In this document: one piece after another, positions 1-64,000 of the stretch
Position numbering within the stretch: position 1 is the stretch's first letter
How the letters are laid out: each line of letters opens with the position of its first letter
Source of the DNA: Pseudomonadota bacterium
GTDB lineage: Bacteria > Desulfobacterota > Syntrophia > Syntrophales > UBA8958
NCBI GenBank assembly: GCA_030057915.1
Contig: JASGUC010000005.1
Coordinates: 1-64,000, forward strand
Reading direction: 5' to 3'
Length of the DNA stretch: 64,000 nucleotides
Made by a program: the position numbers and the translations under genes
Notes under the pieces: generated by a model
The model's database searches: none
What the model was told of the DNA's origin: nothing
The model's input: only the letters and a program-made list of their open reading frames with translations

Positions 1-80
1 CCCCGGTGGGGGCCCCCCCCCCGGGGCCGGGCGCCCCCCCCCCCCCCCCCCCCCGGGCGGGGGGGGGGGGGGGGGGGGAG
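1..80. other. G/C homopolymer at window edge, probable assembly artefact
   Basis: The first 80 bases are almost only long runs of C and then G, quite unlike the mixed sequence that follows. No gene or recognisable repeat fits. Such runs are typical of low-quality contig ends, so I infer an artefact rather than biology. Confidence 0.75.
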
Positions 81-152
81 GTCCCACGCCATCTGGCGCG
101 CCCTCTATCCCGTTCGTCAGCCCCCCGACCGGGGGGAGAGAAGGACGAATGA

Positions 153-677
153 TTATCCCAGCCGTTTCATGGTGCGCCGGTAAAGAACGGTCAGGCGTTT
201 GTATTGTTCGACGCCTTCCGTCACATAGAGTTCCATAGTCGGCGTTATGTCCTTGATTATCCTCGCCGGATTGCCGGCCACGAGTTTTCTTGCCGGAATA
301 AGCATGCCCTGTGCAACTACCGATCCGGCCGCCACAACGGCCCCGCGTCCGCAGACAACCCCAGGCAGGATAATGGCTCCCATGCCGATGACGCACCGCT
401 CCGCGACGGTTGCGTCGTGAAGGACGGCATTGTGGCCGACGATCACATTTCCGGCTATCCTTACCCTTTCTCCGGGGTTGACGTGAATCGTGGCATTGTC
501 CTGGATGCTCGTGGAAGAACCGATGACGATCGGACCGCAGTCGCCGCGGATCACCGCCCCGGCGGCGATGTGGCAGCGAGCGCTGATCCTCACGTCGCCG
601 ATGACGACCGCCTCCGGATGGACGAAGGCGGTCTTCGCTACGTTAGGTGCCTTGCGGGCGAATTCATAGATGGGCAT
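153..677 (-). CDS. Gamma-carbonic anhydrase family protein (left-handed beta-helix hexapeptide repeats)
   Basis: 174 residues, the normal length for the gamma-carbonic anhydrase/PaaY/YrdA group. Repeated hexapeptide units run through most of the protein ([45 protein letters not shown]), and the usual [12 protein letters not shown] segment closes the helix. The conserved RGDCGPI (R44-D46) and the metal-ligand histidines expected in HVNPGE and VGHNAVLHD are visible. The family forms trimers that bind a metal ion at subunit interfaces. Some members hydrate CO2 and many have no proven activity, so substrate and role are open. It is a lone gene, transcribed towards the window edge and downstream of the tRNA-Arg on the same strand. 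Confidence 0.88.
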
Positions 678-816
678 GGCGGTTCCTCAAAGCGGGTCCG
701 GCTTGTTCCGTGGCGCAGGCCGTCGCTCCGTTTCCCGACGGCAAGCACCGCGCTTCTTTTCATATTATACGACGGGGGGCTTACCGGAGAAGCGCGCTCC
801 TCCGCGGATGGTCCAT

Positions 817-893
817 TGGCGCCCCCGGGGCGATTCGAACGCCCGACACACGGATTAGGAATCCGTTGCTCTATCCTGCTGAGCTACGGGGGC
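817..893 (-). tRNA. tRNA-Arg (anticodon CCT)
   Basis: On the minus strand the sequence folds as a complete cloverleaf. The 7-bp acceptor stem pairs GCCCCCG with CGGGGGC. The D arm is GCTCAGCAGGATAGAGC, and a 5-bp anticodon stem (ACGGA/TCCGT) holds loop TTCCTAA with anticodon CCT. The T arm carries GTTCGAATC. The 3' CCA is encoded (817-819). It reads AGG codons. Confidence 0.96.
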
Positions 894-1032
894 GGAGGGC
901 CCGTTTCTTGGGGAGATGGAGGTAGCATGGTTTTCAGCGCCTGTCAACACGCTTCCCCATGAAAGTTCCTCTCCTTTCTCCCCTCCGCTCAGGGTAAATT
1001 GGTTCTGCTCGAAGTAAGACGAAAACGAGTCA

Positions 1033-1156
1033 AACACCAAACTCATCAAAGCTGCCGCTCCAATGTAAGGCGAACTCAAGAACCAATTGACTATACTTGC
1101 TTTTGTATCAAGTGCGCCAAGACAAAAGACAATTTCCGGTAGTTTCGCAATAGGTC
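1033..1156 (+). repeat. Family B dispersed repeat, diverged copy
   Basis: Shares the core AACTCATCAAA.CTGCCG..CAATGTAAG and the later block TATCAAG with the copies at 25522-25648 and 27161-27288. The right end AGTTTCGCAATAGG is a decayed form of their terminal repeat. No coding capacity. Confidence 0.7.
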
Positions 1157-1262
1157 CTAACGGGTTTCCCTTCTTCGAAGTCATATGAACCCAAATTTTC
1201 CATCAGGAGGTTTCCGCCCTCTCTAGGCGGCGCCGCAGATGACGGCCGCAAAGATTTCCGGA

Positions 1263-1387
1263 TGCTGCCCCAAGGAAACCATCAGAAATTCTTCATCGCT
1301 CTCATTATGTCGCGTTCGCCATGCGACCCGTTGGCCCATGACCCAGGGGCATCGCGCCATGAATCATGGACCCGTGAGCCTTCCAAT
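1263..1387 (+). repeat. Family E dispersed repeat, copy 1
   Basis: Aligns by eye with 22041-22166 through shared blocks such as GCGACCCGTTG, GCCATGAATC and GAGCCCGTGA-like sequence. Both copies are non-coding and lie in repeat-rich intergenic DNA. The origin of the family is unknown. Confidence 0.6.
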
Positions 1388-1626
1388 GGAAAATTTGGGA
1401 TGAAATCAAATGCGTGCGGGAAGAACATATTTATCCCGACCCCGCTTCTTTTGACTTCCTCTGGCCGTTCTTCGATGGTAAAGTACTGAAAAACGGCCTT
1501 TGGGCCATGGGAAATGGCCGGATTTAACCAAGGGATTGACCGCGCTTTCACGCGCCGGGCCAGTGGCGCCGGCGGCCCGGTTTTGGCCGGCGGCGGGGAA
1601 GGCGCCTCAGGAAGGAGGAAGGACGA

Positions 1627-2547
1627 ATGAGGATAGGAATAATCGGTTTGGGGGGAGTAGGCGGGGCCTTCGGCGGCAGGTTGGCGGCGCGTTATGGGGA
1701 CGCGTCGGAGCATGAGGTGGTGTTTATAGCCCGGGGGGAACACCTGAGGGCGATCCGGTCCCAGGGGCTTCGTCTGGCAAAGCCGGACGGGGAATTGATT
1801 GCCCGGCCTTCCCTGGCGACGGATGACCCCGCGACGGCGGGGCCCTTGGACCTGGCGCTGTTCGCCGTGAAAAGCTATGGTTTGGAAGGGGCCGCCCGGT
1901 CCATGGCGGGCAACATCCATGACCACAGCGTTGTCATTCCCCTCCTCAACGGCGTGGATAGCACGGAGCGGCTTCAGGACATCCTCCCCCGCGGCGTCTT
2001 CCTCCATGGCACGGTTTACATCTCGGCCTATATCGAGGCCCCCGGCGTGGTCCGGCAGGTGAGCCCGGCGGGCCGATTGATTTTCGGGCCCGCCTCCGGT
2101 GGCGTGGAGGACTTCCGGGGCATAGACCGGCTCTTCCAGGACGCCGGCATCGTCTCGGAGCTGACCTCCGATCCCATCGCGGCGCTTTGGACGAAATTCA
2201 TCTTCATCTGCCCCGCCGCCGCCGTGACTTCCCTGACGCGGAAGTCCTTCGGGGCCGTGATGGACGATCCCGAGGCGAAGGGAATGCTCATGGGCATGAT
2301 CGCCGAGGTGGAGCGAATCGCCCGGGCCAAGGGGGTCGCCCTGCCCGGAGATGTCGCCGCGGCGACCCTGGCCAAGGTCGGGCAGTTTCCCCCGGAGACG
2401 AAGACCTCCCTCCAGTTGGATTTCGAGAAGGGGCGGCAGACGGAAATCGATACCCTTGCCGGTTTCATCGTCAGGTCCGGCCGGAAGCTGGGCATCGCCA
2501 CCCCGCTCCACGACCGCGCTTACGAGATCCTGACGAAAAAGGCTTGA
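1627..2547 (+). CDS. 2-dehydropantoate 2-reductase (ketopantoate reductase) family protein
   Basis: 306 residues, typical of the ApbA/PanE family. The N-terminus is a Rossmann nucleotide-binding motif (GLGGVGGAFGG, residues 7-17). The NADPH-domain segment FAVKSYGLEGA and the catalytic-lysine region WTKFIFICPAAAVTSLT are present, and the C-terminal helical domain contains KTSLQLDFEKGRQTEID, where the family signature SM.QD...GR.TEI lies. The family reduces ketopantoate to pantoate for coenzyme A, but many anaerobes carry paralogues acting on other 2-oxoacids. A second copy lies at 45623-46543, so I withhold panE. A GGAAGGAGG ribosome binding site precedes the ATG. It is convergent with the oxidoreductase operon. 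Confidence 0.88.
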   Translation: MRIGIIGLGGVGGAFGGRLAARYGDASEHEVVFIARGEHLRAIRSQGLRLAKPDGELIARPSLATDDPATAGPLDLALFAVKSYGLEGAARSMAGNIHDHSVVIPLLNGVDSTERLQDILPRGVFLHGTVYISAYIEAPGVVRQVSPAGRLIFGPASGGVEDFRGIDRLFQDAGIVSELTSDPIAALWTKFIFICPAAAVTSLTRKSFGAVMDDPEAKGMLMGMIAEVERIARAKGVALPGDVAAATLAKVGQFPPETKTSLQLDFEKGRQTEIDTLAGFIVRSGRKLGIATPLHDRAYEILTKKA

Positions 2548-2642
2548 AGCGGGCCGAAATCTGTTCCAAGGCGCGGGAAATCGGCAAGGAAAGAAGCGTG
2601 GTAGGCCATTCCGGCCCTCCCTCCGGAGATCGGGGGCATATG

Positions 2643-2730
2643 GCATGGCCCCTACGTTCCGGTGCGTTCGGGCCCGTTGGTTGCGTAAATGCCGCTGCGG
2701 CCCGCATGGCCCTACGTTCCGGGGCGTCCG
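2643..2730. repeat. Two direct repeats of about 28 bp, period 61
   Basis: GCATGGCCCCTACGTTCCGG at 2643 recurs, slightly changed, at 2704, and the following GCGTTCG/GCGTCCG also match. They lie between two convergent genes. No function is evident. Confidence 0.6.
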
Positions 2731-2780
2731 CCTGGGGGAAAGGGACGGCAAGTTGTAGGACGTAGGCCCCCTTTCGCTTC

Positions 2781-3662
2781 TCAGGCGCGCTCCCCCGCCT
2801 TGCGGAGGAGGCGTTCCCAGTCTTCGTTGACCATGCCCTGGATCTGGTCGAGGTCCTCCTCGCTCAGATGACGGAAGCGGCCCTGGAGCTTGAAGTATTC
2901 TCGGACGAGATACTCCCGGGGTTTGACGTTTATCGTGTAGTCGATCCCGTTTTCCACCTCGTAGAGGGGGAAGATATTGGTCTGGACGGCCATACGGGCG
3001 ATCCTGACGGACATCTCCGCGGGTATCCGCCACCCCGTCGGACAGCTTGCGTAGATATGAAGGAACCGCGATCCCTTCGTCTCCCGGGCCTTCCTAACCT
3101 TGCGGACCAGGTCCTCCGGGTAGGCGATGTTGGCCGTGGCGGCATAGGGGATGCGGTGGGCCACCAGGGCCTCGACGATGTTCTTCTTCCGCAGCTTCTT
3201 CCAATCCGAGCCGCTGGTCGTGGTGGTCCAGGCCCCGTAGGGAGTGGAGGAACTCCGCTGAATCCCGGTGTTCATGTAGGCCTCGTTGTCGTAGCAGATG
3301 TAGATGAAATTCTCGTTTCTTTCCACCGCGCCGCTCAGGGCCTGAAAGCCGATGTCGAAGGTCCCGCCGTCCCCGGCCCAGACGACCACCGTCGTCTCCT
3401 CGTCCCCCCGCATGTCCAGGGCCGCCCGGACGCCGCTGGCGGTGGCGCCGCCGGTTTCGAAGGCGGTGTGGATCACCGGGATCTTCAGGGAAGATTGGGG
3501 AAAGGGGCCGGCGATGACGGACCAGCAGCATGCCGGCAGGACCATGATGGTCTTTTCTCCCAGGGTCTTCAGCGCGAAACGCATGGCGATCGTGGCGCCG
3601 CATCCCGGACAGCCCACATGGCCGGAGCACATCAACTCCCTGTCCATGGCTTCAAGTTGCAC
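2781..3662 (-). CDS. porB: 2-oxoacid:ferredoxin oxidoreductase, beta (thiamine diphosphate) subunit
   Basis: 293 residues. Binds thiamine diphosphate and decarboxylates a 2-oxoacid, passing electrons to ferredoxin with the other Por subunits. The N-terminal CSGHVGCPGCGATIAMR holds the usual cluster-binding cysteines of beta subunits. The ThDP/Mg motif is GDGGTFDIGFQAL, followed by ICYDNEAYMNTGIQRS; the YDN.AYMNTG block is highly characteristic of pyruvate-type enzymes. The start overlaps the end of porA by 11 bp, so the genes are translationally coupled. It is the last gene of a minus-strand operon. Pyruvate is the likely substrate, but a branched-chain 2-oxoacid cannot be excluded from sequence alone. 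Confidence 0.93.
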   Translation of the reverse strand: MQLEAMDRELMCSGHVGCPGCGATIAMRFALKTLGEKTIMVLPACCWSVIAGPFPQSSLKIPVIHTAFETGGATASGVRAALDMRGDEETTVVVWAGDGGTFDIGFQALSGAVERNENFIYICYDNEAYMNTGIQRSSSTPYGAWTTTTSGSDWKKLRKKNIVEALVAHRIPYAATANIAYPEDLVRKVRKARETKGSRFLHIYASCPTGWRIPAEMSVRIARMAVQTNIFPLYEVENGIDYTINVKPREYLVREYFKLQGRFRHLSEEDLDQIQGMVNEDWERLLRKAGERA

Positions 3663-4821
3663 GGTTCACCTCCTGGCGCCCCACCCAGACGCTCTCCCGT
3701 AGGGGTGCTTCGCTCTCCTTTACCTCGAAATAGATGTGGGACAACATCTGCGTGGTGATGTCCCGCCCGCCCAGGCCGGCGATGTAGCCGAACACCGGCG
3801 GATGGCCGGGGGCGTTGCACAGGGCGGCCCGGACCTCCTGGGCGAAGATCCCGCTGGCCCCGAAGGAATAATTGCGATCCACCACGACCGCCTTCCGGCC
3901 CTTGCTCAGGGCCCTGCGCACGGCCTCCGTCGGGAAGGGGCGGAAAAGCTTGATCTTCAACGCCCCGACCTTTTCGCCCCGGGAACGTAACTCCTCCAAG
4001 ACCAAGCGGACCGTGCTGGTGACGGCGCCGGAGGTTACAAAGATGACGTCGGCGTCGTCAGTGTCGATTTCCTCCACCGCGCCATAACGGCGGCCCATGA
4101 TCCGGGCGAACTCACCCTCCACCTCGTCGAATATGGCCAGGGCGTCTTCCATGGCCAGGGCGATGTCGTGGCGCATCTCCATGTAGGCGTTGGGGGTTAC
4201 CAGGGGGCTCAGGGAGTAGGGATGTCCGGGGTCGAGGGTGAAGGCCGGTTTATAGGGCGGAAGGAATCGGTCCACCTCCTCCTGTTCCGGGACGTCCACC
4301 GGTTCGTAGGTATGGGAGAGGTAAAAGGCGTCCAGCACCACCATGGTGGGCAGGTTGACCCTTTCCGCCAGCCGGTAGGCCAGGATCGTGGCGTCCAGGA
4401 CCTCCTGGGAGTCCTCACAGTAAAGCTGCATCCATCCCGTGTCCCGTTGGGCCAGACTGTCGGTCTGATCGCACCAGATGTTCCAGCCCGGGGCCAGGGC
4501 GCGGTTGACCTCGCCCATGACGATGGGGAGGCGGGCCCCGGCGGCCCAGTGCAGGAGTTCGTGCATCAGGGCCAGTCCCTGGGAACAGGTGGCCGTGAAG
4601 GTTCTTACACCGGCGCTCTGGGCGCCGATCAGGGCCGCCATGCAGGAGTGCTCGCTTTCCACCCGGAGATATTTGGCGTTCATCCTGCCGGTCGCGACAT
4701 AATCCGAGAGGATCTCCACGATATGGGTCTGGGGGGTGATGGGATAGGCGGAAATGACCTGGACCTTGGCCAGACGCACCGCCTCCGCCACGGCCTGGCT
4801 GCCTTCGAGGACCTTTTTCAT
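3652..4821 (-). CDS. porA: 2-oxoacid:ferredoxin oxidoreductase, alpha subunit
   Basis: 389 residues from the ATG at 4821, which overlaps the upstream stop as ATGA. The open frame runs further upstream, but only from 4821 does the protein look like PorA. The pyrimidine-binding domain starts with GSQAVAEAVRLAKVQVISAYPITPQT. ESEHSCMAALIGAQSAGVRTFTATCSQGLALM contains the conserved glutamate and serine-rich region. The C-terminal transketolase-like domain has VTSGAVTSTVRLVLEELR and LKIKLFRPFP. It pairs with PorB, PorG and the flavoprotein-ferredoxin subunit encoded in the same operon to oxidise a 2-oxoacid (probably pyruvate) to acyl-CoA and CO2, or to run in reverse. Confidence 0.93.
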   Translation of the reverse strand: MKKVLEGSQAVAEAVRLAKVQVISAYPITPQTHIVEILSDYVATGRMNAKYLRVESEHSCMAALIGAQSAGVRTFTATCSQGLALMHELLHWAAGARLPIVMGEVNRALAPGWNIWCDQTDSLAQRDTGWMQLYCEDSQEVLDATILAYRLAERVNLPTMVVLDAFYLSHTYEPVDVPEQEEVDRFLPPYKPAFTLDPGHPYSLSPLVTPNAYMEMRHDIALAMEDALAIFDEVEGEFARIMGRRYGAVEEIDTDDADVIFVTSGAVTSTVRLVLEELRSRGEKVGALKIKLFRPFPTEAVRRALSKGRKAVVVDRNYSFGASGIFAQEVRAALCNAPGHPPVFGYIAGLGGRDITTQMLSHIYFEVKESEAPLRESVWVGRQEVNRAT

Positions 4822-6584
4822 GGCGTTTCCTCCTCCAGGGTCATGGCGTTCCGGGGACACTCCACGACGCACAGGCCGCACCCCTTGCAGTAATCGTAGT
4901 CGATGTGCCGGTCCGTCATGTCCCGGGCTCGCAGAATGGCCACGTCGGGGCAGAACAGATAACAGTTGTCGCAGTTGTTGCAGATGCCGCAGTGGAAGCA
5001 CCGGCCGGCCTCCCGCATGGCCGTATGGGCCGATATCTTCAACTCGATTTCGTCGAAGGACGAATGGCGCTCCTCGATGAGGAGTCGGGGCTGGACGAGC
5101 CGGGGCTCGTACTGGAAGTAGTCGGCGTTTATCTCCTCGTAGGTCACGATATGGGCGTTCCGTTCCCGGCGCGGACCGCCGAGATAGATCTCCAGGGAGA
5201 GGGCGGGCCCATGGCCGACCACGCAGGAAGCGAGACGCTCCCTCACGGAACCTACGCCGTGGCGGAAAAGGACATCCAGGGCCAGGGCGGCCTGCTTGCC
5301 CGAGGCGATGGCCTGGGTGACGTTCTTGTCCCTGGCGGCCAAGTCGCCGCCGTAAACCACCGGGGCGCCCCGGTCGTCCTGGAGGAGGACGCAGTGGCTG
5401 AGGGCGAGGACCGCTCCCGAAGCCCCCGACGCGGGGGGCTCGTGCCAGGGCGCCGCCGTCCCGGCGCCGGCGGCGGTGAAGACCCGCTGCGCGGCGATCC
5501 TCACCGGCGCGGCGGCGGCGGGGACGATTTTCCCTCGGCCATCCTGGTCTTGTCCCACCACGGTCATGGGCTGAAGGGTCAGGACGCAACCCCCGGCGGC
5601 GGCGTCGATCCGCACCGGGGCCAGCAATTCCCGGAGTTCCACGCCTTCCTCCTGGGCGCTCCGCGTCTCTTCGGCGAAGGCGGGCATGTCTTCCCGACGG
5701 CGACGGTAAACGATGATCGCCCTGCCCCCCCGCCGGATAATAGTGCGGGCGACGTCGATGGCGGTATTCCCACCGCCGATGACGGCGGAGACGCCCGGTA
5801 TGTCGCGTCTGACTCCTCCCCGGATATCCCGGAGAAAGGAGAGGCCCTCTTCCACCCCGACACCGGTCGCGCCGGGGATGTCCAGGGATAGGCCGCGCCA
5901 GTGGCCGCAGCCGAGGAACAGGGCGTCGTAGGATTTGCGCATCTCCTCGAAACGAGCGGCCGTAACGGTCTCGCCGGTGTGGATGCGGACGCCCTGGGCC
6001 TCGATGCGGGCGATTTCGGCGCTCAGCGCCGCCTCGGGGAGGCGGTAGGCGGGGATGCCCCAGCGCGTCATTCCACCCGCGGCTGGCATGGCCTCGAAGA
6101 TATCCGTTTCGTAGCCCAGGATATTGAGAAACCAGGCGGCGGAAAGTCCGGCGGGGCCGGCGCCGATAATGGCGATCCGCCGTCCCGCCGCCGGTTGCCG
6201 CGGCAGCGCCGGCTTGGTCTCGTTGCGCGCCGCCGCATCGGCGAGGAAGCGTTCCAAGGAGTGAATGGCCACGGCGGCGTCAAACTCCCGGCGGTTGCAC
6301 CGGCCCTCGCAGGGATGATAGCATACCCGGCCGCAGACGCCCGGCAGGGGGTTTTCCATCAGTATTGTCTCCCAGGCCTCTTTGAAAGCCCCCTGGGTTA
6401 TGAGCATCTCGATCCGGGCGATATCCTCCCCGGCTGGGCAAGCGGCGCCGCAGGGCGAGGTCTTTTCTTCGTAACGGGGCCTGAGGAAACGCCAGGCGCC
6501 GGTCTTGTTGCTTTCCGTGGTGGCGAAGGTCCGGGGCATGTAAAGGACGTTCTGCAAAGCGGTCGGTGTTTCCATATGCCTCAC
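4818..6584 (-). CDS. GltD-like FAD/NAD(P) oxidoreductase fused to a C-terminal 2x[4Fe-4S] ferredoxin domain (Por delta-like)
   Basis: 588 residues. The N-terminal alpha-helical Fe-S domain has CGAACPAGEDI, CGRVCYHPCEGRCNR. An FAD site follows (IAIIGAGPAGLSAAWFLN, about residue 155), then an NAD(P) site (VIGGGNTAIDVA, about 305). The last 70 residues are a separate ferredoxin module with FHCGICNNCDNCYLFCPD and YCKGCGLCVVECPRNAM. In most organisms PorD is a small separate ferredoxin. Here it is joined to a glutamate synthase small subunit-like flavoprotein, so electrons from 2-oxoacid oxidation could pass directly to or from NAD(P)H. It sits between porG and porA with no gap. The NAD(P)-linked role is inference from domain content and operon position. 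Confidence 0.88.
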   Translation of the reverse strand: MRHMETPTALQNVLYMPRTFATTESNKTGAWRFLRPRYEEKTSPCGAACPAGEDIARIEMLITQGAFKEAWETILMENPLPGVCGRVCYHPCEGRCNRREFDAAVAIHSLERFLADAAARNETKPALPRQPAAGRRIAIIGAGPAGLSAAWFLNILGYETDIFEAMPAAGGMTRWGIPAYRLPEAALSAEIARIEAQGVRIHTGETVTAARFEEMRKSYDALFLGCGHWRGLSLDIPGATGVGVEEGLSFLRDIRGGVRRDIPGVSAVIGGGNTAIDVARTIIRRGGRAIIVYRRRREDMPAFAEETRSAQEEGVELRELLAPVRIDAAAGGCVLTLQPMTVVGQDQDGRGKIVPAAAAPVRIAAQRVFTAAGAGTAAPWHEPPASGASGAVLALSHCVLLQDDRGAPVVYGGDLAARDKNVTQAIASGKQAALALDVLFRHGVGSVRERLASCVVGHGPALSLEIYLGGPRRERNAHIVTYEEINADYFQYEPRLVQPRLLIEERHSSFDEIELKISAHTAMREAGRCFHCGICNNCDNCYLFCPDVAILRARDMTDRHIDYDYCKGCGLCVVECPRNAMTLEEETP

Positions 6585-7148
6585 CTATGATATGGCGCCA
6601 TGAAGAATGACTTCATTGTATGCGTCCCGGGCGGCGGCGATGTTCGCCTCCGGGTCTGAAAGGGCCTCTTCCCGGATGGCGCCGCATACCGCCTCCAGAG
6701 GCGGCATCGCCAGCATCCGGGCGAAGGCGCCGATCATGGCCGTGTTGACGATGGGATGGGTGCGGCTTCCCAGGAGGTGGCGCAGGGCGATGCGGGAGGC
6801 GTCCACGGAGGCGAGTTTCATGCCCCGGTAAGGGCTCAGGTCCTCCGGAAGGGAGGGGCTGTTGAGGAGGACCCATCCGCCCGGTTTCATGCCCCGGGTG
6901 ACGTCGATGTTCTGGATCAGGGTCCGGTCCTGCGCCACTACATGATCCGGGGCCGTTACGTTAGTCCGGGCGAGGATCTTCTTTCTGTCCAGGCGTAGAT
7001 AGGCCTCCACGGGGGCGCCGCGCCGCTCCACGCCGAAGAAGGGGAAACTCTGCACCTCCCATCCGGCCTGGAAGAAGGCCTTGGAAAGCAGGATCGTGGC
7101 CACCACCGTGCCCTGTCCACCCCGTCCGTGAAACCGGATTTCCAGCAT
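6585..7148 (-). CDS. porG: 2-oxoacid:ferredoxin oxidoreductase, gamma subunit
   Basis: 187 residues, normal for PorG. The N-terminal FHGRGGQGTVVATILLSKAFF is the family signature, followed by QSFPFFGVERRGAPVEAYLR, typical of pyruvate/2-oxoacid gamma subunits. It is the first structural gene of the operon, 17 bp after the regulator gene and abutting the flavoprotein gene. In the complex the gamma subunit helps bind CoA and stabilises the alpha/beta core. The order regulator-G-flavoprotein/D-A-B on one strand with overlaps indicates a single transcript. Confidence 0.93.
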   Translation of the reverse strand: MLEIRFHGRGGQGTVVATILLSKAFFQAGWEVQSFPFFGVERRGAPVEAYLRLDRKKILARTNVTAPDHVVAQDRTLIQNIDVTRGMKPGGWVLLNSPSLPEDLSPYRGMKLASVDASRIALRHLLGSRTHPIVNTAMIGAFARMLAMPPLEAVCGAIREEALSDPEANIAAARDAYNEVILHGAIS

Positions 7149-7165
7149 CTTTTTGCCTCCCGTGC

Positions 7166-7774
7166 CTATTTTAAGGGTTTGTTCCAGACGACGACGACGG
7201 CCCGGGCCGCCTGTCCGTCCAGTCCCCGGAAGGCATGGCTCAGGTCCGACTCGAAATAGATGGCGTCGCCCGGGGTCAACACCTCGAGGCGTTCATGGGA
7301 GCGGAACTCCAGTCTTCCTTCCAGTAGATAGACGAATTCCTCGCCTTCATGGGAAGAGAAGACCATGTCGCCCGTTTCCATGGGCTGAAATTCCACGAAC
7401 AGAGGCTCCATATGCTTGTCCGGTTTTCTCGTTTCCAGGGATTCGTAGATGTAGTCCACTTCCCCCTCGTGGTGGTGAGGACGCCTCCGGATCCTGATCC
7501 GCTGATCCTTGCGGGTTACGGACACCTTGTCCGTCGCCGCTTCATCCTGAAAGAAAAAGGCCATGCCGACATTCATGGCCCTGGCGAGCTTCAGCAGGGT
7601 GGCCACGGGGGGGATGACGTCCCCCGACTCGATTTCCGCCAGGACGGATTTAGGCACGCCCGACCTGGCGGCCAGGTCCATGATCGTCAACTGATTCTTC
7701 TCCCGGAGTTCTCGGACTTTCCTGCCGATGTTGACGTCCGCGAAGGTCCCTTCCGCTGCGTCGTCTAGTATCAT
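7166..7774 (-). CDS. XRE-family transcriptional regulator with C-terminal cupin domain
   Basis: 202 residues from the ATG at 7774. A GTG at 7783 is an alternative, but AGAGG lies 8 nt before the ATG. An XRE-type helix-turn-helix occupies roughly residues 15-70 (VRELREKNQLTIMDLAARSG, VLAEIESGDVIPPVATLLKLARAM). A cupin barrel fills the last 70 residues (HEGEEFVYLLEGRLEFRSHER, LTPGDAIYFESDLSHAFR). Such regulators often sense a small metabolite through the cupin. It is the promoter-proximal gene of the por operon, so control of 2-oxoacid oxidoreductase, with possible autoregulation, is the natural inference. The effector is unknown. Confidence 0.9.
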   Translation of the reverse strand: MILDDAAEGTFADVNIGRKVRELREKNQLTIMDLAARSGVPKSVLAEIESGDVIPPVATLLKLARAMNVGMAFFFQDEAATDKVSVTRKDQRIRIRRRPHHHEGEVDYIYESLETRKPDKHMEPLFVEFQPMETGDMVFSSHEGEEFVYLLEGRLEFRSHERLEVLTPGDAIYFESDLSHAFRGLDGQAARAVVVVWNKPLK

Positions 7775-7862
7775 TTTCCTCACCTCTGCGCGTTGGTTGC
7801 CCCCTGATGCGGTGATGAGCCTCTTCCCGCCGTCGCCCCGTCGCGGCGGCGATTATTGGTTG

Positions 7863-7891
7863 TTGAAAGATTGTCTCTTGCGGCGTAGAAT
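7863..7891 (+). promoter_or_regulatory. Sigma-70-type promoter for the RelA/SpoT-like gene
   Basis: TTGAAA at 7863-7868 and TAGAAT at 7886-7891 are separated by exactly 17 bp, about 105 bp upstream of the ATG at 7996. The fit to the consensus is good. There is no experimental support. Confidence 0.55.
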
Positions 7892-7995
7892 AGCGGTGAT
7901 GATCGTTAAGTCATATCCGGCGAAGACCCCATTCCCGCCATTCCTGGACCCTAATTGGGGGGCAGGCGGTCAGCGCGGCCCCCAGGAGGAGAGAG

Positions 7996-9189
7996 ATGAT
8001 CACCATCAACGGTTATCTGCACCGCCGGGAACTGCGGGATCTCATCCGCCGTTCCATGTACGGCAACGTCCGGCCGGGCGACGGTGATCTCCTCGCCCGT
8101 CTGGTCCACTACAACCAACTCTTCGTTTCCCGATACCTCCACCTCTTCGCGGAGCGTCTGTTCCGGGAGCTGCACGGCGCGGACCTGCGATGGCGGCGCA
8201 TCGGCTTGAAAGGCGAAATCAAGGACGTCTTGGTCCGCCATCCGCCGTATCGCAATCCCCGCATCGTCGAACTTATCGGGAATTATGAGGCCCATCCCGG
8301 CCGTTTCTTTCGGGAGACGCCCTGCCGGACCATGCTATTTTTTCGGGGACGAGACGAGAGCGAGGATTATCTGGGATCCTGGCGGATCAAGAGGATCCGA
8401 CGCCTGGCGGAGAAGACGGCCCGCCGGATCATCGACTGGATTTTCGACGCGATCAAAAGCAAGGCGGACAGGCTTGCGGATGAACGCGCCGCCCGCCTCT
8501 CCATTCCCCGGGATCTCCTCCTTTCCTCCCCGGAAGAGATGGAGGCCGAATTTGTCGATGCGGAGGCCAGGTTTATAGAGGATATTCGGCGGCAACGGGA
8601 GATTCGGGGCGCCGGCGACCTGTCCATCAACGACGTCGCCGGCATCAAGGTCGTATTGGAGGAAGGGGAGCAGGGGCGGCTCCACGAGGCCCTCGAGGCC
8701 ATGGGAGCGTGCCGGATAATGGAGGAAGAGCGTCATAAGGGGCGCTACAATGCGGTCAATCTCGTGGTCCGCATCGAACCGTCCCCGGAAGAAGTGCTCC
8801 GGGCGCCGTCTCCGGAGGCCATCCGGACCGTCATGGCCGCCCGGGGCGTTCCGCCTCGCCGGGTGGATGACGATTTCGCCGCTTTCGTCCTTTCCGGGGA
8901 GAAGGATGTCTATCTGGAAATCATCGTCTCCAGCTATGAGGAAATGCTGGAAAGCGAGATCGGGCGCTGCATGCACGAGGACAGGATCATCGCCCAACGC
9001 CTGCGTCAGCGCTACCGGGGACACCTGGCGAAGAACGTCGAATATCTGCTGCGTTACCTGTTCCTGTTTTCTCTTTCGACCCGGGGGGAACTGCCCGATC
9101 TTCCCATAAAGCTGTGGGACCGCTACCTGCCCGATTATTTCGATGGGGTCATCGGCGAGCTTTTCCAGATCCCATCGGGCGACTTTTGA
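7996..9189 (+). CDS. Uncharacterised protein with a divergent RelA/SpoT-like nucleotidyltransferase domain
   Basis: 397 residues, no signal peptide or membrane segment. The first ~160 residues are mostly helical and charged and I do not recognise them. From about residue 180 three blocks recall the RelA/SpoT synthetase fold: INDVAGIKVVLEE (compare I.D..G.RV), KGRYNAVNLVVRI (compare the GYR..H.V strand, with Asn in place of His) and DVYLEIIVSSYEEMLESEIG (compare the VEIQ..T strand). The usual catalytic His of the second block is missing, so (p)ppGpp synthesis is doubtful and the domain may be degenerate or have another substrate. GGAGGAGAG precedes the ATG. It is a lone gene with its own promoter. 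Assignment rests on eye-matched motifs only. Confidence 0.6.
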   Translation: MITINGYLHRRELRDLIRRSMYGNVRPGDGDLLARLVHYNQLFVSRYLHLFAERLFRELHGADLRWRRIGLKGEIKDVLVRHPPYRNPRIVELIGNYEAHPGRFFRETPCRTMLFFRGRDESEDYLGSWRIKRIRRLAEKTARRIIDWIFDAIKSKADRLADERAARLSIPRDLLLSSPEEMEAEFVDAEARFIEDIRRQREIRGAGDLSINDVAGIKVVLEEGEQGRLHEALEAMGACRIMEEERHKGRYNAVNLVVRIEPSPEEVLRAPSPEAIRTVMAARGVPPRRVDDDFAAFVLSGEKDVYLEIIVSSYEEMLESEIGRCMHEDRIIAQRLRQRYRGHLAKNVEYLLRYLFLFSLSTRGELPDLPIKLWDRYLPDYFDGVIGELFQIPSGDF

Positions 9190-9284
9190 TCTTGAAAGGG
9201 GGGATCGCCGGGCGCCGGAGTGGACGGGGACGGGTCCGATTGGCCGCAGCCGCCGGGAGGCAGAGGACGGAAAGGACGGAGAGG

Positions 9285-10217
9285 TCAGGGCGATCGGGAT
9301 TGCTCTCTCTTGAGCCGTTCCTGAAGACCCGCCCCCTGACCCCGGGGAATGCGGATGCGGAAGCTGCCCGGGGGAAGGGCGCCCTGGCGGATTTCCGGGT
9401 TCATCTCCCTGATGGTTTTGTAGGTGGTTGCGGCGGCGCGGGCAAGGGCCGTCACGGGCGTTTCCTGGACCAGCGAGATGTCCGCCACGTCGCATTCCAA
9501 CGGGGGATAGCGATTGGCCGCCGGGATGGCGTAACCGTAGGCCTCCGGCGCCGAGAGGATGGTTTTGGCGGCGAGGATGCGAAAGATGTAGGCCTCCGTT
9601 TCCAGCGGGAGATCCACATCGTAATAGTTGTCCGTCTCCTGGGCCTTCAGGCTTGCGGACATGCGATTCTCGCCGCAGTTGTAGGCGGCGATGGCCAGGG
9701 GCCAGTTCCTGAACTCCCGATGCAAAGCGGTCAAATAATCGAGAGCCGCCTCCGTGGCCCGCTCGAAGTTGTAGCGCTCGTCGATCCAACGATCGATGCG
9801 CAGGCCGTACCTCTTGCCCGTGCCGTTGATGAACTGCCAGGGGCCTACGGCCTGGGCGCTGGAAATGGCGTAGGTCTTCAGGGAGCTTTCCACGACGGGG
9901 ATGTATTTGAGGTCGTCGGGCAGGTTTCGTTCCCGGAGGCGTCTTTCCACATAAGGGAAATAGCGGTGCGCCCGCTTTATCCAGAGAATCGTCTGGGGCT
10001 GGTTATAGACCGAGGCGACAAAGGCCTGGTCCATCATTTCCCATACATCCCGGCGCGTCAACGGTACCGGATCGCCGCAGAGGGTCAGCCGGTCCGGCCA
10101 GTTATAGACCGGAACGGTCTGGCCGTCCACGCCGGCGGGGCTGGAGAGGATAAAGAGGAGCAGGGGAAGGAGAAACCGTCCGACTTGAGAGCTTTGAATA
10201 ACCGCCATTTTTGTCAT
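9285..10217 (-). CDS. Membrane-associated lytic murein transglycosylase (MltD-like SLT domain)
   Basis: 310 residues. The N-terminal hydrophobic segment (FLLPLLLFILSSPAGVDG) is a probable signal peptide. The SLT catalytic domain spans about residues 95-215. VVESSLKTYAISSAQAVGPWQF holds the catalytic glutamate in the ES motif and the GPWQF block, and AAYNCGENR is the third family signature. The enzyme cleaves peptidoglycan glycan strands to 1,6-anhydro products in the periplasm. Unlike classical MltD, only a short C-terminal extension is present, with no clear LysM repeat. The start is uncertain: ATG codons at 10217 and 10208 both fall at the edge of a dispersed repeat fragment, and neither has a strong ribosome binding site. 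Confidence 0.88.
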   Translation of the reverse strand: MTKMAVIQSSQVGRFLLPLLLFILSSPAGVDGQTVPVYNWPDRLTLCGDPVPLTRRDVWEMMDQAFVASVYNQPQTILWIKRAHRYFPYVERRLRERNLPDDLKYIPVVESSLKTYAISSAQAVGPWQFINGTGKRYGLRIDRWIDERYNFERATEAALDYLTALHREFRNWPLAIAAYNCGENRMSASLKAQETDNYYDVDLPLETEAYIFRILAAKTILSAPEAYGYAIPAANRYPPLECDVADISLVQETPVTALARAAATTYKTIREMNPEIRQGALPPGSFRIRIPRGQGAGLQERLKREQSRSP

Positions 10218-10298
10218 TTCGACCGAAGGGAGAAATCTTTAACAAACTGGCATGATTAGGATTTCTTGTCGCTCGCGCTCCTCGAAATGACATTTCTT
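10213..10298 (-). repeat. Fragment of the GTCATTTCGAGGAGCG dispersed module
   Basis: Contains GTCATTTCGACCGAAGGGAG, and on the other strand GTCATTTCGAGGAGCGCGAG followed by AAATCCTAATCA. The same module occurs inside the long family A elements at 21789-21990 and 25831-26033. It abuts the start of the transglycosylase gene. Confidence 0.75.
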
Positions 10299-10463
10299 GC
10301 CGGTCGGCTTTCCCGGAAAGGCGAGCCGCGCCCCGATCCTCATTGTCGGACCCGACCCGGCCGCGGACCCCGCCGGACGCGGCGACCGTGTCTTCCCGAG
10401 TCCCGCCGCGCTTCCCCGTGGGGCCTTCGCCTGCCGATCATTTCGCTTCGGGCGCTCCCGGCG

Positions 10464-10868
10464 TCATTTGCCGGTAAGATTGGCGGAGATTTTGGTGTGA
10501 ATCATCCGGGACGCCGTTTCGTCGCCCATCGTCCCGACCCTGACTCCCACCTCGGTAAGGGATTTCTCCTTGAAGAGGAGAGTGATGCGGACCTTTTCAC
10601 CGTTGATCTCCGCATCGACATGACCGGAGCCGATTCCCTTCGCCGGGACGACATCGACGCCGTGCATGTCGGCGACGGTCTTTTCCACCGCCGCCCAGAC
10701 CCGATCGAAGTCGGCGTTGTAATCGGTTTTGAGTATGCCGTTGATATACAGGTAGGTGCCGGCGCCAGCGCCCATCACGGCGCCCCCGACCACGGCGGCG
10801 GCGCAGCCGGACAGCAGGAAGACGCCTATGAGAAGCAGTGACGCGGAGCGGCGGAACTTCTTGTACAT
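10464..10868 (-). CDS. Small lipoprotein, DUF3568-like
   Basis: 134 residues from the ATG at 10868, chosen because GGGAGG lies about 11 nt upstream and a lipoprotein signal follows immediately. MYKKFRRSASLLLIGVFLLSGCA has a positive start, a hydrophobic stretch and the lipobox LSGC, so the mature protein begins at Cys23. The mature part begins with small residues (AAAVVGGAVMGAGAGTYLYI) and then a compact alpha/beta domain with FDRVWAAVEKTVADM and EVGVRVGTMGDE. This matches the DUF3568 group of small deltaproteobacterial lipoproteins of unknown function. It stands alone between a transglycosylase gene and dnaJ. Confidence 0.8.
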   Translation of the reverse strand: MYKKFRRSASLLLIGVFLLSGCAAAVVGGAVMGAGAGTYLYINGILKTDYNADFDRVWAAVEKTVADMHGVDVVPAKGIGSGHVDAEINGEKVRITLLFKEKSLTEVGVRVGTMGDETASRMIHTKISANLTGK

Positions 10869-10994
10869 TTCTCTTGTACCTCCCAGGCATGGATATGGTG
10901 GTCGCCGCCCTTCTACCCCATTATGCCCGTGGTGTAAAGGGCCTTTTCGCGCCAAAGGCGGCGGTGGGGGGAGGCCCGCCCGGGGCCGCGACCC

Positions 10995-12053
10995 CTACTC
11001 GTTACTGATCCGTTGGAATTCCTTCAGGATTTCCTCCTGACGCCGGTTGAGATTCGTGGGGATGGTCACCACGGTTTCGATGATCTGATCACCCCGGCCG
11101 AAACCGCGAAGATGGGCGATGCCCTTCCCTTTCAGGCGGAAGATCTTGCCGCTCTGGGTGCCCCGGGGGATCTTCAACCTTTCCGTCCCCGTGAGCGTCG
11201 GCACCTCGATGCTGTCCCCCAGGGCCGCCTGGACGAAGGATATAGGCACCCGGCAGATAATGTCGTCGTCGGACCGCTGGAAGAATTCATGTTCCTGCAC
11301 ATGGATGAAGATATACAGATCGCCGCCGGGACCCCCATATTCGCCATGCTCCCCCTCCCCCCGGAGGCGGAGGCGGGAACCGGTTTCGACTCCCGGAGGT
11401 ATCTTTATCTGCACGGTTTTTCGGATCTTTTCCCTGCCGCCGCCGCGGCAGTTCCGGCAGGGCTGGGTGATGATCTGGCCCTGGCCGCGGCAGTTGGGAC
11501 AGGTGGAGCTGATGCTGAAGAACCCGCTGGACTGGGTCACCTGGCCCCGGCCGCGGCACCGGGGGCATGGTTCCGGAGCGGTTCCAGGCGCCGATCCGGA
11601 ACCGTCGCATTCATGGCACCGGGCCAGCTTTTCGATTTCGATGTCCTTGGTGAGACCGAAGGCCGCCTCCAAGAAGGATATCTGCAGGTCGTACCTCAGG
11701 TCGGCGCCGGCCCGGGCGGCGGTGCGGCTCCTGCCCCGGCCGTTGCCGAAGCCGAAGATGTCGCCGAAGATGTCGCCGAAACTGCTGAAGATGTCGTCGA
11801 ATCCGGAGAAACCCTGGAATCCCGAACTGCTCAGGCCTTCATGGCCATAGTGGTTGTATATCTCCCGCTTCTGCGGATCGCTCAAGACCTCGTAAGCCTC
11901 GGCGGCTTCCTTGAATCTTTCCTCCGCCTCCCGGTCGCCGGGATTCCTGTCCGGGTGGTACTGCATGGCCAACCGGCGGTAGCTTTTCTTGATTTCCTCT
12001 TCCGTGGCGTTGCGGTTTACGCTTAGGATCTCGTAATAGCATCTCTTGGTCAT
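10995..12053 (-). CDS. dnaJ: Chaperone protein DnaJ
   Basis: 352 residues. The J-domain comes first ([20 protein letters not shown], with the HPD motif at YHPDRNPGD) and recruits and stimulates DnaK. A Gly/Phe-rich linker follows ([20 protein letters not shown]). The zinc-binding region has four CxxCxGxG-type repeats ([32 protein letters not shown]). The C-terminal substrate-binding domains include [17 protein letters not shown]. This is a full type I Hsp40. No dnaK or grpE is adjacent; the neighbours are purC and a lipoprotein gene. Confidence 0.95.
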
Positions 12054-12129
12054 GGGTTGGTCTGATACCTTTGCTGCTCCTTATGACGACTGACTCCGAA
12101 GGCGTCCGCCCCAGGCAAACGGCGCTAAT

Positions 12130-13053
12130 TTAATCAGCGCCCCCCGTGGTGTCAAGGCCCGGACAAGCATTTCCGGAGGTCAGTCTCTGGAGCGCTTCTT
12201 CATATTTTTCGGCGGTTTTGACGATAATGTCCTCCGGAAGTTCCGGGGCCGGCGGTCGCTGATCCCAGGGGATGGACAGCAGATAGTCCCGCAGGAACTG
12301 CTTGTCGAAGCTACTCTGTCCTCGTCCCTCGGCGTAGCCGTCCCGGGGCCAGAAACGGGAGGAATCGGGGGTGAGCAATTCGTCGATGATGATCAGCTCC
12401 CCGTCGTATATGCCGAATTCCATCTTGGTGTCGGCGATGATGATGCCCCGGGCGGCGGCCAACGCGGCGGCCCGGTTGTAGATGGCGAGGCTGGCGGCGA
12501 TGACCCGGGCGGTCAATTCCCTGCCGATGAGCCGTTCCATCTCTTCCCTCGTGATGGCCATGTCGTGTTCCCCTTCCGGGGCCTTCGTCGAGGGGGTAAA
12601 GATGGGCGCCGGAAGCCGGGAGGACTCTTTCAGCCCCGCCGGCAAACGGATTCCAGAAACGACGCCTTCGCGCCGATAGTCCTTCCAACCCGAACCGCTC
12701 AGATAGCCCCGGACGATGCATTCCACCGGCAGGGGCCGGGCCTTCTTGACCAGCATGCTTCGCCCGGCCAGGACCTCCCGGTAGGGTCGGCAGACCTCGG
12801 GGTAATCGGCGGGATCCATGGAGATTACATGGTGGCCGATGATGTCCGCCATGGTCCCGAACCAAAAGGCGGACATCTGCGTCAAAATCCGTCCCTTCCC
12901 CGGGATGGGGTTGGGCATGACGACGTCGAAGGCGGAGATCCGGTCCGTGGCCACGATGAGCAGCCGATCATCCAGATCGTAGATGTCCCGGACCTTGCCC
13001 CGGCCCGCCAGGGGCAAGCCGGGCAATGAAGTGACGACAAGCGGAGCGGCCAT
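12130..13053 (-). CDS. purC: Phosphoribosylaminoimidazole-succinocarboxamide synthase (SAICAR synthetase)
   Basis: 307 residues, the length of the longer bacterial/yeast-type PurC. It ligates aspartate to CAIR with ATP in purine synthesis. Signatures include GKVRDIYDL (nucleotide-binding start), [49 protein letters not shown] and IADTKMEFG, followed by [13 protein letters not shown], all diagnostic of the family. No other pur gene lies nearby. Confidence 0.95.
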
Positions 13054-13245
13054 GATGTTTTCCTCGCTGTTTGATCTTACGGGGCTGATTCCCCGAAGTA
13101 TGTTTCATTCCATGAAGTTCCGACGCCTCGCCGGTTGCCGTGGAGGGACGCGGCGAACGGCATTCAACCCCCGCCAACCGAAGGGGAATCCTGGTGTTGG
13201 TGATGACGGCGATTGCGAGTCTGCCGGCGGGCCCGGCGCCGCCGG

Positions 13246-13878
13246 TCAGAACCTCAGATAGGGGTTATGCCGTTTTTCGTAGCCGATGGTCGAGGTAGGG
13301 GCCGATCCGTAATTATGCCCCGGCAGCACCTTGGTGTCGTCGGGAAGGACGGCCAGTTTCTCTTTCAGGGAACGCGCCATGGCGTTCCAGGAGCTACCGG
13401 GCAAGTCGGTCCGGCCGATGGCGCCCACAAAGAGCGTGTCTCCGGTGAAGACCAGACCCTCGCCGTAGAGGCACATGCTGCCGGGAGTGTGTCCGGGGGT
13501 GGCGATGACCTGGAAGGCGACCCGGCCCACGGCGATCGCATCGCCTTCCCGGACGAGAATATCCGCGGGCGGGGATGGCTTGGCCCCGAACATGCGCAGA
13601 TATAGGGCGGGCGTGGAAACGAGCATGTCCGCGTCCGCTTCGTGGACAATGATTTGGGCGCCGGTACGTTCCTTCATGTCCCGATTGCCGGATATGTGGT
13701 CCACATGCCCGTGGGTGTTGACGATGTATTTTATCGTCAGGCCGTTATCTGCCGCCGCCGAGACGATCCGGGCCGTATCCGCGGCGGGATCGATCACCAG
13801 GGCCTCGCCGGTCTCCTCGTCGCCCACCAGATAGGCGAAGACGGCCATCTGACTCACCTGCATCTGTTTAAGAATCAT
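13246..13878 (-). CDS. MBL-fold metallo-hydrolase (glyoxalase II-like)
   Basis: 210 residues. All metal-binding motifs of the metallo-beta-lactamase fold are present: THGHVDH (residues ~55-61), the histidine in TPGHTPGSM, GDTLF, and the terminal histidine in LPGHNYG. The overall layout is that of the short YcbL/GloB-like hydroxyacylglutathione hydrolase group, whose natural substrate is often unknown. There is no signal peptide, so it acts in the cytoplasm. It is separated by 150 bp from the YggS gene on the same strand. Confidence 0.9.
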   Translation of the reverse strand: MILKQMQVSQMAVFAYLVGDEETGEALVIDPAADTARIVSAAADNGLTIKYIVNTHGHVDHISGNRDMKERTGAQIIVHEADADMLVSTPALYLRMFGAKPSPPADILVREGDAIAVGRVAFQVIATPGHTPGSMCLYGEGLVFTGDTLFVGAIGRTDLPGSSWNAMARSLKEKLAVLPDDTKVLPGHNYGSAPTSTIGYEKRHNPYLRF

Positions 13879-14028
13879 CGCTGCCTCCCCGTCTTTTATC
13901 AGGGGCCTCCCCTATCATGATCGGGGAGGAAATGTCAACACGCCCAGAATCAGCTAACAGCTCAGAAATACATGATAATGATCCTGGGCGAGAAGAAACG
14001 CCGTCCATTTCCCGCCCGTCGTATCTCC

Positions 14029-14730
14029 TCACCGGGGGGGCCTCTCCCCGAAGAGGGAGCGACCGATCCGGACGATTGTGGCCCCCTCCGCGACGGCCGC
14101 CTCGAAATCCCCCGACATGCCCATGGAGAGTTCTTCCATATGGACCCCCGGAATGTCCGCCGCGGCGATCCGATCCCGGAGTATCCGCAACGAGGCAAAA
14201 TACGGTCGCGCCGCTTCGGGGTCGTCGAACCACGGGGCCATGGTCATCAACCCCCGGATGGAGAGGCGCTCCAACGGGGCGATCTCACGCGTCAGATTCA
14301 GCGCCTCTTCCCGGGAGACGCCCCGCTTGGTGGTCTCGCCGCTTACATTGACCTCGATGAGGATGGGAACGATCCGCCCCGCTCCCGCGGCCCGGCGGTC
14401 GAGTTCCCGGGCGACCTCCAGACGGTCCACCGAGTGGATCATGTCGAAGAGTCTCGCGGCGTGCTTGGCCTTGTTGGTCTGGAGATGACCGATGAGATGC
14501 CATTGACAGGGACGGCCCATCGACTCGATCTTGCGTTTTGCCTCCTGGACGTAATTCTCCCCGATGATGTCCACCCCGGCGGCGATGGCCGCGGCAATCC
14601 GTTCGTCGTCCACGGTCTTGGCGACGGCCATGAGGCGTACGTCCTCGGGTCGTCGTCCCGCTCCGGCGGCGGCCCGGGCGATCCTCTCCCTGATCCGTGC
14701 GATGTTGTCCATGATGGCGGCATCGTTCAT
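14029..14730 (-). CDS. YggS-family pyridoxal phosphate homeostasis protein
   Basis: 233 residues, typical of the PLPBP/YggS family, a single-domain alanine racemase-like barrel that binds PLP and helps balance vitamin B6 and amino acid pools. The PLP lysine is in VRLMAVAKTVDDERI (near residue 37). Further signatures are IGENYVQEAKRKIE, WHLIGHLQTNKAKHA and EELSMGMSGDFEAAVAEGAT with RIGRSLFG. It is followed closely by maf, and both genes are on the minus strand. Confidence 0.93.
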   Translation of the reverse strand: MNDAAIMDNIARIRERIARAAAGAGRRPEDVRLMAVAKTVDDERIAAAIAAGVDIIGENYVQEAKRKIESMGRPCQWHLIGHLQTNKAKHAARLFDMIHSVDRLEVARELDRRAAGAGRIVPILIEVNVSGETTKRGVSREEALNLTREIAPLERLSIRGLMTMAPWFDDPEAARPYFASLRILRDRIAAADIPGVHMEELSMGMSGDFEAAVAEGATIVRIGRSLFGERPPR

Positions 14731-14795
14731 TTTGACACCTCATTGTTTCCGTCCGCTTGCCGGGAAGGGCCCTGTCCCGGTCGAGGCGCCGGTTT

Positions 14796-15422
14796 TCATC
14801 CCGCCGGGCCGCGGCCTTCCTCCGGGGGCGGGGCGAAGGAAAGTGCCCCCGCCGCTTTCAGGGCATCCACCACCTCACAGAGCGGCAAACCCATGACGTT
14901 CGTATAGGAGCCATGGATTTCCTTGATAAAAAACGCCCCGAGACCTTGGACGGCATAGGCCCCGGCCTTGTCGTAAGGTTCCGGGGAGCGGATATACCAC
15001 ATCTTTTCCTCCGGGGAAATCTTCCGGAAGGTTACGGCGGCCCGGACCTCCCGCCGGACGGCGAACCGGGCCGCGAGGCGGAGGAGGGCGAAGCCGGTGT
15101 AAACCTCATGTGTCCGGCCGCTGAGCTTCTCCAGCATCCGCGCCGCCGCCGGAGGATCCGCCGGTTTCCCCAACGCCTCGCCGTCGATGACCACGATGGT
15201 GTCCGCCCCCAGGACCCAGGCCCGGGGATGCGTCAGGGCCACGATATGGGCCTTGTTTTCCGCCAGCCTGAGGACGCGCTCCCCGGGGTTTTCGTTTACG
15301 AGGAAGGTTTCATCCACCCGGCTGGGGAGGACCTGAAAGTCCAGGCCGAGGAGACGCAGTAGCTCCTCCCTCCGGGGCGAGGCGGAAGCGAGAATGAGGG
15401 GGTGGCTGAGAGTGAGTCCCAT
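14796..15422 (-). CDS. Maf-family nucleotide pyrophosphatase
   Basis: 208 residues from the ATG at 15422. The open frame extends upstream through repeat-like DNA, but the family begins at LILASASPRREELLRLLGL. Other signatures: LRLAENKAHIVA, VLGADTIVVIDGEALGKP, LSGRTHEVYTGFAL and the C-terminal AGAYAVQGLGAFFIKEIHGSYTNVMGLPL (split here by function: the AYAVQG and GSYTNVMGLP blocks are the conserved parts). The family hydrolyses non-canonical or specific nucleoside triphosphates and is linked to septum control. It lies upstream of yggS, so co-transcription is likely. Confidence 0.93.
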   Translation of the reverse strand: MGLTLSHPLILASASPRREELLRLLGLDFQVLPSRVDETFLVNENPGERVLRLAENKAHIVALTHPRAWVLGADTIVVIDGEALGKPADPPAAARMLEKLSGRTHEVYTGFALLRLAARFAVRREVRAAVTFRKISPEEKMWYIRSPEPYDKAGAYAVQGLGAFFIKEIHGSYTNVMGLPLCEVVDALKAAGALSFAPPPEEGRGPAG

Positions 15423-15839
15423 AATGCTCGAAGCAACCTTTCGATGCGGCCATCGGCGCCCCCAGTGGCTAACATAGTTCGTCCGGCATGTCCAACAGAG
15501 ATGCGTCCGGCCCAGGGCAAATTCATTCTCCTCGCGGTAAGCCGAAAATCGCCGATTGTCCATGTTTTGCAGCCGTATGGAATCAAGCGCTTGCGGAAAG
15601 AACGGACCGCGCCGGTATAAACCGGCAAGGAGCAAGGGATGAAAGAGCCCCACATCTCCGCACGGAGGCACCTGAACGCGCCGGACCGTGAAGATGAAGA
15701 CGCGGGGCCTCCCCGTCTGTTTCGGCGCCACTGTCGCCGCCGTGGATTAAGCCTTGACAAGATCGTGAGAGGGCAGGCAAAGGAACGTCATGGCGTCCTC
15801 CCATGGGGAGGGGGCGATAGGACACAACGGGAGGAACGA
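15423..15839. other. Repeat-rich intergenic region between maf and the candidate selenoprotein
   Basis: No credible gene. The segment 15507-15606 resembles, in inverse orientation, 22301-22385: both carry a CATGTTTTGCA/TGCAAAACATG block and GGAATCAAGCGC/GCGCTTGATTCC. A perfect 6-bp hairpin GCCGGT-ATAA-ACCGGC lies near 15612-15627. TTGACA occurs near 15754 without a convincing -10 box. Confidence 0.55.
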
Positions 15840-16229
15840 ATGATCGCTCGCGCCGGGATAAAGCTCCTCGCGCTGGCGGCGACGCTGATGTGGCTGGGCG
15901 CGTCGCCGCCGCCGGCCTCGGCGGCGAACCGGACGGCGCAGTTTCACGTTACGGGTTGCCACACCTGAGGAGATCGGGCCAGGATGGGGTCCATCCTGAG
16001 GAATGCCCCCGGGGTGATCGCTTTTGTCATCCCCCAGGACGGCGTGGTGGTGGTGGCCTTCGACGACGGCCGGACATCGACGGCGGACATCGCCCGGGCG
16101 CTGGAAAAGGGGAGATTTCGACTCCGGGGGGCGCCGTCGTATGCGCCAACGGCCGTTCTTCCGCCGTCCCCGGCGTCAACGCCGCCGCCTCCCCCGGCCG
16201 GACCGCCCCTTTACGAAACCGGACACTGA
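15840..16229 (+). CDS. Candidate selenoprotein: exported HMA-like (MerP-like) small protein with CHTU motif, in-frame UGA as selenocysteine
   Basis: Read through one in-frame TGA (15966-15968), the gene encodes 129 residues with selenocysteine at position 43. The start has a good ribosome binding site (GGGAGG) and a signal peptide (LLALAATLMWLGASPPPASA). The mature part reads as a heavy-metal-associated beta-alpha-beta-beta-alpha domain: strand TAQFHVTG, loop CHTU, helix to RNAPGV, strands VIAFVIPQ and GVVVVAFDDGRTS, helix TADIARALEKG. Cys40 and Sec43 form a CxxU pair where HMA domains carry CxxC. The tail is proline-rich (PPSPASTPPPPPAGPP). An excellent bSECIS-like hairpin follows the UGA, with the same geometry as in fdhA. 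Without readthrough only a 42-residue peptide is made. Function (metal or redox) is inferred. Confidence 0.78.
15980..15998 (+). promoter_or_regulatory. Bacterial SECIS-like hairpin after the UGA
   Basis: CAGGATG (15980-15986) pairs perfectly with CATCCTG (15992-15998) around loop GGGTC. One more G-C pair could close the loop to GGT. The stem begins 11 nt after the UGA and the loop 18 nt after it, with G at the loop start, as in known bacterial SECIS elements and as in fdhA of this window. Confidence 0.75.
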
Positions 16230-16328
16230 TGGCCGCCGGGGCGGATTTATAGGAAATATCCGCCGCCATGAGACCTATGAAAAACGCCATCCCGGCCTCC
16301 CTGTCGTCGCGCCGACGGAAGCCGGAAT

Positions 16329-16400
16329 GTGGTGAGTCGGTGGAGCCGGAAACTGACGGGTTGGGCGAATTACTTTTCGATCCGACAAAAGACGGCGTTT
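16329..16400 (+). pseudogene. Possible remnant of a group II intron maturase (GIIM domain)
   Basis: A short frame reads SRWSRKLTGWANYFSIRQKT. The L.GWANYF block is the hallmark of the C-terminal maturase domain of group II intron reverse transcriptases. Nothing else of the protein is visible on either side, so this would be a small relic within repeat-rich DNA. Chance similarity is possible. Confidence 0.4.
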
Positions 16401-16491
16401 CGATCCCAGGCCTCCGAGGGATCGAGCCCGGCTGCGATGCCCGTTGGCGTCCTCCCTCATGCCGTCCGCGCCACCCCGGTCCGGGCAGACA

Positions 16492-16592
16492 CGGTAAATT
16501 TGTTCTATCTCTAAGTGGCTGAAAACAGGACGTGCCTCAGTTTTGGTAGATCATTCAAGATCAACTACTCACATTGAGAACAAATTTACCCT
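16492..16592. repeat. Family C MITE-like element, copy 1
   Basis: About 101 bp bounded by perfect 14-bp terminal inverted repeats (GGTAAATTTGTTCT and AGAACAAATTTACC). The inner sequence is nearly the same as at 46722-46823, including GGACGTGCCTCAGTTTT. It has no coding capacity. It lies upstream of hisC. Confidence 0.85.
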
Positions 16593-16701
16593 GTCCGGGG
16601 AGAACAAGGGCTATCCTTCAAACCCCGGGTATGGTAAGGACATCGTTGGCCGCCGGACAACGGAGGCGATTACCGGCGCGGCCGGCATGGAGATGAATTG
16701 A

Positions 16702-17775
16702 ATGGACAAGGAATTGTGGAGCGCCGCCATCCGCGGCCTCGTCCCCTATCGCCCTGGGGAGCAGCCCTCCCCGGGAGAGCGGGTGATCAAGCTCAACACG
16801 AACGAAAACCCGTACCCGCCGTCCCCGGCCTGCTTGAGCGCCCTCCGGGAGGCGGTTGCCGCCGATCTCCGCCTGTACCCCGACCCGGAGGGGAGGAGGC
16901 TCAAGGAGGCCGTCGCCGCCGCGTATGGTCTCGGGACGGGAAACGTCTTTCTCGGCAACGGTTCGGACGAGGTCCTGGCCCATGCCTTTTTCGCCCTTCT
17001 CAGGCAGGGGCGGCCCCTCCTTTTCCCGGATATCACCTACAGCTTCTATCCCGTCTATTGCGCCCTGTACGGGATCGCCTATGAGACCATCCCTCTCGAT
17101 GGGTCGTTTCAAGTGCGCATAGCCGACTATGAGCGACCCAACGGGGGGATCGTCCTGGCCAATCCCAATGCCCCCACGGGGATCGCCATCGATCTGGCCG
17201 GAATCCGGCGGCTTTTGGAGCAATCCCCCCGCTCCGTGGTCCTGATCGACGAGGCCTACGTCGATTTCGGGGCCGAGAGCGCCGTGCCGCTGGTGGCGGA
17301 ATATCCCAATCTCCTGGTCGTCCAGACCTTCTCCAAATCCCGGGCCTTGGCCGGGTTGCGGATCAGCATGGCCTGCGGCGCCCCTTCCCTCGTCGCCGCC
17401 CTGAATACGGTGAAGGATTCTTTCAACTCCTATCCTCTCGGTCGGCTGGCCCTCATCGGGGCCGAGGCCGCCTTCCGGGACGTCGAGTATTTCCAGGATA
17501 CATGCCGCCGGATTATGGAGAGCCGGGAGTGGCTGGCCGGAAGACTCCAGGACTTGGGCTTCCAGGTCCTGCCGTCCCGGGCCAACTTTCTCTTTGTGCG
17601 CCATCCCTCCCGCCGGGGCGGGGAGTTGCAGCAGGGTCTGCGGCGGCGGGGGGTGCTGGTCCGTCGCTTTCCGGCCCCGCGGATCGAGGATTTCCTCCGC
17701 GTCTCGGTTGGCACGGAGGAAGAATGCCGAATCCTGGTGGAGACCCTGGAGGAGATCCTGACGCATCAGCCGTGA
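16702..17775 (+). CDS. hisC: Histidinol-phosphate aminotransferase
   Basis: 357 residues, fold type I PLP aminotransferase. It converts imidazole acetol phosphate and glutamate to histidinol phosphate in histidine synthesis. KLNTNENPYPPSP is the HisC N-terminal signature. NGSDEVL, NPNAPTG and the DEAYVDF block bind PLP, and the PLP lysine is in TFSKSRALAGLRI. The C-terminal RANFLFVRHP and RVSVGTEEEC are typical. No other his gene is close, so a related aminotransferase role cannot be fully excluded. Confidence 0.9.
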   Translation: MDKELWSAAIRGLVPYRPGEQPSPGERVIKLNTNENPYPPSPACLSALREAVAADLRLYPDPEGRRLKEAVAAAYGLGTGNVFLGNGSDEVLAHAFFALLRQGRPLLFPDITYSFYPVYCALYGIAYETIPLDGSFQVRIADYERPNGGIVLANPNAPTGIAIDLAGIRRLLEQSPRSVVLIDEAYVDFGAESAVPLVAEYPNLLVVQTFSKSRALAGLRISMACGAPSLVAALNTVKDSFNSYPLGRLALIGAEAAFRDVEYFQDTCRRIMESREWLAGRLQDLGFQVLPSRANFLFVRHPSRRGGELQQGLRRRGVLVRRFPAPRIEDFLRVSVGTEEECRILVETLEEILTHQP

Positions 17776-17783
17776 GCTGGCAA

Positions 17784-17914
17784 AGACCTTTGAAAAACTA
17801 CAATTTCCCGCCGCCCCGGCATAATCCCGGGGTCGGGAATATCTCGAAAACAACACATTCCGGCTTCCCCCGGCATGGTGGCGGGAACCAGGAAGCGGCA
17901 TTTTTCAAAGGTCT
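17784..17914. repeat. Family A element with AGACCTTTGAAAA terminal inverted repeats
   Basis: About 131 bp, beginning AGACCTTTGAAAA and ending TTTTTCAAAGGTCT. The interior (CCGCCGCCCCGGCATAATCC, GTCGGGAATATCTCGAAAAC, CATTCCGGCTTCC) is almost the same as at 61639-61768 and is recognisable at several other sites. It lies just after hisC. Non-coding. Confidence 0.85.
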
Positions 17915-18034
17915 CCAGTAAGGCTCGCGACGGCGTGACGATGGGGCAAAACGGCGCCGGCGGAAGATGGAGATGGCCGAATCTGGAAGCCCGTCTCCTG
18001 GCCGGGGGCGACATCGTTTCTCGGGACGTTCCCC

Positions 18035-19111
18035 TTAGAGGAACTCGTTGCGCCCCTCCGCCTCCAGGGCCTCGACGGCCTTGCGGACATGCTGAGACGA
18101 TCCCCGCCGACAGACGAGGAGGGCGTCATCCGTCTCCACGACGATGAGGTCCTCCACGTCCACCAGGGCGACGAGCTTCCCAGGGGAATGAACCAGACAG
18201 TTGCGGGCGCCCACGTTGACGAGATTGCCCGGACTCCGGGCGGCGATGCCCGCGCCGTCCTTTTCCGACGCCTCCCACAGGGCGTCCCAGCTTCCCACGT
18301 CGGACCAGTCGAAGTCCCCGGGGATGACCAGGACATCCCGCGCCTTCTCCATGACGCCGTAGTCTATGGAAATGGAGCGGAAGCGGCTGTAGGCGGCGGC
18401 GATGACCTCCGCCTCCGTCGGGGCGCCCAGGGCGGCGTCGATCTCCATGAGCCCCGCGTGGATGTCCGGCAACGAGGAGGCCAGCTCGTCGAGGATCGTT
18501 GCGGCCCGCCAGATGAACATCCCGCTGTTCCAGAAAAAACCTCCCTGGGCGATAAAGGCCCGGGCCGTGGCGGCGTCGGGTTTCTCCCGCAGGGACTTGA
18601 CGCGGAAGATCTCCTCCTCCCCCCTCCGGGCTAGGGACTGACCCCGTTCGATGTAGCCGAATCCGGTCTCCGGACCCGTCGGCCGTATGCCGATGGTGAC
18701 CAGATGCCGGCCCTGGGCCGCCGCCTCGGCGGCGACGGCGAGGACGCGCCGAAAGGCTGCCTCGTCCCCGATCCGGTGGTCCGAAGGCAGGACGGCCATG
18801 ACCTCGTCGCCGGCCCGGCGCCTCACCACCAGGGCGGCCAGGCCGATGCACGGGGCGGTGTTGCGGCCCACGGGCTCGATGAGGATGTTTTCCTCCGGGA
18901 TAGCCGGGAGCTGGGCGATCAGCTCCCGGGCGTGGGCGGCGCCGGTGACGATGAGGATCTTTTCCGGCGGCGTCAGGGGGAGCATCCGGGCCACCGTTTC
19001 CTGGATGACGGTCTTTTCGCTACAGATATCGAGGAGATGCTTGGGCAGGCGGTTCCGGCTCCGGGGCCAGAACCGGGAGCCCTTGCCTCCCGCCATGATG
19101 ACGGCATACAT
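18035..19111 (-). CDS. Mannose-1-phosphate guanylyltransferase
   Basis: 358 residues from the ATG at 19111, where the nucleotidyltransferase fold begins at once (MYAVIMAGGKGSRFWPRSR; the signature GG.GSRLWP). Other family blocks: PKHLLD, EPVGRNTAPCIGLAAL, AVLPSDHRI, TGFGYIERG, FFWNSGMFIW, SIDYGVMEKA and GDFDWSDVGSWDALWE. It makes GDP-mannose from mannose 1-phosphate and GTP for surface polysaccharide. The protein has only the catalytic domain and beta-helix part, without the C-terminal phosphomannose isomerase domain of bifunctional ManC. No polysaccharide genes are adjacent. Confidence 0.93.
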   Translation of the reverse strand: MYAVIMAGGKGSRFWPRSRNRLPKHLLDICSEKTVIQETVARMLPLTPPEKILIVTGAAHARELIAQLPAIPEENILIEPVGRNTAPCIGLAALVVRRRAGDEVMAVLPSDHRIGDEAAFRRVLAVAAEAAAQGRHLVTIGIRPTGPETGFGYIERGQSLARRGEEEIFRVKSLREKPDAATARAFIAQGGFFWNSGMFIWRAATILDELASSLPDIHAGLMEIDAALGAPTEAEVIAAAYSRFRSISIDYGVMEKARDVLVIPGDFDWSDVGSWDALWEASEKDGAGIAARSPGNLVNVGARNCLVHSPGKLVALVDVEDLIVVETDDALLVCRRGSSQHVRKAVEALEAEGRNEFL

Positions 19112-19791
19112 GGTTGGTGCGATCCTTTCCCTGCAGGGGTTATTGTTCCGCCGCGAAGAGGGCCGTGGCGATCCTCCGCCGGCGTTGTCCGGCCTTCCCT
19201 CTACCATGAAACGCCGGAGATTTCATCTGAAAATGCGTTCCTATGTGCTTGTCTTCTTTTACTAATCATTTTTCCTCCCCTTCAAGGGGATGATCAAGGT
19301 GGGGATGGGTCTCGCATTTTGTGAACATTAAGCTTCGCTTTCATCCCCCTTTGTGACGGGATAGCGTCATGAATGTTTCATCGGTTATTCCGGCCTGTCC
19401 GGGCATTTTCCCCGGCGCTTGTCGAGCCCGGTATGGGCGTCGAGAGCTTTCCATGGCCGTGGGAAAAATGTCTTGCCAGCGGCGAGGCAAATGTTTTTTC
19501 GCCATGTTGCGATTGAGCCCGACGCCTGATGGCGAATAAGAATTATGCGTTGCCCGCGGCGCCGTGAAGAGGATTGCCGGACCGCGGCGGGGCCATTTTG
19601 CAGAGTACCCTGACGCTTGAAGACCTTAACCGGCGGGAAACGGCGGAAAGCTGTCGATATTGGCCGCTCGAGGCCACGCCAGGGAGCGGCGGGGGATGTT
19701 GTTCGCCGCCCCCGGGCGGTCTCCGGAAAAAAGATGACCGCCCGGGGAAAAAGTATGTTATGGAACACTGTAAGCTTCGGGAGGGGTGCCT
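19112..19791. other. Long divergent intergenic region, no gene seen
   Basis: About 680 bp between two divergently transcribed genes, including the promoters of both. I see no credible ORF, tRNA or copy of the window's repeat families. The one clear structure is the hairpin at 19710-19747. Confidence 0.55.
19710..19747 (+). other. Strong 12-bp hairpin upstream of the zinc-ribbon gene
   Basis: CCCCGGGCGGTC (19710-19721) pairs perfectly with GACCGCCCGGGG (19736-19747) around a 14-nt loop, and AAAAAG follows. It ends 44 bp before the ATG at 19792 and probably lies in its 5' leader. It has no U-tract, so I do not call a terminator. Confidence 0.55.
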
Positions 19792-20241
19792 ATGTCCATG
19801 GTGGGAAAGAATGTCGATGCGCTCTGCACGCGTTGTGGCCTGACTCTGGCCCACATCGTCCTTTATGAGGTGGGCGGCATGATCGCCCGGGTGAAGTGCA
19901 AGACCTGCGGGGCGGAGCACAAATATCGGGGCGTCAAGGTCCGGGACCGGAGAGGCGCGACCGGAGGCGACCGTTCCCGTCGCGCCGGGGCCAGGGCCGC
20001 GGAAGAATCCAGGCAGGCCGAGGCGGTGGAGACGCGACGCTGGCTTCAACGCCAGGAAGAGCTGGGGAAAGGTATCCCCATACGTCCCTACTGCATGGCT
20101 GATCGTTACCAACGCGGCGAGGTGATCGATCACCCCGCCTTCGGGATCGGCTTCGTGGAGAAGATCCTGGAAGATCAGCGTATGGATGTGCTCTTCAAGG
20201 GCAGTCTGAAGCGCATGGTCATGAATATGCCGCCCAAATAG
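19792..20241 (+). CDS. Uncharacterised zinc-ribbon protein with C-terminal SH3-like segment
   Basis: 149 residues from the ATG at 19792 (GGGAGG eight nt upstream; a second ATG follows at 19798). The N-terminus holds a CxxC...CxxC zinc ribbon (CTRCGLTLAH and VKCKTCGAEHKY). A charged Arg/Ala/Glu-rich middle follows. The C-terminus (GEVIDHPAFGIGFVEKILED, then MDVLFKGSLKRMVMN) resembles the small beta-barrel H..FG.G.V...F..K.L module known from the UvrD/PcrA tail and related nucleic acid- or RNA polymerase-binding proteins. A nucleic acid-related role is inference. I know no assigned function. Confidence 0.75.
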   Translation: MSMVGKNVDALCTRCGLTLAHIVLYEVGGMIARVKCKTCGAEHKYRGVKVRDRRGATGGDRSRRAGARAAEESRQAEAVETRRWLQRQEELGKGIPIRPYCMADRYQRGEVIDHPAFGIGFVEKILEDQRMDVLFKGSLKRMVMNMPPK

Positions 20242-20526
20242 ACCTCTTTTCCCCGACGCCGCCCCGGGTTGACGCCGCCGCGAGCGGCCGCCGCGCCGCG
20301 GGCCGGGACCGGAGGCGGCCTCCCTCTCGCGGCACTCCTTTCCGCCGCCCGGCCGCTGCTTTCGGCAAGACTTATGTCGTCCCGATGACCACCCCGGCGC
20401 CGCCCCGCTTTTCGTGGCGCTTCCTTTCCCGCCTTCGAGACCTTCGCGGGCCCCGTTTTCATCGTTGCCGGCCTTTTCATGCCGCCAATGGTCGGCGGAG
20501 AGCGCCGGCGGGTAAGGCCCGGTTTT

Positions 20527-21723
20527 TCAGAACTCGCGTTTTTCGCGCTCCGGGGCCAGTCTGTCCATCCGGAAGCATTGCAACAGATCCAGAAACGCCT
20601 GATTTTGCAGTGGCGGGCGGGTCCCCAGGAAGAAGAGATGGCTGGGACAGGAGCAGTCCGAGGCCCCGAAACCGAAAACCGCATGGGCGGCGATGCGGTT
20701 CGCCGCGGCGGCAAGTTCGCATTCCAAGTCGTCCCGGGTCCGGATGGCCAGGGCGCGGCAGGAAGCGGCCTCCTCCCGCAGGTAATCCACATGCCAGTGG
20801 AGATTCTTGCCGCCCTTCCGGAGGTGACGCGCCAGCCGGGCCGTCAGAGCCTTTTTTGCCGATCCGGCATACAGATAATGCCCGGCGGGGAAGTCGATCT
20901 CGCCCAGGGCGCCCACGGCGATCCGGGCGGCGGCGGCCAGATGCATCAGGAGCAGGTAACAGCCGCGGTCCTGGTTCTCCCTCTCCAGAAGCGGCCAGGG
21001 TATGGATGCCGTTTCGATCTTCTCGTCGAGCCGGAGGTCTGCCGTCCAGGAGACGCGCAGCGCCCGGTAAAAGATACGGTCTCGGCGCTTTTGGAAAGTC
21101 CGGGCGAACTCGTAATCGGTGTGATAATCGGGGAGGAAGAACTCCGGCCGGGGGGAATGGATGAGAAAGATCACGCCGCTCCGGCGGCCGTTTTGGGCGT
21201 GCGCCGCCAGTTCCTCCAGATGGCGCCGTCCCCGGGCGCTGACGGCGTCGGGGAACATGGCCAGGGATTTCCCATAGAGGGTGCAGGATTTCACCTCGAG
21301 GAGGATCTCTTCCCCGTTTTCCCGAAGGAGAAAATCAAACCGGCTGCCTCCCAGGGCGAATTCCCTCCTGACGATCTCGGCCCCTTCCAGGCCGGGGATC
21401 GACTTCGACGCCAGGAGAAACTGGACCACCTCGTTGGCCTTGGCGGTGTGGAGAAGCACCATGACCCCGTCCCTTTCCACCGCCACCGCCGTATAGGGCA
21501 TGGCGCGTCCCGGGACGGCGGCGTTTTTTGCCAGCGTCACCGTCCGACCCGGAACGAGGAGTTCCCATAAGCGTCCCGGATTGGGGAGATGGGCCTGAAC
21601 CACCCGCCCGTCGCATTCGCATTCGATGACGAAACGATTGAGCCGCCGGATGAATCGGCCCGGCAGCGGGTCGGGGAAGAGAGGTTCACGGAAGAGGTTC
21701 GGGATGCCCAAATCGCTCCGCAT
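20527..21723 (-). CDS. SfsA (sugar fermentation stimulation protein) fused to a DUF123/GIY-YIG-like domain
   Basis: 398 residues from the ATG at 21723 (AAGGA ten nt upstream; an upstream ATG at 21750 has no ribosome binding site). Residues 1-235 are SfsA, with an OB-like start (RFIRRLNRFVIECECDGRVVQAHLPNPGRL), then the nuclease-like core GGSRFDFLLRENG, ILLEVKSCTL and FPDAVSARGRRHLEEL. The last ~140 residues match DUF123 (GCYLLLMHL, GHYLYAGSAKKALTARLARH, LHWHVDYLR, CSCPSHLFFLG), a GIY-YIG-related domain. Both parts occur together in some anaerobes and archaea. The nuclease-like folds suggest action on nucleic acid; the historical SfsA name reflects a maltose phenotype in E. coli. Confidence 0.9.
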   Translation of the reverse strand: MRSDLGIPNLFREPLFPDPLPGRFIRRLNRFVIECECDGRVVQAHLPNPGRLWELLVPGRTVTLAKNAAVPGRAMPYTAVAVERDGVMVLLHTAKANEVVQFLLASKSIPGLEGAEIVRREFALGGSRFDFLLRENGEEILLEVKSCTLYGKSLAMFPDAVSARGRRHLEELAAHAQNGRRSGVIFLIHSPRPEFFLPDYHTDYEFARTFQKRRDRIFYRALRVSWTADLRLDEKIETASIPWPLLERENQDRGCYLLLMHLAAAARIAVGALGEIDFPAGHYLYAGSAKKALTARLARHLRKGGKNLHWHVDYLREEAASCRALAIRTRDDLECELAAAANRIAAHAVFGFGASDCSCPSHLFFLGTRPPLQNQAFLDLLQCFRMDRLAPEREKREF

Positions 21724-21788
21724 TGGTCTTTGTCCTTTATAAGCGCCCATAATTTAACCAAAATTTTCATCAGGAGGTTTTAGCCTCG

Positions 21789-21990
21789 AGGCCTTTGCAA
21801 AACCCCGTTGTGTCCTCCCCATGGTCCTTCCCGGGAAAGAAGAAATCCCGTGAAAAATGTCATTTCTAGGAGCGCGAGCCTGCCCCCGATGTCATTTCGA
21901 GGAGCGCGAGAGACGAGAAATCCTAATCAACTAATTACAGATGCCAGGTCAAGCCCGGCTGGACATGGGCGGCGGTTTTTCAAAGATGTC
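21789..21990. repeat. Long family A element (about 200 bp) carrying the GTCATTTCGAGGAGCG module
   Basis: Starts GGCCTTTGCAAAA and ends TTTTTCAAAGATG, with two tandem GTCATTTC.AGGAGCGCGAG units and GAAATCCTAATCA inside. It is nearly identical to 25831-26033. Confidence 0.85.
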
Positions 21991-22040
21991 GCCTCTTCGC
22001 CGCGGCGCCGGGGATAGGGATCGCATGGCTTTCCGGAACA

Positions 22041-22166
22041 TGCCCCCAGGGAAGCCGTTAGAAATACGTCTTCGATTTCCGTGTGTTACGTTCGCTCCGC
22101 GACCCGTTGTTCAATGACTCGGGGGCGTCATGCCATGAATCGCGAGCCCGTGACTTTTCTAATTGG
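22041..22166 (+). repeat. Family E dispersed repeat, copy 2
   Basis: Partner of 1263-1387. The shared blocks run along the full 125 bp with scattered changes and small indels. Confidence 0.6.
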
Positions 22167-22646
22167 ACATCCGGGTTTAAGGTGATTCCGGATTTCCACG
22201 GGACGGGGGAATTTGACCGCGGCGGAACCTGTCGCGTCCCGGGGAAGGGAATATAGGGCCAGCGCCGGTGGGTGTCAAGGGAAACCGGGGCGTCTTCCGG
22301 GTAAATTTGCCCTCCCTGCGGGCGCTTGATTCCATGCGATTGCAAAACATGGGGAAACCCGCTGTTTTCAGCTTGTCTCGAGCAGGACGTATTTCCCCGG
22401 GGGGCGTCTTGGACCGGCGCCGCGGGCATCGGGAGGTCCGACCGCGGTCTTCCTTCCATTTATGCCCGCAGCCTCCGCCGGGATGCCGCGGGCGGGATCG
22501 GCCTGGGTTTCCACCTGACGGGAGGACGGCCGCGCCGGGGGCGGCCGGAGCGACGACCGCAAATCCCTTGTTAACGACCGGCGGTTCGGGTATATCTCCT
22601 TTCGCCTTTCCCTGAAGGGCAGCGTCTCTTTTTCGGGAGGTCGATC

Positions 22647-23762
22647 GTGACGCCAAGGAGAACCCTGTCTTTATCGTTCTTCGATTCGTTCATCCGCATG
22701 CCCGGGACCATCTCCGCCGTCGGCCCGTCGGTCCTTACGACGATGGAGGAGCGCTTCCGCCCGGGGTCGGACAAATCCCGGCGGGATGCGGGGAAGGAGG
22801 CCCGGGGCGGGGCGGGACGCCATGCCGTGAAGCGGACCGAGACGCCCCTCGCGGGCTCGGCCGGAAGGAGGGATTCTCGATGGGCGTTGGATCGGGAGAA
22901 GGCCTATGCCCAGTCCGGGAGGGCGGCGGCGGAATCGTCGTCGGCCGATGATGGGATGCGCCGGCATAAGGCGTTGTTTCTGGTTTTCTTTTTCTCCATC
23001 CTGTCGATTCTCTTCGTCATCGGCGGCTGTGGCGGCCGGAAGGCCTATCCGCCGGTCTCGGGAGAAAAGAGGCCGGCGGTTAGGAAGGCCCGGCCCGCCG
23101 TCGTGAGAAAGGCCCTGCCCCGCATGGGTTACACCATTCAGGCCGGGGCCTTTTCCCAGGCGGAAAACGCCGCCCGGCTTACGGAACTCCTGAAGGACCA
23201 GGGCCTGGATGCCACCTATTTCGCGGCCCGGACGGGACTGTTCAAGGTCCGCATCGGGAATTTCCCCACCCGGGAAAGCGCTCGCAACCAGGCGGAGGCC
23301 TTGCAGTTGCTGGGGCTGATCGAGGAATATTACCTCGTCGCCCCGGAGGAATATGCCGTTGCCCGGGTCGGGGAACTGGGGGAGGACTATCTCCGTCGGG
23401 AGCTTGTAAAAGCGGCGCGGAGCTTTATCGGGGTCCCCTATCTCTGGGGCGGGACCTCCGCGGAGACGGGGTTCGATTGCAGTGGTCTGACGATGACGGT
23501 CTATCAGCTCAACGGCATCGACCTGCCCCGCACCTCCGGGGATCAGTTCGGCGCCGGCGAGAAACGGGACGATGACGATTTGCTTCCGGGGGATCTGGTC
23601 TTTTTCGCCACGGGGAAGGGCGGCAAGGTGTCCCATGTCGGGGTCTATATCGGCGCCGACCGGTTCGTTCATGCCCCGGGCAGAGGGAAGAAGATCCGGA
23701 CCGATACGCTGTCGAGTTCCTACTACAAGAGGCGTTACCTCGGGGCCCGGACTTACATATGA
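22647..23762 (+). CDS. SPOR-domain and NlpC/P60 peptidoglycan endopeptidase
   Basis: 371 residues from the GTG at 22647, which has GGGAGG six nt upstream. A later ATG (22956) would start directly at a lipoprotein-like signal (ALFLVFFFSILSILFVIGGC), giving 268 residues, and may be the true start. A SPOR domain follows (MGYTIQAGAFSQAENAARLT ... FKVRIGNFPTRESARNQAEA), which binds denuded glycan at division sites. The C-terminal NlpC/P60 domain has the catalytic Cys in GFDCSGLT and His in VSHVGVYIG. It cleaves peptide cross-links in the cell wall. If the long start is used, the extra ~100 residues are charged and unlike any domain I know. Confidence 0.88.
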   Translation: MTPRRTLSLSFFDSFIRMPGTISAVGPSVLTTMEERFRPGSDKSRRDAGKEARGGAGRHAVKRTETPLAGSAGRRDSRWALDREKAYAQSGRAAAESSSADDGMRRHKALFLVFFFSILSILFVIGGCGGRKAYPPVSGEKRPAVRKARPAVVRKALPRMGYTIQAGAFSQAENAARLTELLKDQGLDATYFAARTGLFKVRIGNFPTRESARNQAEALQLLGLIEEYYLVAPEEYAVARVGELGEDYLRRELVKAARSFIGVPYLWGGTSAETGFDCSGLTMTVYQLNGIDLPRTSGDQFGAGEKRDDDDLLPGDLVFFATGKGGKVSHVGVYIGADRFVHAPGRGKKIRTDTLSSSYYKRRYLGARTYI

Positions 23763-23856
23763 CGCCCGGGGACCCGGCCGTCAGAAAAGAAATTGACATC
23801 GGGGGATTTTTCCATCATGAAGGATTCGCTGTTTTGATTAATCGGGAGGTGTGAAC

Positions 23857-24588
23857 ATGCTGGAACTCAGGGATCTGTATTTCTCCGTGGGGGACCGGAA
23901 CATCATCGACGGAATCAACTTTACCTTTGAAAAAGGAAAATTCTACGGGATCACCGGCCCCAACGGGAGCGGCAAGACGACGCTGGCCAAGCTGATCATG
24001 GGGATCAACAGCCCCAATGGCGGGGAAATCCGCTTCGGCGGCAAGGATATCTCCCAGTGGTCCATCACGGACCGGGCGCGGGAGGGGATCGCCTACAGCT
24101 TCCAGCAACCCGCCCGTTTCAAGGGGATCACCTTCCGGGACCTCCTGGCCATGGCGGCCGGGACGGACGATCAGGAGATGCTTCTGGCGCTCCTCAGACG
24201 GGTCGGCATCTGCTCCCTTTCCTTTCTCGACAAGCCGGTGGACGCCAAGCTCTCCGGCGGGGAGATCAAGAAGATCGAACTGGCCACCACCATTGCCCGG
24301 AACCCCCGCCTCGCCATCTATGACGAACCCGATACGGGCATCGACCTCTGGACGATCCAGCCCATGGTCCGCCTCCTGAAGCGGGAACAGAGGGACCACG
24401 ACACGACCACCATCGTGGTCAGCCATAACCGGGCCTTTCTGGAGGCGGCGGACATCGTCCTGATGATCAACGAAGGCAAGCTTGCCTATCGGGGCGACCT
24501 CCAGGGCGCCCTGCCCATGCTCAACGACCTGAGTATCTGCAACTATCGAAAATGCGTAGGAGATCGTGATGTTGGATGCTATAGATAA
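23857..24588 (+). CDS. SufC-like ABC ATPase of a minimal SUF (SmsC) Fe-S cluster system
   Basis: 243 residues from the ATG at 23857 (GGGAGG seven nt upstream). Full ABC ATPase: Walker A GPNGSGKTTLAK, Q-loop YSFQQPARFKG, signature LSGGEIKKIELA, Walker B LAIYDEPDTGIDLW and the switch His in VVSHNRAF. The modified signature GGE.KK.E and DEPD.GID follow SufC rather than transporter ATPases. The next gene, overlapping by 20 bp, encodes a SufB-like scaffold, so the pair forms the two-gene SufBC-type system of anaerobes that assembles Fe-S clusters in the cytoplasm. No SufS, SufD or SufU is adjacent. Confidence 0.9.
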   Translation: MLELRDLYFSVGDRNIIDGINFTFEKGKFYGITGPNGSGKTTLAKLIMGINSPNGGEIRFGGKDISQWSITDRAREGIAYSFQQPARFKGITFRDLLAMAAGTDDQEMLLALLRRVGICSLSFLDKPVDAKLSGGEIKKIELATTIARNPRLAIYDEPDTGIDLWTIQPMVRLLKREQRDHDTTTIVVSHNRAFLEAADIVLMINEGKLAYRGDLQGALPMLNDLSICNYRKCVGDRDVGCYR

Positions 24589-25489
24589 GGAGCTTTTGGC
24601 GGCCGTGGCGGATCTGGAAGGGCTCCCCAAGGGGGCCTTCAATATCCGCAAGAACGGCCAGTTGCTCAAACGGGAGGTTACGGCCAATATCGACATCGAA
24701 TCCCATGCCGACGGCCAGGGGATCACCGTTACCATCAAGCCGGGAACGGTGAACGAGTCTGTTCACATCCCCGTCATCCTCAGTCAGGCGGGCCTTTATG
24801 ACGTGGTTTACAACAACTTCATCATCGGCGCGGCTTCCGATGTAACCATCATCGCCGGCTGCGGCATCCATTGCGGCGGACTGGCGCCCGAGGGCCACGC
24901 CGGGATCCATGAATTCCGGATCGGTCCGAAGGCGAAGGTCAAGTATGTGGAGAAACATTACGCCCGGGGTCCCGGCCGGGGGCGGCGCTCCCTGAATCCC
25001 ACGACGAAGGTCTTCCTCGACGCCGGGGCGGAGGCGGAGATGGAGCTGACCCAGATCGGCGGCGTGGATGAGGCGAACCGGGTCAACGAGGCGGTCCTGG
25101 GACCCGACAGCCTGCTGCTGATCACCGAGCGGGTCCTTACGGAAGGGAGCCAGAAGGCGGTCTCCACCAACAACATCACCCTGGAGGGGGCGGGGAGTCG
25201 GGCGAACATGATCTCCCGCTCCGTCATCAAGGGCGATTCCCAGCAGGATTTCTACGCCACCCTGGATGCCCTGGCCCCCTGTTTCGGCCATATCGAATGC
25301 GACGCCATCATCATGGACAGCGGTCGGAACGAGACGGTGCCGTCCCTCAAGGCCCGCCATCCCGATGCCGCCCTCACCCACGAGGCGTCCATCGGCAAGA
25401 TCGCCAGCGACCAGCTCATGAAGCTCATGAGCCTGGGACTGACCTATGACGAGGCGGTCAACCGCATCATCCAGGGATTTTTGAAATGA
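24569..25489 (+). CDS. SufB/SufD-like Fe-S assembly scaffold (SmsB)
   Basis: 306 residues from the ATG at 24569 with AGGAG upstream. The beta-helix core of the SufBD family is seen (LYDVVYNNFIIGAASDVTII, KAKVKYVEKHY, then VSTNNITLEGAGSRANMIS and GHIECDAIIMD). The C-terminal block ALTHEASIGKIASDQLMKLMSLGLTYDEAV is the SufB/D signature for SufC binding. At ~306 residues it lacks the long N-terminal part of E. coli SufB, as expected for the ancestral SmsB form. It is translationally coupled to the SufC-like gene. Confidence 0.9.
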   Translation: MLDAIDKELLAAVADLEGLPKGAFNIRKNGQLLKREVTANIDIESHADGQGITVTIKPGTVNESVHIPVILSQAGLYDVVYNNFIIGAASDVTIIAGCGIHCGGLAPEGHAGIHEFRIGPKAKVKYVEKHYARGPGRGRRSLNPTTKVFLDAGAEAEMELTQIGGVDEANRVNEAVLGPDSLLLITERVLTEGSQKAVSTNNITLEGAGSRANMISRSVIKGDSQQDFYATLDALAPCFGHIECDAIIMDSGRNETVPSLKARHPDAALTHEASIGKIASDQLMKLMSLGLTYDEAVNRIIQGFLK

Positions 25490-25521
25490 CGCCCCTGCCC
25501 GCGGTAGGCGCAACGATAGTA

Positions 25522-25648
25522 GTCAATTGCAAAACTCATCAAATCTGCCGATTCAATGTAAGACGGTCTCAAGAATGAATGGAATTTACTGGCTTCCGTA
25601 TCAAGCCTGGCATGACGGAAAGCAATTTCCGTCAGTTTTGCAATTGGC
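25522..25648 (+). repeat. Family B element, left copy flanking rfbB
   Basis: 127 bp with inverted ends: GTCAATTGCAAAACT at the left and AGTTTTGCAATTGGC at the right. The sequence matches 27161-27288 in reverse orientation over its whole length, with about one difference in five bases by eye. Confidence 0.85.
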
Positions 25649-25692
25649 TCATGGAAGAAAATTTCAGATAGTCGCAGATTTTTTCACATAAG

Positions 25693-25824
25693 GAGACCTT
25701 GGAAAAACGCCGAAGCCGACCCCCCCGCCCTCATTTCGGTGTAAAACAAATGCCGTGGTTCCAAGGCGTTCTGGAAGCCGGTTTTGGTCGGGGCCACGGA
25801 AAAGCGTGGATTTTCAAAGCTCTC
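25693..25824. repeat. Family A element, diverged copy
   Basis: Begins GAGACCTTGGAAAAACG and ends TTTTCAAAGCTCTC, a slightly decayed terminal pair. The interior is only loosely like other family A copies. It abuts the next element with a gap of a few bases. Confidence 0.6.
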
Positions 25825-25830
25825 ATAGGG

Positions 25831-26033
25831 AGACCTTTGCAAATCCCCGTTGCGTCCTCCATATGGTCCTTCCCGGAAAAAGTGGGGATCCAGTGAAAAA
25901 TGTCATTTCGAGGAGCGCAAGCCTGCCCCCGATGTCATTTCGAGGAGCGGAAGCGACGAGAAATCCTAATCATGTAATTACAGATGCCGGGTCAAGCCTG
26001 ACAGGGCATGGACGGCGGTTTTTCAAAGGTCTT
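25831..26033. repeat. Long family A element with GTCATTTCGAGGAGCG module
   Basis: Starts AGACCTTTGCAAA and ends TTTTTCAAAGGTCT. Apart from scattered substitutions it is the same as 21789-21990, including the two tandem GTCATTTCGAGGAGCG units. Confidence 0.88.
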
Positions 26034-26091
26034 ATAAGAACTTCGCGGTTTCCTTCCCGACGAGGCCGTGAATCACAAAGGAGCAGCGAAT

Positions 26092-27156
26092 ATGTCCATC
26101 GGAATTGAGAATCTCTTGGTAACCGGCGGCTGCGGTTTCATCGGCAGCAATTTCATCCACTATCTTCTGGCGCGGGAGGATTTCCACGGGCGGATCGTCA
26201 ACGTTGACGCCCTCACCTATGCCGGCAACCCGGACAACCTGAAAGGACTGGCGACGAACGATCAGGGGCGCTATGTATTTGTCCGCGCCGACATCTGCGA
26301 CCTCGAAGCGATGAAGAGGATCTTCGACGAATACGGAATCGACGCCGTCAGCCATTTTGCCGCCGAATCCCACGTGGACCGGTCCATCAAACGCCCCGAA
26401 AGCTTCATCTTCAGCAACATCGTCGGGACCTTCAATCTCCTGGAGACAGCCCGCCGCCGGGGCGACTCCTTCCGGTTGTTTCACCATATCAGCACCGACG
26501 AGGTGTACGGAAGCCTTGGCCCCACGGGGCTCTTCACTGAGGAGACCCCCTACCGGCCCAACAGCCCCTATTCGGCCTCGAAGGCGGCTTCCGACCATCT
26601 GGTCCGGGCCTATCACGAGACCTTCGGCCTGCCCACCACCCTGTCCAACTGCTCCAACAATTACGGTCCTTACCAGTTTCCCGAGAAACTCATCCCCCTG
26701 ATGGTCCTCAACGCCCTGGAGGAGAAGCCCCTGCCCATCTACGGCGACGGCAAAAACGTCCGGGACTGGCTTTACGTGACCGATCACTGCGATGCCATCT
26801 GGACGATCATGAACCGGGGGCGTCGAGGGGAGACCTACAATGTGGGCGGGGCCGCGGAGATGGAAAATATCGCCATCGTCGGGATGATCCTCGACATCCT
26901 CGACGAGATCCGGCCCCGGGAAAACGGCCGCTCCCGCCGGGATCTCATAACCTACGTCAAGGACCGCCCCGGCCACGACCGGCGCTACGCCATCGATTTC
27001 TCGAAGCTCCAGGAACGGCTGGGCTGGCGGCCTCATGAATCTTTTGCCACGGGCCTGCGAAAAACCGTCTCCTGGTACGTGGAGAACCGAGACTGGACGG
27101 AACGGGTCCGCTCAGGCGCCTACCAGGAATGGATCGACGAACAGTATGGAGAATAG
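26092..27156 (+). CDS. rfbB: dTDP-glucose 4,6-dehydratase
   Basis: 354 residues from the ATG at 26092 (AAAGGAG upstream). Extended short-chain dehydrogenase: NAD motif VTGGCGFIGSNF, then VDALTYAGNPDNL, HFAAESHVDRSI, the active-site segment STDEVYGSLG and the catalytic Tyr-Lys in PYSASKAASDHL. SNCSNNYGPYQFPEKLIPLM and KNVRDWLYVTDHC are typical of RfbB rather than other epimerases. It makes dTDP-4-keto-6-deoxyglucose, the precursor of rhamnose and other deoxysugars. No rfbA, rfbC or rfbD lies nearby, which is unusual, and repeats flank the gene on both sides. Confidence 0.95.
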   Translation: MSIGIENLLVTGGCGFIGSNFIHYLLAREDFHGRIVNVDALTYAGNPDNLKGLATNDQGRYVFVRADICDLEAMKRIFDEYGIDAVSHFAAESHVDRSIKRPESFIFSNIVGTFNLLETARRRGDSFRLFHHISTDEVYGSLGPTGLFTEETPYRPNSPYSASKAASDHLVRAYHETFGLPTTLSNCSNNYGPYQFPEKLIPLMVLNALEEKPLPIYGDGKNVRDWLYVTDHCDAIWTIMNRGRRGETYNVGGAAEMENIAIVGMILDILDEIRPRENGRSRRDLITYVKDRPGHDRRYAIDFSKLQERLGWRPHESFATGLRKTVSWYVENRDWTERVRSGAYQEWIDEQYGE

Positions 27157-27160
27157 GAGC

Positions 27161-27288
27161 GCCAATTGCAAAAGCATCGGTTATTTCCTTTTTGTCCTTC
27201 CGTGCTTGATATGGAAGCCAGTAAAATCAAATTATTCTTGAGACCGTCCTACATTGGACCGGCAGATTTGATGAGTCTTGCAATTGAC
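27161..27288 (-). repeat. Family B element, right copy flanking rfbB (inverted)
   Basis: Begins five bases after the rfbB stop. Ends: GCCAATTGCAAAAGC and CTTGCAATTGAC. Read on the minus strand it aligns with 25522-25648 throughout (for example ACTCATCAAATCTGCCG and GACGGTCTCAAGAAT). Confidence 0.85.
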
Positions 27289-27524
27289 TTGAGAGAGAGG
27301 GGCTTGACGCTCTGTCTCGGACGGCTTTCTCCGTGACGGCGACGGAACCCATTTCCGCCGCCGTTTCCAACGGCGCCCTCCGGGAGGCCGGGGACGTCCC
27401 GGCGACGCTCGGGCCGGCCTTGCAAGCCGCCGTCAGACGCCCGGGCGGGGGGGAAAATCCAGAGGGATCGAGCGGGGGCGCGGCCTAATTTTTGGGAGGG
27501 GCTTGAAATAAGTACGATTGACGA

Positions 27525-27553
27525 TTGATTTTTGGGTCGGTTTCCTGTAGAGT
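27525..27553 (+). promoter_or_regulatory. Sigma-70-type promoter of the atoE leader
   Basis: TTGATT (27525-27530) and TAGAGT (27548-27553) with a 17-bp spacer. Transcription would start near 27560, just before the leader ORF. Confidence 0.45.
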
Positions 27554-27562
27554 CGCCACAAA

Positions 27563-27613
27563 ATGAGCTTGGTTGTCTTCTCCGATTATCAACGCCTGCG
27601 GGAGGGGTTATGA
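27563..27613 (+). CDS. Possible 16-residue leader peptide upstream of atoE
   Basis: ATG at 27563 opens a 16-codon frame (MSLVVFSDYQRLREGL) ending in TGA at 27611. It lies at most a few bases from the inferred transcription start, so translation would be leaderless, and it ends 17 bp before a terminator hairpin. This layout resembles transcription attenuation. There is no evidence that it is translated, and the short frame could occur by chance. Confidence 0.3.
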   Translation: MSLVVFSDYQRLREGL

Positions 27614-27630
27614 GGATGAGGTCCGAAGAG

Positions 27631-27661
27631 TCCGCGTCATTGGTTGACGGCGGATTTTTTT
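27631..27661 (+). terminator. Intrinsic terminator inside the atoE leader
   Basis: TCCGCGTCA pairs with TGACGGCGGA (one bulged base) around loop TTGGT, followed immediately by seven T. It ends 37 bp before the atoE ATG, with the atoE ribosome binding site AAGGAGG in between. Confidence 0.7.
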
Positions 27662-27698
27662 ATTTTCATCATCGATCTTTTATGAAGGAGGTGTTGTC

Positions 27699-29054
27699 AT
27701 GTTAAGAAAACTTGCGTCGTTTTTTACTTACATCATGCGTCATTACCTGCCTGACGCCTACCTGTTCGCCATCCTGCTGACGTTTATCTCGGCGATCCTG
27801 GCCCTGATCTTTACGCCGGCGGACGGCTTGAAGGTGATCACCACCTGGGGCGACGGGATCTATGGGATCATCGCCTTCGCCATGCAGATGATCCTGGTCC
27901 TGGTGACGGGATATGTCCTGGCCCTGACGCCGCCCATGAAGAAGGTCCTCGACTGGGTGGCGGCAAGGGCGGATACCCCCGTCAAGGGGGCGATGGTCGT
28001 CGCCTTAGTCGGTGGGGTCGGTTCTTGGATCAACTGGGGCTTCGGCCTGATCTTCGCGGGGCTCCTCGCCCTTGAGGTGGCCCGGCGGACGAAAAAGGCG
28101 GACTTTCCCGTCCTCATCGGCGCGGCCTACAGCGGATTTATCTGTTGGCATATGGGTTTCTCCAGTTCCATTGGGCTGCTGATCGCTACTCCTAAACATC
28201 CTCAGAACCTCATCGAGAAAACCACCGGTCTGGTGGTTCCGGTGGCCGACACGATCTTTGCGGCCTGGAACCTGATCCCGGCGGTGATCATCATCCTGGG
28301 CCTTCCGGTGCTCTTCTATCTGATCCATCCCAAGGAGGAGGACACGATCAGCATCTCCCCGGAGCGGCTTAAGGAGATGGAGGAGCAGGCCGTCAAGGTG
28401 GAAAGACCCGCCAATCCCACCCTGGCGGAGCGCATCGATCACAGCTACGCGATCAACATGATCTTTGCCGCCATGGGGCTGTTCTATCTCTTCCTCCACT
28501 TCTCCAGGAAGGGCCTCGATCTTAATCTGAACATCGTCATCTTCATCTTCTTTATCGCCGGCGTCATCCTCCACGGAAAGCCCATCAACTACGTCAACGC
28601 CATGAATATCGCCATCCGCGCCGCCGGCGGCATCGCCCTGCAGTTCCCCCTGTACGGCGGCATCATGGGGATCCTCATCGGCACCGGCCTGGCCAAGGTC
28701 ATCGCCGGCTGGTTCGTCGCCATCTCCACGCCGGAGACCTTCTATATGTTCCAGTTCTGGGGGGCCGGTGTGGTCAACATGTTTGTCCCCTCCGGCGGCG
28801 GCCAGTGGGCGGTTCAGGGGCCCATCACCATCGAGGCGGCCAGGATGATGAACATCGACGCCGTGAAATCGGCGATGATGGTGGCCTGGGGCGACCAGTG
28901 GACCAACATGATCCAGCCCTTCTGGGCCCTGCCGCTTTTGGGCCTGGCGGGACTCTCCGCCAAGGACATCATGGGCTATACCACCATGACCCTCCTCTGG
29001 GCCGGCCTGGTGCTGAGCGGTTTTGCCCTCCTCATCGGTTTCGGAGTGATGTAA
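27699..29054 (+). CDS. atoE: Short-chain fatty acid transporter, AtoE family
   Basis: 451 residues, polytopic inner membrane protein with about ten or more hydrophobic segments. The family's conserved stretches are visible: GDGIYGIIAFAMQMILVLVTGYVLA, VGSWINWGFGLIFAGLLA, HMGFSSSIGLLIATP, FWGAGVVNMFVPSGGGQWAVQGP and AWGDQWTNMIQPFWALPLLG (each a known AtoE block). The family takes up short-chain acids such as butyrate or acetoacetate. In an anaerobe that oxidises fatty acids this fits substrate uptake. It is preceded by a leader with an intrinsic terminator and followed by a strong terminator, so it is a single-gene unit. AAGGAGG precedes the ATG. Confidence 0.92.
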   Translation: MLRKLASFFTYIMRHYLPDAYLFAILLTFISAILALIFTPADGLKVITTWGDGIYGIIAFAMQMILVLVTGYVLALTPPMKKVLDWVAARADTPVKGAMVVALVGGVGSWINWGFGLIFAGLLALEVARRTKKADFPVLIGAAYSGFICWHMGFSSSIGLLIATPKHPQNLIEKTTGLVVPVADTIFAAWNLIPAVIIILGLPVLFYLIHPKEEDTISISPERLKEMEEQAVKVERPANPTLAERIDHSYAINMIFAAMGLFYLFLHFSRKGLDLNLNIVIFIFFIAGVILHGKPINYVNAMNIAIRAAGGIALQFPLYGGIMGILIGTGLAKVIAGWFVAISTPETFYMFQFWGAGVVNMFVPSGGGQWAVQGPITIEAARMMNIDAVKSAMMVAWGDQWTNMIQPFWALPLLGLAGLSAKDIMGYTTMTLLWAGLVLSGFALLIGFGVM

Positions 29055-29083
29055 TGATGTGATTTTGTGGCCCGCCTATCGAG

Positions 29084-29117
29084 AGGCCGCCTTTCCCCCG
29101 CGGAAGGCGGCCTTTTT
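29084..29117 (+). terminator. Intrinsic terminator of atoE
   Basis: AGGCCGCCTT and AAGGCGGCCT form a perfect 10-bp stem around a 10-nt loop, followed by TTTTT. It starts 30 bp after the atoE stop. Confidence 0.88.
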
Positions 29118-29228
29118 CGTCCCGCCCCGCCCGGTGCCGTCGAATCTTCCGAAGGATGCAAACATTCACATTGACACCGTCGCCACGGTTTTTTAAAAGG
29201 CCGGAAATACCGTGGGAAAGGATATCCG

Positions 29229-29729
29229 ATGATCGAAAAATGTAAGGTAAGAACAAGGATGAGGCGTCTTAAAAAACTCCTCTTGTTCATTGCCACCCTG
29301 GCCCTGGCGTCAGCGGCAACGGTCGGCGCCGTCGGTGCGGAAGGGTGTATCATCAGAGAAATACAATTGGAAAAACAGGAAAACGACGTTGATACAGTGG
29401 TCATTAACATTAGGGGATGCACGGCGCCCAAGGTGATGGGATTGGAGAGGAAGGCGCCGCGAATCGTCCTCGATTTCCCCGCGGGTCGTTTCGATGGTCG
29501 CCGGACATTGCAGATGCGTGTCGATGGCGGCAGTGTGGTCAGGATTCGGGGCGCCATACACGAACAGCCCGTGGATATGCTGCGGATCGTCTTGGATTTG
29601 AAACCGGGAAGATCCTATGGCGCCGAGCAGACCTGGGATCAGGGGACGGGCAGGTATATCATCACCGTGACGCCGACGCCGGTTGGCCCCCCAAAGATCG
29701 CGACGCCCGGCGCCGGGAACGATAGGTGA
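29229..29729 (+). CDS. Exported AMIN-domain protein
   Basis: 166 residues. The N-terminus has a signal peptide (basic RMRRLKK, hydrophobic LLLFIATLALASAATVGAVGA). The rest is one AMIN-like domain with strands VDTVVINIRGC, APRIVLDFPAGRF and DMLRIVLDLKPG, followed by a short Pro/Thr-rich tail (VTPTPVGPP). AMIN domains target periplasmic proteins to the cell wall or to secretin and division complexes. No catalytic domain is attached, so this is a small stand-alone version. Two cysteines (CIIREI and RGCTAP) could form a disulphide. It is a lone gene between atoE and the fatty acid cluster. Confidence 0.75.
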   Translation: MIEKCKVRTRMRRLKKLLLFIATLALASAATVGAVGAEGCIIREIQLEKQENDVDTVVINIRGCTAPKVMGLERKAPRIVLDFPAGRFDGRRTLQMRVDGGSVVRIRGAIHEQPVDMLRIVLDLKPGRSYGAEQTWDQGTGRYIITVTPTPVGPPKIATPGAGNDR

Positions 29730-29811
29730 TTGTCGGAGCATCAATTCCGCCTGTTAAGGACACTCGTCAGTTATTGAGGGACGCCACGGTCAACCGCCTC
29801 GCCCCAGTCGT

Positions 29812-29881
29812 TGCGAACCGCGTTTCGCACTGTAAAGATGATTATCCGATTTTCGTTTCCCAACCGCTATTCAGCGGTTGG
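29812..29881 (+). promoter_or_regulatory. Two palindromes upstream of a sigma-54 promoter, possible enhancer sites
   Basis: TGCGAA-N6-TTCGCA occupies 29812-29829. A perfect 22-bp palindrome with 9-bp arms (CCAACCGCT ... AGCGGTTGG) occupies 29860-29881. They centre about 137 and 87 bp upstream of the -24 box, the usual distance for activator sites of sigma-54 promoters. The second could also be a terminator without a T-tract. Confidence 0.4.
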
Positions 29882-29956
29882 CCATAAGAATGATCTTTAT
29901 ATTTAAAGCCAATGCTTACAATTAGATAGCTTCCCTTCGGTCCCTCTGGGATGTTT

Positions 29957-29972
29957 TGGCATGAACGCTGCA
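29957..29972 (+). promoter_or_regulatory. Sigma-54 (RpoN) promoter of the fatty acid synthase-like cluster
   Basis: TGGCATGAACGCTGCA matches the -24/-12 consensus TGGCAYGNNNNTTGCA at every defined base except one (C for T before TGC). The GG and GC are correctly spaced. Transcription would start near 29984, with AAAGGAGG at 29998 and the fabD ATG at 30012. Confidence 0.65.
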
Positions 29973-30011
29973 AAGGGGCGGGCGACCAATCTTTCCAAAG
30001 GAGGGAAGCTC

Positions 30012-30962
30012 ATGTCGCTTGCCACGAAAGGTGTCGCCGTCGTCTTTCCCGGTCAGGGGGCGCAGCGGCCGGGAATGGGAAAGGACTTCCACGCCGAACT
30101 CGACATCTGCCGCCGGACCTACGAGGAGGCCGCCGACGCCCTGGGCTGGGATGTCGGCGCGATCTGTTTCGGGGACGATGAGCGTCTGGACCGGACGGAA
30201 TATACCCAGCCCTGCCTCCTGGTTACGGAAATCGCCATGTTCCGGGGCCTCCAGGAGCGGTTCGGACTGTCTCCCGCTTACTTCGGCGGTCACAGTCTCG
30301 GGGAATTCTCCGCCTTGGTGGCGGCCGGGGTCATGCCGCTGGACGACGCCGTACGGGTCGTGCATGTCCGAGGACGACTCATGCAGGAAGCGATGCCTCC
30401 GGGGCTGGGGGGCATGGCGGCGGTCATCGCGGACGATCTCGATGCCGAGGAGTTGGAAGACGCCCTGACGGACCTGCCGGTGGATATCGCCAACGTCAAT
30501 TCGCCCCGCCAGATCGTCATCAGCGGCCATGCCGATGCCTTGCCCGACGCGGCGGCGCGGATCGCCGACATTCTGGGCGTGGACGCCGCCTGCCGTTTCG
30601 TTCCCCTCAACGTCAGCGCCCCTTTTCACAGTCGGTTCATGCGCCCGGTAGAACGAGAATTTTCCAGTGTGCTCAAAGGGATACGTGGCGGCGTGGACGC
30701 GAGGAAAGCGGTGGCGGTGACGTCCAATTACACGGGGCGTTTCCATACCCGCTACCCGGAAGACCTTTTCTGCTATCTTACCTATCAATTGGGAAGCCGG
30801 GTCCGCTGGCGGGAGAACATGGAACTCATCGCCGCCGAAGCCGACGCCGTCTTTGAGATAGGCCCGGGTCGGCCGTTGCGGGAGTTTTTCAAGACCCTGG
30901 GGGTAAACTGTCTATCCGTGCTCACCCTTTCCGGTGCCGAACGGATTTTCGGGGGGAACTGA
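30012..30962 (+). CDS. fabD: Malonyl CoA-acyl carrier protein transacylase
   Basis: 316 residues from the ATG at 30012, with AAAGGAGG upstream; the open frame before it is leader sequence. It loads malonyl (or a related acyl) group on ACP. Signatures: VVFPGQGAQRPGMGKDF, YTQPCLLVTEIA, the nucleophile serine in GGHSLGEFSALVAAG, the arginine in VRGRLMQ, and the catalytic His in SAPFHSRFM. It is the first gene of the fatty acid-type cluster, directly behind the sigma-54 promoter. Confidence 0.93.
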   Translation: MSLATKGVAVVFPGQGAQRPGMGKDFHAELDICRRTYEEAADALGWDVGAICFGDDERLDRTEYTQPCLLVTEIAMFRGLQERFGLSPAYFGGHSLGEFSALVAAGVMPLDDAVRVVHVRGRLMQEAMPPGLGGMAAVIADDLDAEELEDALTDLPVDIANVNSPRQIVISGHADALPDAAARIADILGVDAACRFVPLNVSAPFHSRFMRPVEREFSSVLKGIRGGVDARKAVAVTSNYTGRFHTRYPEDLFCYLTYQLGSRVRWRENMELIAAEADAVFEIGPGRPLREFFKTLGVNCLSVLTLSGAERIFGGN

Positions 30963-30966
30963 CGGC

Positions 30967-32166
30967 ATGGACTTCCATTTGACAGCTCAACAGCGTTCCT
31001 ATGTGGAGACGGTGCAAAGGTTCGTCAAGACGGAGATTGCCCCCCATTGCCTGGAAATGGAGCGGCGCCACGCCTTCCCCTTCGAGATCATCCGCCGGGC
31101 CTGGGAACTGGGAATTCTCAATCTGAGCATCCCCGGCCGGTTGAAGGGCTACGATCTGGATGCGGTTTCCTCGGCCCTCATCATCGCGGAACTCGCCTTC
31201 GGAGATTCCGGAATCGCCACCTCGGCCATGTGCAACGACCTGGCCAATGCCGTCATCGCCCAGCACGGTGCCGCCGCCCAGCAGGACCGCTTTCTCGCCC
31301 CTTTCGTGGCCGCGCCGCTTTTGGCCTCCTTCTGCCTGACCGAACCGGGGGCCGGCTCGGACAACAGCGCCATGACCACGTTCATGAGCCGCCGGGGAGA
31401 TGGGGCCTATCTGCTAAACGGCGCCAAGTGCTTCATAACCAACGCCTCCTTCGCCTCCCAGTTCACCGTTTTCTGCAAGGTAGGCAAGCCGACGGGGAAT
31501 TTCATGGCCTGCGTCATCCTGGGCGTGCCGCCGCCGTCGGAAGAGGAGATTGCCGGGGGATTCGCCGCGGGACGGAGAATCGAGCTTCCGGCCGGCGGCC
31601 TCATCACGGTGGGCAAACCGGAAGATAAGCTGGGGCAACGTCTTTCCAATACCGCCGCGGTGACTTTCGAGGATGTGGTCGTCGCCCCGGAGCAGATAAT
31701 CGGCGACCGGCGGCGGGGATTTCAATATGTCGTCGATGTCCTCGATTACGCCCGCCCCATGGTGGCGGCCATCGGCGTCGGTTTGGCCCGCCGGGCCCTG
31801 GCGGTGACCCTGAACTACACTCGAGAGCGCCGCCAGTTTGGTCAGCGGCTCTGCGATCTCCCGGTCGCCCGGGAGACCTTGACGGCGATGTGGAAGAAAT
31901 TGGAGCTGGCGGAACTATCCCTGATGAAAGCCGCCTGGCTCCTTCAGGAACAGCGGGAAGACCGGGGCGTTTATGCCTCCCTGGCCAAGAACGTCGCCGC
32001 CGAGGCGGCCCTCTTCTGCGCCAATGAAGGCCTTCATCTTCACGGAGGCTATGGTTTCATGAACGAATACGAGATCGCGAAACTCGCCAGGGACGCCCAT
32101 ATCATCGACATCTACGAAGGCGTCCGGGAGGTGCAGAATATGATCATTGGCCGGGAAATCTGCTGA
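30967..32166 (+). CDS. Acyl-CoA dehydrogenase family protein within the fatty acid cluster
   Basis: 399 residues from the ATG at 30967, four bases after fabD. Three-domain FAD enzyme: helical N-terminus, middle beta domain with CLTEPGAGSDNSAMTT (FAD/substrate) and KCFITNASFASQFTVF, and a C-terminal helical bundle with YTRERRQFGQRL and HLHGGYGFMNEYEIAKLARDA. The catalytic glutamate expected in IYEGVREVQ is present. Such enzymes oxidise acyl-CoA to enoyl-CoA, but here the gene is embedded in a synthesis cluster that lacks FabI/FabK, so it may act on acyl-ACP or in the reductive direction, or introduce a double bond. This is inference. Confidence 0.9.
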   Translation: MDFHLTAQQRSYVETVQRFVKTEIAPHCLEMERRHAFPFEIIRRAWELGILNLSIPGRLKGYDLDAVSSALIIAELAFGDSGIATSAMCNDLANAVIAQHGAAAQQDRFLAPFVAAPLLASFCLTEPGAGSDNSAMTTFMSRRGDGAYLLNGAKCFITNASFASQFTVFCKVGKPTGNFMACVILGVPPPSEEEIAGGFAAGRRIELPAGGLITVGKPEDKLGQRLSNTAAVTFEDVVVAPEQIIGDRRRGFQYVVDVLDYARPMVAAIGVGLARRALAVTLNYTRERRQFGQRLCDLPVARETLTAMWKKLELAELSLMKAAWLLQEQREDRGVYASLAKNVAAEAALFCANEGLHLHGGYGFMNEYEIAKLARDAHIIDIYEGVREVQNMIIGREIC

Positions 32167-32168
32167 AG

Positions 32169-33317
32169 ATGCTCTACCTCCACGGTTTAGGTCACTTCCA
32201 TCCGGAAAACGTCATCGACAATCGCTTTCTTGCGGAACTGGATATCGGGACGAGTGACGACTGGATCCTGGAGAGGGTGGGAATCCGGGAACGTCGCACC
32301 TCCCTGGAGCTGTCCTACATCCGGGAGACGAAAAACAGAGATCCCCGGGCGGCGGCGGAGGCAAGCCGCTACACAAACGCCCAGACCGGGGCGGCGGCGG
32401 CTCGGCAGGCCCTCGCCCAGGCCGGGATCGCTCCGGCGGATGTCGGTCTCGTAATCTCCGGCAGTTCCGCGCCCGATCACGTAACCCCTTCCGAGGCGGC
32501 GACCGTGGCGGCGGAGTTGGGCGTCGAGGCGCCGTGTTTCGACGTCAACGCGGCCTGCGCCACCTTCGGCGTCCAGTTGGCCTATCTGGACCGGATGAAA
32601 CCGGAAGCCCTCCCGCCCTTCATCCTGATCGTGAACCCGGAGAACCTCACCCGGTGCGTCGATTATTCGGATCGCAATACGGCGGTCCTTTTCGGGGATG
32701 GCAGCGCCGCCGCCGTGGTCTCGGCGACGGAGCCGGCGCCATTGCATCTGAGGTTCGTTGATTGCGCCTCCCATCCCGCTTCCTGGCAGAAGGCCGTCAT
32801 ACCCCGGACTGGATATTTTCAGCAGGACGGCAGCGCTGTCCAGGGTTTTGCCATCAGGAAGATGACAGAGGCGATCCAGCGCTTTCATGGCCTCCGGAGC
32901 GATCGCTCCGATCTTCCCGCCGCCTCCCGGCCGCCCATTGGGCCGGGAGAAGAGGGTATGGGCCGGATGACGAACGGCATGACCGGGGGGGAGACGGCTT
33001 CCGGACCTCCTCCGACGACGGCGGCGTCGGCGGAGGAAGGCGCCCCCGTCCTTGACGGCGGCAACGGTCGGCGTCTTCTGTTCATCGGTCATCAGGCCAA
33101 TTTGGGTGCCCTCAATACCGTTTGTCAGCGCTCGGTCATTCCCGATGAGTGTCACTGGCGGAATGTGGTCATGTACGGCAATACGGGCTGCTCCGGCGCC
33201 CCCGCCGTATTGAGCCAGCGTCGGAGCGACCTCCGGCCGCGGGATAGGCTGATCATGGCCCTAGTCGGGGCGGGCCTTACCTGGGCGACCCTGCTGTGGC
33301 AGGTGGGCGAACCTTGA
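32169..33317 (+). CDS. 3-oxoacyl-ACP synthase III (KASIII)-like enzyme
   Basis: 382 residues, starting two bases after the acyl-CoA dehydrogenase stop. Thiolase fold with the KASIII triad: Cys in DVNAACATFG, His in LLFIGHQANL, Asn in VVMYGNTGCSGAPA. DWILERVGIRERRTS is the KASIII N-terminal signature. It condenses an acyl-CoA starter with malonyl-ACP, or acts in a related head-group condensation. Unusual: about 50 residues (from PAASRPPIGPG to VLDGGNG, roughly 257-305) of low-complexity Gly/Pro/Ala/Thr sequence are inserted just before the catalytic His, where canonical FabH has a short loop. Substrate is unknown, so fabH is not assigned. Confidence 0.88.
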   Translation: MLYLHGLGHFHPENVIDNRFLAELDIGTSDDWILERVGIRERRTSLELSYIRETKNRDPRAAAEASRYTNAQTGAAAARQALAQAGIAPADVGLVISGSSAPDHVTPSEAATVAAELGVEAPCFDVNAACATFGVQLAYLDRMKPEALPPFILIVNPENLTRCVDYSDRNTAVLFGDGSAAAVVSATEPAPLHLRFVDCASHPASWQKAVIPRTGYFQQDGSAVQGFAIRKMTEAIQRFHGLRSDRSDLPAASRPPIGPGEEGMGRMTNGMTGGETASGPPPTTAASAEEGAPVLDGGNGRRLLFIGHQANLGALNTVCQRSVIPDECHWRNVVMYGNTGCSGAPAVLSQRRSDLRPRDRLIMALVGAGLTWATLLWQVGEP

Positions 33318-33360
33318 AGTCCTCGTTTTCCGTCCAGAATGACGGCGAGGACAGGGAGAG

Positions 33361-33945
33361 ATGATGCTGTCGTACCGGGAGTTCATGGAGAAGAAGGAAT
33401 TCGCGCTGCCGGAGCTGATCGCCTTTTCCTACGGCAGGCTCGTGGCCGATCCGCCCGCCGATTTCGACGCCCGCCTGCCGGCGCCCCCGTTTTTGATGAT
33501 CGACCGGATCCTGCTTATGGAGGCCGACGGCCGACGGGGTCGGATCGCGGCGGAAAAGGATATCCGGGTCGATGCCTGGTATTTCCAGTGCCACATGCCC
33601 GGCGATCCGGTCCAGCCCGGGTGTCTGGGGCTCGATGCCGTCTGGCAACTGATGGGCTTCTATGGCGCCTGGCGGGGCGGCCTGGGGGCCGGGAGGGCCC
33701 TGGGATGCGATGGGGTGCATTTCACCGGTCAGGTTCGCCCCCATCACCTGGTCGTCCGTTATGAAATCGCCGTGCGGCGATACGCCGCCCTGGCCGAATC
33801 GGGGGCCAGCGTCATCATCGGCGACGGGACCATCTCGGTGGACGGTGAGACTATCGCGGAGATCCATCAGGCCCGGACCGGCCTCTTTCGGGGCATCGTA
33901 TATGGGGATTATCCCCGGGGGCCGGAGAGGACGATCTCCTCTTGA
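33361..33945 (+). CDS. 3-hydroxyacyl-ACP dehydratase, FabA-like
   Basis: 194 residues; two adjacent ATG codons (33361 and 33364). Hot-dog fold. The FabA signature WYFQCHMPGDPVQPGCLGLDAVWQL contains the catalytic His and Asp regions, and PAPPFLMIDRI precedes it. FabA both dehydrates 3-hydroxyacyl-ACP and can isomerise the trans-2 to a cis-3 double bond, so the cluster may make unsaturated chains. It precedes a family A-like repeat and fabG. The cluster also has a FabZ-like gene. Confidence 0.88.
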   Translation: MMLSYREFMEKKEFALPELIAFSYGRLVADPPADFDARLPAPPFLMIDRILLMEADGRRGRIAAEKDIRVDAWYFQCHMPGDPVQPGCLGLDAVWQLMGFYGAWRGGLGAGRALGCDGVHFTGQVRPHHLVVRYEIAVRRYAALAESGASVIIGDGTISVDGETIAEIHQARTGLFRGIVYGDYPRGPERTISS

Positions 33946-33957
33946 AGGATAAATCGA

Positions 33958-34087
33958 TGCCTTTGAATGACGTCCCTTCCGGTCATTCCGGGTTCGACCC
34001 GGAGTCCGGAAAGGCGTTGAAAATACGGGATTCCGGCTTCCGTTGGCCTCGCGATGGGGCGGCGGAGGCGGCGTTTCGCCAAGGTCG
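33958..34087. repeat. Decayed family A element inside the fatty acid cluster
   Basis: Starts TGCCTTTGAATGACG and ends TTTCGCCAAGGTCG. The inner block GGCGTTGAAAATACGGGATTCCGGCTTCCG follows the family (shown here only as landmarks TTGAAAATA and ATTCCGGCTTCCG). It fills the gap between the FabA-like gene and fabG. Confidence 0.6.
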
Positions 34088-34193
34088 CGAATTAGGGGGA
34101 TGCTTCCCCGATTCTTCTTGCGCTTCCCAGGATACGGCGAGGCGAAGGAAGCTTTGGGAGGCGTCCCCCGGCGCGTGACGGCCAGGGGAGGCA

Positions 34194-34931
34194 ATGAGAG
34201 CGATGGGGGATAAAAAAGTGGCCCTCGTGACCGGGGGCGGCACGGGGATCGGGGCTGCCTGCGTGCGGGCCCTGGCGGCCAAGGGCCTCCGGGTGGGGAT
34301 TCATTACCGGCGGAGCGAGACGGCGGCCAAGGCCCTGCTGGCGGAGGTGGGGGAAGGTTTTCTCCTGTCCGGGGATCTGGGCCGCGGTGAAGACATCGAC
34401 GCCATGGTGGAGAGGCTCCATGCCGTTGCCGGACGCCTCGACATCCTCGTCCACAATGCCGGCGTCGCCCTGAATGCCCACATCAGCGCCATGAGCATGG
34501 AGCAGTTCGACGAGCAGCGTCTCATCTCCCGGGGGGTGTGGTATTTGACCAAGCGGGTCCTCCGCCGGTTCATGCTGCGGAGCAATGAGGGACGGATCAT
34601 CGTGATTTCCAGCGTGGTCGGTTCCACGGGCAACGCCGGACAGATACCCTACGCCATGGAAAAGGCCGCCCTGGAGAGCTTTGTCAAGTCTCTGAGCAAA
34701 GAGCTTGCGGGGCGTAATATCCTCGTCAATGCCGTCGCCCCGGGCTTCATCGCCACGGAAATGACGACCGTCTTGCCCGCGGAGGTCCACGAGCGGATCA
34801 TGGCCGGCATCCCCCTCCAGCGTATGGGAAGACCGGAAGAGGTGGCGGAGGTCGTTGCCTTCCTGGCCGTGGCGGGGAGTTACATCACGGGGTCGGTGAT
34901 CCACGTCAACGGAGGCCTCTATGGCGGCTGA
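34194..34931 (+). CDS. 3-oxoacyl-ACP reductase, FabG-like
   Basis: 245 residues (an in-frame ATG at 34203 is an alternative start with better spacing to GGGGAGG). Short-chain dehydrogenase: cofactor motif VTGGGTGIGAACVRALA, NNAG-equivalent LVHNAGVAL, catalytic Ser in VISSVVGSTGNAG, Tyr and Lys in PYAMEKAALESF, then VNAVAPGFIATEMT. Reduces 3-ketoacyl-ACP with NADPH. The stop overlaps the FabZ-like start by 11 bp, so the two are coupled. Confidence 0.92.
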   Translation: MRAMGDKKVALVTGGGTGIGAACVRALAAKGLRVGIHYRRSETAAKALLAEVGEGFLLSGDLGRGEDIDAMVERLHAVAGRLDILVHNAGVALNAHISAMSMEQFDEQRLISRGVWYLTKRVLRRFMLRSNEGRIIVISSVVGSTGNAGQIPYAMEKAALESFVKSLSKELAGRNILVNAVAPGFIATEMTTVLPAEVHERIMAGIPLQRMGRPEEVAEVVAFLAVAGSYITGSVIHVNGGLYGG

Positions 34932-35418
34932 TGCCATCATGCGGGAGACGATCCTGGCCGCTGTTCCCCAGCAGCCGCCCTTTCGCTTCATCGAGGCGAT
35001 TCGGGAGCTGGATGAAGAGGGGATTGTCGGGTCCTACCGGTTCCGCCCGGACGAGTATTTCTACCGGGGACACTTCCCCGGCCGGCCTGTGACCCCGGGC
35101 GTCATCCTCATCGAGGCCATGGCCCAGACGGGGGTGGTGGCCCACGGACTATATCTGTCCCTGCTCAGGTCCGGGATGGAAGGCGGGGATTTGGAAGGTA
35201 TCGTCACCCTCTTTACGCTGGCCGAGGAGGTGGAGTTCCTGGATATCGTGGCCCCCGGTCAGGAGATCGTGTTTCGGGGACGGAAGATCTATTTCCGTCA
35301 GGGCAGCCTGAAAGCGGCGGTCACGGCGGAGCGGGAGGACGGACGGATCGTCTGCCGGGGCATCCTGGCGGGTGCGGGGGTAAAGGTCGCCCGGAGCGGG
35401 GTTGAACAATCGGGGTGA
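34921..35418 (+). CDS. 3-hydroxyacyl-ACP dehydratase, FabZ-like
   Basis: 165 residues. Hot-dog fold with the FabZ signature YRGHFPGRPVTPGVILIEAM, which contains the catalytic His and the following Glu. QQPPFRFIEAI is the usual N-terminal substrate-pocket strand. Second dehydratase of the cluster beside the FabA-like gene, suggesting division of labour by chain length or double-bond geometry. It overlaps fabG upstream, and fabF follows after 20 bp. Confidence 0.9.
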   Translation: MAADAIMRETILAAVPQQPPFRFIEAIRELDEEGIVGSYRFRPDEYFYRGHFPGRPVTPGVILIEAMAQTGVVAHGLYLSLLRSGMEGGDLEGIVTLFTLAEEVEFLDIVAPGQEIVFRGRKIYFRQGSLKAAVTAEREDGRIVCRGILAGAGVKVARSGVEQSG

Positions 35419-35438
35419 GGGATAGGAGAGAGGATGCC

Positions 35439-36719
35439 ATGAAGAGAAGAGTGGTCATAACCGGGATGGGGGTGGCGGCGCCGAATGCCCATGGCCTGGA
35501 GGACTTTACCGCCGCCCTCCGGGCGGGTCGTTCGGGGATCCGCCATATCAAGGAGTTGGAGGATCTCAACTTCGCCTGTCAGGTCGGCGGCATTCCGGAA
35601 AACTTCGAGGCGGTGCGTCGGCGTTATTTCGATCATGAAAAGCTCATGTCCATCAACGACAATATCGGCTATGCCTCCGTGGCGGCTATGGATGCCTGGC
35701 GGGATGCGGGTTTCGATGTCCCCGACGGCGACTCCGAAGATGTGGATTGGGATACCGGGGTAATCCTCGGTTCGGGCATCGGCGGGATGGACACCATTGC
35801 CCGGACGGTAGTGCCCATGGTCAACGCCGGCCGGGTCCGCCGCATGGGGAGCCGCATCGTGGAACAGGTGATGAACAGCGGAACGAGCGCCCGGATTGCC
35901 GGCCTTCTGGCCTTGGGCAATCAGGTCACCTCCAATTCCTCGGCCTGCTCTACCGGCAACGAGGCCATCATCGCGGCGCTGGAGCGGATCCGCGCCGGCG
36001 CGGCGGAGCGGATGCTGGCCGGGGGTTCCGAGGGGGCCTCGCCGTATATCTGGTCCGGTTTCGATGCCATGCGGGTGATCTGCCGGAAGTTCAACGACGA
36101 TCCGGAGCGGGCCTCCCGTCCCCTGAGCGCCAGCGCGGCCGGTTTTGTCCCGGGGGCCGGCGGCGCCGTCCTGGTGTTGGAGGAGCTGGAAACGGCCCGG
36201 CGGCGGGGGGCGCGGATATACGCCGAGGTGGCCGGCGGGGCGGTGAACTGTGGAGGTCAGCGCCGGAGCGGTTCCATGACCGCCCCCAATCCGGAAGGAG
36301 TGCGGCGCTGCATCCGCCAGGCCGTGGCCGACGCCGCCATTTCTCCCCGGGACGTCCAGGCGATCAACGGTCATCTCACGGCCACCTATGCCGACCCCGT
36401 GGAGGTGAGGAACTGGGCCGAGGCCCTGGAGCGCACACCGGCGGATTTCCCGTTCATCAATTCCACCAAATCCATGATCGGCCATTGTCTCGGTGCGGCG
36501 GGGGCCATAGAATCGGTGGCCGTGGCGCTGCAGCTCCACGGAGGTTTTCTCCACCCTTCCGTCAACAGTGAGGACGTTCATCCGGAGATCGAGGCCTATG
36601 GGGACAAGATCCCCAGAGAGGTCCTGGAAATGCCGGAATTGCGCGTTATCGCCAAGGCCGGCTTCGGTTTCGGAGATGTGAACAGTTGCCTGATCTTCAA
36701 GAAATGGGAGGATGCCTGA
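35439..36719 (+). CDS. 3-oxoacyl-ACP synthase II, FabF-like
   Basis: 426 residues from the ATG at 35439 (GAGAGAGG upstream). Begins VVITGMGVAAPNA. Active-site Cys in SNSSACSTGNEAI, with His in INGHLTATYADPVE and KSMIGHCLGAAGAIE; the Cys-His-His triad is intact, so it is a real condensing enzyme and not a chain-length factor. It elongates acyl-ACP with malonyl-ACP. The cluster has no second KASII-like partner, unlike aryl polyene clusters. Confidence 0.92.
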   Translation: MKRRVVITGMGVAAPNAHGLEDFTAALRAGRSGIRHIKELEDLNFACQVGGIPENFEAVRRRYFDHEKLMSINDNIGYASVAAMDAWRDAGFDVPDGDSEDVDWDTGVILGSGIGGMDTIARTVVPMVNAGRVRRMGSRIVEQVMNSGTSARIAGLLALGNQVTSNSSACSTGNEAIIAALERIRAGAAERMLAGGSEGASPYIWSGFDAMRVICRKFNDDPERASRPLSASAAGFVPGAGGAVLVLEELETARRRGARIYAEVAGGAVNCGGQRRSGSMTAPNPEGVRRCIRQAVADAAISPRDVQAINGHLTATYADPVEVRNWAEALERTPADFPFINSTKSMIGHCLGAAGAIESVAVALQLHGGFLHPSVNSEDVHPEIEAYGDKIPREVLEMPELRVIAKAGFGFGDVNSCLIFKKWEDA

Positions 36720-36882
36720 CGCCGCGGGAAGGGCGGGCTGGTTGCAAGGCGCGGTGCGTGTCGGGGTTCGAGAACGGGAAAGGTCCGGCGTCGGGGGATG
36801 CCCAGGCGCCGTCTAGTAAGCGGCGGCGATGATTTGCAGGCGAAAGCGAAACAACAACTAAAGTGATTACGAGGAGATTGTT

Positions 36883-37131
36883 ATGGAAGAGAAGGAAATA
36901 TTCAAGGAAATGATCGACATTCTAAGGCTTTACGCCAAGGACAAGGAAGGCCTGGACAAGGCGACGATGGCCACCCACATCCTCGATGACCTCAAGGTCA
37001 ATTCGGCGCGCCTGGTGGATGTCATCATCAAGTGCGAAGACGTCTTCGGGATCGCCATCGAAGACGACGAGGCCGACAAGATCCGCACCGTCGGCGACGC
37101 CGTTGCCCTCATCGGGAAGAAGCTTGCCTGA
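36883..37131 (+). CDS. Acyl carrier protein, divergent phosphopantetheine site
   Basis: 82 residues, acidic, helical, typical ACP size. The 4'-phosphopantetheine serine is expected at the start of helix 2. Here the motif is DLKVNSARLVDVIIKCED instead of the near-universal D-S-L, so Ser is flanked by Asn and Ala. VFGIAIEDDEADKIRTVGDAV matches the ACP helix 2-3 region. A strong leader (AGGAGATTGTT) precedes the ATG after a 160-bp gap from fabF. A dedicated ACP with its own transferase (38037-38888) suggests it does not share the housekeeping fatty acid pathway. Confidence 0.88.
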   Translation: MEEKEIFKEMIDILRLYAKDKEGLDKATMATHILDDLKVNSARLVDVIIKCEDVFGIAIEDDEADKIRTVGDAVALIGKKLA

Positions 37132-37312
37132 TCCATTCCGAGCCGTCCTCGGCGGCCATCGCGGCATCCGGACGGGCGGGGGAAGGGGTATCGCCTCCCG
37201 CCGCTCTCTCTTCCCGGTCCCTGGAGATTGGGATGGAGAAGGGCCGTTCCGGCGGGTGGAAAGCCGAGTTCACCGTTCGTAAGGCGCCGCCGCGGCGCCT
37301 CTGTCACCAGAA

Positions 37313-38365
37313 ATGATGAAGCGAGCAAGAATCTCCCTTTTCCTGCAGATCTTCCTTGCCCGTCTCACCGTCGGGATCGTGGCGCCGCTGTATTTTCTCT
37401 TCCTGAAGGGCCGGGGATACCGGGTCCGGGCGACGGACGCCATGCGTCGCCGCTGGAAGGAACTGCGGAAGGAGCATCCCGGGCCCTGGCTGATCTGCGG
37501 AAATCACCTGACCCTGATCGATTCCATGCTCATCGTTTATGCCCTCATGTCCCTGGTAGATCATTGGCGCGAATTCCGGGCCATTCCGTGGAACCTTCCC
37601 GAAAAGGCGAATTTCCAGAGGCAGTTGTGGAAGGCGGCGTTGTGCTATCTGGCGAAGTGCATCCCCGTCCGACGGGGCGGGAACCAGGAGGAGATGTGGG
37701 AGACGATGGCGAAATGCAAAGAGGTGCTGCGCCGGAGGCAGGTGTTGATGATCTTTCCCGAGGGGGGTCGCTCTCGCACCGGTCGGGTGGACAAGGAGAA
37801 TTTCTCCTACGGCGTGGGACGTCTCCTCCAGGATCATCCCTCCTGCCGGGTCCTGTGCGTCTATCTTCGGGGAGACGGACAGGAATGCTACTCGGATCTG
37901 CCCGCCCGGGGAGAGACCTTTACCGTCCATCTCGAGGCCTTTCATCCCCGGCGTCCGGAACGGGAAGGTCTGCGGGGGCAGCGGGAACTGGCGGGACAGA
38001 TCATCTCCCGCCTTGTCCAGATGGAGGAAAAATATTTTGCCCATCATCGGCAACGATATCGTCGATTTGACGGATCCCGGCAACAAGGGGAAATTCCGGG
38101 ATCGACGTTTCCGCGACCGGGTATTCACGACGGAGGAGGGGCGGCGAATCGATGCGGCGTCGAATCCCGACGCGATGCTGTGGACGCTCTGGGCAGCCAA
38201 GGAGGCGGCCTTCAAGGCGGCGGTCAAGTTACGGCCGGGCTTGGGATTCATTCCCAAGGCATATCGCGTCCTGACCCTTCGGTGGAATCTCCGGGCCGAT
38301 GGCTTGTCCAGGGGCACGAACGGCGCCATGTCTTGGGAGATCCTGCTCGAGGACGAGGGGATTGA
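37313..38365 (+). CDS. Lysophospholipid acyltransferase (PlsC-like), with an abnormal C-terminal extension
   Basis: 350 residues as read. One N-terminal hydrophobic segment (FLQIFLARLTVGIVAPLYFLF) anchors it in the membrane. The acyltransferase motifs are ICGNHLTLIDS (a variant NHxxxxD box), IPVRRGG and the acceptor-binding FPEGGRSRTG. It would move the cluster's acyl product from ACP to a lipid acceptor. The natural domain ends near residue 240; the remaining ~110 residues are Gly/Arg-rich and are simply the shifted frame of the next gene, which overlaps by over 320 bp. Either the stop codon was lost or a frameshift lies near 38040-38100. Confidence 0.88.
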   Translation: MMKRARISLFLQIFLARLTVGIVAPLYFLFLKGRGYRVRATDAMRRRWKELRKEHPGPWLICGNHLTLIDSMLIVYALMSLVDHWREFRAIPWNLPEKANFQRQLWKAALCYLAKCIPVRRGGNQEEMWETMAKCKEVLRRRQVLMIFPEGGRSRTGRVDKENFSYGVGRLLQDHPSCRVLCVYLRGDGQECYSDLPARGETFTVHLEAFHPRRPEREGLRGQRELAGQIISRLVQMEEKYFAHHRQRYRRFDGSRQQGEIPGSTFPRPGIHDGGGAANRCGVESRRDAVDALGSQGGGLQGGGQVTAGLGIHSQGISRPDPSVESPGRWLVQGHERRHVLGDPARGRGD

Positions 38366-38888
38366 AATCCGGGATCGGGAGAAACCGAGGCGCCCGGTTG
38401 CCCTGATCCACGGCAGGGGCCGGGGAGACACGGGACCGGGCGGCAAGCCGCCGCCGGCCTTGCTCCCGGCATCGGTGGGACGAGCGACGACCTCCGTGGC
38501 ACGCTGGGGGTTGATCGATACCCCGGCGGGTTGCCTGGCGCTGGTGTCCTGGCGTTCCTCGAGGCGCGTCCATTGCCTCGCCGCGACAAACGGGGGGCGC
38601 AATAGCCGCGGCGCCCCGCCGGATGCGCGGATACTCCTCCGGGAGGAGGTAAGAGACGTCTCCTCCGATCCCTCTGCGGCGGTCCGCCGGGCGGCGATTC
38701 ATCGCCTGGCCGGCGTCATGCAAACCTCGCCAGGCCGCCTGGAAGTCCGCCGGGAAGGCGCTCCCGGCGCCCCTCAAGGCCCTCCCCGGATCTTTCTCGA
38801 CGGCCGCCCGGCGGACATCGACATCAGCCTTTCCCATGACGGCGCCTTCATCGCCTTTGCCTGGAGCATGAAGAGCGCAGGCCTTTGA
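38037..38888 (+). CDS. 4'-phosphopantetheinyl transferase, AcpS-like with large insertion
   Basis: 283 residues from TTG at 38037, chosen because GGAGG lies nine nt upstream and the protein then begins, as in AcpS, with IIGNDIVDL (Mg-binding Asp). An upstream TTG at 38013 is an alternative. WAAKEAAFKAAVKL is the second catalytic motif (W..KEA..K). The C-terminal strand DIDISLSHDGAFIAFAW is the AcpS ending. Between them lie about 150 extra Arg/Gly/Pro-rich residues, doubling the size of normal AcpS (about 125). It attaches phosphopantetheine to the cluster's unusual ACP. Confidence 0.85.
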   Translation: MPIIGNDIVDLTDPGNKGKFRDRRFRDRVFTTEEGRRIDAASNPDAMLWTLWAAKEAAFKAAVKLRPGLGFIPKAYRVLTLRWNLRADGLSRGTNGAMSWEILLEDEGIEIRDREKPRRPVALIHGRGRGDTGPGGKPPPALLPASVGRATTSVARWGLIDTPAGCLALVSWRSSRRVHCLAATNGGRNSRGAPPDARILLREEVRDVSSDPSAAVRRAAIHRLAGVMQTSPGRLEVRREGAPGAPQGPPRIFLDGRPADIDISLSHDGAFIAFAWSMKSAGL

Positions 38889-39302
38889 GCCGCGCCCCGG
38901 GAGGCCTCGGAAAGGCCGCTCGACATCTCCCCGGCGCCCTCCGTCCAATAATCAACGGGAGTTATGCGATGCCGCGGGGCGCGGCGAAAGAATTATCGTG
39001 CCCCGGCGGCGTCCTTTTCCCAAGGTCTCGGCGCCGCACGCGCCGGCGGCCTTCCCCCTTGGGCGACCGCCAGGAAGGATAAAAAGGGCTTGAAACAGGA
39101 GCCCCGGTCATATAAAAGCAGCCGCGAGGCCTTTGAAAATCTATGTTTTGCTTTCGCCCCGGCAAGATCCGGGGTCGGGAACGCCTTGAAAACACAGTAT
39201 CCCGACTGTCACAGGGATGATGAGGGGATTCGGAAACGGCTTTTTTCAAAGGTCTCTCCGCGGGAAAGAAGGAGGGGGAATCCTCTTATCCAAGGAGAGA
39301 GT
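38889..39302. other. Intergenic region with family A element
   Basis: About 410 bp between the transferase gene and the acyl-CoA synthetase gene. The family A copy at 39127-39255 is the only structure I recognise. The open frame through this stretch upstream of 39303 lacks protein-like sequence. Confidence 0.6.
39127..39255. repeat. Family A element
   Basis: Starts AGGCCTTTGAAAA and ends TTTTTTCAAAGGTCT. The interior keeps CGCCCCGGCAAGATCCGGGG, GTCGGGAACGCC and TTGAAAACACAGTAT, like 51083-51214. Confidence 0.82.
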
Positions 39303-41105
39303 ATGCGCACCTATCGATTGGACAAGCCGGACAACCTGGTGGCGTTGCTGGAGGAGAGCCTTGCCAAGTATCCCAACAATCTCCTGTTCGGCGCCAAGAA
39401 CAGGCAGGGCCTCTACGAGTGGATTACCTATCGGGAATTTGGGAAACGGGTGGACGACCTCCGCGGCGGCCTGGCGCAACTGGGGGTGACCAAGGGAGAC
39501 GCGGTGGGGATCATTGCCAACAACCGCGTCGAATGGGCCGTCGCCTCCTTTGCGACCTACGGATTGGGGGGGCGCTTCGTGCCCATGTATGAGGCGGAGC
39601 TTCTCCACGTCTGGAGGTACATCATCAAGGACAGCGGGGTCAGGATCCTCTTCGTTTCCAAGCCGGAGATCTTTGAAAAAATCAAGGATTTTCCCAAGGA
39701 TATTCCGACGTTGCAGAGGATCTTCCTTATCGAGGGCACCGGCGACGACAGCATGGCCGCGGTGGAGAACTCGGGCACGTCCAATCCGGCGCCCGCGCTC
39801 CGGCCCGCTCCGGAGGACATTGCCGGTTTGATCTATACCTCCGGGACGACGGGGGATCCGAAAGGGGTTCTCCTCTCCCATGCCAATCTGACCAGCAACA
39901 CCCTGGCGGGGATAAAGAAATATCCGGAACTGAACGAGAAGGGGCGCACCCTGGCCATCCTGCCCTGGGCCCATTCTTATGGGCAGACGGCGGAATTGCA
40001 CGCCATCATCAGGTTGGGGGCCTCCATGGGGTTGGCGGAAAGCGCGGCGACCGTGGCGGCGGATATGGCCCTGGTGAAACCCACCTGGCTCGTCGCCGTG
40101 CCGCGGGTTTTCAATCGCATCTATGATGGCCTCCAGAAAAGGATGGAGGAGACGGGCGGGCTGGCCAAGGCAATCTTCGATATGGGGGTCGCCGCGGCGC
40201 GGAAGAAAAGGGAACTGGCGGCGAAAGGCAAGAACTGTCCCCTTGTCAATCTTAAATTCAAGATCGCCGACAAGGTGGTCTTCGCGAAGGTCCGGGAAAG
40301 GATGGGGGGACGCCTTATGGGCTGCATGAGCGGCAGCGCCGCCATGAACCCCGATATCGCCCGGTTCTTCTTCGACATCGGCATCCCTGTTTACGACTGC
40401 TACGGGATGACGGAGACCTCGCCGGCCATTTCCATGAACGCCTCTTATGCCTGCCGGCTGGGTTCCGTGGGCCAGGCCATCGACAAGGTCAAGATCGTCA
40501 TCGACTCCTCGGTCGTCGAGGAAGGCGCCACGGACGGCGAGATCGTCGTTTATGGACCCAACGTGATGAAGGGATATCACAACAAACCCGACCAGACCCG
40601 GGAGGTCATGACCGACGACGGGGGGATTCGCACAGGCGATCGGGGACGGCTCGACCAGGACGGCTATCTCTACATCACCGGCCGCATCAAGGAACAGTTC
40701 AAGCTGGAAAACGGAAAATTTGTCTTTCCCGCCGCCATGGAGGAGGACATCTGCCTCCATCCCTACGTGCAAAACGCCTTGGTTTACGGGGAGAACCGGC
40801 CGTTTACGATCTGCCTGGTGGCGCCCGACTTTGTCGCCCTGGAGGCTTACGCGGAGAAGAATCGCCTGCCCAAGGATATGGAGACCCTCATGGAACGGGA
40901 GGATATCCGCTCCCTGATCGTCAACGGGATCACGGAACTGTTGAAGAAGAAATACGGCGGTTACGAGATCCCCAAAAGGTTCGTCTTCCTGACGGAGAAT
41001 TTCACCCTGGAAAACGGTCTTTTGACCCAGACGATGAAACTGAAGCGCCGGGTGGTAGTGGACAGGTACAAAGATCGGATCGAGGCCCAGTACGCAAAAA
41101 AGTGA
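39303..41105 (+). CDS. AMP-dependent long-chain acyl-CoA synthetase
   Basis: 600 residues from the ATG at 39303 (AAGGAGAG upstream). Adenylate-forming enzyme: P-loop-like IYTSGTTGDPKGVLLSHANL, then YGMTETSPAISMN, the GDRGRLDQDGYLYITGRIKE hinge and the catalytic-lysine region near the C-terminus. Size and motif spacing are those of FadD15/bubblegum-type long-chain fatty acyl-CoA synthetases. It activates fatty acids with ATP and CoA. It follows the fatty acid cluster after 410 bp and may serve the same pathway or general fatty acid oxidation. Confidence 0.9.
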   Translation: MRTYRLDKPDNLVALLEESLAKYPNNLLFGAKNRQGLYEWITYREFGKRVDDLRGGLAQLGVTKGDAVGIIANNRVEWAVASFATYGLGGRFVPMYEAELLHVWRYIIKDSGVRILFVSKPEIFEKIKDFPKDIPTLQRIFLIEGTGDDSMAAVENSGTSNPAPALRPAPEDIAGLIYTSGTTGDPKGVLLSHANLTSNTLAGIKKYPELNEKGRTLAILPWAHSYGQTAELHAIIRLGASMGLAESAATVAADMALVKPTWLVAVPRVFNRIYDGLQKRMEETGGLAKAIFDMGVAAARKKRELAAKGKNCPLVNLKFKIADKVVFAKVRERMGGRLMGCMSGSAAMNPDIARFFFDIGIPVYDCYGMTETSPAISMNASYACRLGSVGQAIDKVKIVIDSSVVEEGATDGEIVVYGPNVMKGYHNKPDQTREVMTDDGGIRTGDRGRLDQDGYLYITGRIKEQFKLENGKFVFPAAMEEDICLHPYVQNALVYGENRPFTICLVAPDFVALEAYAEKNRLPKDMETLMEREDIRSLIVNGITELLKKKYGGYEIPKRFVFLTENFTLENGLLTQTMKLKRRVVVDRYKDRIEAQYAKK

Positions 41106-41146
41106 ACGGCGCGGCCTAGGGGAAGGCCGTTTGGGAGAAAGAAAAA

Positions 41147-41176
41147 AGCGGCTGGAGATTCTCGTCTCCAGCCGCT
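41147..41176. terminator. Bidirectional terminator between acyl-CoA synthetase and groEL
   Basis: AGCGGCTGGAGA and TCTCCAGCCGCT form a perfect 12-bp stem with a 6-nt loop. The plus-strand side is followed by GCTGTTTT. On the minus strand the stem is followed by six T, so it ends the groESL transcript most strongly. Confidence 0.88.
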
Positions 41177-41215
41177 GCTGTTTTCCCGCATCTTTAGGGC
41201 TCGATTCCGGCGCGA

Positions 41216-42886
41216 TCAATAATCGTAGTCGTCCATTCCACCCATTCCACCCATCCCACCCATTCCGCCCATGCCGCCGGGAGGCATCGGGGGCATCGGC
41301 GGCGCCTTCTTCTTGGGGGCCTCGGCGACCATGGCCTCCGTGGTCAAAAGGAGAGAAGACACGGAGGTGGCGTTCTGAAGGGCAAGACGGGCCACCTTGG
41401 TGGGATCGATGATCCCGGCCTTCATCAGATTTGTGTATTCGCCCTTGTCGGCGTCGAATCCGTAGTCGTCCTTCCCCTCCTTGACCTTTGCCACCACGAT
41501 GGAGCCTTCGAAGCCCGCATTGGCGGCGATCTGACGGAGGGGCTCTTCCAGGGCCCGTTTCACGATGTTGAGTCCGTGCTGCTCGTCCTCGGGGAGACTT
41601 GCCTTTTCAAGGACCTTCAGACTGCGGAGGAAGGCCACGCCACCCCCGGGAACCACGCCTTCTTCCACGGCGGCCCGCGTCGCGTTGAGGGCGTCTTCCA
41701 CCCGGGCCTTCTTTTCCTTCATTTCGATTTCCGTGGCCGCCCCGACCTTGATGATGGCCACGCCGCCCACGATCTTGGCGAGCCGTTCCTGGAGCTTTTC
41801 CCGGTCGTAATCGGAGGTCGTTTCCCCCATCTGGGCGCGGATCTGCTTGACCCGGGCCTGGATATCGGCGCTCTTGCCGGCGCCGTCCACAATGGTGGTG
41901 TTGTCCTTGTCGATCGTTACCTGCTTGCACTGGCCGAGGTCGGCGAGGGTAAGATTTTCCAGCTTTACGCCGATGTCTTCCGACGCCACCTTGCCGTTGG
42001 TGAGGATGGCGATGTCTTCCAGCATGGCCTTGCGCCGGTCGCCGAACCCCGGGGCCTTGACGGCGGCGCATTTGATGGTGCCCCGGAGCTTGTTGACCAC
42101 CAGGGTGGCCAGGGCCTCGCCTTCGAGGTCTTCGGCTATGATCAGGAGGGGTTTCCCTGTCCGGGCGACCTGTTCGAGAATGGGGATCATGTCCTTCATG
42201 GAGCTGATCTTCTTTTCGTGGAGGAGCAGGTAGGGATCTTCCATGCGGACTTCCATCTTGTTGGGGTCGGTGACGAAATAGGGAGATATGTAGCCCCGGT
42301 CGAACTGCATGCCCTCCACGACCTCCAGCGTCGTTTCCATGCCCTTTGCATCCTGAATGGTGATGACTCCCTCCTTGCCCACCTTGTCCATGGCCTCGGA
42401 GATGATCTCGCCGATGCTGAAATCGTTGTTGGCCGAGATGGCGCCGACCTGGGTTATCTCCTTTCTATCCTTGACGGTCTTCGAGAGGTTCTTCAACTCC
42501 TCCGTGACCATCGCCACGCCTTTATCGACGCCGCGTTTCAGAGACATGGGGTTCATGCCCGCCGCTACGAGCTTCGATCCCTCACGGTAGATCGCCTGGG
42601 CCAACAAGGTGGCGGTGGTGGTGCCGTCGCCGGCCAGGTCGGAGGTGCGGGAGGCCACTTCCTTCACCATCTGGGCGCCCATGTTTTCAAATTTGTTTTC
42701 CAATTCTATCTCTTTGGCGACGGTGACCCCATCCTTGGTGACCGTGGGGGCGCCCCACTTCTTGTCGATGACTACATTGCGTCCCCGGGGACCCAGGGTG
42801 ACTTTGACGGCCTCCGCCAGGGTATCCACGCCCTTCATGATCCGCTCCCTGGCCAGATGGTCGTATTTGATTTCTTTTGCTGCCAT
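41216..42886 (-). CDS. groEL: Chaperonin GroEL (60 kDa)
   Basis: 556 residues. Complete Cpn60: [35 protein letters not shown] (ATP site), [11 protein letters not shown], and the family signature [23 protein letters not shown] (conserved blocks [11 protein letters not shown] and ATRAA). The C-terminal Gly-Gly-Met repeat tail (GGMGGMGG) is present but ends in MDDYDY. It forms the double-ring folding chamber with GroES, whose gene lies 15 bp upstream. I found no CIRCE element upstream, so HrcA control is not supported. Confidence 0.98.
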
Positions 42887-42901
42887 GCTTTCTCCCTCCT
42901 G

Positions 42902-43192
42902 TTATGATTCCAAAACGCCGAGAATGTCGTCCACTCTCATCATTAGATGTTCCACGCCATCGATCTTGATTTCCGTGCCGGCATAACGCCCGAACAGGAC
43001 CAGGTCGCCTTTCTTGACATCCATGGGGATCCGCTTTCCTTCCCGGTCCATCTTTCCGGGGCCAACGGCGACCAGCCTTCCTTCGATAGGCTTTTCCTTG
43101 GCCGTGTCGGGGATGATGATCCCACCGGCGGTCTTCTGTTCGCTTTCCTGGCGGATAACGAGTACTTGATCGTGCAGCGGTCTAATGTTCAT
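42902..43192 (-). CDS. groES: Co-chaperonin GroES (10 kDa)
   Basis: 96 residues. Starts [20 protein letters not shown], followed by the mobile-loop region [15 protein letters not shown] and the VAVGPGK and [17 protein letters not shown] strands. It caps GroEL. It is the first gene of the groESL operon. GGGAGG lies close upstream of the ATG (43192). Confidence 0.98.
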
Positions 43193-43321
43193 AGGCCTTA
43201 CCTCCCTTTATGAAAAAATTTTCTGTGTGCGCAATAAATTATTGAAATTCCAACCGATAAAACCACGCCGCCAATATAATCACGATCCCGGGCTTGTCAA
43301 GGAGGACGACGAAAAAAGCCC

Positions 43322-43365
43322 TTGACAGGACCGGGGGCGATGCCTAACATACCCCCGCGGGGTAT
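43322..43365 (+). promoter_or_regulatory. Promoter and CsoR-family operator of the regulator operon
   Basis: TTGACA (43322-43327), 17-bp spacer, TAACAT (43345-43350). An almost perfect palindrome ATACCCCCGCGGGGTAT (43349-43365) overlaps the -10 end and the start site and lies immediately before the regulator ATG at 43370. This G/C-tract palindrome is the typical operator type of the CsoR/CstR family, so autoregulation by repression is expected. Confidence 0.75.
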
Positions 43366-43369
43366 AAAC

Positions 43370-43633
43370 ATGGAAGGTAAACGCAAACGGATAATGGATC
43401 GTTTCAGGCGGATCGAGGGCCAGTTGCGGGGCCTCCAGAATATGGTGGCCAACGAAGGACCATGTGAGGACATCCTGATCCAGGTGGCTGCGGTCACGGC
43501 GGCGATGAAGAGGGCGGGCGTCGCCGTGGTGGAGGCATATCTGGAAGACTGCCTGGAGAAGGCCCGGCAACAGCCGGAAGCCGCCCTGGCCGATTTTCGG
43601 AAGGTCCTGGCCCGCTACATGGATCTCGCCTGA
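43370..43633 (+). CDS. CsoR/CstR-family (DUF156) repressor lacking the copper-ligand histidine
   Basis: 87 residues from the ATG at 43370. All-helical CsoR fold: KRIMDRFRRIEGQLRGLQNM, then PCEDILIQVAAVTAAMKRA and AYLEDCLEKA. Cu sensors use Cys-His-Cys. Here Cys32 and Cys61 are kept, but the His position (57) is Tyr. A Cys pair without the His is the pattern of CstR-type persulphide sensors, so sulphur or redox sensing is more likely than copper. A matching operator lies in its own promoter. It heads an operon with a Tat-exported ferredoxin and a cytochrome b. Confidence 0.85.
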   Translation: MEGKRKRIMDRFRRIEGQLRGLQNMVANEGPCEDILIQVAAVTAAMKRAGVAVVEAYLEDCLEKARQQPEAALADFRKVLARYMDLA

Positions 43634-43645
43634 GGGAGGATGGAG

Positions 43646-44656
43646 ATGGAAGCGGAAAGGAAAAGCGGCCTAAACCGCCGTTCGTTTCTCAAGGCGGCGG
43701 CGGGCGTCGCCGCGGCGGGTACCGGACTGCCCCGACCCGGCAGGGCGATCGCCGCCGGGGAGGGACGCCTGGCGACCCTGATCGATCTGAGCCTTTGCGA
43801 CGGTTGTGCGGAACGGCCGGTTCCGGCGTGCGTGGCGGTCTGCAAGGAGATCAACAAGGACAAGATCCCTCCGATTCGCGAGCCGATTCCCACGCCCTGG
43901 CCGCGGAAAGGGGTGGAGGACTGGTCGCGGCGCCGGGAGGTGTTCGACCGTCTGACGCCCTATAACTTCATCTATGTCCACCGGGCCGAGGTCGAGTTCG
44001 AGGGGCGGGCGCGGACCGTCTTCGTGCCGCGTCGGTGCATGCACTGCGACAATCCTGCCTGCGCCACGATCTGTCCTTTTTCGGCGAACCACAAGTACGA
44101 AAACGGGGCGGTGGTCATCGACCCGGACCTCTGTTTCGGCGGCGCCAAGTGTAAGGCCGTATGTCCCTGGGAGATTCCCCAACGGCAGTCCGGCGTGGGG
44201 ATCTACCTGCACGTACTGCCCAATCTGGCGGGCAACGGCGTCATGTACAAGTGCGACCTCTGCCAGGAGCGGCTGGCGGCGGGAAAGCTTCCCGGTTGTA
44301 TCGAAGTCTGCCCGCGTCAGGCCATGCTCATTGGTCCCCGTCCGCGGATCTTCGCCCTGGGGGAGGAGCGGGCCAAGGCGATGGGCGGCTATATCTACGG
44401 GAAGAAGGAAAACGGCGGGACTTCCAGCCTGTATGTCTCCCCCGTTCCCATTGCCGCATTGAACGGGACGATGCGGAGAGAACCGGGACGGCCGGACATG
44501 AAGGCGGAACGGAGAAGGATGGAGGAAACGGACCGCATGGGCAAGGCGGTGCTCCAGGCGCCGCTCTATGGCATTGCCGCCGGGGTGTTCGGGGCGTTCC
44601 TCTCCCTTGCCCGGAGAAGGGATCGCCGGAGAGGAGGGGAAAAGGACCATGAGTGA
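43646..44656 (+). CDS. Tat-exported 4x[4Fe-4S] ferredoxin subunit (HybA/FdnH-like)
   Basis: 336 residues from the ATG at 43646 (GGGAGG six nt upstream; an ATG at 43640 directly abuts it). Twin-arginine signal NRRSFLKAAAGVAAAG. Four cysteine clusters follow: LCDGC...PACVAVC, CMHCDNPACATICP, CFGGAKCKAVCP and CDLCQERLAAGKLPGCIEVCP, arranged as in the electron-transfer subunits of formate dehydrogenase N and hydrogenase 2. A C-terminal membrane segment (LYGIAAGVFGAFLSLA) anchors it. The next gene encodes a cytochrome b, but no catalytic subunit is adjacent, so the donor complex is unknown. Confidence 0.9.
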   Translation: MEAERKSGLNRRSFLKAAAGVAAAGTGLPRPGRAIAAGEGRLATLIDLSLCDGCAERPVPACVAVCKEINKDKIPPIREPIPTPWPRKGVEDWSRRREVFDRLTPYNFIYVHRAEVEFEGRARTVFVPRRCMHCDNPACATICPFSANHKYENGAVVIDPDLCFGGAKCKAVCPWEIPQRQSGVGIYLHVLPNLAGNGVMYKCDLCQERLAAGKLPGCIEVCPRQAMLIGPRPRIFALGEERAKAMGGYIYGKKENGGTSSLYVSPVPIAALNGTMRREPGRPDMKAERRRMEETDRMGKAVLQAPLYGIAAGVFGAFLSLARRRDRRRGGEKDHE

Positions 44657-45530
44657 CAGAATCCTGCCGGAAAAAGGCCTCGTCGTTCGCCACGGCATCG
44701 TCGAGATCGGCGAGCATTGGGCCATCGCCATTTCCGGGCTTATCCTCCTGGTGACGGGATTGTTCGAGCTGCCCTTGGCAAACCGTTACTATATAACCTC
44801 CCTGCCCGGTCTCGGATGGTCCGGGGATTTCATCAAGGCCCTCTACATCCATTATGCGGCCTCGGTGGTCTTTATCGCCGCCTCGGTGTTTCATTTGCTT
44901 TATCACGGCATCCGCGGCGAACGGGGCATGCTTCCCCAATGGGAGGACATCAGGGCGTCGATTCTGGTGATCGGGAGTTTTTTCGGCAAGGGGGAGGAGC
45001 CGCCGTTTCACAAGTATCTGCCGGAGCAGCGCCTCGCCTATGTGGGGATGGCCGTCATCATCGCCATGCTGATCCTCTCGGGGCTGGTCAAGACCTACAA
45101 GAACCTCTACGCGCCCGACATGCCCCTGGCCCTGACCATCTGGGCGACCTGGATCCACAATGTCTTCTTCGTTCTCTTCATCCTGGCCTTGGCGGCCCAT
45201 ATCGGCGCCCTGGCTTTAAAACCCAACCGACCGATGTTCCGGGGGATCTTCACCGGGACGGTGCGTCTGGACTATGCCCGCCGCCGTCATCCCCTCTGGA
45301 TCGCGGAGCTGGAAGGCAAGGACGAGGGGGAGGCGCGCCTGGAGGGGCCGCCGGGGGTCGAGGAGGGGAAAGGCCTCCCCGCGGAGACCCCCGAGGGCGG
45401 TGAGGCCGAGGGCGCCGGCCAGACGACGGCTATGGAACCGGCGGCGGCCTATGACCGGGGTGGAGCGGAGAAGTCAGGAAGCCAGACGGCGGATCCCCAT
45501 GGGGGAAGCGGGGAGACTCAGCGACGGTAA
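44649..45530 (+). CDS. Membrane cytochrome b subunit (FdnI/HybB-type), quinone-linked
   Basis: 293 residues from the ATG at 44649, overlapping the ferredoxin gene by 8 bp (GGAGGGG upstream). Four hydrophobic segments: WAIAISGLILLVTGLFELPL, YAASVVFIAASVFHLLYHGI, YVGMAVIIAMLILSGLV and WIHNVFFVLFILALAAHIGAL. The histidines in HWAIA, HYAASV, HLLYH and HNVF or AAHIG are suitable haem ligands. It would pass electrons between the exported ferredoxin and the quinone pool. The last ~75 residues are Glu/Gly/Ala-rich and probably disordered. Confidence 0.85.
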   Translation: MSDRILPEKGLVVRHGIVEIGEHWAIAISGLILLVTGLFELPLANRYYITSLPGLGWSGDFIKALYIHYAASVVFIAASVFHLLYHGIRGERGMLPQWEDIRASILVIGSFFGKGEEPPFHKYLPEQRLAYVGMAVIIAMLILSGLVKTYKNLYAPDMPLALTIWATWIHNVFFVLFILALAAHIGALALKPNRPMFRGIFTGTVRLDYARRRHPLWIAELEGKDEGEARLEGPPGVEEGKGLPAETPEGGEAEGAGQTTAMEPAAAYDRGGAEKSGSQTADPHGGSGETQRR

Positions 45531-45622
45531 GGCCGACCGATGCCCCAAGACCTTTGAGCCCAGGTTTCCCGCCAGGAGGTTTTGGCCCCTTCGCCGCGGC
45601 GCCGGCATGTGGAGGCCCGTTT

Positions 45623-46543
45623 TCAGTTTTTGCCCTTTTTCCCCTCTATCTCTCTGATCTGTCGGTAGAGGCTTTCATTGACCGGGACGGCCACGTCGTG
45701 CCTTCGCCCCAGGGCCAAGACGACCCCGGAGAGCATCTCCACCTCCGTCTTCCTCCCGGCCTCCACATCCTGGAGCATGGAGGTCTTGCCCTCCGGGCCG
45801 AGGGTGGCCAGAACGGCATGCCATCTCTCCATATCCTCGGAGGTCAGGACGATGCCCAGCTTGCGGGCCAGGGTGATGACCTCACGCATGGCCGCATTCA
45901 TGAGTTCCCGCTCCGGACCGGCCTGCTGAAAGACGCGGTAATTGCCCCCGGTGACGGCCGAGGCCTGGTTGATCCCCACATTGATCATGAACTTCCACCA
46001 GATATCCCTCATAATGTCCGTGGCCGCCACATAGTAGATCCCGGCGCGGTCGAAGAGTTCCCGCACCCGCCGGACCCGGTCGGACGGCCCCGAGGCTTCC
46101 CTCTCTCCGAAGAATATCTTCCCCTGGTTGGTATAAACCACCCGGTTGTCCTGGCGCAGGGCATCGATGCCGACCACGACCGCATAGAGCAGTTTCTCCT
46201 TTCCGTAAACGGCGCCGATCCTCTCTTCGCTGTCGATGCCATTCATCAGAGACATGATGATAGTCCCGGCACCGATGCTGCTTTTCATCTCGGCAATGGC
46301 CTGGTCGAGGTGGTAGTGCTTCACGGCCACGATCAGCAGGTCTGCGGCGGGGTGCGTCTCCCCGCTGTCGAGGACGGGGATGAGATATTCCCTGCCGTTG
46401 ACCGCGATGCCTTCTTTGCGGAGCCGTTCCCGGCGCTCGCCGGAGGCCACGAAGGAGACGCAGCGCGGGTCCATATCGCTCAGAAGCGCCCCATAGACAG
46501 CCCCGATGGCCCCGGCGCCGATTATGTGAATCTTGTCGATCAT
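45623..46543 (-). CDS. Ketopantoate reductase-family protein, second paralogue
   Basis: 306 residues, the same length as the paralogue at 1627-2547. Rossmann motif IIGAGAIGAVYGALL (the GAGAIG form is more typical of PanE), IVAVKHYHLDQA, LMNGIDSEERI, the catalytic region WWKFMINVGINQASAVTGGNYRV, and EGKTSMLQDVEAGRKTEVEMLSG, which is the classical SM.QD...GR.TE signature. It is the better candidate for true PanE, though the family includes other 2-oxoacid reductases. It is convergent with the cytochrome b gene. Confidence 0.88.
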   Translation of the reverse strand: MIDKIHIIGAGAIGAVYGALLSDMDPRCVSFVASGERRERLRKEGIAVNGREYLIPVLDSGETHPAADLLIVAVKHYHLDQAIAEMKSSIGAGTIIMSLMNGIDSEERIGAVYGKEKLLYAVVVGIDALRQDNRVVYTNQGKIFFGEREASGPSDRVRRVRELFDRAGIYYVAATDIMRDIWWKFMINVGINQASAVTGGNYRVFQQAGPERELMNAAMREVITLARKLGIVLTSEDMERWHAVLATLGPEGKTSMLQDVEAGRKTEVEMLSGVVLALGRRHDVAVPVNESLYRQIREIEGKKGKN

Positions 46544-46903
46544 GGTCCTGTTCCCCCTTTCCCTGAAGTGGCGACACTCTATCAGGATTTATTGAAATAG
46601 GCAATTGCCAGGGCCAATTGGCTCTGATCTCTATAAGCCGAACATAGCGGTTTTTCCATGTTTGCCGTCACTTGAAAACGAGCGCTTGCGGGAAGAACTA
46701 ATTTGCTCGATGCCAACTCCACGGTAAATTTGTTCTATCTCTAAGTGGCTAAAAACAGGACGTGCCTCAGTTTTAGTAGCTTATTCAAAATCAACTGCTT
46801 AGATTGAGAACAAATTTACCCTGAGGCCAACTCCCTTGTTGTTGACAGTGATGGAAAACTGAGTTAAAAACGGCGCAAAAATTCCGCCGGTGAGAGACGA
46901 GTC
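46544..46903. other. Divergent intergenic region with repeats
   Basis: About 360 bp between the ketopantoate reductase-like gene and the biotin carboxylase gene. It holds the family C element (46722-46823), preceded by a stretch (about 46638-46705) that shares CGAGCGCTTGCGGGAAGAA-like sequence with 15507-15606. The carboxylase start has only a weak ribosome binding site. Confidence 0.55.
46722..46823. repeat. Family C MITE-like element, copy 2
   Basis: 102 bp with perfect 14-bp terminal inverted repeats, GGTAAATTTGTTCT and AGAACAAATTTACC. About nine of ten bases match the copy at 16492-16592. Non-coding. Confidence 0.87.
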
Positions 46904-48658
46904 ATGAAGAAAATCGAGAGGATCTTAGTCGCCAATCGGGGTGAGATCGCCCTGCGGATCATCCGCACGGTGCGGGACATGAATATCGAGGCGATCGCCG
47001 TCTATGAAAAGCCGGACAGCGACGCCTATTTCCACCGCTTTGCCGACAGGGTCATCCAGATCGGCGACGAGCCGAACCGGGGCTACCTGGATATCGACCG
47101 GATCATCCAGGCCGCGGTGCAGGCCGGCGCCGACGCCATTCACCCCGGCTACGGCTTCCTGGCGGAAAACGCCGATTTCGCTGCGGCCTGCCGGAGGGAA
47201 GGCATCGTCTTCATCGGCCCCCCTCCGGAGGTGATTCGTGCTTTGGGCAACAAGGTCCTCGCACGGGAGATGATGGTCCAGGCCGGAATCCCCGTGGTTT
47301 CGGGGACGGACAGCCTGTCGGCGGGGAGGGAAGGAGAGGAGGAGGCCGCCGCTTTCGGGAGGAAGGTCGGCTATCCCATCATCCTCAAGGCAACGGCGGG
47401 GGGCGGTGGTCGGGGCGTGAGACGAATCAACTCCGAACGGGAGCTGAGGCTCAACATCCCTGCGGCGCGGGCGGAGGCGCTCGCCGCTTTCCGCGACGAC
47501 CGGCTGTACGTGGAAAGATATGTCGAAAGGCCGCGCCACATCGAGGTCCAGATTCTTGCCGACCAGCACGGCCATGTCATACACCTGGGAACCAGGGATT
47601 GCTCCATTCAGCGACGGCACCAAAAATTGCTGGAGATCGCGCCGGCGGATCTGCCCGCGCCGGTTCTCGAGGCGATCCACGAGGCGGCGGTGCGGGCGGC
47701 CCGGACGGCCGGCTACGTAAGCGCCGGCACCGTGGAATTTCTCGTCGATTCCCGAACCCATGAATTCTGGTTCATGGAGGTGAATACCCGTCTTCAGGTG
47801 GAGCATACGGTGACCGAGATGATCACCGGGGAGGACCTGGTCCAGGAGCAGATCCGGATTGCCGAGGGGCAACCCCTGCATATACGGCAAGAGGACGTGC
47901 GCCTTAACGGCATTGCCGTGGAGGTGCGGATAAACGCCGAGGACCCGAAAAACAACTTTCTCCCCGAAGGGGGGAAAATCGTCGAGATATATAATCCCCC
48001 CGGGGGGCCGGGCATTCGCATCGACGGCAATGCCTACAAGGGCTACGTCGTGCCGTCGGTTTACGATTCCCTCCTGGCCAAGCTCATCGTCTGGGGCTAC
48101 GAATGGGAGCAAACGATCGACCGCCTCCAGCGGGCCCTGAAGGATTTCAACATTGTCTGGCCGAAAACGACAATCCTCCTGTTTCTGGCCATCTGCGAAG
48201 AGAAGGATTTCCGCCGCCGCCGGTTCCACACCGGCTACCTGGAGGAGCATCCCGAGTTGTTCAAATACCCCGATATGGATCATTACGTCTTCGACGATGC
48301 CCTTTACAGACTCATCCTGCCTCCCCACGAAGGAATGGAGGGACGATCGAGGGAAGAGCGACAGAAAGACCGCCAACCCGGCTGGTGGATGAACAAGCGG
48401 ATCCTGACCGCCCAGGAGATCGAAGAACTCAGGAGAGAAGGGGTTGTCAAGTCTTCCATCAAGGGAAAGGTAACGGATATCCCGATCGAGGTAGGGGACG
48501 AGGTGCTGGCGGGCGACGTCCTGATGGAGCTGGAGGCGATGAAGATGCGCCACCATGTCGTCTGCGAGGTGGATGGAAAAGTGGCCGACATCCTTGTCGA
48601 ACCCGGCGATGCGGTGGATGTCGGCGACACCCTGGTCATCGTAAATGTCAGCGGTTGA
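46904..48658 (+). CDS. Biotin carboxylase fused to a C-terminal biotinyl (BCCP) domain
   Basis: 584 residues. Biotin carboxylase part: ILVANRGEIALRIIRTVRDM, HPGYGFLAENADFA, ATP-grasp loop KATAGGGGRGVRRI, QRRHQKLLEIAP and FMEVNTRLQVEHTVTEMI. After a ~60-residue linker the C-terminal biotinyl domain has LEAMKMRHHV, with the biotin lysine near residue 547. It carboxylates biotin with ATP and bicarbonate, for an acyl-CoA or 2-oxoacid carboxylase. No carboxyltransferase lies nearby. A separate small BCCP (49044-49268) is close but on the other strand. Confidence 0.92.
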   Translation: MKKIERILVANRGEIALRIIRTVRDMNIEAIAVYEKPDSDAYFHRFADRVIQIGDEPNRGYLDIDRIIQAAVQAGADAIHPGYGFLAENADFAAACRREGIVFIGPPPEVIRALGNKVLAREMMVQAGIPVVSGTDSLSAGREGEEEAAAFGRKVGYPIILKATAGGGGRGVRRINSERELRLNIPAARAEALAAFRDDRLYVERYVERPRHIEVQILADQHGHVIHLGTRDCSIQRRHQKLLEIAPADLPAPVLEAIHEAAVRAARTAGYVSAGTVEFLVDSRTHEFWFMEVNTRLQVEHTVTEMITGEDLVQEQIRIAEGQPLHIRQEDVRLNGIAVEVRINAEDPKNNFLPEGGKIVEIYNPPGGPGIRIDGNAYKGYVVPSVYDSLLAKLIVWGYEWEQTIDRLQRALKDFNIVWPKTTILLFLAICEEKDFRRRRFHTGYLEEHPELFKYPDMDHYVFDDALYRLILPPHEGMEGRSREERQKDRQPGWWMNKRILTAQEIEELRREGVVKSSIKGKVTDIPIEVGDEVLAGDVLMELEAMKMRHHVVCEVDGKVADILVEPGDAVDVGDTLVIVNVSG

Positions 48659-48699
48659 CCCAGCCCGGATCGTCGGGAAAGGGACCAGGGGGCGCGAAA

Positions 48700-48730
48700 G
48701 GCCCCGCCGGCGTTGCAAACCGGCGGGGCC
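48700..48730. terminator. Strong hairpin terminator between converging genes
   Basis: GGCCCCGCCGG and CCGGCGGGGCC form a perfect 11-bp stem with a 9-nt loop, 41 bp after the carboxylase stop and 33 bp beyond the small minus-strand gene. The T-tracts are weak on both sides, so efficiency is uncertain. Confidence 0.65.
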
Positions 48731-48763
48731 GTCGGTTGTTGTCCCAAGCCTTTCCGCTTGCGT

Positions 48764-48886
48764 TCAAGGAACCTCGCCGTTGCGGGGGCAGCCCGCCGCC
48801 GCGATCCGCGGATCCTTGCCCCGATGGAGCTTCCCCTTCATACGAACCGTCTTTTCCTTGCCGTTGGCGCCTTCTTTCGCTTCCAT
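48764..48886 (-). CDS. Small basic 40-residue protein of unknown function
   Basis: 40 codons from the ATG at 48886. GGAGGAGG lies five nt upstream, an excellent ribosome binding site. The product is short, basic and hydrophilic (MEAKEGANGKEKTVRMKGKL start; ends AAGCPRNGEVP with a single Cys). A strong hairpin follows its stop. I know no family. The ribosome binding site and terminator speak for a real gene; the small size leaves doubt. Confidence 0.5.
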   Translation of the reverse strand: MEAKEGANGKEKTVRMKGKLHRGKDPRIAAAGCPRNGEVP

Positions 48887-49043
48887 GTTTCGCCTCCTCC
48901 ATGTTTTCCTTCTCTTCGCGGTTATCATGGCGACAGGAGCGTTTTTTCGCCATCGGCGTCGATCCCGATCTTCCTTCCGAAGGCTGCTGAATAAACCATA
49001 ATCCCGACAGGCGGAACGGCCTGGGGTTTTGTCCGATAGCCCC

Positions 49044-49268
49044 TCAATCCGCCGCTTCGATGATGAGCAGCACGTCGTCCGCTTCGACCTCGTCGTTTTC
49101 CCTGACCTTGATTTCGGCAACCGTTCCGGTGGCCGGGGCGTATATGGGGTTTTCCATCTTCATCGATTCCATCTTCAGCACTTCATCGTCTTCGTTGATG
49201 GCTTCACCGGCGCTGACAAGTATCTTCATGATCTTTCCGGGTATGGGCGATATCAGTTCTACCTTCAC
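49044..49268 (-). CDS. Biotinyl-domain protein (small BCCP)
   Basis: 74 residues, a single biotinyl/lipoyl barrel: ISPIPGKIMKILVSAGEAI, the attachment motif LKMESMKMENPIYAP and TGTVAEIKVRENDEVEADDVL. MKM with flanking residues indicates biotin at the central Lys (about 35) rather than lipoate. A free-standing carrier of this size serves multi-subunit propionyl-CoA, pyruvate or decarboxylase-type carboxylases. The Pro/Ala linker usual in decarboxylase gamma subunits is absent. It is the only carboxylase gene on this strand here. Confidence 0.88.
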   Translation of the reverse strand: MKVELISPIPGKIMKILVSAGEAINEDDEVLKMESMKMENPIYAPATGTVAEIKVRENDEVEADDVLLIIEAAD

Positions 49269-49401
49269 GCTGCGGGCCTCCTTGTGTCAAATCGTTCACC
49301 ACACCCTATAGGAAAATATCCCTCCCGTGTCAACAACAAGTGACGGGAACGCGAAGCGGCGCCGGGGCGGCGTTATAAGGGCGGCGTTGGAAGCGGGGCT
49401 G

Positions 49402-50892
49402 TTAGAAGCGGGGGCGTCGGCGGGGACGGGGACGGGGTTCGCCCCTGTCGGGGCGGCGGACGCCTCGGGGACGGGCCTTCTTTTCCGGATAGAGGGCCTC
49501 CGGTTTGAGGAGCATCTCCTCGTCCGGCTCGATGCAGGGCAGACTCCGGCCCATGAACTCCTCGATGGGGGGGATGTAAAAGGCGTCTCCCTCGTCGGCG
49601 AAGCTCACCGCCGTCCCGCTCTGTCCCGCCCGTCCGGTGCGCCCGATGCGGTGGACATAGTCCTCGGGGTCATGGGGCAGGGTGAAATTTATGACGTGAT
49701 CCATGCCCTCGATGTGGATGCCCCGGCCGGCCACGTCCGTGGCCACCAGGACCCTGATCCTGCCGTTCTTGAAATCCTCGAGACGGCGGATGCGGCTTTT
49801 CTGCGGGATATCACCGGAGAGTTCCGAACAATTGACGCCGTAGCGGGTCAGCCGCTCGGCGAGACGCCTCACCTCGTCGCGACGGTTGCAGAAGACAAGG
49901 ACTCTTTCCAGCCCCTGCCGGACGATGAGGTTGTGCAGGAGATCGAATTTCCGCTCCTCTGTAACGATATAGACGATCTGCTCCACCGTGTCCACGGCTA
50001 CCTGCTCCGGCTCTATCTCCACCATTACGGGATCCACCGTCCAGGAGGAGGCAAGACGGATAATCGTCCCCGTGAGGGTGGCGCTGAACATGAGGGTTTG
50101 ACGCTTCTCCTTGGGTGGGGTGGCGTGGACGATCATCCGCACATCGGGGATGAATCCCATATCTAGCATTCGGTCCGCTTCGTCGATGACCAGGACCTCG
50201 ACCTTCTTGAGCACCAGGTCGCCGCGGCGCTGGAAATCCAGGAGACGGCCCGGCGTGGCCACGACGATGTCGGCCGGTTCGGCGGCAAGCTGGCGGCGCT
50301 GCTTTTCATAATCCATGCCGCCGAAGACGGAAACGATCCTGATTCCGCAATACTTGGCCAGCAGGCGGGCCTCGGCGGATATCTGGAGGACCAACTCCCG
50401 GGTCGGGGCGAGAATCAGGACCCGGGGCGCGCCAAGCATGCGCTCTCCCGTGAGGGGGCGGCCAATCAACCGGGTAATGATGGCGATGAGAAAGGCGGCG
50501 GTCTTGCCGGTGCCGGTTTGCGCCCGGCCGCTGGCATCCTTGCCGGAGAGGGCGCTGGGGAGTATTTCCCCCTGGATGGGGGTGCAGTATTGGAAGCCAA
50601 GGTCGCTGATGGCGTGGAGAAGCGGCGTCGGCAGATCGAAGTCTTGAAACCTGGTTTTGCCGGGAACGGCGGGAACCTTGAACTGTCTCGGATCCCAGGG
50701 ATCGTCGGCGACCGGCGCGGTTTCGGCCACGGCTTCGATGGCGAAGGGAGATTTTTTCCTCCGCCGGGAGGGCCGACGACGAGCGCCTTGCCGCCCTCCC
50801 GAAGGGGACGGTGGGGCGCCGGCGTCGCTTCCCGCCGCCTCGGGCGTCGGCGGCGAAGATATGGTTCTTGCGGGGTTTGTCGTGTCCTCCAT
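49402..50892 (-). CDS. DEAD-box ATP-dependent RNA helicase (RhlB/RhlE-like)
   Basis: 496 residues from the ATG at 50892 (GAGAGG upstream); the frame before it is not protein-like. After a ~65-residue Arg/Lys/Pro-rich N-terminus comes the helicase core: Q motif [19 protein letters not shown], motif [22 protein letters not shown], motif [18 protein letters not shown] motif FSATLTGTI, and motifs V-VI in [20 protein letters not shown] and [10 protein letters not shown]. The C-terminus is an Arg/Pro-rich tail ([13 protein letters not shown]), likely RNA-binding. It unwinds or remodels RNA in the cytoplasm. Confidence 0.94.
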
Positions 50893-51425
50893 GGGCCTCT
50901 CTTCTCGTCTGTTGGCGTTTTGGCGTCGCGGGACGTTTCCTGACCGGTTATGACGACATCGCAAAGGTCCCCATGCGGCGAAGGCGCCTCACTCACTTTC
51001 ATCGCGATACGGACCGAGACGCGGTTCACCCCCGGGGTTCGCACGCCTTGCCTGGGCGTCTCCCGCTTCGTCGCCTTGAGTCGAGACTCTTGAATGGCCA
51101 CGCTTTCCGGTCGCCCCGGCAAAAGGCCGGACCCCAGAAGGTCTTGAAAACACTGTATTCCGGCGCCCGCCGCACTGACGAGGGGGCGTCGAGAGCGGCG
51201 CTTTTCCCAGGCCTCGAATTGACGATTTCTTGCGAGTTCGTCGTAATTTTGAGTGAATCATAGTCCCTTCCCATGCCGGATGGCAAGGATTATTATGCCC
51301 GCGGCTTGGCGACGCCGGGAGGACAACCTTGACCGGATTGGGGAGCTGGGCTATATATGGGCCGGGCGCGACAGGAGAGGCTGGGAGGGATCGCGGCCGC
51401 AAGGTAATGATTTCCAGAGGAGGCA
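50893..51425. other. Divergent intergenic region with family A element
   Basis: About 530 bp between the helicase gene and the lipoprotein hydrolase gene. It holds the family A element at 51083-51214 and no other recognised structure. Confidence 0.6.
51083..51214. repeat. Family A element, diverged
   Basis: Starts GAGACTCTTGAATGG and ends CTTTTCCCAGGCCTC, so the terminal pair is decayed. The interior keeps GTCGCCCCGGCAAAAGGCCG and TTGAAAACACTGTATTCCGG, matching 39127-39255. Confidence 0.7.
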
Positions 51426-52688
51426 ATGGGGGAGATGAAGATAGAGACCGGCGCCCGGCCCGGTGGTTTCCGGGCCGCAATCGTGATTGCCATTGTCGTG
51501 GGATGCCTGTTGTCCGGCTGCGCCGCCGGGCCGCCACGTCTTCGGCCCTCGGGGCTAAATGCCGTCTTTTCCGGGAAGGAAGGCATGCCTTTCGCCGCCT
51601 ATGTGGAACAGACCCGGACGATGCTGCTCCAGGCCCGGCCGGACATCCATGACGGCAACCGGGAATACATCCTCGCGGCCAATCTGCCCTTCGAACTCGC
51701 GCCGGATCGGGAGACCTTCCCGCGGGGCAGGGACGGAAAGCACCGCCGGGGCATTCTTCTCATCCACGGACTCTCCGACTCGCCGTATATGCTCCGGCCT
51801 CTGGCCCGCCACTTCCGGGACCGCGGTTTTCTCGTACGGACAATCCTCCTCCCCGGGCATGGGACGGTTCCCGGAGACCTGCTGGAGGCGCGTTGGCAGG
51901 AATGGAGACGGGCGGCGCAATATGGGATTGGCGTCATGAAGGAAGAGGTCGAGGAACTCTACCTGGGCGGCTTTTCCACCGGCGCCGCCTTGAGCGTGCT
52001 GGCCGTCCTGGGCGGGGAAGACATCCAGGGGCTTGTGCTCGTTTCTCCGGCCCTGGGGGTGAAAGACCGGCGCGTGGCCCTGGCCGGGGCGCTTCGGGTC
52101 GTGAGGGATTGGGTCGGCGACGTCCGGGACGACGCGGATTACGCCAAGTATGAGACCTTTGCGGTGAATGCCGCCTATCAGATCTACCAGCTCACCGGGG
52201 AGATCGACAGGCTTCTCGAGGAGGGTAAACGCATCGAAGTCCCCGTATTTGCCGTCTTATCTGCGGAGGATGCCACCATCGACGCGGAGCGGGCCCTGGA
52301 GGTTTTTCGGCGTTATGCCTCGTCGGAGCACAACGTCGTAATCCTGTATGCCCGAGACCCGCAGGCGGCGATATGCGCCGGATCGGGAAAGATCTATTGC
52401 GAGGGGAGTCATCTGCCAGACCTGCGGATACTCGATTTTTCCCATGTCGCCCTGCCGATGCCCTGCGACGATCCCCATTATGGTCTGGGGGAAGGATACA
52501 AAAACTGTCTCCATTACGGGGACGATCAGGAAAAAATGAGGAGATGCCGGAATGACGGCATGGTCTGGCAGGGGGAGATAACCGCTGCCAATCTCCATTC
52601 CCTCACCCTGCGGCGTCTGACCTGCAACCCCAAATTCGCCGGCATGCGGGAGCGGCTCGACCGGTTCATCAATAGCGTTGCCCGATAA
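51426..52688 (+). CDS. Alpha/beta-hydrolase lipoprotein
   Basis: 420 residues (a second ATG at 51435 may be the true start, as GGAGG is only 2 nt before the first). Signal ending in lipobox LLSGCA, so it is an exported lipoprotein. The hydrolase fold shows the oxyanion strand GILLIHGLSDSPYMLRPLA, the nucleophile serine in YLGGFSTGAALSV and VFAVLSAEDATIDAE, which probably holds the catalytic Asp. SHVALPMPCDDPHYG may hold the catalytic His. It resembles monoacylglycerol lipase/carboxylesterase proteins. A Cys-rich end (CHYGDD.., MRRCRN, LTCNP) could form disulphides. Its 3' end overlaps the patatin gene tail-to-tail by 20 bp. Confidence 0.88.
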   Translation: MGEMKIETGARPGGFRAAIVIAIVVGCLLSGCAAGPPRLRPSGLNAVFSGKEGMPFAAYVEQTRTMLLQARPDIHDGNREYILAANLPFELAPDRETFPRGRDGKHRRGILLIHGLSDSPYMLRPLARHFRDRGFLVRTILLPGHGTVPGDLLEARWQEWRRAAQYGIGVMKEEVEELYLGGFSTGAALSVLAVLGGEDIQGLVLVSPALGVKDRRVALAGALRVVRDWVGDVRDDADYAKYETFAVNAAYQIYQLTGEIDRLLEEGKRIEVPVFAVLSAEDATIDAERALEVFRRYASSEHNVVILYARDPQAAICAGSGKIYCEGSHLPDLRILDFSHVALPMPCDDPHYGLGEGYKNCLHYGDDQEKMRRCRNDGMVWQGEITAANLHSLTLRRLTCNPKFAGMRERLDRFINSVAR

Positions 52689-55041
52689 ACAGGCCCAGGG
52701 TCTGATGTCCTCCCTCGGCCAGCCCATAGGCGATATAGGCCGGTCCGATAAAGGTCTCCGCGCCGACGAAGACGCTGCCGGCGAAAATCAGGGAGTCCCA
52801 GGTGATGTCGCTCCGTTGACGCCAGGCGTTGCCCGCTTCCAGGGAAAAGCCGAGATAAAGGGTGGCGCGGAAATCTCCGAGGCCTGCGGCCCCCATATTT
52901 CGGAGGCAGACGATCCGCGCCAGTCCCGCCTCCTGACCCGACAGCTCATCGTTCAGGTATCCGGAGAGATTCAAGAAGCCGCCGATATTGTAAGAGTCTT
53001 GAATCTGGCTGTCACCGTCCAGGACGCCGCCGTAAATGATTCCGGGGATGACCGTCATCCGGCCCCAGGTCTTGGCGGCCTGGATGTTGGCGGTGACTCC
53101 GATGGCCTTGTAGTCGGAACCCATGTCCGGGAGATTGAACTGGCCGGTCATGTTGGCGTTCAATCCCCGCCGGGGAAAATTGAAGTTGTCCATGGTGTCG
53201 TAGGTCAAGGAGGAAAAGAAACCGCCGATATTGAAACTGTCCGTGGGCAGGTCGGCGGCCCCGACATTGACCCGGTAAGCGCCGTAGCCGCGGCGGACGC
53301 CCAGGCGCAACTCCCCCCAGTTGCCGAACTGCCGGCCAAGATCCAGACCCCCCATAAGTTCCTTGATCCGGTACTTGGCCATGATGTCTCCCGTATGCTC
53401 CGAGCTGTAGATGTAGGCGTTCCATTCCCGGTATTCGAGCCTGGGGGCGAAAAAGTAACGGGTGGAATAATCGCTGGGCTGGTAAAATTCCGAAAACAGG
53501 CGCGTCGTTTCGCCGATCTGTAATTCGTTCCGCCATTCGGCGCCCAAGGCGTTGATCTCGGTCCGGGTGAGCCGTGCGCCGATGGTATAGGAGCTGGAGC
53601 CCTTGAAATTGTCCGCCAGACTGATGTTGAAGCGCATGTAAGTGGGACCCCATGATTTTTCGAGGGGATCGAAAACCAGGCCCGTCTTGCCGTCTTTCCG
53701 TTCGAGATGGAAACCGACCCGTTCAAAGGTGTCCAGGCCATAAAGGCGATTGATGTCCTTTTCGAGGGTTTCCATGTTCAGCTTTTCCCCCGTCCTGGTT
53801 TCGATCTGGGCCTCCAGCACCCGGGGGGAAAGCTTGGAACGGCTCTCCCTCCTCGTCCCGGCCCCCGTCAACCACGCCGGTTTCTCCCTCCGGTCGCTCC
53901 CCTTTCCCTCGCCGCCGGTTTCTCCGGCGGGGCGGGGAGACGCCGGGGCCGAGGGGGCCGATTCGAACTCCACCTTGACGTAGTCGATGGTAGGCGACCC
54001 GGGGTCCCCCCGCCGTTGCTGGGCCAGATAAACCTGGTAGTCTTCCGGGGTTGTGGAAAGACCGGCGAGACGCCCCTTCATTTTAGCCGCCGCCGCGGCG
54101 CCGATCTTCATGGCCGTTTCGCTTTTGGAAAAATCCGTGGTTCCCAGCGGGCCGAGATCGGGCTGGATGAGGATGTCCTCCGGCTTCAGGGTCCGGAGTT
54201 GACCCTGGACGTTTCTCTGGATGAGGATGGTCATGACCTGGGCGGTGATGCTGGCGGTGGAATTGAGTCCCTCCCTGGTCCTGAGCGGGGTGCCGATATC
54301 GACGACGACGACGATGTCGGCGCCCATGGCGCGGACCACGTTTACCGGGAGGTTGTTGGCGATTCCGCCGTCCACGAGCATGCGTCCGTCGATCTCCATG
54401 GGCACGAAGATCCCCGGAATGGACATGCTCGCCCGGAGGGCCTCCGCCAGGTCCCCCTTGCCCAGGACGACGGCGTCGCCGGTTTCGATATCCGCCGCCA
54501 CGGCCCGAAAGGGGATCCGGAGGCGATCGAAATCCTTGATGTCCGCGGTGTGCAGCAGGAGTTTCTTCAGGAGGAGGTTCAGGTTCTGCCCCTGGACCAG
54601 GCCCCGGGAGGTGGCCAGACGGCCGTCCCGGACCCCGAGGTTCAGGTCGATTCGATAATCCAGGGAGTCCTGCTTGCGGCGGAAGGAGAGCTTGTCCGCC
54701 GTCTGCTTATCCGTGAAGGCCTCATTCCAGGAGATGTTGGTTACGAGTTTTTCCAGCTCCTCCGGGGAGTAGCCTGCCGCGTAGAGACCGCCGACGATGG
54801 CCCCCATGCTGACCCCCGCGATGCAGTGGATGGGTGCCCGCATCTCCTCCAGGACCTTCAGCACCCCGATATGGGCAATGCCCCGGGCGCCGCCGCCGCT
54901 TAAAACCAAGCCGACCCGCGGTGGCCGCGGCCCCGCGGCGTGGGCCAGGCAAGGCGTGGAGATGTGGGGGCAAAGGAAAAGAAAGACCAGGAACGTCCCG
55001 AAGGGCAAGGAAAACGGCCGGCGTTTTCGTGAAGGCATCAT
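52669..55041 (-). CDS. Patatin-like phospholipase with POTRA and BamA-like outer membrane barrel
   Basis: 790 residues. A signal peptide (TFLVFLFLCPHISTPCLAHA) is followed by a patatin domain: oxyanion loop VLSGGGARGIAHIGVL, nucleophile serine in IAGVSMGAIVGGLYAAG, and Asp in VDGGIANNLPVN. A linker and a single POTRA-like domain follow (VLEAQIETRTGEKLNMETLE, then INRLYGLDTFERVGFHLE). The last ~350 residues are beta-strands typical of the Omp85/surface antigen barrel. The same architecture occurs in PlpD-type proteins (type Vd secretion). It probably sits in the outer membrane and cleaves phospholipids. A Pro/Gly-rich stretch near residue 370 separates the domains. Confidence 0.93.
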   Translation of the reverse strand: MMPSRKRRPFSLPFGTFLVFLFLCPHISTPCLAHAAGPRPPRVGLVLSGGGARGIAHIGVLKVLEEMRAPIHCIAGVSMGAIVGGLYAAGYSPEELEKLVTNISWNEAFTDKQTADKLSFRRKQDSLDYRIDLNLGVRDGRLATSRGLVQGQNLNLLLKKLLLHTADIKDFDRLRIPFRAVAADIETGDAVVLGKGDLAEALRASMSIPGIFVPMEIDGRMLVDGGIANNLPVNVVRAMGADIVVVVDIGTPLRTREGLNSTASITAQVMTILIQRNVQGQLRTLKPEDILIQPDLGPLGTTDFSKSETAMKIGAAAAAKMKGRLAGLSTTPEDYQVYLAQQRRGDPGSPTIDYVKVEFESAPSAPASPRPAGETGGEGKGSDRREKPAWLTGAGTRRESRSKLSPRVLEAQIETRTGEKLNMETLEKDINRLYGLDTFERVGFHLERKDGKTGLVFDPLEKSWGPTYMRFNISLADNFKGSSSYTIGARLTRTEINALGAEWRNELQIGETTRLFSEFYQPSDYSTRYFFAPRLEYREWNAYIYSSEHTGDIMAKYRIKELMGGLDLGRQFGNWGELRLGVRRGYGAYRVNVGAADLPTDSFNIGGFFSSLTYDTMDNFNFPRRGLNANMTGQFNLPDMGSDYKAIGVTANIQAAKTWGRMTVIPGIIYGGVLDGDSQIQDSYNIGGFLNLSGYLNDELSGQEAGLARIVCLRNMGAAGLGDFRATLYLGFSLEAGNAWRQRSDITWDSLIFAGSVFVGAETFIGPAYIAYGLAEGGHQTLGLFIGQRY

Positions 55042-55134
55042 AGGGGGCGGAATATTCCTTTTTCTCGTTCCCGGCCACGATTAGACGAACCGTGCGGTTT
55101 TGTCAATCCGGACGTTTCCGCCGCGGAGGCAGCA

Positions 55135-55482
55135 TCAGGTCCGACGTCCATCCCGCGCCCCGCCGCTTCGAGGCGTTTGGCTGCCGAAACCGCCGGGTCC
55201 GCGGCCCGTTCCCCGGGGCCTCTCGCCCTGGTCTCCCTTCGGTTTGGCCTCGTCAACCCGGATTGTCCGTCCGAGCAGTTCTCCGCCGTTGAATGCCCGG
55301 ATGGCTTCCCGGGCCTGCGTTTCCGTTGCCATCTCCACGAACCCGAATCCCCGGCTCAGGCCGGTGATCCTGTCCCGGATGATCGCCAGGGAAACCACCT
55401 TGCCGATCTCGCTGAAATTGGCCATTAAATCATCTTCCGTGACCCCCTCCGCCAGGTTGCCGATGTAAAGCTTCTTCGCCAT
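55135..55482 (-). CDS. RRM-domain RNA-binding protein
   Basis: 115 residues. A single RNA recognition motif fills residues 1-80, with RNP2 KLYIGNL and RNP1 RGFGFVEM, and the last 35 residues are Gly/Arg-rich (GERPRGTGRGPGGFG). It matches the small RRM proteins common in cyanobacteria and Deltaproteobacteria, which bind single-stranded RNA and are often cold-induced. GGAGGAGGG precedes the ATG. Confidence 0.94.
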   Translation of the reverse strand: MAKKLYIGNLAEGVTEDDLMANFSEIGKVVSLAIIRDRITGLSRGFGFVEMATETQAREAIRAFNGGELLGRTIRVDEAKPKGDQGERPRGTGRGPGGFGSQTPRSGGARDGRRT

Positions 55483-55752
55483 GCTCCCCTCCTCCTCGCT
55501 TCCCCTTTTGACCCGTCGTCATCCCCGGCAGAGCCGCCATTCATCGGCATCGTTCGCATATAAAAAAACCACCGGACTCTGCGGAGCACGGCGGCCTTCC
55601 TTGTTCCACACCTTGCAGACAGGATGCTCTGATCTTCTCTTGACCCAAATCAGCAGGAAATCAATAAATATGCTTCTATCTAATCTCCTTGAGCGGGAAT
55701 GTCAAACGATATTTTGTGGAAAGGAAAACAGGCGTCATCCGCCTGCGAAGGA

Positions 55753-55841
55753 GGTTTTCCGGGGACGGGCGCCACAGGCGAAGTCTTTGCCAGAACGACG
55801 TCGGTGATCCCCGGGTTTTCCGGGGACGGGCGCCGCGGGCG
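55753..55841. repeat. Two 28-bp direct repeats, period 61
   Basis: GGTTTTCCGGGGACGGGCGC begins at 55753 and again at 55814, and the eight bases after it match with two A/G changes. They end about 20 bp before the nrdJ -35 box. Confidence 0.7.
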
Positions 55842-55859
55842 GGAGAGGGAAATATATTG

Positions 55860-55911
55860 TTGACATCATCAACATGTTGTGGCAAATAAGCCGCCTCATA
55901 CCACATGTTGT
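55860..55911 (+). promoter_or_regulatory. nrdJ promoter with two NrdR-like boxes
   Basis: ACATGTTGT occurs at 55872-55880 and again at 55903-55911, a distance of 31 bp (three helical turns). Both sit in palindromic surroundings (CAACATGTTG, CCACATGTTG). Paired boxes 31-32 bp apart are the hallmark of NrdR, the repressor of ribonucleotide reductase genes. The first box overlaps a possible promoter (TTGACA at 55860, CAAATA at 55883, 17-bp spacer). Confidence 0.5.
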
Positions 55912-55958
55912 ATTTAATAATCATTTTACATCGGTTATAAAGCGAGGAGACAAATGCA

Positions 55959-58190
55959 ATGAAAAAGAAGACTTCCCCGTCCGCCATCCCCTGCCTGACC
56001 AAAAATGCCATTACCGTCCTGGAGAGACGCTACCTGAAAAGGGAAAAGGAGGGACGGGTCCTCGAGACGCCGACCCATATGTTCAGGAGAGTGGCGGAGA
56101 GCATTGCCGCGGCGGAGCGAAAATTCAACCCCCAGGCCGATACGGGAAAACTCGCGGAACGGTTCTATCACATCATGGCCGCCCTGGAATTTCTTCCCAA
56201 TTCCCCCACCCTGATGAACGCCGGCCGGGAACTGGGGCAGTTGTCGGCCTGTTTCGTCCTCCCGGTGGGGGATTCCATGGAAGAGATCTTCGACGCCGTA
56301 AAATATACCGCCCTGATCCACAAATCGGGCGGCGGCACCGGTTTTTCCTTTTCCCGCCTCCGCCCCGCCAATGATGTGGTGATGACCACCACGGGCATCT
56401 CCAGCGGCCCCATTTCCTTCATGAAGGTCTTTGACGTCGCCACGGAGACCATCAAGCAGGGGGGCGCCCGCCGGGGGGCCAACATGGGCATCCTGCGCGT
56501 GGATCACCCCGATATAATGGATTTCATCATGTGCAAGGCCGACAAGAAACAGTTGAACAACTTCAACATCTCCGTCGGTCTGACGGAAGTCTTCATGGCC
56601 GCGGTGGAGGCGGATGGGGACTACGACCTGATCAATCCCCGCAATGGCCAGACAACCGGGATGCTCAACGCCCGGAAGGTCTTCAACCGCATTGTCGCCC
56701 AGGCCTGGGAGAACGGGGAGCCGGGGATCGTCTTTCTGGACCGCCTCAACCGCGATAATCCCACGCCCAACGCCGGGGCCATCGAATCGACGAACCCCTG
56801 CGGCGAACAGCCCCTCCTGCCCTATGAATCCTGCAACCTGGGATCGATCAACCTGGGCAAGATGACGGCGAACGGCGCGGTGGACTGGAAACGCCTTCGG
56901 GAGGTGGTCCATCTGGCCGTCCATTTTCTCGACAATGTCGTGGAGGTCAACAAATACCCCCTGCCCATCATCGCCGAGACGACCCTGGCAAACCGGAAGA
57001 TCGGTTTGGGCGTGATGGGCTGGGCGGACATCCTGATCATGCTGGGAATCCCCTATGACTCCGAGGAGGCGGTGACACTGGCCGACCAGGTAATGAAGTT
57101 CATAAAGGAGGAGGGGCGCGACGCCTCCCGACACCTGGCCAAACAACGGGGTCCCTTCCCGAATTTCGACGCCTCCCTCTATGCCCAGAAGGGCGAGCCC
57201 CCCCTCCGTAACGCCACGATTACTACCATCGCCCCGACAGGGACGATCTCCATCATCGCCAACGCCTCTTCGGGGGTGGAGCCGATCTTCGCCGTCTCTT
57301 ACGTCCGCCAGGTCATGGACGACGATATCCTCGTGGAGGTCCATCCCCTGTTCGAGAAGATGGCCCGGGAGAGGGGTTTTTACACCCCGGAGCTGATGAA
57401 GAGGATCGCCGAACAGGGGACGATCCATGACCTGGAGGAGGTTCCCGAGGACATCCGCCGCCTTTTCGTCACCGCCCACGACATCTCCCCGGAGGTCCAT
57501 GTGGGGATGCAGGCCGCCTTCCAGAAACACACCGACAATGCGGTGAGCAAGACGGTCAACTTTCCCCGGGAGGCCTCGGCGGAAGACGTGGCCCGGGTGT
57601 ATCGCCTCGCCTATAGACTGGACTGCAAGGGGGTCACCATCTACCGTGACGGCTCCCGGGACAAACAGGTCCTGTCCCGGGGCAATGGGAAGGAAAAGAC
57701 GGCGCGGCTGGGCGACGACGAAGGACGCCGGGTGGTGAAGAGGGAGCGGCCCAAGGTCTTGAAGGGCTGGACCTATCAGATGCAGACCGGTTGCGGTCCC
57801 CTTTATGTGACGGTAAATCAGGATAGCACCGGTCTTTTCGAACTCTTCACCACGATGGGGAAGGCAGGGGGATGCGCCGCTTCCCAGAACGAGGCCATAG
57901 GCCGCATGGTGTCCCTGGCCTGGCGGAGCGGCATTCAGGCCCGGCAGGTAATCAAGCAGCTCCAGGGCATCTCCTGTCACTCCCCTTCGGGATTCGGGGA
58001 AAACAAGGTCCTGTCCTGCGCCGATGCGGTGGCCAAGGCGATCCAGTCCCATATGGCGGCCAATGGTTACGAAACGGCGCCGGAGCGGACGACCCTGGTC
58101 AAGGGGGCCTGTCCCGAATGCGGCGGCATCGTCTCTCACGAGGGGGGCTGCGCCGTATGCCGGATCTGTGGCTACAGCGAATGCGCCTGA
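55959..58190 (+). CDS. nrdJ: Vitamin B12-dependent (class II) ribonucleotide reductase
   Basis: 743 residues. Makes deoxyribonucleotides using adenosylcobalamin, so it works without oxygen. Family blocks: FLPNSPTLMNAGRELGQLSA with the first redox Cys in the following SACFVLP, SGGGTGFSFSRLRP, the active-site NPCGEQPLLPYESCNLGSIN (with the radical Cys in SCNLGS or PCGEQ), APTGTISIIANASSGVEPIF, and the C-terminal zinc-type Cys cluster CPECGGIVSHEGGCAVCRICGYSEC that recycles the disulphide. GAGGAG lies upstream of the ATG. It is controlled, I infer, by NrdR boxes. It is a single-gene unit with a hairpin after the stop. Confidence 0.97.
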   Translation: MKKKTSPSAIPCLTKNAITVLERRYLKREKEGRVLETPTHMFRRVAESIAAAERKFNPQADTGKLAERFYHIMAALEFLPNSPTLMNAGRELGQLSACFVLPVGDSMEEIFDAVKYTALIHKSGGGTGFSFSRLRPANDVVMTTTGISSGPISFMKVFDVATETIKQGGARRGANMGILRVDHPDIMDFIMCKADKKQLNNFNISVGLTEVFMAAVEADGDYDLINPRNGQTTGMLNARKVFNRIVAQAWENGEPGIVFLDRLNRDNPTPNAGAIESTNPCGEQPLLPYESCNLGSINLGKMTANGAVDWKRLREVVHLAVHFLDNVVEVNKYPLPIIAETTLANRKIGLGVMGWADILIMLGIPYDSEEAVTLADQVMKFIKEEGRDASRHLAKQRGPFPNFDASLYAQKGEPPLRNATITTIAPTGTISIIANASSGVEPIFAVSYVRQVMDDDILVEVHPLFEKMARERGFYTPELMKRIAEQGTIHDLEEVPEDIRRLFVTAHDISPEVHVGMQAAFQKHTDNAVSKTVNFPREASAEDVARVYRLAYRLDCKGVTIYRDGSRDKQVLSRGNGKEKTARLGDDEGRRVVKRERPKVLKGWTYQMQTGCGPLYVTVNQDSTGLFELFTTMGKAGGCAASQNEAIGRMVSLAWRSGIQARQVIKQLQGISCHSPSGFGENKVLSCADAVAKAIQSHMAANGYETAPERTTLVKGACPECGGIVSHEGGCAVCRICGYSECA

Positions 58191-58213
58191 TAGGTTGCCG
58201 AAAGCGCTGGATT

Positions 58214-58232
58214 CAGGCCGCAATCCGGCCTG
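58214..58232 (+). terminator. Hairpin after nrdJ, possible terminator
   Basis: CAGGCCG and CGGCCTG form a perfect 7-bp stem with a 5-nt loop, 23 bp after the nrdJ stop. No T-tract follows directly, so termination is uncertain. Confidence 0.4.
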
Positions 58233-58338
58233 AGCGCTGGGGAATCCGCCTTTTGGAGGCGGCTCTTTCCCATGACCACCGGCCGTCGTGACGCCGCCGC
58301 ACCGAAAGGGCCCCTGCGGGCGACCCCGCCTTTAGCGC

Positions 58339-58397
58339 TATGTTTATATAAACATAATCAGCAATTATCTTGACTTGCCGTGGCTAATTATTGTATC
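58339..58397 (+). promoter_or_regulatory. fdhA promoter with 18-bp palindromic operator
   Basis: A perfect 18-bp palindrome TATGTTTATATAAACATA (58339-58356) ends 13 bp before TTGACT (58370-58375). A possible -10 TGTATC (58392-58397) follows at 16 bp. The position just upstream of -35 suits an activator. A ModE-like regulator gene at 61203-61571 is a possible but unproven partner. Confidence 0.45.
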
Positions 58398-58452
58398 GGG
58401 ATGCTGCCATAACTGTTATAAAACAACTTTAAACCCAACGAGGAGGCCCGTG

Positions 58453-61149
58453 ATGAAGGATGCGATCTTTTCCCTGAATGGGAAAGAAACCGTTTACCAG
58501 CCCGGACAAACGGTTCTGGAAGCGGCAAGGGCGGCCGGGGTGAACATTCCCACCCTCTGTTACCTCAAGGATACGACCCCCACCGGCGCCTGCCGGATAT
58601 GCCTGGTGGAGATCGCCGGCGCCCGGACTTTGATGGCCGCCTGTTCCACCCCGGTGGCGGCGGGCATGGAGGTGTTTACGGAAACGGACCGGGTCCACAA
58701 TGCCCGGAGGCTCAATGTGGAACTGCTTCTGTCCAGCGGCCGCCATGATTGTATGATCTGCGAGAGGAATGGGGATTGTCGCCTTCAGGATCTGGCGTAT
58801 TATTACGGAATCAAGGAGATGCGCTTTCCCCAGGATCAGGATTTCTACCCCACCGAAGAGGAAAACCCCTTCATAGTCCGTGACTTCACCCGTTGCATCC
58901 GTTGCGGCCGCTGCATTCAGGCCTGCAACGAACTGGTGGTCAACCGGGCCATAAGTTACGGCTATCGCGGCAAGGACAGCAAGGTCGTCACCGGCGGCGA
59001 CGGCCCCTACCTGGGCAGCGAGTGCGTCTTCTGCGGCCAGTGCGTGGAGGTCTGCCCCGTCGGGGCCCTTACGGAGAAGAAGGCCCGGGGCAAGGCGCGG
59101 GCCTGGGAGACCCAAAAGATCCGCACCACCTGTCCCTATTGCGGAGTCGGCTGTCAGCAGTGGCTCCATGTGAAAGACGGCCGGATAACCAAGGTCACGG
59201 CGGTGGAGGATGGGGAGCCGAACATGGGGCGACTCTGCGTCAAGGGCCGTTTCGGCTATGACTTCATCTATTCGGAGGACCGTCTCAAGACGCCGCTGAT
59301 AAGGGAAAACGGGAGCTTCCGGGAGGCTTCCTGGGACGAGGCCCTGGATCTGGTGGCGGGGAAATTCAAGGAAATCATCGCCAAGGAAGGTCCCGACGCC
59401 ATCGCCGGCGTCAGTTGCGCCAGGAGCATCAATGAAGATTCCTATCAGATGCAGAAACTGTTCCGCGCGGTGATCGGCACGAACAACATCGATCACTGCG
59501 CCCGCACCTGACACGCCCCGACGGTCGCCGGTCTGGCGACCTCTTTCGGCTCCGGGGCGATGACGAACTCCTTCCGCGATTTCGCCAAGGCCAAGATGAT
59601 CCTGGTGATCGGTTCCAACATGACGGAGGCCCATCCGGTGGCGGCTTCGCTGCTGAAGATGGCGGTGATCGGAGGCGCCGAGATGATCGTGGTGGATCCC
59701 CGGCGAACGCCCCTTGTGGACCTGGCCAACCTGCATGTCCAGATCAAGGTGGGTTCGGACGTGGCCTTTCTCAACGGGGTGATGCATGTCCTGATCGCCG
59801 AGGACATCTACGACAAGAAATATGTCGAATCCTGCACCGTGGGGTTCGAGGAACTGAAGCAGAAGGTTCTGGAATATACGCCGGAGCGGGCCGCGGCCAT
59901 CAGCGGGGTTGACGCCGACACGATCCGGACGGTGGCGCGCCGTCTCGCCGCCAACCGTCCCGCCATGCTTATGTACACCCTGGGGATCACCGAACATACA
60001 TGTGGCGTTGACAACGTCATGTCCTGTGCGAACCTCCAGATGCTCCTGGGCAACGTCGGCTTCGAATGCGGGGGCGTCAACCCCCTGCGGGGACAGAACA
60101 ACGTCCAGGGGGCCTGCGACATGGGGGCCCTGCCCAATGTCTTCCCGGGCTATCAGCGGGTGGACAATCCCCAGGCGCGGGAGAAATTCGCCGCCGCCTG
60201 GAAGGTGGAAAGGCTTCCGGAAAAACCGGGATTGATGATTCCCCAGATGATCGACGGCCTTCTGGATGGCAAGGTAAAGGCCTTTTACGTCTTCGGGGAG
60301 AACCTCGCCAACACGGAGCCGGATATACGGCACGTGGAGCGCTGCCTTGGCGCTGCGGAATTCCTGGTATGTCAGGACATCTTCCCCACGGAGACCACCC
60401 GGTTCGCCCATGTCGTGCTGCCGGCGGCGGCCTGGAGCGAGAACGACGGGACGTTCACCAGCAGCGAGCGCCGGGTCAACCGGGTCCGCACCGCCAGCGC
60501 CCCCCCGGGGGAGGCCAAGCCCAACTGGTGGATCTTCAAGGAGATCGCCCGGAGAATGGGTCATGTCTGGGAATCCGACAGCGCCCGGGAACTCTGGGAC
60601 AACGAGATCTCACAACTGGCGCCCTCCCTGGCGGGGATCAAGTATTTCCGCCTGGAAGGCAACGGACTCCAATGGCCGGCCCCGAGCCTGGAACACGAGG
60701 GGACCCCCTACCTCCACAAGGACGGCTGTTTTACCTGCGGGCTGGGGGTTTTGAAGGCGATCGACTGGAGGCCGCCGGCGGAGACGCCCGACGAGGAATA
60801 TCCCCTGGTCCTGAGCACGGGCCGCCGCCTCTACCATTACCACACCCGGACCCAAACCGGACGTTCCGAAGGCCTCAACGTGCTGCTCGGCGAGGAAACG
60901 GCCGATATCTCCGAGACGGATGCGGATAGATACGGGATTGCGGACGGGGAGACGATTGCGGTGAGGTCCCGGCGCGGCAGGGTGGCCGTGAAGGCCAGGG
61001 TCACTCCTCAGGTGCCGCCGGGGATGGTCTGGATGGCCTTCCATTTCCGGGAGGGATGCGCCAACTGGCTCACGAATCCCGTTTACGATCCCATTACCCT
61101 CACGGCGGAATACAAGGCCTGCGCCGTGGCGGTGGAAAAGATCGCCTGA
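58453..61149 (+). CDS. fdhA: Formate dehydrogenase alpha subunit, selenocysteine-containing (in-frame UGA)
   Basis: 898 residues from the ATG at 58453 (GAGGAGG upstream), reading TGA at 59509-59511 as selenocysteine 353. Domain order: NuoG-like [2Fe-2S] (Cys36, 47, 50, 64), His/Cys cluster HDCMICERNGDC, two [4Fe-4S] sites (CIRCGRCIQAC and CVFCGQCVEVC), the cofactor-domain cluster CPYCGVGC, then the molybdopterin part. The active site reads DHCARTUHAPTVAGL, the FDH signature. CGGVNPLRGQNNVQGACDMG and the C-terminal HTRTQTGR complete the family. It oxidises formate to CO2 (or the reverse) with Mo or W. The [2Fe-2S] front end is that of cytoplasmic NAD- or ferredoxin-linked FDH. The mod genes lie nearby. 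Confidence 0.96.
59523..59541 (+). promoter_or_regulatory. Bacterial SECIS hairpin of fdhA
   Basis: GGTCGCC pairs perfectly with GGCGACC around loop GGTCT. The stem begins 11 nt and the loop 18 nt after the UGA. The loop GGTCT is also that of E. coli fdhF, where SelB binds. Confidence 0.9.
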
Positions 61150-61202
61150 CGGGCGACGGTCGGGAAGGTTTCGGGGGAGGCGAGGCGCCGCCGGGGCGGG
61201 CC

Positions 61203-61571
61203 TCACTCCCCCTTTTTCTTTTCTTGATTCGGGCCCTGCTCTCCATCCAGCAGGGCGGTTAGTTCCCGGCTGGTCTTCTTCAGATAGGAATCGGCGTCTT
61301 TTTCCAGGCGTCGGAATCTATCCAGGAGTATGGAGGCCGCGGGGGTCAGGGTCATCCCCTTTTTCGCCGGGTCGCTTTCGATGAGCTTGATGCCCAGACG
61401 TTCCTCCGATGCCCGAAGGCGGCCCCAGGCGGCCCGGTAGGACATGTTGAGCTTCTTCGCCGCGGCGTTGAGGCTGTGACATTCAGCGACGGCCTGGAGG
61501 AGTTCCTCGCGGCCGTGCCCGAAGATCACCTTGCCGTCCTTTTCCAGCCAGATCTTGTATTTGATCTCCAT
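61203..61571 (-). CDS. ModE-like molybdate-type winged helix regulator (DNA-binding domain only)
   Basis: 122 residues. One LysR/ModE-type winged helix: LLQAVAECHSLNAAAKKLNM, SYRAAWGRLRASEERLGIKL (family pattern S...AW..L...E..LG..L) and MTLTPAASILLDRFRRLEKD. Full ModE has two additional MOP domains that bind molybdate. They are missing here, so metal sensing must differ or the protein works as a repressor only. It is convergent with fdhA and downstream of the FmdE-like and mod genes on the same strand. A role in Mo/W-linked control of fdhA or mod is inferred from position. Confidence 0.85.
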   Translation of the reverse strand: MEIKYKIWLEKDGKVIFGHGREELLQAVAECHSLNAAAKKLNMSYRAAWGRLRASEERLGIKLIESDPAKKGMTLTPAASILLDRFRRLEKDADSYLKKTSRELTALLDGEQGPNQEKKKGE

Positions 61572-61638
61572 CGGCGCTTACCTCCTCCCTCCGCGGAGGG
61601 GATGTAATGAACGGGCCTTGAATGGCCGAGCCTCCCCA

Positions 61639-61768
61639 AGACCTCTGAAAATCCACAATTGCCCGCCGCCCCGGCATAATCCGGGGTCGGGAATATCTCG
61701 AAAACAAAGCATTCCGGCTTCCGTCGGCATGGCGGCGGGAACTTGGAAACGGCATTTTTCAAAGGTCT
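61639..61768. repeat. Family A element
   Basis: Starts AAGACCTCTGAAAA and ends TTTTTCAAAGGTCT. The interior is nearly the same as at 17784-17914 (GCCCGCCGCCCCGGCATAAT, GTCGGGAATATCTCGAAAAC, ATTCCGGCTTCCGTCGG). It lies between the ModE-like and FmdE-like genes. Confidence 0.87.
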
Positions 61769-61784
61769 CTCTTCACCCACGGAC

Positions 61785-62351
61785 TCAGTTTACGTAGGGT
61801 GATTTCCCCTGGCAGGCCAGGCAGGAGGCGCCGTCGCGGAGGGGATAGGCCTCGCCGCATTGCGGGCACACGGCGGTGGGTCCCATGCGTCTCTTGATGG
61901 TAATTTCCGGCTTTACCTGGACTTCCTCCATGCTGAGAACCGCGGCGCCGGCCTCCTTGATCTGATTCAGGAGCGCTTCCGAATCCTGCTCTCGTTTCGG
62001 CTTCAGCTTGAAGAACCAGGCATGGAATTCCGGCCAGGCCTTCAGCTTCTCCGTGTCGAGATAGACCCGAATGCCCTTGCCCGACTCCTTTTCGTAAAGC
62101 GTTACGGCAAAGCGCCCCAGATCGAATACCTTCATCCAGCCGTTGCCGATGGTGCAGGGGGTGAGGAGTTGCACGGCGTCGGGTAGGCAAACCGAGGTCT
62201 CGCAGACGGCATCGAAGAATTCGCCCTCCGGGAGATTCTGCAGGGCCGTCTCGACGATGAACCCGCCGATGACCAGTCCCGGGGCCATGCTGCCGTGAAA
62301 CGATTTTACGAGATGAATATATTCATCATAAGAATAAGAACCGAATTTCAT
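61785..62351 (-). CDS. FmdE-family protein with C-terminal zinc ribbon
   Basis: 188 residues. Matches the FmdE family (formylmethanofuran dehydrogenase subunit E-like): FHGSMAPGLVIGGFI, ETSVCLPDAVQLLTPCTIGNG and the basic strand YEKESGKGIRVYLD. The C-terminus is a zinc ribbon, CPQCGEAYP then CLACQGK. In bacteria these proteins occur next to molybdenum enzymes or their cofactor genes and may act in molybdopterin enzyme maturation; the mechanism is unknown. It stands 108 bp downstream of modC, so possible co-transcription with the mod genes supports such a role. Confidence 0.88.
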   Translation of the reverse strand: MKFGSYSYDEYIHLVKSFHGSMAPGLVIGGFIVETALQNLPEGEFFDAVCETSVCLPDAVQLLTPCTIGNGWMKVFDLGRFAVTLYEKESGKGIRVYLDTEKLKAWPEFHAWFFKLKPKREQDSEALLNQIKEAGAAVLSMEEVQVKPEITIKRRMGPTAVCPQCGEAYPLRDGASCLACQGKSPYVN

Positions 62352-62459
62352 TTGCTTTTATACTCCTTTCCAAAGGGTGTCGTCGCAACCTTGTCGCTTG
62401 TTTCGCCTTTCTCCCGATGTCCCCTCCGAGGGTGGGAGGGACGGTGACGGCGGCGGGGG

Positions 62460-63179
62460 TCAGTAAGCCAGGGAGAGGCGTGGTTCCCGGACCGCCTTGC
62501 TACGCTCGCCCCGGGCGGCGTCCACCCGGGCTAGGGAGCGCTGCATCCATTCCCGGTCCACCCGTCCAGCCACAATGGGGATCATTTCATCGGCCAGGTA
62601 CAGGGCCTCGTTTACGTCATGGGTGATATAGATCATGGGGATGCCCAACTCCTCCTTCATCTGCCGCAACTCATCCCGGAGGTCCCGGCGGGTGAACACA
62701 TCGAGGGCGGAGAAGGGCTCATCCAGAAGGAGCAATCGCGGTTCCCGGGCCAGGGCCTGGCAGATGGCGCACCGCTGGCGTTCGCCGCCGGATACGGCGT
62801 GGGGCCTGCGCTGCTGCAAATGATCGATTCCGAAGCGGGTCAGCAACGTCTGAACGATGGGCCCCCGGGCGCCCGCGGCAAAGGCGGCGTTGTCATGGAT
62901 GCTCAGATGGGGGAAAAGGGGATAATCCTGAAAGACATAGCCCAGGCGTCGTTTTTGCGGCGGGAGGAAGATTCCCTTCCCGGTGTCCAGCCACACCTCG
63001 TCGCCGAGGCGGATATATCCTTCGGCGGCCCTGTCCAATCCGGCGATGAGACGCATCAGCGTGGTCTTGCCGGCACCGGATGGCCCGATGATAACCGTGA
63101 GGGCCGCCTCGGGACAGAGGATTTCCACGTCCAGGTCGAAATGGGGCAGCGGCTTGCGGATGCGGATTTGGATTGTCAT
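62460..63179 (-). CDS. modC: Molybdate (or tungstate) ABC transporter ATPase
   Basis: 239 residues. ABC ATPase with Walker A GPSGAGKTTLMRLI, Q-loop VFQDYPLFPHLS, signature VSGGERQRCAICQALA, Walker B LLLLDEPFSALD and switch His in IYITHDVNEAL. Typical ModC carries a C-terminal MOP/TOBE domain of about 100 residues that is absent here. The start overlaps the ModB stop by 4 bp. Molybdate against tungstate cannot be told from sequence. Confidence 0.9.
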   Translation of the reverse strand: MTIQIRIRKPLPHFDLDVEILCPEAALTVIIGPSGAGKTTLMRLIAGLDRAAEGYIRLGDEVWLDTGKGIFLPPQKRRLGYVFQDYPLFPHLSIHDNAAFAAGARGPIVQTLLTRFGIDHLQQRRPHAVSGGERQRCAICQALAREPRLLLLDEPFSALDVFTRRDLRDELRQMKEELGIPMIYITHDVNEALYLADEMIPIVAGRVDREWMQRSLARVDAARGERSKAVREPRLSLAY

Positions 63180-63838
63180 GGATTACTCCTGGTCAGACGG
63201 TGAACGACAAGAAGAAACAGGTAACATACCGGTAGCAGCGCCAGGGACATCAGGGTGGCGCTGCCGTACTGGAGGGTTTCCACGGCCTCGTATATGGCGA
63301 TGGAGGCCACCCGGGTCTGTTCCGGGACGCTGCCGCCGACCATGAGGATGACCCCGAAGGCCCCCAGGGTGTGGAGAAAGACAAGAATGGCGGCGGCGGC
63401 GATGCCGTTGAGGCTGTTGGGGAGGATTACCCGGATGAAGATCGCCGGCGGGGAGAGGCCGAGGACGCGGGCGCTCTCGATGAGCCGGGGATCGATCTTC
63501 TCGAAGGCCGCCCGCATGGGCTGCAGGGCGAAGGGGATGCTGTAGATGATGGCGGCGATGACGATGCCGGCGAAGGTGAACAACAGCGGCGATCCCGTGG
63601 CCCCGGCCCACAGGCGGCCCAAGAAGCCGGCGGGTCCCATGAGGATGAGAAGATAGAACCCCACGACGGTGGGCGGCATGGCCAGAGGCAGATTGATGAA
63701 GGCCTCCAGGAAGGCCTTGCCCGGCAGGCGGCCGTATGCCAGCAGGCAGGCGAGCGGCGCGGTGACGAACATCAAGACGACGGTGGCCGTGCAGGCCAGT
63801 TTCACGGAGAGGATGAGCGACGTCCAGTCCATGGCCAT
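63176..63838 (-). CDS. modB: Molybdate (or tungstate) ABC transporter permease
   Basis: 220 residues with five to six membrane segments (LILSVKLACTATVVLMFVTA, MPPTVVGFYLLILM, LLFTFAGIVIAAIIYSIPFA, LVFLHTLGAFGVILMVGGS, LMSLALLPVCYLFLLVV). The EAA-type cytoplasmic loop is ESARVLGLSPPAIFIRVILP with the FEKIDPRLIE lead, typical of ModB. It sits between modC (4-bp overlap) and the modA fragment in a modABC operon on the minus strand. Confidence 0.93.
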   Translation of the reverse strand: MAMDWTSLILSVKLACTATVVLMFVTAPLACLLAYGRLPGKAFLEAFINLPLAMPPTVVGFYLLILMGPAGFLGRLWAGATGSPLLFTFAGIVIAAIIYSIPFALQPMRAAFEKIDPRLIESARVLGLSPPAIFIRVILPNSLNGIAAAAILVFLHTLGAFGVILMVGGSVPEQTRVASIAIYEAVETLQYGSATLMSLALLPVCYLFLLVVHRLTRSNP

Positions 63839-63928
63839 TATTCCGTTATTTCCATTGTTTCCCTAAGATCAGATCTGCCTCCCCGACCTCCGAGGGACGG
63901 CGGATAACCGTGGCCCCGCATCGGCCGC

Positions 63929-64000
63929 TCACTTGTAACCGTATTTCTTCTTTACCGCCGCGGCTTCCGGCGAGGCGAGGAACCGGATGAATTCCTCCGC
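63929..64000 (-). CDS. modA: Molybdate-binding protein ModA, C-terminal fragment cut by window end
   Basis: The last 23 residues are visible, reading AEEFIRFLASPEAAAVKKKY and then GYK before the TGA at 63931-63929. This F..FL.SPEA...F.KYG ending is the standard end of periplasmic molybdate- or tungstate-binding proteins. The rest lies beyond the window. It is 90 bp upstream of modB on the same strand. Confidence 0.82.
   Translation of the reverse strand, partial: AEEFIRFLASPEAAAVKKKYGYK

Follow-up and report, generated by a model that had tools for sequence, protein, structure and literature searches.

A candidate exported selenoprotein with a CxxU motif and an HMA/MerP-like fold in Syntrophales

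The window analysed here, a stretch of 64,000 nucleotides from a Syntrophales genome, carries a short gene located between a divergent maf and a convergent manC (Table 1). The gene stands alone between these neighbours in about 20 compared Syntrophales loci, and the neighbourhood comparison revealed a conserved housekeeping synteny without any partner indicating function. The reading frame begins with an ATG at 15840 and ends with a TGA stop at 16227-16229. As first proposed for this DNA, it is interrupted by a single TGA after which the same frame stays open, so that the readthrough product of 129 residues contains the motif C40-H-T-U43. The ribosome binding site described as good in the original prediction was found ahead of the ATG, and the proposed signal peptide was recognized by eye as a hydrophobic N-terminus ending in ASA. 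Most homologues similarly have a hydrophobic N-terminus with an AxA-like end and, judging from inspection of the sequences, the product is probably exported. Among the aligned homologues, the proline-rich tail is confined to the genus of the window.

Table 1. Features of the selenoprotein locus, with positions in the window.
Feature	Position	Strand	Basis
Ribosome binding site GGGAGG	15829..15834	+	Sequence
Selenoprotein gene, UGA 43 read as Sec, 129 residues plus stop (predicted)	15840..16229	+	Homologue comparison
Signal-peptide-like N-terminus, residues 1-28, ASA before presumed cut	15840..15923	+	Read by eye from sequence
HMA/MerP-like domain, residues 29-104	15924..16151	+	AlphaFold2 model, fold match, profile match
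Cys40 codon of CxxU motif	15957..15959	+	Present without exception in the 28 aligned homologues and the 74 loci retrieved by DNA pattern (the pattern itself demanded TGY at this position)
TGA codon for Sec43	15966..15968	+	Sequence and homologues
Bacterial SECIS hairpin, 7 pairs, loop GGGUC	15980..15998	+	Covariation, codon constraint, covariance model
Proline-rich C-terminal tail	16152..16226	+	Alignment of homologues

A protein search detected a homologue in 104 of 155 genomes placed in Syntrophales by their record titles. By our own count of the search rows, the matching frames contained exactly one in-frame TGA in 109 of 116 cases and none in 7 of 116. When 100 relatives were searched with the protein, 65 gave a match, and one TGA was present in nearly all of the stronger matches. 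Judging by record titles, carriers belong to Syntrophus, Smithella and other Syntrophales, to some Desulfobacterales and to one Desulfohalobiaceae genome. The position of the TGA was read directly in the 29 loci found by protein similarity whose motif could be placed (L009, without the motif, was left out) and in 74 loci retrieved by a DNA pattern run over a collection of 84,980 species; the two sets overlap, and the second favours copies that have a canonical SECIS with a TGY ahead. All these loci read G-C-x-x-U, as did every Sec copy of the window's family read in detail, and GCxxU was invariant across the 28 aligned homologues. One DNA-pattern match, from Obscuribacterales (L060), was discarded as a chance match. 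In the genus of the window, a homologous frame without the PGCxxU region (L222, G003) may be the remnant of a decayed gene or a product of misassembly.

The frame downstream of the hairpin was under purifying selection, with a median dN/dS of 0.37 over 879 pairs, and of 0.44 between the window and its closest relative, rather than the value near 1 of an unconserved frame. Two genomes (G092 and G499) each hold a PGCxxU Sec copy (L016 and L221) together with a Cys paralogue (L214 and L219) in which the motif is SGCADC (CADC). Homologues with Sec or Cys at residue 43, as anticipated, therefore both exist, and a Cys homologue at the Sec position is one of the features expected of a bacterial selenoprotein. 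Such Sec/Cys pairs allow the contribution of Sec to be assessed in a natural setting.

We then considered the hairpin CAGGATG-GGGTC-CATCCTG, located 11 nt past the TGA. Its folding energy was ordinary when calculated on the window sequence alone (z about -0.7), a value that would also suit a TGA acting as a true stop, or arising from a sequencing error or in a decayed gene. The evidence from a single genome was therefore weak, and covariation was used instead. In the 29 protein-found sequences, 97.5% of the hairpin cells were paired, whereas slid versions of the hairpin reached a paired fraction of only 28-50%. Changes on both sides were observed in four of the seven pairs, and the covariation score was reached by none of 500 shuffles. 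Codon choice just after the UGA was skewed too: Arg at U+5 was AGG or AGA (AGR) in 29/29 cases versus 54/125 at other positions of these genes, and for Ile at U+6 the codon was ATA in 19/19 versus 28/223 (Fisher p 1e-9 and 9e-16, respectively), indicating an RNA constraint on this region. A covariance model built on the 29 sequences, the window copy among them, picked out this site alone when run over the window, at 57 bits (E 4e-12), the runner-up having E 0.28. The same model gave 47 bits to L124, a protein-similarity find outside the model, and about 19 bits to the two Cys paralogues; folding of one of them (L214) revealed no stable hairpin. An Rfam search at a permissive threshold returned chance matches only. 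Covariation and codon constraint thus bear out the predicted hairpin with a G in its loop at the right distance from the TGA, as expected for a bacterial selenoprotein.

The machinery for selenocysteine insertion is present, since SelA, SelB, SelD and tRNA-Sec were all found in the window's genome. SelD (L224, G000:C26:15599-16528) is probably itself a selenoprotein because of its one in-frame TGA. The use of selenocysteine, first deduced from fdhA, was confirmed: an FdhA-like frame, a second selenoprotein in the window, contains a TGA in frame at 59509 (+), in DHCARTUHAPTV. Co-occurrence with SelB was uninformative as a test inside Syntrophales because nearly all genomes of the order have SelB (94/100 over the cut-off). 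Outside the order, tRNA-Sec was found in all 12 genomes tried, with homologues containing a TGA and homologues lacking it alike.

From this comparison across genomes, the gene almost certainly encodes a selenoprotein; the invariant GCxxU, the covariation of the hairpin and the covariance model make the comparative evidence decisive. The TGA is very unlikely to be a real stop, to stem from a sequencing error or to mark gene decay, given that about 100 genomes share it together with a covarying SECIS hairpin, that purifying selection acts downstream of it and that Cys paralogues exist. The candidate exported HMA-like selenoprotein with a CxxU motif was thus supported, and none of the three observations that could have overturned it (no homologue with Sec or Cys at residue 43, an unconserved downstream frame, a genome without selAB/selC) was made.

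In order to place the domain, the protein was modelled with AlphaFold2, Sec being entered as Cys. The model comprises three strands (30-38, 59-66, 69-75) and two helices (43-55, 81-90), with a core pLDDT above 90, predicting the ferredoxin-like HMA fold (PF00403); residue 43 is the first of helix 1. VIA-align gave Z 10-12 to CopZ, MerP and P-type ATPase HMA domains, and PDB profile matches were obtained with CopA (1p6t, E 2e-12) and MerP (1afi, E 4e-7). The MerP model TIGR02052 was matched by 27 of the 28 homologues (best E 9e-13), the window protein itself scoring 15.3 bits, below the curated cut-off of 92.55. PF00403 matches were found in 9 of the 28 homologues at E up to 0.05 (best E 2e-8), and a Pfam search with the window protein yielded no HMA (PF00403) match and nothing useful. 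NF041115 and NF045683 were weakly matched by 13/28 and 2/28 homologues (best E 2.5e-5 and 8e-4), with scores, where printed, far under the respective cut-offs of 95 and 375 bits, and neither matched the window protein at E up to 1. No NCBIfam or Pfam model fits the family at its cut-off, and PADLOC gave no match. The fold and profile matches agree with the HMA domain first read from the sequence. The GMxCxxC metal-binding loop of HMA domains was absent, however, all aligned members having GCxxU in its place: the loop reads G-C-x-x-U-G-x-x-x-R here versus G-M-x-C-x-x-C-x-x-R, the M and T of MTCxxC being missing. The original prediction had placed the TGA exactly where HMA domains have their CxxC. 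The CxxU motif itself was confirmed, but the exact coincidence was not, since, measured between the common flanking Gly and Arg-Ile, CxxU lies two residues nearer the N-terminus.

Among known proteins, periplasmic mercury-binding MerP (TIGR02052; PDB 1afi, 1osd) is likewise exported and has an HMA fold of about 72 residues, but the family described here has the shifted CxxU in place of MTCxxC. The copper chaperones CopZ and Atx1 and the HMA domains of P-type ATPases share the fold (Z 10-12) and carry MxCxxC with two Cys, whereas the window protein has CxxU and an export signal. Sec and an HMA-like domain are also combined in NF041115, a UxxU metal-binding (seleno)protein, and in NF045683, a MerT/CopZ fusion-like selenoprotein; the former differs by its UxxU and the latter by its MerT fusion from the exported single domain with CxxU found here. 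The suspicion that HMA-type selenoproteins had already been listed proved correct: a Sec-containing 'Mercuric transport protein MerP', with 2 sequences, appears in the 2008 Global Ocean Sampling survey (PMC2398784, Table 2). The likeness, Sec in a MerP-like protein, is one of description, as the table gives no Sec motif.

In Sec relatives at a greater distance, the motif reads PGCAU, GGU or PGVVU. Four MerP-like Sec proteins with PGVVU or GGU (L128, L133, L205, L124) contain no Cys in the domain. Three Desulfobacterales forms (L070, L091, L094) extend far beyond the Sec domain at the C-terminus, and part of the extension is rhodanese-like; rhodanese families and the tail region of an M36 peptidase were among the NCBIfam matches of L070.

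With somewhat more confidence than doubt, we infer that the gene product is a small exported selenoprotein binding soft metals by selenolate and thiolate outside the cytoplasm. SelB and tRNA-Sec would read UGA codon 43 as Sec, guided by the downstream hairpin. After export, Cys40 and Sec43 would be exposed on the HMA-fold domain, in the loop predicted at the start of helix 1, which is the metal-binding site of MerP, CopZ and Atx1. Selenolate and thiolate might then hold a soft metal ion, e.g. Hg(II), Cu(I) or Cd(II), and the protein may act as a buffer or scavenger outside any mer operon. The kinship with HMA/MerP proteins in TIGR02052, PDB profiles and fold match argues for such a role, and other Sec-containing families tied to metal transport have been predicted (PMC13188914, a 2026 review). 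Against it stand the absence of the canonical loop, the housekeeping neighbours and the lack of a MerT partner: no mer operon is present at the locus, and MerT (PF02411) was not found in the window's genome (G000) and was found in 2/100 relatives. In addition, L124, L128 and L205 keep Sec without a domain Cys, so that the two-ligand CxxU site is not general, and the rhodanese-like part of the three Desulfobacterales forms hints at sulfur or redox chemistry.

The latter forms also bear on the main rival, a periplasmic redox selenoprotein in which a Cys40-Sec43 selenylsulfide reduces disulfides, peroxides or sulfur compounds and the HMA fold serves as a scaffold. Among selenoproteins, CxxU is frequent as a redox motif (PMC2398784, PMC13188914), and the modelled location of Sec43 at the start of helix 1 would suit this chemistry. 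Yet both the fold and the profile matches belong to metal carriers and not to thioredoxin-like proteins, no reductase partner gene recurs nearby and the sister families have no resolving Cys. We regard redox activity as a serious possibility, although soft-metal binding seems to us to rank first. The single-Sec sister families and the rhodanese-like fusion in L070 would also fit another use of an exposed selenol, for example selenium/sulfur carriage or single-Sec capture of methylmercury or other electrophiles. This is improbable for the window's own family, where the invariance of Cys40 suggests a paired site.

If metal is bound, Sec would act as the ligand of a metal within a carrier domain, which is less common for this residue than redox catalysis. 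The gene is present in about two thirds of the examined Syntrophales, and ordinary gene calling would cut it at the Sec codon; the hosts are anaerobes of sulfidic, metal-rich habitats. Tentatively, Desulfobacterota might possess a large class of exported selenoproteins with the HMA fold (CxxU, CxU and single-Sec forms), most of them unannotated, in which a selenolate binds soft metals outside the cytoplasm, independently of mer operons.

Two further elements were noticed in the window, at 16493-16590 and 46723-46820. Both are 98 bp long with perfect 14-bp inverted ends (GGTAAATTTGTTCT), like a short MITE, and the end sequence gave 7 matches (up to 2 mismatches) versus 0.15 expected.
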